From the NCBI GenBank assembly GCA_937870985.1, contig CALMXF010000157.1, positions 1 through 32,187 on the forward strand: DNA of 32,187 nucleotides. Reading direction: 5' to 3'. The notes beneath the pieces are model-generated. The model searched no databases, had not been told where the DNA came from, and saw only the letters and a program-made list of their open reading frames with translations. Shown here one piece after another: positions 1 through 32,187 of the stretch (its first letter is position 1; every line of letters starts with the position of its first letter). This DNA comes from an uncultured Chloroflexota bacterium (GTDB lineage: Bacteria > Chloroflexota > Chloroflexia > Thermomicrobiales > CFX8). The position numbers were made by a program, and so were the translations under genes.

Positions 1-267
1 ATCGACACGTACCGGGATCGAGACGGTGCGCGTGTCGTCATCCTCGACGCCGACGGCCGGGTGGTCGTCGCCAGCGACCCGCGTGACGAAACCGGCGAGG
101 ACTTCACGAACCGGCCCGAGATCGTCACGGCCCTGAGCGGCGACGCGACGACCGTGGGGACGGCCGGCGGAGGCGCCATTGCGACAATCGCCTCGCGAAC
201 GGCGCGCTGGACGAGCGAAAAGACAAGCCGCTCGTCGGCAAACCGAACCTCTGCCTTCGTCGGATGA
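1..267 (+). CDS. Fragment of a sensor-kinase-like extracytoplasmic domain, open at window start
   Basis: Frame 1 is open from base 1 to a TGA at 265-267. Up to about base 165 it reads like the input domain of a membrane sensor histidine kinase: a VVILDADGRVVVASDP segment followed by a GEDFTNRPEIVTALSG segment, the usual 'value-D-x-x-G-x-V-x-x-S-D... RPE... AL-x-G' pattern. Codon third positions in this stretch are nearly all G or C, as expected for real coding in this genome. After about base 165 the frame becomes Ser/Thr/Arg-rich and is only the antisense of mutL. No kinase core is present. It may be a gene remnant or the product of a chimeric sequence end. The family assignment is from motif memory only. 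Confidence 0.4.
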   Translation: MDTYRDRDGARVVILDADGRVVVASDPRDETGEDFTNRPEIVTALSGDATTVGTAGGGAIATIASRTARWTSEKTSRSSANRTSAFVG

Positions 268-1169
268 ACGTTGACGTCGATACGATCGGGCGGCACGGTC
301 AGCCGGATGCAGCCAACCGGATGGCGGCCAACCATCAGCAGCGTCTGGTACGCCTGCTCGAATGCGGTTCCGAGTTGACGGCTCGCCACGAGTCTCCCCT
401 GCGCGAACAGGTGCTGGGTCTGTCTGGTCGCTCGATCGAGATGCGGGAGTGACACCAGGCCACCAACGTCGTATCCCTCCGGCATGTCATCTGGAGTGCG
501 CAGCGGCACAAGTGCGGCGGCAACTTCATCACCCCAGACACCGACGGCTGCCGCGATCTGATCGCCACGCCCGTCGGTCGTCATCGTCCGCCGGCCGTCA
601 ATCTCCAGCGTGAACGCGACACCGGGGTAGGCAAGCGCATATGCGCTCACGACGCGCGTCACGTAGGACGCCTCTGTCTGCGGCTGGCGGAGGAATTTGC
701 GACGCGCCGGAACATTCTCGAACAGGTTCCGCGCGGATATTGCTGCGCCACTGGCCCACGCGATGCGCTCGACCGGGCCGCCGACGCCGAACTTCACACG
801 CCTGGACCATCCCTCGCCGCTGGCGCCATCGAGGGTGCGGATGGTGAGGTCGCTGACAGCGGCCATCGACGCGAGCGCCTCGCCACGAAAGCCTAGCGTC
901 TTCAATGACATCAGATCGTCGATCGAGGTGATCTTCGATGTCGCGTGGCGCTCGACAGCCAGCAGCAAGTCCTTGTCGGACATGCCGGCCCCGTCGTCCC
1001 GGACATCGATGAACGCGACTCCACCCTCGCTGATCGCCACATCGATTGCGGTAGCGCCAGCATCAAGCGCATTCTCGATGAGCTCCTTCACCGCCGCCGC
1101 CGGGCGTTCGATCACCTCGCCGGCGGCGATGCGCCCGATCATCTCTTCCGGCAGCCGTTGAATGCCCAT
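1..1169 (-). CDS. mutL: DNA mismatch repair protein MutL, N-terminal ATPase part (partial)
   Basis: MutL couples mismatch recognition by MutS to downstream repair enzymes. The N-terminal GHKL ATPase is clear: KELIENALDAGA at about residues 28-39 (Mg-binding Asn33), DDGAGM at 58-63 and TLGFRGEALASM at 91-102, then the transducer domain with VNVHPTKAEVRF near residue 310. The ATG at 1169-1167 overlaps the stop of the upstream glycosylase gene in a TGATG joint, so the two are translationally coupled. The frame stays open to base 1, but the part encoded by about bases 1-165 is a Ser/Arg/Thr-rich stretch without MutL character, and the C-terminal dimerisation/endonuclease domain is not in the window. 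Identity is secure; the shape of the 3' end is not. Confidence 0.93.
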   Translation of the reverse strand, partial: MGIQRLPEEMIGRIAAGEVIERPAAAVKELIENALDAGATAIDVAISEGGVAFIDVRDDGAGMSDKDLLLAVERHATSKITSIDDLMSLKTLGFRGEALASMAAVSDLTIRTLDGASGEGWSRRVKFGVGGPVERIAWASGAAISARNLFENVPARRKFLRQPQTEASYVTRVVSAYALAYPGVAFTLEIDGRRTMTTDGRGDQIAAAVGVWGDEVAAALVPLRTPDDMPEGYDVGGLVSLPHLDRATRQTQHLFAQGRLVASRQLGTAFEQAYQTLLMVGRHPVGCIRLTVPPDRIDVNVHPTKAEVRFADERLVFSLVQRAVREAIVAMAPPPAVPTVVASPLRAVTISGRFVKSSPVSSRGSLATTTRPSASRMTTRAPSRSRYVS

Positions 1170-1699
1170 CAGTGATCCCTCACGAGTGGCCGGCCAGCAA
1201 ACCGCCACGGCGTCTCAACTCCCCGCCGGATTCCCACTCGCGTTGTCTGCTGGATGACACAAGGCACGCGTTCGGTGCTGATCGAAAAGCGAGGGCCAGG
1301 AATTCGCTCACCATGGTCGGCCAGCACGATATCCAGCGCCCGGGCTGTCCGTCCCGGCCCGGACACGTGTCGTTGTTGATCTGGCAAGAGCACGCCGCGA
1401 AGCAGCACCGCTGACGCCGACCCCCGAGCGCCGGTGACGATGTTGAAGCAGGGATACATGCCATACGCAGCATAGACATAGACGGTCCCGCCATGATCTG
1501 TCATAACTGCCGCTCGCCCACCCGGTCGGAAAGCGGCATGCGAGGCAAGGTCTTCCGCCCCACCGTACGCCTCGGTCTCGAGAATCAACGCCCGCGTCGT
1601 TACGTCAACCATCAACCATCGTCCGACGAGCCCACGAGCAACACCGACGACATCGGCCATGAACCAGTCGGCGGGCAGAGCGTCAGATGCATCAACCAA
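1169..1699 (-). CDS. mpg: DNA-3-methyladenine glycosylase (Mpg/AAG family)
   Basis: The protein (176 residues) is predicted to excise 3-methyladenine and other alkylated or deaminated purines, the first step of base-excision repair. It shows the AAG-family signature ILETEAYGGAEDLASHA, in which the first Glu of ETEAY is the general base activating water, then VYVYAAYGMYPCFNIVTG, the product-site GPGRTARAL and a C-terminal PWRF. The length is somewhat short for the family (about 190-210). The start is a TTG at 1699-1697 that overlaps the end of valS by 8 bases; there is no ATG in frame before residue 14. It sits between valS and mutL in one leftward operon, so repair genes here are co-transcribed with a T-box-controlled synthetase gene. 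Confidence 0.88.
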   Translation of the reverse strand: MVDASDALPADWFMADVVGVARGLVGRWLMVDVTTRALILETEAYGGAEDLASHAAFRPGGRAAVMTDHGGTVYVYAAYGMYPCFNIVTGARGSASAVLLRGVLLPDQQRHVSGPGRTARALDIVLADHGERIPGPRFSISTERVPCVIQQTTRVGIRRGVETPWRFAGRPLVRDH

Positions 1700-4370
1700 G
1701 CTCAGTCAGGCTCCTGCGCAGCAAGTCCTGACGTTCCGCTGCCGCCGCTCGACGCTCGCGCTGAGCTCCGACGACCTTCTCCGGCGCCTTGGCTACGAAC
1801 TGCTCATTGGCGAGCATCGCATCAACTCGGGCGATTTCTGCCTCGACTTCTGCGATCTCCCGCTCGATTCTCGCCCTTTCCGCGGCGAGGTCAACCATCC
1901 CAGCCAGTGGTAGGTAGATCGTCGACCCGCCGACGACGATCACAGTGCTCGTCGCAGGAGACTCCGGCTCGCCGTCGCGAACCTCCCAGGTATCGCGATC
2001 GATCCGGGCGAGAGACTGCAGCTCGCCCGCCAGCTCTTCGAACGTCGCCCGCGCCTGGCCAGGATAGATGACCGCGCTGATCCGACGACCCGGATCGACC
2101 CCATGTTCGCTGCGAGCATTCCGGATCTCCCGGGTGGCTTCACGAAGCAGCTCGAAGCTGGCGACGGCCTCTGGAAACGACTCCCCCGCCTCCGGGAATG
2201 CGGCTACGATCAGCGCATCCCCGGAATGCGGAAGTTGCTGCCAAAGCTCTTCGGTCACAAACGGCATGAACGGGTGCAGCAGCCGAAGCGTCCTCTCGAG
2301 CACATAGGCGAGCGTCTGGGGCACAACAGGATCCATCGGTTCGGCGTAGAGCCGCACTTTCACTGCCTCGATATACCAGTCGCAGAACTCCGACCAGATA
2401 AATTCATACAGCGCCCGGCCGGCCTCGTGCAGTTGATACCCGTCCATCAACCGGGTGACATCTTCGATCGTGGAGGCGAGCCGGCTGAGAATCCACCGAT
2501 CCGGGATCGAGAGTGCTTCGTCAACAGGGCGAGCAGGAGCGCCGTCGTCGTCCCGCACGATCTGTGCGCTTTCGATCGCTCGCAACGAAAAGCGAGTCGC
2601 GTTGAACAGCTTGTTGGCGAAATTACGCATGGCTTCGACGCGTTCGGTGGACAGTTTCAGGTCGCTGCCTGGACCCGATGCTGTGAGAAGCGCGAACCGT
2701 AGCGCGTCGGTCCCATACTCCGCGCTGATTGTCGTCGGATCGAGCACGTTGCCTTTGGTCTTGCTCATGCGCTGGCCGTGCTGATCGCGGACGGTTCCGT
2801 GAAGATAGACATCCTTGAACGGAGGCGCGCCCATGAGCTCGATGCCGAAGAAGATCATCCTCGCCACCCAGTGGAAGATGATGTCGTAGCCAGTCTCCAT
2901 CAAATGACCGGGGTAGTACATGCGCAGGTCCGGCGTCTCTTCCGGCCAGCCAAGCGTCGAGAAGGTCCAGAGGCCGGACGAAAACCAGGTATCGAGCACG
3001 TCAGGATCCTGCTCGATATTGCGCGACCCGCATGCGTCGCAGCTCCCGAGGCGCTCCTGGTCGGTTGCCGTCATTTCTCCACAGTCGCGGCAGTACCAGA
3101 TCGGAATCCGGTGGCCCCACCAGAGTTGCCGCGAGATGCACCAATCGTGGATGTTCTCCATCCAGCTCAGATACACGGTGGAAAATCGCGATGGATAGAA
3201 CCGGATCTGGCCGTCCTTCACGACTTCTATCGCCGGCTTCGCCAGTGGCGCCATCTGGACGAACCACTGCTTCGAGATGAGCGGCTCGACAACTGACCCA
3301 CAACGGTCACAATGCCCCACCGAATGCTCGTGCGGCTCGACGCGGGCTAGCGCTCCATCCTGTTCCAGTCGCGCAACGACCTGCTCGCGTGCTTCGGCGA
3401 CTGACAACCCTGCAAACGGCCCGGCCTCGTCATTCATCGTGCCGTCGAGATTCATGACATTCACCATCGGCAGGTTGTGTCGCCGGCCAATCTCGAAATC
3501 ATTCGGATCGTGAGCCGGAGTCACTTTGACTGCGCCGCTGCCAAATGCACGGTCGACAGCCTCATCGGCGACGACGGGAATCCGACGGTTGAGGATCGGA
3601 AGGATGACCTCATGGCCGATCAGCGCGCGATACCGTTCGTCGTCTGGGTGAACCGCGACCGCGGTGTCCCCCAGCATCGTCTCGGGCCGGGTCGTCGCAA
3701 CCTCGATAACGCCACTCCCATCGGCCAGTGGGTAGCGCAGATGCCAGAGAAACGACGAGACATCTTCATGAACCACCTCGAGGTCGGAAAGCGCCGTCAT
3801 GCAACGTGGACACCAGGAGATCAGACGCTCCCCGCGATAAATCAGGCCCTTGTCATACAGATGCTTGAATGCCACGCGAACTGCGTGGGCGGGGCCAGGA
3901 TCCATCGTGAAGACATATCGCGACCAGTCGCACGACGCGCCGAGCGACTGGAGTTGACCCTTGATTCGCTCCTGGTACGACTCCATCCAGTCCCAGACGC
4001 GGCTGAGGAACTGCTCGCGCCCGAGATCATGGCGTGTCAATCCCTCCTTCGCGAGCTCCTTCTCGACGACCCACTGCCCCGCAATACCAGCATGGTCTGC
4101 GCCTGGCAGCCAGAGCGCGGCGAAGCCGAGCATCCGGTGATACCGGATCATCAGATCCTCGACCGCCGAGAACAGCGCGTGCCCCATATGCAGCTCACCA
4201 GTGACGTTGGGTGGCGGCATGATAACGACGTATGGACCGCGGCCACGATCGACTGGCTTGAAGTAACCGCGAGAGTGCCAGAACTCGTACCAGCCGCGTT
4301 CTGTGGCGCCTGGATCGTAGGCCTTACCCAGCTCATCCGCGCCGGACGCGACCCCGGGCTGCGTCGTCAT
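1692..4370 (-). CDS. valS: Valyl-tRNA synthetase
   Basis: ValRS charges tRNA-Val and edits misactivated threonine. The 892-residue class I enzyme shows PPPNVTGELHMGHA with the HIGH-type HMGH at residues 61-64, a CP1 editing domain containing the TTRPETMLGDTAVAVHP motif, Cys pairs (CDRCGS, YCRDCGE, CDACGS), RMSKTKGNVLDP (KMSKS-type) near residues 532-543, the anticodon-binding domain, and a C-terminal coiled-coil arm rich in Glu, Arg and Ala. The start ATG at 4370 is chosen because AAAGGAG lies 8 bases upstream and the N-terminus then matches the family; an in-frame upstream ATG at 4424 lacks this. It is the first gene of valS-mpg-mutL and is preceded by a T-box leader. Confidence 0.97.
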   Translation of the reverse strand: MTTQPGVASGADELGKAYDPGATERGWYEFWHSRGYFKPVDRGRGPYVVIMPPPNVTGELHMGHALFSAVEDLMIRYHRMLGFAALWLPGADHAGIAGQWVVEKELAKEGLTRHDLGREQFLSRVWDWMESYQERIKGQLQSLGASCDWSRYVFTMDPGPAHAVRVAFKHLYDKGLIYRGERLISWCPRCMTALSDLEVVHEDVSSFLWHLRYPLADGSGVIEVATTRPETMLGDTAVAVHPDDERYRALIGHEVILPILNRRIPVVADEAVDRAFGSGAVKVTPAHDPNDFEIGRRHNLPMVNVMNLDGTMNDEAGPFAGLSVAEAREQVVARLEQDGALARVEPHEHSVGHCDRCGSVVEPLISKQWFVQMAPLAKPAIEVVKDGQIRFYPSRFSTVYLSWMENIHDWCISRQLWWGHRIPIWYCRDCGEMTATDQERLGSCDACGSRNIEQDPDVLDTWFSSGLWTFSTLGWPEETPDLRMYYPGHLMETGYDIIFHWVARMIFFGIELMGAPPFKDVYLHGTVRDQHGQRMSKTKGNVLDPTTISAEYGTDALRFALLTASGPGSDLKLSTERVEAMRNFANKLFNATRFSLRAIESAQIVRDDDGAPARPVDEALSIPDRWILSRLASTIEDVTRLMDGYQLHEAGRALYEFIWSEFCDWYIEAVKVRLYAEPMDPVVPQTLAYVLERTLRLLHPFMPFVTEELWQQLPHSGDALIVAAFPEAGESFPEAVASFELLREATREIRNARSEHGVDPGRRISAVIYPGQARATFEELAGELQSLARIDRDTWEVRDGEPESPATSTVIVVGGSTIYLPLAGMVDLAAERARIEREIAEVEAEIARVDAMLANEQFVAKAPEKVVGAQRERRAAAAERQDLLRRSLTELG

Positions 4371-4430
4371 ACTCGTTCTCCTTTGATCTGCCAGAAGCCG
4401 GCCGGCAGTGGCGCTCATGCTCAATCAGAA

Positions 4431-4458
4431 ACAGAAAACCCGTCCTGCCAAGGACGGG
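4431..4458 (-). terminator. Intrinsic terminator (attenuator) of the valS T-box
   Basis: On the minus strand CCCGTCCT-TGGC-AGGACGGG (4458-4439) forms an 8-bp stem with a short loop, followed by TTTTCTGT. It lies just downstream of the T-box core, as expected for the regulated terminator, and about 60 bases before the valS start. Confidence 0.88.
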
Positions 4459-4677
4459 CTCACCCGCGGTTCCACCTTGCTTCGACGGCTGGGCCGTCGC
4501 GCTCGTGCGCGATAACGGGCGAACCCGCGAGAGCCTGGCGTGTCGATCGACACCTCAGCGCTCGACCGAACGGGCGACTTCAGCCGCGCCTGCGTGGCGA
4601 GGCTTGCAGCCTCGGGCCTCGCCTCTCTGGCCGCCGCGGAGGACCTACTCCTCCCGTCCTTTGGCGGTTCTCAGTTG
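4431..4677 (-). promoter_or_regulatory. Valine-specific T-box leader of valS
   Basis: On the minus strand the leader has the T-box core AAGGTGGAACCGCGGG at 4478-4463, which pairs with the 3' end of uncharged tRNA. A stem I region near 4650-4630 contains GGAGGAGTAGGT with the AG-bulge-type AGTA, followed by CCAGAGAGG. A specifier-loop-like segment CTGAAGTCGCCCG places GUC, a valine codon, at 4578-4576. Directly after the core comes an intrinsic terminator. The layout (stem I, specifier, T-box, terminator, synthetase gene) matches known T-box regulators: uncharged tRNA-Val should stabilise the antiterminator and let valS-mpg-mutL be transcribed. The core is certain; the specifier is a reading by eye. 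The 5' end is set from a candidate promoter. Confidence 0.9.
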
Positions 4678-4683
4678 CTTCAT

Positions 4684-4692
4684 AGGATACCA
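4684..4692 (-). promoter_or_regulatory. Candidate valS promoter (extended -10)
   Basis: The minus strand reads TGGTATCCT, an extended -10 element, placed so that transcription would begin near 4677 at the 5' edge of the T-box leader. No good -35 hexamer is visible 17 bases upstream. Confidence 0.4.
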
Positions 4693-4762
4693 GCGCGGAC
4701 AGGGAATCCGCAGCCATTTCGTGTATCGTGACTGCATGTCAACGAACGTTTCGTCCGGTTCG

Positions 4763-4791
4763 TTCCGAACGTGTTCGGGGGCTGCTACAAT
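4763..4791 (+). promoter_or_regulatory. uvrA promoter with palindrome in the spacer
   Basis: A weak -35 (TTCCGA, 4763-4768), a 17-base spacer and TGC-TACAAT (4783-4791) form a plausible promoter. The spacer is overlapped by CCGAAC-GT-GTTCGG (4765-4778), a 6-bp-arm inverted repeat. Such placement would let a bound protein block RNA polymerase. It resembles the Gram-positive LexA box (CGAAC-N4-GTTCG) but has only two central bases, so LexA control is a guess. Confidence 0.5.
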
Positions 4792-4874
4792 TCGGGAATA
4801 CGAATGAATGTTCTACGCACGATCGATAGTGCCAGTCAACAGCCGACCACCCGCGCAGCGACACCGGAGTCCAG

Positions 4875-7754
<2,880 letters not shown>

Positions 7755-7791
7755 ATCCGGGAGTGTGAAGAATTGGGCCGCCGGAAGTGTC

Positions 7792-7806
7792 CGGACGCTG
7801 CGTCCG
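7792..7806 (+). terminator. Possible weak terminator hairpin after uvrA
   Basis: CGGACG-CTG-CGTCCG forms a 6-bp stem 38 bases past the uvrA stop, without a clear T-run. It lies just before the next promoter, so a terminator role is plausible but unproven. Confidence 0.25.
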
Positions 7807-7822
7807 TATAGCCTGTAGACGC

Positions 7823-7852
7823 TTGCGCGATGGCTGCTGGCGTTGCTATGAT
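7823..7852 (+). promoter_or_regulatory. Promoter of the HNH nuclease gene
   Basis: TTGCGC (7823-7828), an 18-base spacer and TGC-TATGAT (extended -10, 7844-7852) make a good promoter. Transcription from it would start near 7859, which rules out the in-frame upstream start at 7830 for the next gene and favours the ATG at 7926. Confidence 0.5.
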
Positions 7853-7925
7853 CACGGAGTGCGAATTCGTCCCCTGGGCCTGTATGCACGCTCCGTGCGA
7901 GAGCGGCCTGGAAGCACATCGACTG

Positions 7926-8513
7926 ATGAATCAACCCACGGAGCCTCTCCAACCGATCGCCACACGGCAGATGGTTCTGGTTCTCAATCAGAACTATGAA
8001 CCCTTGAACGTCTGCAACATGCGCCGCGCAATCGGCCTGATCATCCACGACAAGGCTGAGGTGCTCGATGTCTACCAGGTTCGTATCATCACTGCGTCGA
8101 GCACGATCGAAGCGCCGTCCGTGATCAGGCTGAGTCATCTCATTCGCCGGCCACATCCACGAGTGAAGTTAACTCGGCGGGAAATCTTCATTCGTGACAA
8201 CTACACCTGCCAGTACTGCGGCAGCCGCACCGCTGACCTGACCATCGACCACATCATCCCTCGTTCCCGTGGCGGCGTGCACAGTTGGGAGAATCTGGTG
8301 TCGGCTTGCCGCAGTTGCAACCACCGCAAGGGGGGGAAGTTGCTGACCGACTCGAAGATGCGGTTGTCGCGCCTTCCGTTCGAGCCGAAGGCCGGCCGGT
8401 ACTACACGATTCAGCGCCGAATGAGCGCGGTAGTGTCGGATTCGTGGCTGAGGTTCATTCCGGACTTTGAATCAATCGCGATCGGCCATCTCCACAGTCG
8501 TGCAAGCGATTGA
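7926..8513 (+). CDS. HNH endonuclease family protein
   Basis: The protein (195 residues) has an N-terminal VLVLNQNYEPLNVC segment typical of a widespread bacterial HNH group, then the nuclease core: YTCQYCGS, LTIDHIIPRSRGG (the DH of the HNH motif) and ENLVSACRSCNHRKGG. The two CxxC pairs would hold a structural zinc and the His residues bind the catalytic metal. Its cellular job is unknown; members occur as free-standing housekeeping-like genes, so it need not be a mobile or restriction enzyme. The ATG at 7926 is chosen because the promoter at 7823-7852 lies inside the longer frame. It follows uvrA but probably has its own transcript. Base composition matches the neighbours. Confidence 0.85.
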   Translation: MNQPTEPLQPIATRQMVLVLNQNYEPLNVCNMRRAIGLIIHDKAEVLDVYQVRIITASSTIEAPSVIRLSHLIRRPHPRVKLTRREIFIRDNYTCQYCGSRTADLTIDHIIPRSRGGVHSWENLVSACRSCNHRKGGKLLTDSKMRLSRLPFEPKAGRYYTIQRRMSAVVSDSWLRFIPDFESIAIGHLHSRASD

Positions 8514-8575
8514 GCAGCCAGCAACCCATTCGGGTCGGCTGCTCGGGACGTCCTACATCGTGGGGCGTCTTTCGT
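8512..8575 (+). terminator. Putative terminator after the HNH gene
   Basis: GAGCAGCC (8512-8519) pairs with GGCTGCTC (8537-8544) across an inner AACCC/GGGTC extension. A second imperfect hairpin (GACGTCC...GGGGCGTC) is followed by TTTCGTT. The first arm overlaps the HNH stop codon. The remaining stretch to serS (about 8580-8783) holds no gene or clear promoter that I can see; no T-box core is present. Confidence 0.45.
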
Positions 8576-8783
8576 TGTCACCTCGAAACTGATGAGAGGC
8601 GATATGTCACAATGATTCATCAGCGGTCGAACGAAGTGGTCTCAGGCCAACCAGCCGGTGACCATGCTGCATTCATCAATCGAGTCGCATACCCGCGATC
8701 TGGCACTCGTGGCGGGCTGGCCTGCAGTCGCGCGAGGCGCAGAACACGATGACTTTCGACGCCACGCGAAACGGAGACAACAG

Positions 8784-10055
8784 ATGTTGGACATACGGCT
8801 GATCCGGGAGAGGCCCGACTACGTTAAGGAACAGATCGCGAAGCTGCAGACGACTGCGCCGATTGACGAGATTCTGGCGATCGACGAACAGCGCCGCGCA
8901 ACCCTCACCGAGGTCGAGGGCATGCGAGCGCAACTCAACGAGGGCTCGCGCAAGACCGGCAAGGTGCCGGCCGGCGCAGAGCGCGACGCGCATATCGCCG
9001 AAATGCGCCGGCTGGGTGACGAGATCGCCGAGTTGAACAACAAGGTCAACGCCCTCGACGCTGAGCAGCAGCACCTCCAGTTACTGGTCCCAAATCTACC
9101 CGGCCCCGAGGTGCCAGTTGGCAAGGATGAGACAGATAACGTCATCACCAGCACCTGGGGAACACCCCGCACGTTCGACTTCCAGCCGCGACCGCACTGG
9201 GAAATCGGTGAGCAGTTGGGGATCATCGACTTCGAGCGAGGAGTGAAGGTATCAGGATCGCGTTTCAACTTCCTCCGCGGTGATGGCGCGCGCCTCCAGC
9301 GGGCACTGATCACCTGGATGCTCGACCTGCACCGCGAGCAAGGCTACGAGGAGGTCTACCCGCCCTACCTCGTCCGGCGCGAGGCGATGGTCGGCACCGG
9401 CAACCTGCCGAAGTTCGCCGATACCCTCTTCCGCGACGAGGCCGAGGATCTCTGGATGATCCCGACCGCCGAGGTCCCGGTGACGAACATGTACCGGGAC
9501 GAGATTCTCGACGGCTCGCAACTGCCGATCAATCACACCGCCTACTCGGCCTGCTTCCGTAACGAAAAGGCGAGCGCCGGCCGCGACGTCCGTGGGATCA
9601 AGCGGCTCTTCCAGTTCGACAAGGTCGAGCTGGTGAAGTTCGTCCGACCGGAGGACTCGTCCGAGGAGCACATGCGCCTCATCCACGACGCCGCCGAGAC
9701 GCTCGAGCGGCTGGAACTCCCGTATCGCACGCTGGAGATCTGCACCGGCGACCTCTCATTCGTGGCCTCGCGAAAGATTGATCTTGAGGCCTGGGCGCCG
9801 GGAGTCGATGAATGGCTCGAGGTGTCGTCGTGCTCGAACTTCCGCGACTTCCAGGCGCGACGATCGAACATTCGGTTCCGGCCCGACGAGGGTCAACGCC
9901 CGCAGTTCGTCCATACTCTGAACGGCTCGGGGCTCGGTATGCCACGCACCATGATCGCAGTCATCGAGAACTACCAGAACGAGGATGGCTCGATCACCAT
10001 CCCGACGGTGCTACGACCCTATCTCGGTGGCCAGCAGCAGATCGGGCCGGTGTAG
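8784..10055 (+). CDS. serS: Seryl-tRNA synthetase
   Basis: SerRS charges tRNA-Ser (and tRNA-Sec where present). The 423-residue protein starts MLDIRLIRERPDYV, the standard opening before the long N-terminal coiled coil (about residues 30-100) that grips the variable arm of tRNA-Ser. The class II core follows: ACFRNEKASAGRD with RGIKRLFQFDKVEL (motif 2) and GSGLGMPRTMIAVIENYQ (motif 3). The ATG at 8784 follows CGGAGACAACAG and gives the family N-terminus; an in-frame upstream ATG would add about 42 unrelated residues. A tRNA-Ser gene lies 45 bases downstream on the same strand, so enzyme and substrate may share a transcript. Confidence 0.97.
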   Translation: MLDIRLIRERPDYVKEQIAKLQTTAPIDEILAIDEQRRATLTEVEGMRAQLNEGSRKTGKVPAGAERDAHIAEMRRLGDEIAELNNKVNALDAEQQHLQLLVPNLPGPEVPVGKDETDNVITSTWGTPRTFDFQPRPHWEIGEQLGIIDFERGVKVSGSRFNFLRGDGARLQRALITWMLDLHREQGYEEVYPPYLVRREAMVGTGNLPKFADTLFRDEAEDLWMIPTAEVPVTNMYRDEILDGSQLPINHTAYSACFRNEKASAGRDVRGIKRLFQFDKVELVKFVRPEDSSEEHMRLIHDAAETLERLELPYRTLEICTGDLSFVASRKIDLEAWAPGVDEWLEVSSCSNFRDFQARRSNIRFRPDEGQRPQFVHTLNGSGLGMPRTMIAVIENYQNEDGSITIPTVLRPYLGGQQQIGPV

Positions 10056-10100
10056 AATCACCATGGCGCACGCGCGACACTGATTGCGCTGGCGCCATCT

Positions 10101-10184
10101 GGAGAGGTGGCCGAGTGGTTTAAGGCGGCTGTCTTGAAAACAGTTGGGTGATGAGCCCCGGGGGTTCGAATCCCTCCCTCTCCG
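10101..10184 (+). tRNA. tRNA-Ser(UGA)
   Basis: A class II tRNA with a long variable arm folds by eye. The acceptor GGAGAGG (10101-10107) pairs with CCTCTCC (10177-10183), with discriminator G at 10184. The anticodon loop CTTGAAA has TGA at 10135-10137, and the T arm is GGGTTCGAATCCC. The 3' CCA is not encoded. It follows serS closely. Confidence 0.96.
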
Positions 10185-10192
10185 CCGATACA

Positions 10193-10225
10193 ACAACGCC
10201 CCGGCCATTGTGGCCGGGGCGTTGT
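10193..10225. terminator. Bidirectional terminator hairpin
   Basis: A perfect 15-bp inverted repeat (arms 10193-10207 and 10211-10225, loop TTG) lies between tRNA-Ser(UGA) and the convergent DUF2249 gene. It has AC/GT-rich ends rather than a long T-run. It most likely ends transcripts from both sides. Confidence 0.8.
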
Positions 10226-10244
10226 GCTGCAGCACCGATGTTCG

Positions 10245-10487
10245 CTACTGCTTCGTCATCCTGACCTGCCAGACTTCAGGACCCTCTTCGAGGTACTCCC
10301 AGCCGATCGCGCCAGGACGCTCGGCCATCAACTGATAGTAGAGCGGCTTGGGATCGTGGTCATTGATCAGCCGCAGCGTTTCTCCCGCGGCAAGGCCATC
10401 GATCTTCGAGAAGATCAGCGGATGACGCTCACGTGGCACCATGCCACGGACATCGATCGTAACGGTCTCACTCGCCTGTGCCGACAT
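10245..10487 (-). CDS. Small DUF2249 domain protein
   Basis: The 80-residue protein is a single DUF2249 domain, with TIDVRGMVPRERHPLIF, then LRLINDHDPKPLYYQ and a C-terminal WEYLEEGPEVWQVRM. The His and the DHDPKPL motif are the family's conserved core. DUF2249 has no settled biochemical role; it is often found near nitric oxide, denitrification and hemerythrin-like genes. It is the last gene of the leftward cluster, overlaps the end of the membrane protein gene by 20 bases and has AGGAGAAAGGG upstream of its ATG. Unlike the two DUF2249 copies in the fusion protein, this one keeps the full conserved motif, so it is the likely active or ligand-binding copy. Confidence 0.85.
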   Translation of the reverse strand: MSAQASETVTIDVRGMVPRERHPLIFSKIDGLAAGETLRLINDHDPKPLYYQLMAERPGAIGWEYLEEGPEVWQVRMTKQ

Positions 10488-11850
10488 GCACAGCCCTTTC
10501 TCCTACAGCGTCCCGCCGAGCCCGGCGAAATCGCCCCAATACGCGCGTCGATATTCCGGATTGCCAGTGGCTGGCGATCCGCACAACGTTCCCCAGGAAA
10601 CAGCCAAGTCCGACGGTGGCAAGCACGCCACCGATAGTGGCCATCGCTGGTTCCTGCCAGAGCAGACTGGCAAGCGTCGCCAGCAGCGCCGAGAGCCAGG
10701 CGACCCACCCGATACGGGCGAGCCTGAGGCTATAGAGCTCCTCCAGCCGTGGCACTCTCATTCGGCCGGCGACCGGCGCATACCGATTGAGCCAGACGAG
10801 GAACGTTGCGATCTTATAGAAGAAGCCCTGGATGGCGCTGATCGCCAACCCGGCCAGGGCAAGCCATACGGAGGCGACCCAGAGTCCGGACGTCGGTCCA
10901 GCCTCCCGGACCATCCCGATCGTGAGCGCTGTCGCCGCCACGATACCCATCGACGCGGCGGTCAGCGCGAACGGGATATGGACATCGATCACCTTGCGCC
11001 GGCGGGATTGGTACAGATGGGCGAGTTGAACGGCGAAGAGAATCTGGCCGGCAAGAATAATCGCAGCTGCAACCACCAGAATTGCGCGTTCTCGGTAGAG
11101 CAGCAACGCGCCTGCCAGAAGCCACCCGCCAGCCACGGTGCAGCCAAGCTCGGCCCATGCAACCCGGTGCCAAAGCCGATCCTCGGTCAGCGTGAACATC
11201 CCGACTAACCGATATGCGACGCCAAACAGAAGAGGTGCGATCCAGCAGACGATCATGAGCGTTGCGTGGGCCGCTAGCAGCGATAGCCCCGAACCTTCGA
11301 GAAAGCCGGTCGTTTTGTTGAGCGCCAGCAAGAGGCCGGCCAGCACGCCAAGCGGCAACCCAGTCAGCGCCGCGACGACATGCCAGCGGACGACTCCACG
11401 TTCCGGCGCTTCCGCAAGCGTGCCCCAGACGATCGCTGCGTACATGACAAGCGCAGTAAACGTGAGTGCCCCGCCAACTGTGAGACCGGGCTGCCATGTT
11501 GTAACGAGTGATGGCAGGAACAGCAGAATCCCTGTGAGATAGACCCAGAACGAAAATCGCGCCAGCCGCGGGACGGCCAACGGCTGCTGGAGCACAACCG
11601 GGACGAGCTGGTAGCTGGCGCCGACGATCAGCGGAGCGATGATTCCCAATGTGTTGAGGTGAACGAATGCGAGTAGCTTCGGTGTATAGAACGATTTCAG
11701 CAGTAATGGGTAGGCCCACGGACCGATCGCCGCGGACACCAGCATCCCGATCATGGCCAGCACCATGAAGCGCGCCGGGATGTCGAGATCGGGAGCGTTC
11801 GCCGAACTGATCCCACCGCCCATCCGTGGTGGCGCGGCCGGTGGCTTCAC
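10468..11850 (-). CDS. Polytopic membrane protein, oxidase-subunit-I / NnrS-like
   Basis: The 460-residue protein has about 12 hydrophobic segments. Two diagnostic stretches, LLAFVHLNTLGIIAPLIVG followed by QLVPVV (residues 59-86) and AAHATLMIVCWIAPLLFG with AYRLVGMF (193-219), resemble the His-bearing helices of heme-copper oxidase subunit I relatives and of NnrS proteins. Membrane-region histidines are H64, H157, H195, H278 and H291. The paired HH and the HxH motif of true oxidases are absent, so a canonical CuB/heme a3 site is unlikely; heme binding through H64 and H195 is possible. The start is a GTG that overlaps the stop of the upstream gene (GTGA). The cluster context suggests a role with nitric oxide, oxygen or redox sensing or handling. 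Function is inferred. Confidence 0.7.
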   Translation of the reverse strand: MKPPAAPPRMGGGISSANAPDLDIPARFMVLAMIGMLVSAAIGPWAYPLLLKSFYTPKLLAFVHLNTLGIIAPLIVGASYQLVPVVLQQPLAVPRLARFSFWVYLTGILLFLPSLVTTWQPGLTVGGALTFTALVMYAAIVWGTLAEAPERGVVRWHVVAALTGLPLGVLAGLLLALNKTTGFLEGSGLSLLAAHATLMIVCWIAPLLFGVAYRLVGMFTLTEDRLWHRVAWAELGCTVAGGWLLAGALLLYRERAILVVAAAIILAGQILFAVQLAHLYQSRRRKVIDVHIPFALTAASMGIVAATALTIGMVREAGPTSGLWVASVWLALAGLAISAIQGFFYKIATFLVWLNRYAPVAGRMRVPRLEELYSLRLARIGWVAWLSALLATLASLLWQEPAMATIGGVLATVGLGCFLGNVVRIASHWQSGISTRVLGRFRRARRDAVGERAVHVGTGE

Positions 11851-12734
11851 TCCGCTGCCTCGCCAAATGGCGGCTTCTGGATGAGCACCTCGATACGATC
11901 TTGCGCCAGCTCGTGCGTGTCGTGGCGATATCCCATTGCGTCGAGTTGCGGGTACAGGTGCATCGGCCGGCGAACATGCTGAACCAGCAGCGACGAACCG
12001 TCTGGCAGTGATTCAAGCGCCTCGAGGATCTTAATCATCGGTTCGGGTGGCACCAGCTCGCTCACGTCGATCGTAACGACTGCGTCTGGACGCGACCAAT
12101 CCGTGTCAGCCGGTTGAGGTTGCGCGGGAGCGGCCTTCTCCTTCGGCACGGGAGCGCGTGATTCACCCGAGTTGAAGAACCAGATGCGCCAGTCATCTGC
12201 CGCATCCATCGACGTCCAGTGCTCGAAGCCGCGCATAGCCAGCACGTCGTACAAGGGGACCGGCTCAAACGTGTTTCGTAGCAGGAACATAGAACCCTCT
12301 GGCGTGTCGCGCGCGGCGCCCATAATCGCGCCGAACGGCTCCTCGCCGCGATCCTGAAACGAACGAACGTCCAGCTCGAGCGCCATATCGGCGGCGTCAA
12401 GCCAGGCCGGTCGTTCCTCAGGGACACGTTCAACCGGCTGGCTACCCGAGACCGTGGCCGGCGCGACAGCGTCGCTATCGACTGCGGCATTGAGCCGTTG
12501 GACGAGCGCATCTGGCTCGAGTCCAGCGATCTGGGCGGCCTGCGCGACCGTGACCAGGCGTGATTGAACCCGACGTAGGGCCGGGTTTCGCAGCTTGCTG
12601 AAGGCAGGAGCTGTGTCGATCAGCACCTCGAGAAGTTGCGGATAGACGCGAAGCACCTCGCTGATCTTCCAGTCCGCGTCGATTGTCTCGTCCCCGGCCT
12701 GGCCGCGTGACCGGCGTCGCTGAATGAGCGCCAT
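11847..12734 (-). CDS. DUF1858-DUF2249-DUF2249 fusion protein
   Basis: This protein of 295 residues has three domains. Residues about 20-82 form a DUF1858-like domain (KISEVLRVYPQLLEVLI, then PAFSKLRNPALRR) that lacks the usual cysteines. Two degenerate DUF2249 domains follow, LELDVRSFQDRGEEPF (about 118-190) and VTIDVSELVPPEPM (about 219-290), separated by a Pro/Ala/Lys-rich linker. Both have lost the DHDPKPL motif (NTFEPVPLY and HVRRPMHLY instead). The ATG at 12734 overlaps the stop of the upstream DUF59 gene in a TGATG joint, so I prefer it over an in-frame upstream start at 12788. The biochemical role is unknown; the cysteine-poor build suggests a scaffold or regulatory partner of the small DUF1858 and DUF2249 proteins. 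Confidence 0.75.
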   Translation of the reverse strand: MALIQRRRSRGQAGDETIDADWKISEVLRVYPQLLEVLIDTAPAFSKLRNPALRRVQSRLVTVAQAAQIAGLEPDALVQRLNAAVDSDAVAPATVSGSQPVERVPEERPAWLDAADMALELDVRSFQDRGEEPFGAIMGAARDTPEGSMFLLRNTFEPVPLYDVLAMRGFEHWTSMDAADDWRIWFFNSGESRAPVPKEKAAPAQPQPADTDWSRPDAVVTIDVSELVPPEPMIKILEALESLPDGSSLLVQHVRRPMHLYPQLDAMGYRHDTHELAQDRIEVLIQKPPFGEAAE

Positions 12735-13048
12735 CACCACCACCCCAATTCGCGCTTGCCGTCTTCCGTGATCATGTCTGGCGACCACGGGGGCGACCAG
12801 ACCAGATTTACATCCACTGTCGCTACACCCGGAATGTGGGTACGGACGGCCCAGTCGACCGCCTCGGTCAGAACGTCGTGAAGTGGGCAGCCGGGAGTCG
12901 TCAGCGTCATCGTGACAATAACGCCGTTGTCGACGATCTCGACGCCGTAAACCAGACCGAGATCGATGACATTGATCCCGAGCTCGGGGTCATACACTTC
13001 CTTGAGAATCGTGAGGATCATGTCCTCGTCCATCAGCGCGGACAGCAC
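12734..13048 (-). CDS. MIP18/DUF59 Fe-S cluster assembly factor
   Basis: The 104-residue protein is a MIP18 (DUF59) domain: ILKEVYDPELGINVIDLGLVY at the N-terminus, then TMTLTTPGCPLHDVL with the conserved Cys54, and a C-terminal VNLVWSPPWSPDMIT. Relatives (SufT, PaaD, CIA2) help deliver Fe-S clusters to target proteins. The GTG at 13048 is chosen because AGGAGG lies five bases before it; an upstream in-frame TTG at 13075 overlaps the previous gene and has no such site. It lies between a CxxC DUF1858 gene and the DUF1858-DUF2249 fusion, so its client is probably a metalloprotein of this cluster or one under its control. Confidence 0.9.
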   Translation of the reverse strand: MLSALMDEDMILTILKEVYDPELGINVIDLGLVYGVEIVDNGVIVTMTLTTPGCPLHDVLTEAVDWAVRTHIPGVATVDVNLVWSPPWSPDMITEDGKRELGWW

Positions 13049-13071
13049 GCTCTCCTCCTGACCCAATCCCG

Positions 13072-13305
13072 TCAAAGCGCGGTCGGTGACGGATCATCCG
13101 TCCGAATCGCCTCGATGAGCTCCTCGAGCAGTCTCTCCACGGGCTCGCCGTAAATCCGGCAAGCGTCGCCGATACTCTCGAATCGCGCCAGATCACACCC
13201 GAAGCACAACATCCTGTGGCGAAGGAACACCGGCACCGTTTGTGGATACCTGGTCACTAGATCATCGAGGTTGGTGTCAGTAGAGATGATCTCTTCAACC
13301 ATCAT
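13072..13305 (-). CDS. DUF1858 redox-disulfide protein
   Basis: The 77-residue protein has a single DUF1858 domain of the kind named 'hybrid cluster protein-associated redox disulfide domain': LDDLVTRYPQTVPVFLRH, then the CFGC pair (C34, C37), then Cys49 in GDACRIYG. The CxxC suggests thiol-disulfide or metal chemistry; ScdA/RIC-type Fe-S repair proteins carry a related N-terminal domain. The start is the first of two adjacent ATGs at 13305, preceded by AAGGA at proper spacing. The 94 bases between this start and the crp-type gene hold a perfect palindrome and a candidate promoter. It is likely the first gene of a regulated sub-operon. Confidence 0.85.
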   Translation of the reverse strand: MMVEEIISTDTNLDDLVTRYPQTVPVFLRHRMLCFGCDLARFESIGDACRIYGEPVERLLEELIEAIRTDDPSPTAL

Positions 13306-13347
13306 GGCTTGTCCTTGCCATCGACGCCGTCCGGCACGCTTCACCAA

Positions 13348-13356
13348 CATATGCCA
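13348..13356 (-). promoter_or_regulatory. Candidate promoter before the DUF1858 gene
   Basis: The minus strand reads TGGCATATG, an extended -10-like element, with predicted start near 13341. No normal -35 is visible; instead the FNR-type palindrome is centred about 41.5 bases upstream of that start, the class II activator position. Confidence 0.4.
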
Positions 13357-13369
13357 GACGTAGAAGAGC

Positions 13370-13395
13370 GCGTCTTTGCGCCAGCGCAAAGACGC
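13370..13395. promoter_or_regulatory. Perfect palindrome with FNR-box layout
   Basis: GCGTCTTTGCGC (13370-13381) and GCGCAAAGACGC (13384-13395) are exact reverse complements separated by CA. The core reads TTGCG-CCAG-CGCAA, with the same 5-4-5 geometry as the FNR/DNR box TTGAT-N4-ATCAA. It lies 4 bases after the stop of the Crp/Fnr-type gene and ahead of the DUF1858 gene. As RNA it could also form an 11-bp hairpin, but no T-run follows, so an operator seems more likely than a terminator. Confidence 0.6.
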
Positions 13396-13399
13396 CGGG

Positions 13400-14140
13400 T
13401 CAATTGGTGGTGTCGGCGATATCTTCAGCGATTGCGACAAGATCATGAGGGCGGAGGATGATGACACGCTCACGCGCGGCGATCAGAATGCCTTGTCGAT
13501 CCCACGCGCTCAGCACGCGACTTGCGGTACTGAGCGTTGTTCCACAGAGGTCAGCAATCGCCTGACGCGAGAGAGTGACGTCGATCTCGATGCCGACGGC
13601 CGTGCGCGTCCCCGTGCGGTTTGCCAGCCGGAGCAACATCCGGGCAATGCGCCGCTCGACGCGCTCGGTCTGCAATTCCTGGATGCGTGATTCAGCGTCA
13701 CGAAGTCGAGACCCGAGCTCTCTGATTACCGAGATCGCAAAATCGGGGAATTCTCGAATCAGCGATTGGAATTCAATCGCCGGCAACACGAGAACGACCG
13801 AGGTTTCCGCAGCCATCGTCGTCGCCGGGTAGTTGTCGACACCCCAACCACCTGCGCCACCGAACATCTCGCCCGGCCGGATCAAACGGAGGATGACCTC
13901 ACGTCCATCATCGGTTTCGCGAATGACACGCACCTCGCCCTCGGCAAGCACGTGAACCGCGTCGGCGGGTTGTCCTTCAACGAAGATGATCGAACCACGT
14001 TCGATCGACCGAACGCGACTACGTCCCGCAATCGACAGGAGTGTCTCTTCCGAGAGTTCGTCAAAAGGACGGACGCCTCCCAGCAACGCTGCGCGGCGTT
14101 CAACCCCCCAGCCCGTCTGTCGCGCGGGCGATCCACTCAA
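13400..14140 (-). CDS. Crp/Fnr family transcriptional regulator
   Basis: The protein (246 residues) has an N-terminal cyclic-nucleotide-binding-type beta roll (GSIIFVEGQPADAVHVLAEGEVRVI, then LRLIRPGEMFGG), a long dimerisation helix (ISVIRELGSRLRDAESRIQEL) and a C-terminal winged helix with LSRQAIADLCGTTLSTASRVL as the helix-turn-helix. It lacks the Arg-Ala of a cAMP pocket and has no N-terminal Cys cluster, so it is neither a true CRP nor an Fe-S FNR; a heme- or NO-responsive DNR-like role is possible. The recognition helix ends in SR as in FNR/DNR. A TTG at 14140 with GGAGGAACGGCAG before it is preferred; a GTG at 14167 is the alternative. It heads the leftward redox cluster and probably controls it. 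Confidence 0.88.
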   Translation of the reverse strand: MSGSPARQTGWGVERRAALLGGVRPFDELSEETLLSIAGRSRVRSIERGSIIFVEGQPADAVHVLAEGEVRVIRETDDGREVILRLIRPGEMFGGAGGWGVDNYPATTMAAETSVVLVLPAIEFQSLIREFPDFAISVIRELGSRLRDAESRIQELQTERVERRIARMLLRLANRTGTRTAVGIEIDVTLSRQAIADLCGTTLSTASRVLSAWDRQGILIAARERVIILRPHDLVAIAEDIADTTN

Positions 14141-14196
14141 CTGCCGTTCCTCCAGCCTGCCAGCCACCGCTGCTTCGAGCGGCCCTATGATCTTCG

Positions 14197-14223
14197 GTTA
14201 TACACGCATCCGATCCAGATCGG
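14197..14223 (-). promoter_or_regulatory. Candidate promoter/operator of the Crp-type gene
   Basis: On the minus strand TATAAC (14202-14197) could be a -10. A perfect inverted repeat, CCGATC-CA-GATCGG (14210-14223), overlaps the spacer and -35 zone, a position suited to repression, possibly by the product itself. The half-sites differ from those of the palindrome at 13370-13395. Confidence 0.35.
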
Positions 14224-14256
14224 CAGCATGGATCCCGGAAACGGTTGACCGGCCTC

Positions 14257-14265
14257 TGCTATACT
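14257..14265 (+). promoter_or_regulatory. Candidate promoter of tRNA-Ser(GCU)
   Basis: TGCTATACT is a strong extended -10 about 80 bases before the tRNA. No good -35 is seen at 16-18 bases. Confidence 0.45.
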
Positions 14266-14343
14266 TGCGCCCGGCATTCAGCGTCGAGCATTTGGTGTTA
14301 TTGACCCAAGTCGATGCACTTTCTGCGCTGAACTGCCCTGTAA

Positions 14344-14433
14344 GGGAAGGTGCCAGAGTGGTCGAATGGGGCCGCCTGCTAAGCGGTTGTGGGCCTTATA
14401 AGTCCACCGAGGGTTCGAATCCCTCCCTTCCCG
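14344..14433 (+). tRNA. tRNA-Ser(GCU)
   Basis: A second class II serine tRNA. The acceptor GGGAAGG (14344-14350) pairs with CCTTCCC (14426-14432), with discriminator G at 14433. The anticodon stem is GCCGC/GCGGT with loop CTGCTAA, giving GCT at 14378-14380. It has a long variable arm and the T arm GGGTTCGAATCCC. CCA is not encoded. Confidence 0.96.
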
Positions 14434-14527
14434 CATGATGAAACGGTCGGGCGGAATGCCCGGCCGTTCTTGTTGTTTCGAAGAGAAGAGCGATGCCGTT
14501 TGCAACCGGCGCGCGATGGGAGAACTC

Positions 14528-14968
14528 ATGGCAGAGCAACGGCCAATGCGCGGAATCATCGACGAGGCCATCAACCACAAGATCTGGGCTATTGTCGGCG
14601 CATCTGAGAACACCGAGAAGTTCGGAAACCGAATCTACCGAAACCTGAAGCAGGCCGGCTACACCGTGTACGGTGTGAACCCCAATGCCGAAAGCGTCGA
14701 TGGCGACCCAATCTACCCGACGCTGAAGGATCTGCCGGAGAAGCCCGATGTCGTCGATGTCGTCGTCCCGTCATGGGTTGGACGACGAGTCGCAACCGAG
14801 GCCGCCGAGCTTGGAATCCCGATCTTCTGGCTGCAACCCGGCGCCGAGAGCGAAGAGCTGATCGCCTATGCGACGGAGCTCGGCCTGCAGGTCATCCATC
14901 ATCACTGCGCGATGGTTGAGAAGAAGGTCTGGCCCGGCGGCGTCCACGTTTCCGCGCACGAGGCATGA
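14528..14968 (+). CDS. CoA-binding domain protein (YccU-like)
   Basis: The 146-residue protein is a free-standing CoA-binding Rossmann domain: IWAIVGASENTEKFGNRIYR, VYGVNPNAESVDGDPIYPTL, VDVVVPSWVGRRVATEAAELG and IFWLQPGAESEELIAYA. The same fold occurs in succinyl-CoA synthetase alpha, here without its catalytic parts. CoA binding is expected from the family; the physiological role is unknown. The ATG at 14528 has GGGAGAACTC before it and is preferred to an ATG 12 bases upstream. It follows tRNA-Ser(GCU) by 94 bases and ends at a strong bidirectional hairpin. Confidence 0.88.
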   Translation: MAEQRPMRGIIDEAINHKIWAIVGASENTEKFGNRIYRNLKQAGYTVYGVNPNAESVDGDPIYPTLKDLPEKPDVVDVVVPSWVGRRVATEAAELGIPIFWLQPGAESEELIAYATELGLQVIHHHCAMVEKKVWPGGVHVSAHEA

Positions 14969-14973
14969 AGAAC

Positions 14974-14993
14974 GGGGCCGGCTAGCCGGCCCC
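14974..14993. terminator. Bidirectional terminator hairpin
   Basis: GGGGCCGGCTAGCCGGCCCC is a perfect 20-base palindrome between the stops of the convergent CoA-binding and aldehyde dehydrogenase genes. Confidence 0.75.
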
Positions 14994-15012
14994 GCGTCGA
15001 TCTCTATTGTGT

Positions 15013-16512
15013 CTAGGATGCGTCAGCGCTGGGAACCTCGTCGATCTGCGCGCGCTGCAGCCGGCCGCTGTAGTCGACGTAGATCGCTTGCCATTCGGTC
15101 ACGACATCCATCGCTGCCTGGCCGGCCTCACGATGACCGTTACCGGTCGCCTTGGTGCCGCCAAACGGCAACTGAATTTCCGCGCCAATCGTGCCGGCAT
15201 TGATGTAGCAAATGCCGGTGTAGAGCTCTTGCATCGCATGGAACGCGCGGTTCACGTCCTGCGTGTAGATCGAGGCTGAGAGGCCGTACTTCACGTTGTT
15301 GGCCACCCGGATGGCCTCGTCCAGACCGTCGACCGGGATCACTGCCGTCACCGGCCCGAAGATCTCCTCCTGGGCAATCCGCATGTCCGGCTTGACGTTA
15401 CCGAAGACAGTCGGCTGGTGGAAGTGACCCTTCGAGAGGTCATCCCAGTCGGCGATTCGTCCGCCGACGGCCAGTTCAGCGCCCTCTTCCTTGCCGATGA
15501 CGATGTAGGACTGAATCCGTTCGAGCTGCGACTTACTGACGACTGGCCCAATATCGGTCGATGCGTCCAGACCGTCCCCGAGCCGCATCGCCTCTGCGCG
15601 GTCCGCGATCTTCTGGGTAACCTCGTCCGCAACCTTGCGGTCCGCAATCACCCGACTGGCGGCAGTGCATCGTTGGCCGGAGGTGCCAAACGCGCTCCAG
15701 ACGATGCCTTCAACGGCCAGGTCGACGTCGGCGTCATCCATGACGATGATCGCGTTCTTGCCACCCAGCTCGAGTGACACGCGCTTGAGCGACCTTGCCG
15801 CCTCAACGTTGATATGCGTGCCTGTTTCGTTTGACCCGGTAAATGAGATCAACGCGACATCAGGGTGCTCCAGCAGAACCTCGCCCGCCTCCTGGCCGCT
15901 GCCGATCACGAGGTTCAGCACCCCCTTCGGAAGGCCAGCTTCCTCGAAGATCTCGACCAGCCGCACCGCCATCCGGGGCGTGTAGGATGCGGGCTTCAGG
16001 ACAACGGTGTTCCCAGCGACGAGAGCGGGCATGATCTTCCAGGTCGGGATCGCCATTGGGAAGTTCCAGGGCGTGATCGCAGCGACGACCCCGAGCGGCT
16101 TCCGGACAGACATCGCCCACTTGTTTGGCAGCTCGGCCGGCACGGTCTGACCGAACATCCGGCGTCCTTCGCCGCCCATGTAGAACGCCATGTCGATGCC
16201 CTCCTGGACATCACCCTTGGCCTCGGTGAGAACCTTCCCCATCTCTTCGGTCATCTCGCGGCCGAGCTGTTCCTTGCGGTCCATCATCAGCTGACCAACT
16301 CGATACAGGATCTCACCGCGTTTCGGCGCGGGATATCGCCTCCACGTGTCGAACGCAGCGTTAGCCGCCTCGACAGCTGCGACCACGTCGTCGCGCCCGC
16401 TCTTCGGAAAGCTGCCGATCATCGCTCCAGTCGCCGGGTTCGCGCGCTCAATCGCGCCGCCGCCCTTCGCATCGACCCACCGGCCATTGATGTAGTTCCG
16501 GAAATCAGTCAT
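15013..16512 (-). CDS. Aldehyde dehydrogenase family protein
   Basis: The protein (499 residues) oxidises an aldehyde to the acid with NAD(P)+. The family's key residues are present: Asn150 in TPWNFP, Glu248 in LELGGKN, and the nucleophile Cys282 in FGTSGQRCTAASR. LPNKWAMSVRKPLGVVAAITP and the C-terminal GGTKATGNGHREAG resemble 2-oxoglutarate semialdehyde and aminoadipic semialdehyde dehydrogenases more than acetaldehyde enzymes, but the substrate cannot be fixed from sequence. The ATG follows AAAGGACAAACGAG. It is a single-gene unit on the minus strand, flanked by a strong palindrome at its 3' end and its own promoter at 16582-16590. Confidence 0.92.
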   Translation of the reverse strand: MTDFRNYINGRWVDAKGGGAIERANPATGAMIGSFPKSGRDDVVAAVEAANAAFDTWRRYPAPKRGEILYRVGQLMMDRKEQLGREMTEEMGKVLTEAKGDVQEGIDMAFYMGGEGRRMFGQTVPAELPNKWAMSVRKPLGVVAAITPWNFPMAIPTWKIMPALVAGNTVVLKPASYTPRMAVRLVEIFEEAGLPKGVLNLVIGSGQEAGEVLLEHPDVALISFTGSNETGTHINVEAARSLKRVSLELGGKNAIIVMDDADVDLAVEGIVWSAFGTSGQRCTAASRVIADRKVADEVTQKIADRAEAMRLGDGLDASTDIGPVVSKSQLERIQSYIVIGKEEGAELAVGGRIADWDDLSKGHFHQPTVFGNVKPDMRIAQEEIFGPVTAVIPVDGLDEAIRVANNVKYGLSASIYTQDVNRAFHAMQELYTGICYINAGTIGAEIQLPFGGTKATGNGHREAGQAAMDVVTEWQAIYVDYSGRLQRAQIDEVPSADAS

Positions 16513-16552
16513 CTCGTTTGTCCTTTTCTCGCAGCGCGGCGCGCCGACGCAC

Positions 16553-16570
16553 CTCGCGCTTACGCGCGAG
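16553..16570 (-). other. Hairpin in the aldehyde dehydrogenase leader
   Basis: CTCGCGC-TTAC-GCGCGAG is a perfect 7-bp stem with a 4-base loop, 41 bases before the start codon and downstream of the predicted start site. It would be part of the 5' untranslated RNA. No known riboswitch is recognised. Confidence 0.35.
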
Positions 16571-16581
16571 CAACGTAGGCC

Positions 16582-16590
16582 AGTGTAGCA
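16582..16590 (-). promoter_or_regulatory. Promoter (extended -10) of the aldehyde dehydrogenase gene
   Basis: The minus strand reads TGCTACACT, matching the extended -10 seen at other starts in this window. It would start transcription near 16575. Confidence 0.45.
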
Positions 16591-16699
16591 AACGAGTCAC
16601 GAATGCTTCGCTCGTCACTGCTATCCTTTCGGCCACGAACCCGAACGAGCCGCGGAATGCCAACTGGCAGAGCTATTCTCCAGAGACGATGGCGCAGCA

Positions 16700-16900
16700 A
16701 TGACCAGAAGCGGATCTTCACGACGCGAAAGTGCGGTGGCGGCCACCCTTGCCATCGCCATCGTCATTCTGATCGTGACGTTCATCGTGCTGTTCATTCG
16801 TATCGACCCGTTGCTGAGCGACTTCACGACATCCGGCACGATCACCCCTCCGGCTGGCTCCCCGACGATCGTTCCCGCTACTCCGTCACCGACACCATGA
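16700..16900 (+). CDS. Small single-pass membrane protein, hypothetical
   Basis: A 66-residue protein with a short basic N-terminus (MTRSGSSRRES), one strong transmembrane segment (about residues 13-33, VAATLAIAIVILIVTFIVLF) and an extracytoplasmic tail rich in Thr and Pro. No family is recognised. The ribosome-binding site is weak. It is included because the topology is coherent and the gap between the aldehyde dehydrogenase and tyrA genes is otherwise empty; it could be spurious. Confidence 0.5.
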   Translation: MTRSGSSRRESAVAATLAIAIVILIVTFIVLFIRIDPLLSDFTTSGTITPPAGSPTIVPATPSPTP

Positions 16901-16926
16901 GTTTCGCCAGAGCATTGGGGGTGGTT

Positions 16927-16935
16927 TGCTATACT
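16927..16935 (+). promoter_or_regulatory. tyrA promoter (extended -10)
   Basis: TGCTATACT followed by TTTTCG gives a start near 16942, 55 bases before the tyrA ATG. It lies just after the small membrane protein gene. No clear -35 is seen. Confidence 0.5.
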
Positions 16936-16996
16936 TTTCGCGCCACAGTGAGCCCTTAATTACCCGGCGCCCCATCGACAGCTTGAAGGGAACACC

Positions 16997-18043
16997 ATGC
17001 AAAAGGTGACGATTATTGGTCTCGGATTAATCGGTTCGTCGATCGGCCTCGGTTTGAGCCGCTGGGCGACGAAGGACGGTAACCGTTCGGCAGTTCTTTC
17101 AATCACGGGTTTTGACCTCGACCTCGAGCACCAGAATTACAGTAAGAAGCTCAAGGCCGTCGATAACACCGAATGGGACCTGACGCGCGCCGTCCAGGGC
17201 GCCGATCTCATTGTGCTAGCCGTGCCGCCGCTGACGGTTCGGGGAGTGATGGAGTCGATCGCCCCGCATCTGAAGGACGGCGCAGTCGTCACCGACACGA
17301 CCTCGACCAAGGCAGAGGTCATGGAGTGGGCGAGAACGACGCTGCCGGAGAACGTCAGCTTCATCGGGGGCCATCCGATGGCGGGCAAGACCCAGAGCGT
17401 CGAGGGCGCAGACGCTGCTCTGTTCAAGGACGCGACCTGGTGTGTTGTGCCGAGTGTCCAGGCCGACGAGACCGCGGTTCAGACAGTCCTCGGTATGGTC
17501 AATGCTCTCGGCGCCGAGCCGCTCTTCATCGACGCCATCGAGCACGATGCGTACGTCGCGGGGATCAGCCACCTGCCGTTCCTGCTCTCTGTCGCGCTCA
17601 TGCGGTCGGTCAGCCGCGACACCGGCTGGCGGGACATGAAGCACCTCAGCGCCGGAGGGTTCCGGGATGCGTCCCGCCTCGCGGCCGGCAGCCCGGAGAT
17701 GCACCGCGATATCTGCGCAACGAACCGTGGCGCGATCTTGCGCTGGCTTGACACTGCTATTGAAGAGCTGGAACACGAACGGTCTCTGATTGCAGCGGCA
17801 ACGGACGAGACCGATGAGACACTGCTCGCACACTTCACCGAAGCTCGGGACGCCAGGGCCGACTGGGCAACAACCGAGCGTCGCGAGGGCCAACTCGTGC
17901 AACAGACGCAGGACGAGATGACACGCGCGTCGATGAGCGATCAGATGTCCCAGATGCTATTCGGCGGGATGTTCCGTCGGAAGCCGCGAGTAGATTCGCC
18001 AGGCGACCGTCAGAAGCCTGCTCCGCGAAAAGACCGCGAATAG
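16997..18043 (+). CDS. tyrA: Prephenate/arogenate dehydrogenase
   Basis: TyrA oxidatively decarboxylates prephenate (or arogenate) toward tyrosine. The 348-residue protein has the NAD(P)-binding GLGLIGSSIG at residues 8-17, VTDTTSTKAEV near 98-108, IGGHPMAG at 123-130 with the catalytic-type His126, and GISHLPFLLS at 189-198. The length exceeds the usual ~280 catalytic core; the last ~70 residues form a charged, Gln/Met-rich tail ending in PAPRKDRE that has no ACT-domain look. The ATG follows GAAGGGAACACC. Only four bases separate its stop from that of the convergent next gene, so no terminator fits between them. The substrate (prephenate or arogenate) cannot be decided. Confidence 0.93.
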   Translation: MQKVTIIGLGLIGSSIGLGLSRWATKDGNRSAVLSITGFDLDLEHQNYSKKLKAVDNTEWDLTRAVQGADLIVLAVPPLTVRGVMESIAPHLKDGAVVTDTTSTKAEVMEWARTTLPENVSFIGGHPMAGKTQSVEGADAALFKDATWCVVPSVQADETAVQTVLGMVNALGAEPLFIDAIEHDAYVAGISHLPFLLSVALMRSVSRDTGWRDMKHLSAGGFRDASRLAAGSPEMHRDICATNRGAILRWLDTAIEELEHERSLIAAATDETDETLLAHFTEARDARADWATTERREGQLVQQTQDEMTRASMSDQMSQMLFGGMFRRKPRVDSPGDRQKPAPRKDRE

Positions 18044-18047
18044 AGGC

Positions 18048-18617
18048 TCAGGGCACGAGCGACCATTCCGACGGTAGATCGTAGTAGTACAGCATCCGGG
18101 TGGGCCGGCCACCCTCCCGAATACGGCCCCGATCTCGGCGCAGAATTTCGGCATAACTATTCTGCACCTGCACGATTCGTTTGAAACGCAGGTTGAACAC
18201 GATCGTTCCAGTATGACCCGGCTGGGTGCTCGCCCGCCGGGTCACATCGTTGAACACTCGAAAAGGGGGCCACTCAATCGGCGGCTGGCTAGCAAAGACC
18301 GCCTCGATCTGGCTGGTATTTTCTCGAGAATTGTGCTCGTCGAAGATCGCGAGGCCGTCCAGAACATTCCGAGAAAACTGATCGTCGTATCGCACGCTGA
18401 ACTCGAGCAGGTCGTCGAGTGTTGCCGCGCCGCGCGCGCATGCAGCCACAAGCATCTTCATCACATGGGCGGGGCCGAGGAAGCTCACGGTCCCATTGTC
18501 ATCGGCAACGGTATATCGAATCATCGTCTCATCCAGTGTCAAGGCATCGTGAGGTAGTCGCCGGCGGCCAATCGCTTCGAGCGGCCGGCACAGGAGCTGA
18601 ACGTCGAAGTCTACCAT
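18048..18617 (-). CDS. Conserved-looking hypothetical protein
   Basis: I do not recognise this 189-residue protein. It begins MVDFDVQLLCRPLEAIGRRRL, has no signal peptide or membrane segment, and contains VSFLGPAHVMKMLVAACARGA, a predicted helical middle (LDDLLEFSVRYDDQFSRNVLDGLAIFD) and a C-terminal beta-rich region (TIVFNLRFKRIVQVQNSYAEIL) ending in YYYDLPSEWSLVP. Sustained coding composition and the tight convergent fit with tyrA support it as real. It is transcribed alone on the minus strand. A role cannot be proposed. Confidence 0.7.
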   Translation of the reverse strand: MVDFDVQLLCRPLEAIGRRRLPHDALTLDETMIRYTVADDNGTVSFLGPAHVMKMLVAACARGAATLDDLLEFSVRYDDQFSRNVLDGLAIFDEHNSRENTSQIEAVFASQPPIEWPPFRVFNDVTRRASTQPGHTGTIVFNLRFKRIVQVQNSYAEILRRDRGRIREGGRPTRMLYYYDLPSEWSLVP

Positions 18618-18670
18618 CGGTCAAAGACCGAGCCGCGGAGTTCGCGAAACACGCCATTCGCGATGCCGCG

Positions 18671-18683
18671 AGTGTCGTACACT
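18671..18683. promoter_or_regulatory. Inverted repeat between divergent hypothetical genes
   Basis: AGTGT-CGT-ACACT is a 5-bp-arm palindrome between the divergent genes at 18617 and 18821. The plus strand includes TACACT, a possible -10. Either an operator or coincidence. Confidence 0.25.
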
Positions 18684-18820
18684 AACGGGACATCGCCGTG
18701 CTTTCGCGCGTAGGCTATTCTGAGCTACTGCCACCCGCCGTTCCGGTCAGAATCTCGCGGATTCGCGTGGAGCCCTCGCTCTCCCATCCATGCCCACACC
18801 GCATCGCGGAGGAGGCCGCC

Positions 18821-19246
18821 ATGCCTGACAAGAAGTACACGAGGGTCGAGGAAGAGATTATTGAGATCCTCGACCAGATGGAGAACGACGCGCCGAAGCC
18901 GAAGTATCCCCATCTGCGGGTCGTCCACCCGCCTTCGTCTGGCCCAACCCGTCGGCGATTCCAACTACCGAGCCTGTCTCGGGTATCCCCCAGCATGAAC
19001 CTGGGTCTCGTTGTCGTCTTCGCGTTCGTCGCGCTGATGTCGAGTGGCGTCATCCAGATTGCCGCGACTGTGCTGTCGCTTGGGTGTCTGATCATCCTGT
19101 TCTTCAGGCGTGGCCGGCCCAGCGCCACTGCCAGCTCGATCGACGGGCCCAGGACCTGGAGAGGACGAGATATCAGCTTCACACCGGATGACGGAAGCTC
19201 GATGGGCGGGCGTCTCCGGGACTGGATCCATCGCGTGCGCCACTGA
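18821..19246 (+). CDS. Hypothetical membrane protein
   Basis: A 141-residue protein starting MPDKKYTRVEEEIIEILDQME, an acidic amphipathic helix, followed by a basic Pro-rich stretch, one or two hydrophobic segments (about residues 63-95, LGLVVVFAFVALMSSGVI and IAATVLSLGCLIILFF) and a basic cytoplasmic tail. The ATG follows GGAGGAGGCCGCC, a strong site, which selects it over longer in-frame starts. No known domain is recognised. It lies upstream of uvrB on the same strand but is separated from it by a promoter and a hairpin. Confidence 0.72.
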   Translation: MPDKKYTRVEEEIIEILDQMENDAPKPKYPHLRVVHPPSSGPTRRRFQLPSLSRVSPSMNLGLVVVFAFVALMSSGVIQIAATVLSLGCLIILFFRRGRPSATASSIDGPRTWRGRDISFTPDDGSSMGGRLRDWIHRVRH

Positions 19247-19349
19247 GGTGGAGATGCATCGGAGGTAGCCGTACGCTGAATTCACCCGTCAGATCGAGAT
19301 TGCTGCCGGCGTCGGATTCGCGCGTCCGCACGGGAAAACGTCCGGGGTA

Positions 19350-19358
19350 TGGCATAAT
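19350..19358 (+). promoter_or_regulatory. Candidate uvrB promoter (extended -10)
   Basis: TGGCATAAT lies 67 bases before the uvrB start. No -35 is evident, and no copy of the uvrA palindrome is present. Confidence 0.45.
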
Positions 19359-19370
19359 TCGACGGTTCCT

Positions 19371-19398
19371 GCCGGCCAGCCTCGGGGCCGGCTTCTTC
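19371..19398 (+). other. Hairpin in the uvrB leader, possible attenuator
   Basis: GCCGGCC (19371-19377) pairs with GGCCGGC (19386-19392), followed by TTCTTC. It lies between the promoter candidate and the start codon. It could end read-through from upstream or attenuate uvrB. Confidence 0.4.
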
Positions 19399-19424
19399 AT
19401 CCCTCCAGAATGGAGCGACGTCTG

Positions 19425-21419
19425 ATGCCAGCATTTCGCATCGTCTCCGATCTGCAGCCGACTGGCGACCAGCCACAAGCCATCGACGAGCTTGCCCGCG
19501 GAGTTGAGGCGGGAATGGCTCAGCAAACGCTGCTCGGAGTCACCGGCTCAGGCAAAACATTCACGATGGCAAACGTGATCCAGCGCGTCCAGAAGCCAAC
19601 GCTCGTCCTTGCTCATAACAAGACGCTCGCGGCCCAGCTCTACAGTGAGTTCAAGGAGTTCTTCCCAGACAACGCAGTCGAATACTTCGTTTCCTACTAC
19701 GACTACTATCAACCAGAGGCGTATATCGCGAGATCTGACACCTACATCGAAAAGGACGCCCAGATCAACGATGAGATCGACAAGCTTCGCCACGCCGCCA
19801 CACGGGCGTTGCGGTCGCGAAGCGATGTGATCATCGTCGCCTCGGTGTCTTGCATCTACGGTCTTGGTTCACCGTCGGACTATGAGGAGCAGGTCGTCAG
19901 CCTCAAACGCGGCCAGGCGGTCCGCCGCGATCGGGTTCTGCGCCACCTCATCGACGTGCAGTACGACCGCAATGACATGACACTCGTCCGTGGCACGTTC
20001 CGCGTCCGCGGTGACACGCTGGAGATCTATCCGGTCTACGACGAGCTTGCCGTCCGGGTTGAGTTCTTCGGGGACGAGATCGACCGCATCGTAGAGCTGG
20101 ATCCACTGACCGGCGAAATCCTGGCCGAACGCGACGAGGCCGCCATCTACCCGGCCAAGCACTTCGTGACGACTGACGAAAAGCTGAAGGTCGCGATCGT
20201 CGATATCGTTGACGAGCTCCATCATCGGCTCACCGAGCTTAATCGTGAGGGCAAGATCCTGGAGGCCGCGCGCCTCAGCCAGCGGACGATGTACGACGTC
20301 GAGATGCTTCAGCAGGCCGGCTATTGCGCGGGGGTCGAGAATTATTCGATGCACCTCGGCCGGCGACAGCCGGGCCAGAAGCCCTGGACGCTGCTGGACT
20401 ACTTCCCCGCCGACTTCCTGCTCTTTGTCGACGAATCACATATCTCCCTCCCGCAGGTGCGGGGTATGTACCACGGCGACAAGGCGCGGAAGGATGTACT
20501 GATCGAGCATGGCTTTCGGCTGCCCTCTGCCCGCGATAACCGACCGTTGACCTTCGATGAGTTCCTCGAGAACGTCCACCAGATCGTTCATGTGTCAGCA
20601 ACGCCGGGGCCGTTCGAGATGGAACACTCGGAGCAGATCGTCGAGCAGATCATTCGTCCTACTGGGCTCGTCGATCCGCAGATCTCCGTGCGTCCTACCA
20701 AGGGACAGATCGACGACCTGATACACGAGATCAACGAGCGCGTCGCCCGTGGCGAGCGCATCCTGGTAACAACACTCACCAAGAAGATGGCGGAGGACCT
20801 GTCCGACTATCTCAAGGAGATGGGCATTCGAACCCACTATCTGCATTCGGAAATCGAGACGCTGGAGCGCATCGAGATTCTCCGCGACCTGCGGCTAGGC
20901 ATCTATGACGTCGTCGTCGGAATCAACCTGCTTCGCGAGGGTCTGGATCTACCCGAAGTCTCCCTCGTTGCCATCCTGGATGCGGACAAGGAAGGGTATC
21001 TGCGGTCCTACGGCTCGCTCATCCAGACAACCGGACGCGCCGCCCGACACGTCGAGGGCATGGCAATCATGTATGCCGATACGATCACGCAGTCGATGCG
21101 CCGCGCAATTGAGGAGACGTATCGTCGACGTGAGAGGCAGATGGCCCACAACGAATCGCATGGCATCACCCCGCGATCGATCGTGAAGGAGATTCGCGAT
21201 CTGACCGACCGCGTGAGGATGGCGGCGGAAGACACGACACCTTACGACGCCGATGCTCCCGATGGTGAAGTCGCAATGATTCCGCCAGATGAGCTGGCGC
21301 GACTGATCGGCGATCTCGAACGACAGATGAAAACCGCAGCCAAGGCGCTCGAGTACGAACGGGCGGCTCTCCTGCGCGATCAGATTGTCCATCTGCGCCG
21401 CATCCAGGAAGTGGTGTAG
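19425..21419 (+). CDS. uvrB: Excinuclease ABC subunit B
   Basis: UvrB is the damage-verification helicase of nucleotide excision repair, receiving lesions from UvrA and recruiting UvrC. The 664-residue protein shows Walker A GVTGSGKT at 38-45, the beta-hairpin region [11 protein letters not shown] near 91, Walker [11 protein letters not shown] near 335, helicase motifs such as [17 protein letters not shown] and QTTGRAARH, and a C-terminal UVR motif ([24 protein letters not shown]) that contacts UvrC. The ATG at 19425 (MPAFRIVSD) follows GGAGCGACGTCTG and matches family N-termini; an ATG 15 bases upstream is less likely. uvrA is 12 kb away on the same strand; uvrC is not in the window. Confidence 0.98.
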
Positions 21420-21471
21420 GCTTTCGAATCGCGTCCAGTCTGACTCTCTCGAGGCATGTATGCCGGGAGAG

Positions 21472-21489
21472 CACCCGCGAGGGCGGGTG
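21472..21489 (+). terminator. Hairpin after uvrB
   Basis: CACCCGC-GAGG-GCGGGTG forms a perfect 7-bp stem 53 bases past the uvrB stop, without a T-run. It lies just before the ribosome-binding site of the next gene. Confidence 0.35.
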
Positions 21490-21506
21490 GGAAAGGAAAG
21501 ATCGGG

Positions 21507-22757
21507 TTGCGAGATCGCCGCACGTATGACGCCCGCCGGCAAGAGCCGGGCCGGGCGACCCGCGACGCGTCGCAACGTAATGCGTTGATCGCTATTCTCT
21601 TCTTTGTCGCGGCCTTCACATTCGTTGGCGTCATGTTGTTGACCGGGCGAGGCAACGACGCGCCATCTCAGGCATCGGATCCATCGACGTCGGCGTCGCT
21701 CCGCCAGATCGGCGGCAGTCCGACCGCGTCGCTGAACCCGACGACTCCCCAGGTAGCCATCGCTGGCGCCACGTCGACGGCGAAGGTGGGGACACCAGCC
21801 TCGAACGACCAGAGCGCGAAACCAACCGACACGGCGTCAACTGACCCGACCGAAGAAACCGCCGAACCGACTCAGGAACCGGCAACGGAGCCTTCGGCGC
21901 CCGAACCAACGGTGGTTCCGCTTATCGGCGACTTTGGCGCATTGCCGCCGGCCCAGATCGTCAGTGGCGGACTATCCCGGCGGCTCTCACTGACGTACGT
22001 CCTTGACAAGTCGTCCGTCTCCGCGCCGGAGACCGGAACGGTCTTCAAGTTCATCTGGCCTGACTACACTGTCGATGACGTATCGGCAATGGCCGCGCAG
22101 CTCGGCGTATCCGGCGAGGTTCAAAGCTCCGGGAACGGCGCATTCCATGTATCTGGTTCTGGCAAATCGCTGTCGGTCCGGTCGCGCGTCATCCAGTACA
22201 GTGACTCCTCGACAGCCTCGGCGGCGCTGGCCAATGACGCAACCTTGATCGCGGCAGCGGAAAGCTGGCTATCGTCGAGTGGATTGGTCAGCTCTGGTGT
22301 TGGCGGAGGACACATCATCGGAAGAAACGACGGCTCGGACCTGGCGGTCGTCCTCGTACAGCCATCCAACCCTGCGCCTCTGCTGGCGGCGTCCCCATCC
22401 GCGGCGATAACCGTCACCGGAAACGGCGTAGTCCGGGAAGCGAACATCCAATGGCCCGCGGATTACATCGCATCCGAATACGGCATGCGCTCGCTTTCCG
22501 AAGTCTGGAACCAGGTTCTCGCCGGACATGGGGCGATTGAAGCTGACATGAGCGGTGTTCCCGGCTCGGGCGCTGTCACCGCGACGTTCACCGTCGAAAG
22601 CGTCGGGATTGCCTATTCGGTTGGCGCAGGTAACAACGGCGAATTCCTGATGCCGATCATGGTGTTCAACGGCACGGCAGTGTCAGATGACGGGACGGCG
22701 TTCCCGATGTGGGTATATATCTCGGCCGTTCAAGGTGAGACGGCGACGGCAGGATGA
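21507..22757 (+). CDS. Membrane-anchored extracytoplasmic protein, unrecognised
   Basis: A protein of about 416 residues: a basic cytoplasmic N-terminus, one transmembrane anchor (ALIAILFFVAAFTFVGVMLL, about residues 26-45), a long Ser/Thr/Pro/Glu-rich linker with TEETAEPTQEPATEPSAPEP, then a globular domain of about 270 residues starting near VPLIGDFGALPPAQIVSGG. That domain has repeated Ser/Gly-rich beta strands and one possible helix repeat, but I recognise no family. I prefer a TTG at 21507 preceded by GGAAAGGAAAGATCGGG; an ATG at 21456 lacks a site and would include the hairpin. Its stop overlaps the ATG of the GH18 gene (ATGA), so both are coupled and probably work together at the cell envelope. 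Confidence 0.7.
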   Translation: MRDRRTYDARRQEPGRATRDASQRNALIAILFFVAAFTFVGVMLLTGRGNDAPSQASDPSTSASLRQIGGSPTASLNPTTPQVAIAGATSTAKVGTPASNDQSAKPTDTASTDPTEETAEPTQEPATEPSAPEPTVVPLIGDFGALPPAQIVSGGLSRRLSLTYVLDKSSVSAPETGTVFKFIWPDYTVDDVSAMAAQLGVSGEVQSSGNGAFHVSGSGKSLSVRSRVIQYSDSSTASAALANDATLIAAAESWLSSSGLVSSGVGGGHIIGRNDGSDLAVVLVQPSNPAPLLAASPSAAITVTGNGVVREANIQWPADYIASEYGMRSLSEVWNQVLAGHGAIEADMSGVPGSGAVTATFTVESVGIAYSVGAGNNGEFLMPIMVFNGTAVSDDGTAFPMWVYISAVQGETATAG

Positions 22758-24403
22758 AGCTGAAGCGCCGAACGAGAGACCGACTTGCCGCAGTCATCGC
22801 GACTGTCCTCCTGCTCGGAATCGCCGCCAGTCTGGTCGCCACGAGCCGCGACCAAAACGTCGCGAGAGCGCGGGATGTCACGAAATGGGCATATTACGTC
22901 GGAAACGACCCGACATCCCGAGCATCGCTCGAGCAGAACATCGAGCAGATCGATGTCGTGTCGCCGTATTTCTATCATCTGACTCCCAACGGCTCGATCA
23001 AGGATTTCTCGGAGCCGGCCGTGACCGCGTTCGTGCAGGCGCACGGCAAGAAGATCGTGCCGCTCATTCAGAACGAGGCTCGTTGGGACGAGTTCTCCAA
23101 GCAGATTGACACGGCGGGCAAGCGTGACGCGATCGTCGCCGCGCTCGCCGACGTCGTTGCCACAAATGGGTACGACGGCATTCACATCGACTTCGAGGCG
23201 CTCAATCAGACTGATCGGGATGCGCTAACCGATTTCATGCGCCGGCTGAACTTGTCATTCAAACCACGCGGCTGGATCGTGAGCCAGGCCGTCATCGCTA
23301 GAACAAGCGATGCCCCCTCAGTGTGGGGTGGTGTCTACGACTACAAGGCGCTGGCGGCCGTCAATGACTACGTCGCGATCATGGCCTATGACTGGGGATA
23401 CGCAGGCCGGCCTGACCCGGCGCCCGTCGCGCCGATCTGGTGGGTGCGAGATGTTGTGACCTATGCGAAGAAGCAAATGCCGGACAATCGGATTCTGCTC
23501 GGGATTCCGTTCTACGGCTATGACTGGAATACGACCAAGGGGCCACCCGCCAAATCAGTCAGCTTCCCGCGAGCCTCCCAGATCGCTTTACGAGACGGCG
23601 CGGAAAGTGGCTACGACACCAAGCAGGAAGCACCCTGGATTCGGTATCGCGACGACACCGGCGACGAGCACATGGTCTGGTACGAGAACGCAGCCAGCTT
23701 CGAGGCGAAGATCAATCTCGTGCTCGACAAAGAAATTGCCGGGTTTGCAACGTGGCGGCTTGGCCATGAGGATCCAGCCAGCTGGTACGTCGTTAACAGC
23801 CTGGCAACCCCGGCCGCCCGTATCTCGCCATTCCCCGATACCGCCAATCGCATCTATTTCTCAGAGACCGGGCACAGCCTCGCCTACGGGTTCCTCGCCT
23901 ATTGGCGAGAGAACGGCGGGCTGGCCCGGTTTGGCTATCCAAAGACGGAAGAATTCACCGAGTACGATCCGCTTGTTGGCAAGCGCTACTCCGTGCAGTA
24001 TTTCGAGCGCGCGCGATTTGAGTATCACCCGGAGTTCGCCGGCACCGAGTTCGAGGTGTTGCTCGGACACATGGGTCGCTGGGCGCTTGCGCGGCGGGAT
24101 ATCGACCCCTGGGCGTCCGCTACCGTGGCAAAGCCGGGGCTAACGTATTTTCCGGAGACTGGCCATAACATGGGCGCCGAGTTTGTTGCCTACTGGCGGA
24201 GTAACGGCGGGCTGATGTCGTTTGGCTTTCCAATCAGCGAGACCATGCGCGAGCGAAATCCTGAGGACGGCAAGACATATGTCGTCCAGTATTTCGAGCG
24301 TGCCAGATTCGAGTATCACCCGGAATACGCCGGCACAAAGGACGAAGTGTTGCTGGGGCTGCTTGGCAACGAGATGTTACGTCAACGAGGATGGGTTCGA
24401 TGA
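22754..24403 (+). CDS. GH18-type secreted glycoside hydrolase with two tail repeats
   Basis: The protein (549 residues) has an N-terminal signal/anchor (residues 10-31) and a GH18 TIM barrel (about 42-345) of the spore-cortex-hydrolase/YaaH kind, acting on N-acetylglucosamine polymers such as peptidoglycan. The active-site strand is DGIHIDFE at 141-148 with acid Glu148; the middle Asp of DxxDxDxE is His144. [11 protein letters not shown] and [12 protein letters not shown] are typical later strands. The C-terminus holds two ~80-residue repeats (about 366-445 and 463-542) with ETGH...F.AYWR.NGGL..FG.P and [16 protein letters not shown]-like wall-binding or substrate-binding modules frequent in Chloroflexota. 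It overlaps the preceding gene by ATGA and the following aroQ likewise. Confidence 0.88.
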
Positions 24404-24879
24404 GCGACTCGATCGTCCGACGCCGGCTCATCCTGGTTCTACATGGGCCTAACCTCAATCTCCTTGGCCGGCGCGAACCGGGAATCTATGGCTCGACGAC
24501 CCTCGATGAGATCGACCAACGCCTGACGGATCTCGCAAGCGCCCGCGGATTCGAGATCGTCATCAGTCAGTCAAATTATGAAGGCGCGCTGGTGGATCAG
24601 ATTCAACGGTATGGCTGGGTTGCCTCTGGTATTATCATCAACCCGGGTGCGCTGACGCATTACAGTATTGCGCTGCGAGACGCGATCGCGGCGGTTCCCT
24701 CCCCGGCTATCGAGGTGCATCTGTCGAATATCGCCGCGCGCGAGCCGTTCCGGCATCATTCAGTGATCTCGGCCGTCGCGGGTGGGACGATTGCCGGATT
24801 GGGCGCCGCTGGTTACGAGCTATCGCTTCGCTACCTGATGGATGCTATCGACGCAGAGGGAGAACCAACGGATGAATGA
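24400..24879 (+). CDS. aroQ: 3-dehydroquinate dehydratase, type II
   Basis: AroQ dehydrates 3-dehydroquinate to 3-dehydroshikimate in the shikimate pathway. The protein of 159 residues is of normal size and has [20 protein letters not shown] (with the catalytic Arg and Tyr), [31 protein letters not shown] and [20 protein letters not shown] (catalytic His). The ATG at 24400 overlaps the stop of the GH18 gene (ATGA) and has AGGATGGG upstream; an ATG 9 bases earlier is possible. Its 3' end overlaps the next gene by 8 bases. aroQ followed by a pepQ-type gene and efp is a common bacterial gene order. Confidence 0.97.
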
Positions 24880-25984
24880 CGCCAGCCATCGGATCGACGC
24901 GGTGCGAGAAGAGCTCGCGAACCGCGGACTCGACGGGATACTGATCACCCATCCGTCAAACAGGGTTTACCTGACCGGATTCACCGGGGAAGACACCGCG
25001 CCGAATGAGTCCTCCGGTCACCTCCTTGTGACCCCTGGTGAGGCTGTGCTCGTCACCGGCTCGGTGAACGTGACCCAGGCTCAGGCTCAGGCGCCCCACG
25101 TCCGGGTCGTCCAGCGTGAGGGTGGCTGGTCTCGCGCCGACGCCGAAGTCATCCAGAACTCCGGCGCCAGACGCATTGGTTATGAAAGCCAGGCAATGCT
25201 TGAGGACGTTTTTCGCGGAATCAGCGAGCAGCTCTCTGCGGCGACCCACGACGTAGAGTGGATCGAGGCGGACGGATTAGTCGAGGCGTATCGGGCAGTG
25301 AAGTCCGCGGGAGAGATCGAGCTGCTGCGCAAGGCGTTCGAGATCACCAACGAAGCGTTTGACCGCGTTGCGTCGACGATCAAGGCTGGACAAACCGAGC
25401 ACGAAATCGCCTGGAAGATCCATGTTGCGTTCGTCGAGCTGGGTGCCGAAGGTCCGTCGTTCCCTACTATCGTCGCCGCCGGAACCAACGCCGCGCGTCC
25501 ACATCACGAGCCCGGGAACCGTGTCATCCGCGATGGCGAGCCAATTGTCATCGACATGGGAGCACGGTACATGGGTTACTGTGCTGATCTAACCCGGACG
25601 GTCTGGGTGGGTGAACCGAACGAGCGACTTCGGGAGGTCTACCCGATCGTTGCGCGTGCGGTAGAGGAAGTGATCGAACGCATCCATGTCGGGATGACGG
25701 GCAAGGAGATGGATGCGGCGGCTCGCGATTACATCGCTAGCCGAGGGTTCGGCGATGCATTCAGCCATGGTCTCGGCCATGGAGTCGGAGTGCGCGTCCA
25801 CGAGGCGCCGTCGGCCAGCCGCGATTCAACTGACACCCTGCGGGCCGGCAACGTCATCACCATCGAACCAGGAGTCTATCTGCCCGAATGGGGCGGCGTC
25901 CGCGTCGAGGACGTTGTGCTCCTTACCGAAGACGGGGTCGAGGTCCTGACCTCGGCGTCGAAGATGGCGATCCCAGATCGCTAG
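24872..25984 (+). CDS. Xaa-Pro aminopeptidase-type M24 peptidase
   Basis: A cytoplasmic metallopeptidase of family M24, expected to release N-terminal residues before proline or cleave Xaa-Pro dipeptides. The 370-residue protein has a creatinase-type N-terminal domain (to about 145) and the pita-bread catalytic domain with all metal ligands visible: Asp228 and Asp239 ([18 protein letters not shown]), His303 ([10 protein letters not shown]), Glu332 ([13 protein letters not shown]) and Glu346 (VRVEDVVLL). The ATG at 24872 follows GAGGGAGAACC and overlaps aroQ by 8 bases. It lies directly upstream of efp, the usual arrangement; since EF-P assists Pro-Pro synthesis, a proline theme links the pair. 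Confidence 0.93.
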
Positions 25985-26001
25985 TCAGGAGATCGACCAC
26001 G

Positions 26002-26562
26002 ATGATCGATACCGGTGACCTCCGCAAGGGACTCATCATCGAGCACGACGGAACATTGCAGCGAATCATCGATTACCAACACGTGAAGCAGGGTCGTGGC
26101 AGCGCGTTCGTCCGGCTGACGATGCGGAATCTGCGGACGGGCTCTACGACGCAGCAGACATTTCAGGCGGGGAGCCGCTTCCCACTCGTCCGTCTCGAGC
26201 GGCAACGTGTGCAATATCTGTATCTGGAAGACGACACGTACATCTTCATGGATCTCGACAGCTTCGAGCAGCTCTCGCTCACAAAGGAAACGCTGGGCGA
26301 CGCAGTCAACTATCTCAAGGAACAGGACACGATCGATCTTATGACGTACCAGGAAGAGGCAATCGACATCGAGATGCCGATCACCGTCGAGCTGGTCGTC
26401 ACTCAGACCGATCCGGGATTTCGTGGAGATACCGCAACGGGCGGCAACAAGCCAGCCACCCTCGAGACCGGCGTCGTTGTGAATGTTCCACTCTTTATTA
26501 ACGAGGGCGATACACTGAAGATTGACACCCGCACCGGCGAGTATCTCGAACGCGTCACGTAG
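26002..26562 (+). CDS. efp: Elongation factor P
   Basis: EF-P binds between P and E sites of stalled ribosomes and promotes peptide-bond formation at polyproline stretches. The 186-residue protein has three beta-barrel domains: the KOW-like N-terminus (TGDLRKGLIIEHDGT), the middle (YLYLEDDTYIFMDLDSFEQL) and an OB C-terminus (TGVVVNVPLFINEGDTLKIDTRTGEYLERV). The domain I tip reads KQGRGSAF, so Arg32 takes the place of the Lys that EpmA modifies in E. coli. In EarP organisms the tip is a rhamnosylated Arg; no earP or epm gene is in view. The ATG follows AGGAGATCGACCACG. Confidence 0.97.
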   Translation: MIDTGDLRKGLIIEHDGTLQRIIDYQHVKQGRGSAFVRLTMRNLRTGSTTQQTFQAGSRFPLVRLERQRVQYLYLEDDTYIFMDLDSFEQLSLTKETLGDAVNYLKEQDTIDLMTYQEEAIDIEMPITVELVVTQTDPGFRGDTATGGNKPATLETGVVVNVPLFINEGDTLKIDTRTGEYLERVT

Positions 26563-26574
26563 GAGAGCAGCTGC

Positions 26575-27072
26575 ATGAACGATGACAGCGAGACTCAACA
26601 CAACGGCCATGATGAAACGTTGGGTTCAGATGACTTGGCAACTCTCGTCCAGTCACTCATCGGAATGATGCGATCCGGCAATATCCAGCGGCTCGATCTC
26701 GATTACCGAGACCTGCGTCTCAAGTTGCGAGCGGGACAGGTGAAAAGCGCGAGAGTGCCGGGCAATCTCACGCAGCAGATTGTCGATATCTCCCACGCTG
26801 AACACATGCAGCCGAACCCGGATGAGCACCACACGATCACCGCGCCGATGATCGGGACGTTCTACGTCGCGTCTGCGCCCAACGAGCCGCCCTTCGTCCA
26901 GTCAGGCGACAGGGTTGAGGAGGGCCAGACGATCGGGATCATCGAGGCGATGAAGATCATGAATGAGATCGCCGCTGATCGGGCGGGAACGGTCATCGAG
27001 GTCATAGCGGGCAACGCGCAGGCAGTTGAATACGGGAGTCCTCTCGTTAAGATCCGTCCCGACGGCGTCTGA
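26575..27072 (+). CDS. accB: Acetyl-CoA carboxylase biotin carboxyl carrier protein
   Basis: BCCP carries the carboxybiotin between biotin carboxylase and carboxyltransferase in the first step of fatty acid synthesis. The 165-residue protein has an acidic N-terminus, a helical region (residues 18-55), a linker and the biotinyl domain from about 86. The biotinylated residue is Lys127 in EAMKIMNEI. It begins 12 bases after efp with AGGAGAGCAGC upstream. The usual accC partner is not next to it; xseA follows instead, possibly starting inside the accB frame. Confidence 0.95.
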   Translation: MNDDSETQHNGHDETLGSDDLATLVQSLIGMMRSGNIQRLDLDYRDLRLKLRAGQVKSARVPGNLTQQIVDISHAEHMQPNPDEHHTITAPMIGTFYVASAPNEPPFVQSGDRVEEGQTIGIIEAMKIMNEIAADRAGTVIEVIAGNAQAVEYGSPLVKIRPDGV

Positions 27073-27082
27073 GACGGGCAGC

Positions 27083-28288
27083 GTGCGGATCCTGACGGTT
27101 GCCGAAGCTACTGCCTACCTGAAGGATCTCATCGAGTTCGACCCGGTTCTCACCGATGTGTGGATTCGCGGTGAGGTCACGACCATGACCCGCTCGGCCG
27201 CTGGGCATGTCTACTTCAACCTCAGCGCGGACGAGATTCAGATCAGCTGTGTCCTGTTCCGCGGAAGCCAGCGCAGTGTTCTGGCGATGCCGCAAGTCGG
27301 CGAAGAGGTTCTCGCCCACGGTCGCATCACCATCTACGAGGCCCGCGGGCAATATCAGCTGATGGTGGATAACGTCGCGCCGGTCGGCGTCGGCGTTCTA
27401 CAACTACAGTTCGAGGAGACCCGGCGCAGACTCGAGGCAGAAGGCCTCTTCAATGTCGAGCGCAAACGACCGATTCCGAAGATGCCAGCGACGATCGGTG
27501 TCGTCACCTCGGCACAGGGCGCCGTCTGGCACGATATCCAGAACGTTGTCACTCGGCGGTTTCCCATTGTTGAGCTGATTCTCGCGCCCAGCATCGTCCA
27601 GGGGCCTGATGCTCCGGCCGAGCTCACGCGGAGCCTTCGCGCGCTCGATGATACGAATCGCTGCGACGTCATCATCATCGGGCGAGGCGGAGGTTCAGCC
27701 GAGGATCTCGCGGCATTCAACGACGAGGGACTGGCGCGCGCAATCTTTACCACTCGTGCGCCGGTTGTCAGCGCCGTTGGCCACGAAACCGACACGTGCA
27801 TCGCGGACCTTGTCGCTGACCTGCGGGCTCCGACTCCGAGCGCCGCCGCTGAACTATGCGTGCCAGACTCGGCGGAGATCGTGGTACGACTCGGGTTCGC
27901 CCTCACCCAGGCGCAATCGTCTGTTCGTGAAGTGATCCGCGCCGATCGAGAGCAGGTCCAACGCGGGTTGACCGCAACTCACCATCGAAGTCCGATGCGT
28001 TCGATCGACCGTGCCAGACAACAAGTCGACAACACCATCGGCGACGCACATAGAATCGTGCCTCGCCTGCTCTCCGCCTTCCGCCGAGAGGTTGCTAGCC
28101 TCGACACGACCGCCGCGCTGCTCGACCCACGCTCAATCATGCGCCGCGGCTACGCGATCGTATCGACGCGCACAGCGGGCGAGGAACGGCGGGTGACCAC
28201 GGCGAGCGGCGCGATCGAGGCGGCACAGGTTGAGATCGCATTTCAGGATGGCCGAGCTCGAGCGACGGTACGACAGGAGCAAGAATGA
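27083..28288 (+). CDS. xseA: Exodeoxyribonuclease VII large subunit
   Basis: XseA is the catalytic subunit of exonuclease VII, which degrades single-stranded DNA to oligonucleotides. The protein (401 residues from GTG at 27083) has the N-terminal OB fold (VWIRGEVTTMTRSAAGHVYFNL), the catalytic core with GVVTSAQGAVWHDI, VIIIGRGGGSAEDLAAFNDE and VVSAVGHETDTCIADLVADLRAPTPSAAAE, then a helical coiled-coil region and a C-terminal segment with RGYAIV. An ATG-equivalent at 27026 would overlap accB by 47 bases; GTG 27083 matches the usual N-terminus but has only a weak site. It overlaps xseB by ATGA. Confidence 0.96.
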   Translation: MRILTVAEATAYLKDLIEFDPVLTDVWIRGEVTTMTRSAAGHVYFNLSADEIQISCVLFRGSQRSVLAMPQVGEEVLAHGRITIYEARGQYQLMVDNVAPVGVGVLQLQFEETRRRLEAEGLFNVERKRPIPKMPATIGVVTSAQGAVWHDIQNVVTRRFPIVELILAPSIVQGPDAPAELTRSLRALDDTNRCDVIIIGRGGGSAEDLAAFNDEGLARAIFTTRAPVVSAVGHETDTCIADLVADLRAPTPSAAAELCVPDSAEIVVRLGFALTQAQSSVREVIRADREQVQRGLTATHHRSPMRSIDRARQQVDNTIGDAHRIVPRLLSAFRREVASLDTTAALLDPRSIMRRGYAIVSTRTAGEERRVTTASGAIEAAQVEIAFQDGRARATVRQEQE

Positions 28289-28608
28289 TCGACGACGACC
28301 GGGCTATCGCGCCTGTGCGCGAGTTCGAAGCACGGCTGGACCAGCTACAACAAGCGGTGCGGCGGCTGGAGGAGGAGAACCTGACACTCTCCGACGCCAT
28401 TGACGCCTACGAGGAGGCGGTCCGGCTGGCAGCCTCATGTAGCCAGATGCTCGATGCCGCTGAGCTGCGGGTCAGCAGCATCGACGCTTCATCGAGCAGG
28501 TTGCGCGAAGAAGCCGTCACCTATCGCGCCGAGGCGAACCCCTACACGCGATTGCTGCTTGGCGATGACGACGACCTGATGGATCTTCTCGAGGACGAAG
28601 AGTCGTAG
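28285..28608 (+). CDS. xseB: Exodeoxyribonuclease VII small subunit
   Basis: XseB forms the small-subunit coiled coils that wrap XseA. The 107-residue protein has the family core EFEARLDQLQQAVRRLEEENLTLSDAIDAYEEAVRL (split here over about residues 13-48) and a longer acidic C-terminus (DDDDLMDLLEDEES) than the usual ~80-residue form. The ATG overlaps the xseA stop. Confidence 0.95.
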   Translation: MIDDDRAIAPVREFEARLDQLQQAVRRLEEENLTLSDAIDAYEEAVRLAASCSQMLDAAELRVSSIDASSSRLREEAVTYRAEANPYTRLLLGDDDDLMDLLEDEES

Positions 28609-28623
28609 TGCGCCCAACGCACT
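28607..28623. terminator. Weak hairpin between xseB and proS
   Basis: AGTGCG-CCCAA-CGCACT is a 6-bp stem at the end of the convergent xseB and proS genes, overlapping the xseB stop. There is no proper T-run, so its role as a terminator is tentative. Confidence 0.35.
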
Positions 28624-28646
28624 CTCATTCTGTCAACTCGAGCTGA

Positions 28647-30110
28647 TCAATACGCGCGGGCGAAAATGGCCTGGGCTTTGCCCGGCCGGCCGCAGACAAT
28701 GCACTGGCCGATCTCGGCCGGCTGGTCCAACGGCAGGCAACGGATCGTGGCCTTCGACGCTTCCTTGATTGTCGCTTCGCAAGCCTCGTCGCCACACCAG
28801 GCAGCAACCGAAAAACCGGCATTCGTCGCGGCCCGTTCATACAGTTCGCTGAGTGACATGACCTCGACCGTCCGCTCGGTCTGACGCTTGAGCGCCGCCG
28901 CGTACAAGTCGGCTTGAATTGTCTCCAACAGACTGGGGACTACGTCGCCCAGCAATTCGAGGGAGACGACCTGCTTTTCGCGCGTGTCCCGCCGAACCAC
29001 GACAGCATTGCCGTTCTGAACATCCCGCGGACCAACCTCAACCCGCAGAGGCACGCCACGAAGCTCCCACTCATTGAACTTCCACCCCGGCGTCTTGTCG
29101 TCACGCCGATCGACGAATGTTCGCACACCGTCCAGCGCAGCCACGACACGAGTCACATGTTCCTCGACGGCATCACGTTCCGCATCCTTGCGCCAGATCG
29201 GCACGATCACGGCCTGGATCGGCGCAACACGTGGTGGCAGCTTCAGGCCGGCATCGTCGCCATGGACCATCACCACTGCGCCGATCGTTCGCTGACTGAG
29301 ACCCCAGCTGGTGCCGTGAGCGAACTTGCGCTCGCCGTCGGAATCAAGGAACTCGATACCGAACGCTTTCGAGAAGTTGTCACCGAGATAGTGTGAGGTG
29401 CCGGATTGCAACGCCCAATGCTTGCCACCCATCATCGCCTCGACAGTGTAGGTGCGGACAGCCCCGGCGAACTTCTCGCTCTCGCTCTTCACGCCGGGGA
29501 TGACCGGTATCGCAAGCTCCGTCTCGATGAATTCGCGGTAGATGTCGAGCATCATCATCGCCCGATTCTCCGCCTCGGTTGCGGTGGCGTGAGCGGTATG
29601 TCCCTCCTGCCAGAGAAATTCGCTGGTTCGGAGGAACGCCCGCGGGCGATTCTCCCAGCGTAGAACCGAACACCACTGATTGACCAACATCGGCAGGTCG
29701 CGATACGACTGAATCCACTCACCGAGCTTCGTGCAGATCATCGCCTCGGAGGTCGGCCGAATCGCCAACGGCTCCTCGAGCTCGTTCTTGCCACCTCGCG
29801 TGACCCAGGCGACCTCTGGCGCAAATCCTTCGACATGATCGGCCTCGCGTTCCATCATGTGTTGGGGGATAAGCATCGGGAAATAGGCGTTCTGCACCCC
29901 CGTCGCCTTGAAGCGTCGGTCCAGCGCGGCCTGAAAATTCTCCCAGAGGGCGAAACCATACGGTCGCACAACCTTGCATCCCCGAACGGGGGCATCGTCG
30001 GCCAACTCGGAACGCTTGACGACATCGACGTACCAGCGGTCGAAATCATCCTCCTGGTCGATCAGCTCCTCAACGAAACCGCGATTCTGGGACGCTCCGC
30101 TTTCCTGCAT
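28647..30110 (-). CDS. proS: Prolyl-tRNA synthetase, archaeal/eukaryotic type
   Basis: ProRS charges tRNA-Pro. The 487-residue enzyme is the short type without the bacterial INS editing insert: VVRPYGFALWENFQAALD at the N-terminus, class II motif 2 NRPRAFLRTSEFLWQEGHTA, then GTSWGLSQRTIGAVVMVHGD (motif 3 region), the anticodon-binding domain, and a C-terminal zinc-type domain with CGDEACE, CIVCGRPGKA and terminal Tyr. The ATG at 30110 has GAGGCAGAGA before it; an ATG at 30122 is the alternative. A much longer in-frame reading to 30791 is rejected because it runs through the divergent pfkA. Archaeal-type ProRS occurs in various bacteria, so this is not by itself strong evidence of recent transfer. 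Confidence 0.96.
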   Translation of the reverse strand: MQESGASQNRGFVEELIDQEDDFDRWYVDVVKRSELADDAPVRGCKVVRPYGFALWENFQAALDRRFKATGVQNAYFPMLIPQHMMEREADHVEGFAPEVAWVTRGGKNELEEPLAIRPTSEAMICTKLGEWIQSYRDLPMLVNQWCSVLRWENRPRAFLRTSEFLWQEGHTAHATATEAENRAMMMLDIYREFIETELAIPVIPGVKSESEKFAGAVRTYTVEAMMGGKHWALQSGTSHYLGDNFSKAFGIEFLDSDGERKFAHGTSWGLSQRTIGAVVMVHGDDAGLKLPPRVAPIQAVIVPIWRKDAERDAVEEHVTRVVAALDGVRTFVDRRDDKTPGWKFNEWELRGVPLRVEVGPRDVQNGNAVVVRRDTREKQVVSLELLGDVVPSLLETIQADLYAAALKRQTERTVEVMSLSELYERAATNAGFSVAAWCGDEACEATIKEASKATIRCLPLDQPAEIGQCIVCGRPGKAQAIFARAY

Positions 30111-30213
30111 TCTCTGCCTCATCGTGTTGGCCGGCCTTTGCCGGGAAAAGTGTCCGTTTCCGTCATGTACTATTGACATTCGGATGCCGGTCTCGCAGTC
30201 ACGCCAGCGCATC

Positions 30214-30222
30214 AGTATAGCA
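30214..30222 (-). promoter_or_regulatory. proS promoter (extended -10)
   Basis: The minus strand reads TGCTATACT, with a start near 30207, about 97 bases before proS. It shares the intergenic stretch with the divergent pfkA. Confidence 0.5.
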
Positions 30223-30275
30223 ACCACGATCTGCCAGAGAACCCGGTCGCAGCCACGCGAAGGTATCAGGAACGC

Positions 30276-31358
30276 ATGAGGAAAACGATCGCATTGATGA
30301 CCGGCGGTGGGGACTGCCCCGGGCTCAATGCTGCCATCCGCACCGTTGTGAGGATTGCCCGGCATGAATATGGCGACCGTGTCATTGGCATTGAGGACGG
30401 CTACGAGGGGCTGATTGAGGGCCGCTATCGTGAGTTGGACATCAACGACACGCGCGGCATTCTGCGCATCGGAGGGACTATCCTCGGCTCCTCCAACCGA
30501 ACCGACCCGACTGACTATACCGGCCCCGGTGAGACAGAGCCACGGGATCGCAGTAGCGAGGCGTTCGCGACGCTGGAGAAGGTCGGCGCCGAGGCGCTGA
30601 TCGTCGTCGGCGGCGACGGCACGATGCTCCTGACCCACCAGTTCGCGAAAGGTCGCATCCCTGTCGTCGGCATCCCCAAGACGATTGACAACGATGTCCA
30701 TGGCACTGACTACGCGATCGGGTTCCAGACCTGCATCACAACAGTTACCGATGCGCTTGACAAACTCCACACAACGGCCGAGTCGCATCACCGGATCGTG
30801 CTACTTGAGGTGATGGGGCGCAGCGCCGGATGGGTAGCGCTATTTGCCGGCATCGCTGGTGGCGCTGATATCATCCTCATTCCTGAGCGCGCCTATTCGA
30901 TCGAGCAGATTCTGGACAAGGTTCGCCAGCGCGAAGCACGAGGCAGCCACTTCACGATCGGTGTCATCGCCGAGGGTTCCGCGGCTCCGTCCGGTGAAAC
31001 TGTCTATCGTGAGCAACATGGCGGCGCGCACCACTGGAAGCTCGGTGGAGTCTGCGCGTCATTGGCCAACGCCTTGCAGCAGCACACCAGCCGGGACGTT
31101 CGCGGGCTCGTCCTTGGCCATATCCAGCGTGGTGGATCACCAGTCGTCTTCGACCGACTGCTGGCGACACAACTCGGATCGGCGGCGATTCATGCTATCC
31201 ACGATGGCGCCGACGGAGTGATGGTCGGGATCGAGGGCAGCAGCGTCAAGCAGACACCGCTTTCGAGCGTCGCAATCGGCCCACGCCGCGTCCCCGACGA
31301 CCACGAGATGATTCGCGCTGCCGAGACGATGGGACTCTACGTTGGCAACTCACGATAG
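30276..31358 (+). CDS. pfkA: 6-phosphofructokinase, mixed-substrate group
   Basis: PFK phosphorylates fructose 6-phosphate to the 1,6-bisphosphate. The 360-residue protein has TGGGDCPGLNAAIR at 9-22, VVGGDGTMLLT at 110-120, GIPKTIDNDVHGTDYAIGF at 132-150 (with the catalytic-type Asp in TIDND), then MGRSAGWVALFAG and GHIQRGGSPVVFDR. The substrate-deciding pair is Gly in GGDG (ATP type) with Lys in PKTIDND (PPi-enzyme-like), the 'group III / mixed' combination; ATP use is likelier because PPi enzymes usually have GGDD. The ATG follows CAGGAACGC. A TTGACA at 30173-30178 upstream has no convincing -10. It overlaps the next gene by 17 bases. Confidence 0.95.
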   Translation: MRKTIALMTGGGDCPGLNAAIRTVVRIARHEYGDRVIGIEDGYEGLIEGRYRELDINDTRGILRIGGTILGSSNRTDPTDYTGPGETEPRDRSSEAFATLEKVGAEALIVVGGDGTMLLTHQFAKGRIPVVGIPKTIDNDVHGTDYAIGFQTCITTVTDALDKLHTTAESHHRIVLLEVMGRSAGWVALFAGIAGGADIILIPERAYSIEQILDKVRQREARGSHFTIGVIAEGSAAPSGETVYREQHGGAHHWKLGGVCASLANALQQHTSRDVRGLVLGHIQRGGSPVVFDRLLATQLGSAAIHAIHDGADGVMVGIEGSSVKQTPLSSVAIGPRRVPDDHEMIRAAETMGLYVGNSR

Positions 31359-32187
31359 GCTGCTGCCACCGGGCAAGCTACCCGGCCCGCTCCTGCGGGA
31401 TCTCCTCGACCGCTACGCAACATCTGACCCGGCAGTGATAATCGGACCTGGGATCGGGCGCGATGCTGCGGCGATTCGGGTAGATGAGACCGCGCTCGTC
31501 ATCAAGACTGACCCAATCACCTTTGCAACCGAAGACGCCGGCCGCTATCTGATCAACGTCAATGCAAACGACATCACCTGTATGGGCGCGACTCCTCGCT
31601 GGATTCTCGTCACAGCACTATTTCCCGAGAAGCACACCACCCCGGCGCTAGTCGAGCAATCATTCGCGTCTCTTTCGCGGGCCGCTTCCGAAATTGGTGT
31701 CACCCTCGTCGGCGGCCACACCGAGATCACGATCGGGCTGGACCGGTTGATCCTTGTCGGCCAGATGATCGGGACCTGTGAGCCAGACGCGTTGTACGAT
31801 CTATCGCGTTCGGAGTCGGGAGATGCCATCATTCTCGCCTCCGGGATCGCGATCGAAGGCACCGCGATTCTGGCCCGTGAAGCATCCGCAAAACTCTCCG
31901 GACTGGTCACAGCGAGAACGATCTCGGCGGCAGCCGGCCTGCTGATTAGCCCCGGAATCTCCGTAATTCCCGCCGCGCGAGCGCTGCAATCCGCCGGCGT
32001 CACCGTCCGTGGTCTCCACGACCCGACCGAAGGTGGGTTAGCGACGGCGCTCGCTGAGCTGGGCGAAGCTACCGGACTGGGCGTGGACATCGATGGCGAC
32101 GCCATCCATGTATTGCCCGAGACCCGCGAAATCTGCGTAGCGCTCGGCATCGACCCGCTGGGCCTCATCGCGAGCGGCGCGCTGCTG
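31342..32187 (+). CDS. AIR synthase / HypE-like protein (partial)
   Basis: The frame is open to the window end (282 codons). It has the ATP-binding PurM/HypE/SelD-type fold: GPGIGRDAAAI at 35-45, KTDPITFATEDAGRYLINVNAND, CMGATPRWILVTALFP, LVGGHTEIT, then GLHDPTEGGLATALAELGE. This resembles the hydrogenase-expression HypE group, but no hydrogenase or hyp gene is seen; stand-alone AIR-synthase-related proteins are common. The start is a TTG at 31342 that overlaps pfkA by 17 bases; an in-frame stop at 31309-31311 limits earlier starts. The reaction is unknown. Confidence 0.85.
   Translation, partial: MATHDRLLPPGKLPGPLLRDLLDRYATSDPAVIIGPGIGRDAAAIRVDETALVIKTDPITFATEDAGRYLINVNANDITCMGATPRWILVTALFPEKHTTPALVEQSFASLSRAASEIGVTLVGGHTEITIGLDRLILVGQMIGTCEPDALYDLSRSESGDAIILASGIAIEGTAILAREASAKLSGLVTARTISAAAGLLISPGISVIPAARALQSAGVTVRGLHDPTEGGLATALAELGEATGLGVDIDGDAIHVLPETREICVALGIDPLGLIASGALL

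Follow-up and report, generated by a model that had tools for sequence, protein, structure and literature searches.

The window, by which we mean the whole 32,187-nucleotide stretch of DNA from an uncultured Chloroflexota bacterium of Thermomicrobiales type that was analysed, contains a confirmed cluster of six leftward genes. In a Pfam search of the translations, all six were present with the domains that the original prediction had assigned to them, and its gene list is borne out by Pfam and TIGRFAM matches. The genes and control elements are as follows.

13400..14167, minus strand: gene for a Crp/Fnr-family regulator (Pfam cNMP_binding, 9.7e-20; HTH_Crp_2, 9.3e-15)
13375..13390, minus strand: NnrR-type operator TTTGCGCTGGCGCAAA, a predicted activator site, equal to the published consensus ctTTGcgnnnncgCAAag
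13348..13353, minus strand: putative -10 element CATATG, at conserved spacing to the operator
13072..13305, minus strand: gene for a DUF1858 protein of 77 aa with a CFGC motif (PF08984, TIGR03980)
about 12734..13048, minus strand: gene for a MIP18/SufT-PaaD type Fe-S assembly protein (FeS_assembly_P, PF01883, 6.3e-21)
11847..12734, minus strand: gene for a DrpB-like DUF1858-DUF2249-DUF2249 protein of 295 aa (Pfam and identity to Thermus thermophilus DrpB)
10468..11850, minus strand: gene for P5, a 12-TM membrane protein (AlphaFold, Foldseek, alignment)
10245..10487, minus strand: gene for a DrpA-like single DUF2249 protein of 80 aa (PF10006, 1.9e-32)

The best start of the DUF1858 gene is the ATG at 13305 (stop at 13072). 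With this start about 94 bp separate it from the regulator gene, and since the gap holds the palindrome TTTGCGCTGGCGCAAA, the tight operon comprises five genes, the regulator lying just upstream. A short gap separates the DUF1858 and MIP18 genes; the MIP18 and DrpB genes share 1 base (TGATG), the DrpB and P5 genes 4 bases (GTGA), and the P5 and DrpA genes 20 bases. The description of the set as mostly overlapping therefore holds from MIP18 through DrpB and P5 to DrpA, but not for the regulator and DUF1858 genes if the latter starts at 13305. Another species of the genus (locus L034) has the identical gene order, and other genera preserve most of it, much more than chance would give; the neighbourhood genes were predicted with a codon-based caller.

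The operator between the Crp/Fnr and DUF1858 genes is a 16-bp sequence, perfectly palindromic outside its 4-base centre and identical to the NnrR consensus given in an earlier regulon study (PMC1274295). The exact string TTGCG-N4-CGCAA occurs only once in the 2.83-Mb genome, at this very site. Relatives conserve it as well, centred at exactly -41.5 with respect to a -10 element that is itself conserved; the same 22-nt spacing between operator and -10 element recurs in 10 non-redundant sites, where 34 of 60 positions match TATAAT at the conserved offset (0 of 5000 shuffles). A centre at -41.5 is the class II activator position, and the site is predicted to serve activation. A terminator reading of the palindrome is disfavoured, because the loci share the conserved -10 spacing and no T-run follows. 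In the alignment the recognition helix of the Crp/Fnr protein (GTTLSTASRVLSAW) resembles that of NnrR, and the protein is 34-36% identical, in pairwise comparison only, to rhizobial NnrR, the highest value among the compared regulators outside this locus group. Its full sequence contains one cysteine, Cys208 in the DNA-binding domain, and none of the FNR-type [Fe-S] cysteines; an FNR-type oxygen sensor is thus rejected, and low-oxygen sensing through an FNR-type cluster was not borne out. The Crp/Fnr fold lacking these cysteines, the recognition helix and the operator are the features expected of the NnrR type, and NnrR-type control of the operon is a well supported prediction. A search of the genome did not find the operator at the organism's own nirK, whose promoter carries another palindrome; this nirK also has a divergent Crp gene of its own.

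The membrane protein P5 had been described as oxidase-subunit-I/NnrS-like. Its predicted structure (12 TM; AlphaFold pLDDT 89.6, pTM 0.87) matches CcoN (8smr_E; Foldseek E=1.2e-8) and NorB (3o0r; E=3.2e-6), with a TM-score of about 0.68, and its score against Pfam COX1 is 27.9 bits, under the cut-off of 34.8. The model confirms the COX1/CcoN-like fold of the heme-copper oxidase superfamily; the NnrS half of the description was abandoned, as Pfam gave no NnrS match and hhalign to NnrS a probability of 0.4%. In the family alignment only H64 (TM2) and H195 (TM6) are invariant, H64 aligning with the helix-2 His of NorB and corresponding to the helix-2 heme b ligand. Neither the His-His pair of TM7 nor any His in TM10 appears in the sequence, the model or the family alignment, so that P5 falls short of the six histidines (TM2, TM6, two in TM7, two in TM10) of a catalytic heme-copper oxidase or NO reductase. 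With H64 and H195 only, a normal oxidase or NO-reductase centre cannot be held, and the idea that the membrane protein is itself the catalytic effector is judged unlikely, the ligands of the binuclear centre being absent.

The DrpB-like protein is 41% identical (over 93%) to Thermus thermophilus DrpB. The architectures of both Drp proteins, which are already known, are found here: DUF1858 plus two DUF2249 domains in DrpB, and in DrpA a single DUF2249 with invariant H22 and H44 in the alignment. DUF2249 has the TusA/SirA fold (3lvj_C, TMt 0.79; TusA Pfam match, 2.2e-5); because the DrpB model has a low pTM (0.39), only single-domain fold matches were used. Neither DrpA nor DrpB contains a cysteine, hence the catalytic Cys of TusA (CPxP) and with it the persulfide site are absent. 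The separate DUF1858 protein carries a CxxC of redox-disulfide type (TIGR03980, 69.9 bits against a cut-off of 44.95), and the MIP18 protein combines PF01883 with the TxxGCP motif in the form of a conserved TTPGCP cysteine.

The conserved core of the cluster consists of four genes, for MIP18, DrpB-like, P5 and DrpA-like proteins, of which MIP18 is an almost constant partner. The full core occurs in Thermus nar islands, in rhizobial nir-nor clusters and in one Chloroflexi qNor cluster; incomplete versions were seen in genomes of campylobacteria and actinomycetes and in the nirK cluster of a haloarchaeon. In the Thermus nar island DrpA, DrpB and MIP18 are accompanied by a P5 homologue (hhalign 99.8%) encoded just downstream of DrpB. 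In Sinorhizobium/Ensifer, DrpA-P5-DrpB-MIP18 lies between nor/hemN and nnrS-nirK-nnrR; in Haloprofundus, nirK, three DUF2249 genes and P5 stand together; and in Chloroflexi L066 the order is qNor-Crp-MIP18-DrpB-P5-DrpA, with the operator preceding both qNor and MIP18. L041, L048 and L050 have nirK or a gene like it at the flank of the set, and in the last two DrpA is fused to ScdA_N, the RIC N-terminal domain. The original prediction had named failure to co-occur in other genomes as grounds for giving it up; the neighbourhood comparison found the genes together. Its link to NO and denitrification was upheld by these neighbourhoods and by the NnrR-type operator and recognition helix, and the nitrogen-oxide linkage of the module is well supported.

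The host genome itself encodes narG (contig C208) and nirK (C349), and a COX1 paralogue with the eNOR-type Gln (C33) is a candidate eNOR; another paralogue, on C234, carries Asn. The remark that no reductase is present is thus right for the window but not for the genome. With cNor and qNor as queries, no genuine match turned up in the class. No nar gene adjoins the cluster, narG being on a separate contig, so the nar adjacency of the Drp genes is not seen here. A proposed link to the hybrid-cluster protein had to be dropped for this group: TIGR03980 was matched, but hcp is absent from the host genome and from every genome of the class with a clear P5. Co-occurrence of P5 with NirK-like genes (at least 150 bits) was 22/25 against 33/133 (Fisher 3e-9) and, by genus, the only level at which kinship was handled, 14/15 against 17/63 (3e-6); with a strict NirK cut-off the association was weak (7/25 vs 13/133, p=0.02). 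G102, a 96% complete genome of the same genus, retains the whole operon but lacks a true match to either narG or nirK; those enzymes therefore cannot be all that the module serves.

Our preferred reading, on which we are evenly divided between belief and doubt, takes the cluster for a module that is induced by NO, is accessory to nitrogen-oxide respiration and helps in the assembly, protection or repair of metal cofactors. The Crp/Fnr protein would be an NnrR-type, NO-responsive activator of DUF1858-MIP18-drpB-P5-drpA, the NO coming from the cell's own nitrate or nitrite reduction or from outside. P5, oxidase-like in fold but putatively silent in catalysis, probably carries a single heme, H64 standing in the place of the helix-2 ligand, and would dock the soluble Drp proteins, and together with these, the CxxC DUF1858 protein and MIP18 would assemble, protect or repair the cofactors of nitrogen-oxide-respiring enzymes under NO. 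A cofactor role is suggested by the near-constancy of MIP18, the DrpA-ScdA_N fusion, and the NarG of Thermus drpAB double mutants, which is made but has little activity (PMC6282519). The Fe-S or heme protection or maturation role that had been proposed is therefore reasonable, if unproven; we infer that cofactor maturation or protection under NO is the best description of the biochemical role, with nitrogen-oxide sensing as its rival. Counting against the preferred reading are the operon of G102 and the weak strict-NirK association, as well as the missing operator at the organism's own nirK and the published Thermus model, which is one of sensing, not maturation. A broader version is tentative: a four-protein NO-handling complex of bacteria and archaea, in which the catalytically silent, two-His P5 would be a heme-based NO sensor or dock. 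Acting through the cysteine-less, TusA-like DrpA/DrpB and through MIP18, it would shield respiratory metalloenzymes or help them mature, and DrpA/DrpB would make up only part of the complex.

Sensing is a possible alternative, though we would not expect it to prevail: DrpA, DrpB and P5 would together sense nitrogen oxides in a membrane-linked assembly and either restrain the Crp/Fnr regulator or release it. In Thermus, nar expression is constitutive in drpB mutants and no longer dependent on nitrate in drpAB mutants, and DrpB, which has no TM segment, associates with the membrane (PMC6282519); P5, encoded downstream, could be its missing anchor. A Crp/Fnr gene also stands alongside the core in many loci, but there is none nearby in L036, L039, L042, L044 and L072, and the regulators vary (NnrR-like, RE-type helices, DnrT); moreover, a sensor has no need of a near-constant MIP18, and the poorly active NarG of the mutants does not fit it. 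It is improbable that these are ordinary, vertically inherited redox or Fe-S genes with no particular nitrogen-oxide tie and incidental neighbours elsewhere, as G102 might suggest, since the core stands beside nar, nir or nor in distant lineages and an NnrR-type operator lies at -41.5. Still more doubtful is consumption of NO by P5 itself, as a minimal NO reductase or NO dioxygenase: the CcoN/NorB-like fold and the position of H64 would suit it, but P5 lacks the customary sites for a high-spin heme and for CuB/FeB, and candidate NOR paralogues exist elsewhere in the genome. Hardly credible, finally, is sulfur trafficking from the TusA-fold DUF2249 proteins to the adjoining MIP18 for Fe-S or cofactor synthesis, given that DrpA and DrpB lack the persulfide cysteine.

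The preferred reading of an accessory cofactor module would join three loose ends, namely the Thermus DrpA/DrpB phenotype, the proteobacterial COG4309 genes (presumably corresponding to DUF2249) beside nor, and the oxidase-like membrane proteins without an active site. It makes P5 a concrete candidate partner for the membrane binding of DrpB, and the promoter is testable. If it is true, an accessory complex that has been overlooked is common to many denitrifiers and bacteria exposed to NO, and it may influence the amount of NO or N2O that they release. No description of a module with P5, MIP18 and NnrR-type control was found in the literature searched.

Among known proteins, P5 resembles CcoN (cbb3 subunit I) and NorB in its 12-TM fold and helix-2 His, but differs in the lost TM7 and TM10 histidines, the absence of a CcoO/CcoP or NorC partner and the sub-threshold COX1 score. 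Divergent members of the heme-copper oxidase superfamily were reportedly classified by Pei et al. in 2014. NnrS is likewise an NO-linked polytopic membrane protein and adjoins P5 in rhizobia, but has no detectable profile similarity to it. COG4309 genes were described by Rodionov et al. as probably co-transcribed with nor under NnrR/NsrR control (PMC1274295); the available text handles them as a single gene, and the company of P5, DrpB and MIP18 was not found described in it. With the Thermus thermophilus DrpA/DrpB system the cluster shares domain architectures, a Crp-type regulator, and P5 and MIP18 homologues, which the Thermus island with its respiratory genes also contains; the accessible Thermus literature on DrpA/DrpB (PMC6282519) was not found to mention P5 or MIP18. 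In that model DrpA/DrpB sense together with DnrS/DnrT; here, in contrast, the window has no nar gene, the regulator is NnrR-like, and DUF1858, MIP18 and P5 share one operon with drpBA. The alpha-proteobacterial NnrR regulon (PMC1274295, PMC6710368) has the identical operator consensus and a similar helix, and in Bradyrhizobium a DUF1858 gene and hemN depend on NnrR. The host genome differs in having the exact box once, at the cluster, with another regulator beside its nirK, whereas the likeness extends to the rhizobial NnrR-bearing clusters, which contain the same four-gene core.

All six genes of the original prediction were recovered in the window, which is contig C157 of a 2.83-Mb genome (completeness 89%) related to Sphaerobacter and other Thermomicrobiales MAGs. 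The cluster lies downstream of serS, between two tRNA-Ser genes:

10101-10186, tRNA-Ser gene
10245-10487, minus strand, DrpA-like protein (single DUF2249)
10468-11850, minus strand, P5, 12-TM membrane protein
11847-12734, minus strand, DrpB-like protein (DUF1858-DUF2249-DUF2249)
12734-13048, minus strand, MIP18 protein
13072-13305, minus strand, DUF1858 protein
13375-13390, minus strand, predicted NnrR-type operator
13400-14167, minus strand, Crp/Fnr regulator
14344-14434, tRNA-Ser gene

The best start of the DUF1858 gene is ATG 13305, and thus ~94 bp separate it from the Crp/Fnr stop at 13400; the other genes are close-packed, with overlaps of 1, 4, and 20 bases at three junctions. A second species of the genus has the same full gene order and both tRNA-Ser genes; the tRNA/serS arrangement is seen in the same-genus genome G102.

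The palindrome TTTGCGCTGGCGCAAA at 13375-13390 is identical to the NnrR consensus ctTTGcgnnnncgCAAag of Rodionov et al. (PMC1274295), and the flanking C and G agree too. Exact TTGCG-N4-CGCAA occurs in the whole genome only here, versus ~3 sites expected by base composition; the 295 kb fetched from relatives contain 12 exact sites, 11 of them upstream of DUF1858, MIP18, DrpB, or qNor and the remaining one at the end of drpB in locus L067. A box with one mismatch separates divergent nirK and MIP18 in L041. The box is present wherever an NnrR-like Crp gene adjoins the set (the window, L034, L035, L037, L038, L046, L066, and L067) and absent from L048 and L050, whose Crp helices are of the RE type. 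At ten non-redundant sites a -10-like hexamer stands exactly 22 nt downstream of the box (34/60 matches to TATAAT, reached by 0/5000 shuffles; the next best offset is 23), which places the box centre at -41.5, the position of a class II activator. The recognition helix of the regulator, GTTLSTASRVLSAW, is similar to that of rhizobial NnrR, GTTLHTVSRILSAW, and the protein has none of the FNR cysteines. In the Chloroflexi contig L066 (1775-5635), a qNor gene and a MIP18-drp operon carry one exact NnrR-type box each, with an NnrR-like Crp gene between them; judged from sequence, this is a compact regulon.

Neighbourhoods were fetched and genes called after a search of 158 genomes of the class. 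The order MIP18-DrpB-P5-DrpA is retained in the window, L034-L039, L041, and L066, accompanied by Crp and DUF1858 in the window, L034, L035, L037, and L038. Reduced or reordered cores occur elsewhere, for example MIP18-DrpB-P5 in L042, L043, L044, and L070, where several contigs are short; L046 has Crp, DUF1858, P5, and DrpA, with DrpB truncated by the contig end. In the Sphaerobacter-type MAG loci L037, L038, and L040, genes for CtaD (cytochrome c oxidase subunit I) and DUF488 separate Crp-DUF1858 from the MIP18-drp core.

The set recurs near nitrogen oxide genes. The order in L066 is qNor-Crp-MIP18-DrpB-P5-DrpA, and a nirK or NirK-like gene adjoins the set in L041, L048, and L050. DrpA-P5-DrpB-MIP18 is flanked by nor/hemN and nnrS-nirK-nnrR in Sinorhizobium and Ensifer, whose DrpB lacks DUF1858, unlike that of the window; a Haloprofundus plasmid carries a P5 homologue, nirK, and three DUF2249 genes. 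DUF2249-P5-MIP18 in a Campylobacterota-type MAG (L072) has a NorB/COX1-like gene ~5 kb off, and a molybdopterin oxidoreductase and an MFS transporter adjoin DrpB and P5 in L049/L052. The Thermus nar island contains a P5 homologue (hhalign 99.8%, 4e-30) and a MIP18 gene, and the DrpB of the window shares 41% identity with T. thermophilus DrpB over 93% of its own length. Two more uncharacterised members of the nar island lie between drpB and the P5 homologue on Thermus plasmids (L055/L054): a COX1-like fragment of 144 aa and a protoglobin that ends in a ThiS-like tail. Within the class, P5 co-occurs with NirK-like proteins that score 150 bits or more (22/25 versus 33/133, p=3e-9); the association persists when collapsed to genus, which removes shared ancestry only partly (14/15 versus 17/63, p=3e-6), and is weaker under a strict NirK cut-off (p=0.02).

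The AlphaFold model of P5 has 12 long helices (pLDDT 89.6, pTM 0.87), and its top Foldseek match is cbb3 oxidase subunit I (8smr_E, 1.2e-8, TM 0.68), with NorB lower down (3o0r, 3.2e-6). P5 is not NnrS. H64 aligns to the histidine in helix 2 of NorB, which binds heme there. Among 19 diverse sequences the only invariant histidines are H64 and H195; Q81, P84, Y213, M218, R283, and W353 are likewise invariant. P5 has neither the TM7 His pair nor the TM10 His, which rules out an oxidase or NOR site of the normal kind. DUF2249 has the TusA/SirA fold with no cysteine and is therefore not a TusA-type sulfur carrier; the invariant histidines of DrpA are H22 and H44, and the DrpA of L048/L050 carries a fused ScdA_N, which is the N-terminal domain of RIC (repair of iron centres) family proteins. 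The DUF1858 protein, with its CxxC motif, fits a hybrid-cluster-associated model, but the proposed hybrid-cluster link found no counterpart, hcp being absent from the host and from all class genomes with clear P5.

Elsewhere in the host, contig C208 carries full narG with neighbours narH, narJ, and narI, and C349 carries nirK, scoring above the cut-off. Of three further COX1 proteins, the C33 paralogue (L080) has HGAQQ in place of oxidase HPEVY, with Gln at the active-site Tyr, an eNOR-defining change (PMC8756737), and the C234 paralogue (L081) has Asn there; both are candidate NO reductases. Together with narG and nirK, they indicate that the host is probably a nitrate-to-NO or nitrate-to-N2O respirer. 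On C349 (L074, 1952-2086), nirK and a second Crp/Fnr gene, whose product has a CRP-like RE..R helix, are divergently oriented, and the gap between them holds another palindrome, GTCACAGTACTGTAAC; hence nirK seems to be under its own switch.

Most likely, the system combines NnrR-type activation by NO with cofactor support: the activator would induce the operon once NO appears, and P5, DrpA/B, MIP18, and DUF1858 would support respiratory enzymes exposed to NO by sustaining their metal cofactors. The close relative G102 (96% complete) has the operon but neither narG nor nirK; this favours a general role in coping with NO over service to one enzyme. A sensor role of the Drp and P5 proteins is a serious rival: P5 as a membrane anchor would explain how DrpB, which has no membrane segment, gets to the membrane, and a nitrate-sensor role was proposed for T. 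thermophilus DrpA/DrpB (PMC6282519). The same study describes a drpA/drpB double mutant in which NarG is made with little activity, a phenotype that fits cofactor support and sensing equally well.

DrpA/DrpB, COG4309, and divergent members of the oxidase superfamily have each been described on their own. The literature searched contained no account of the four genes as a module, of P5 as their partner, or of the operator in Chloroflexota; the work of Pei et al. 2014 on divergent families of heme-copper oxidases may cover P5 relatives and the DUF2249 genes beside them.
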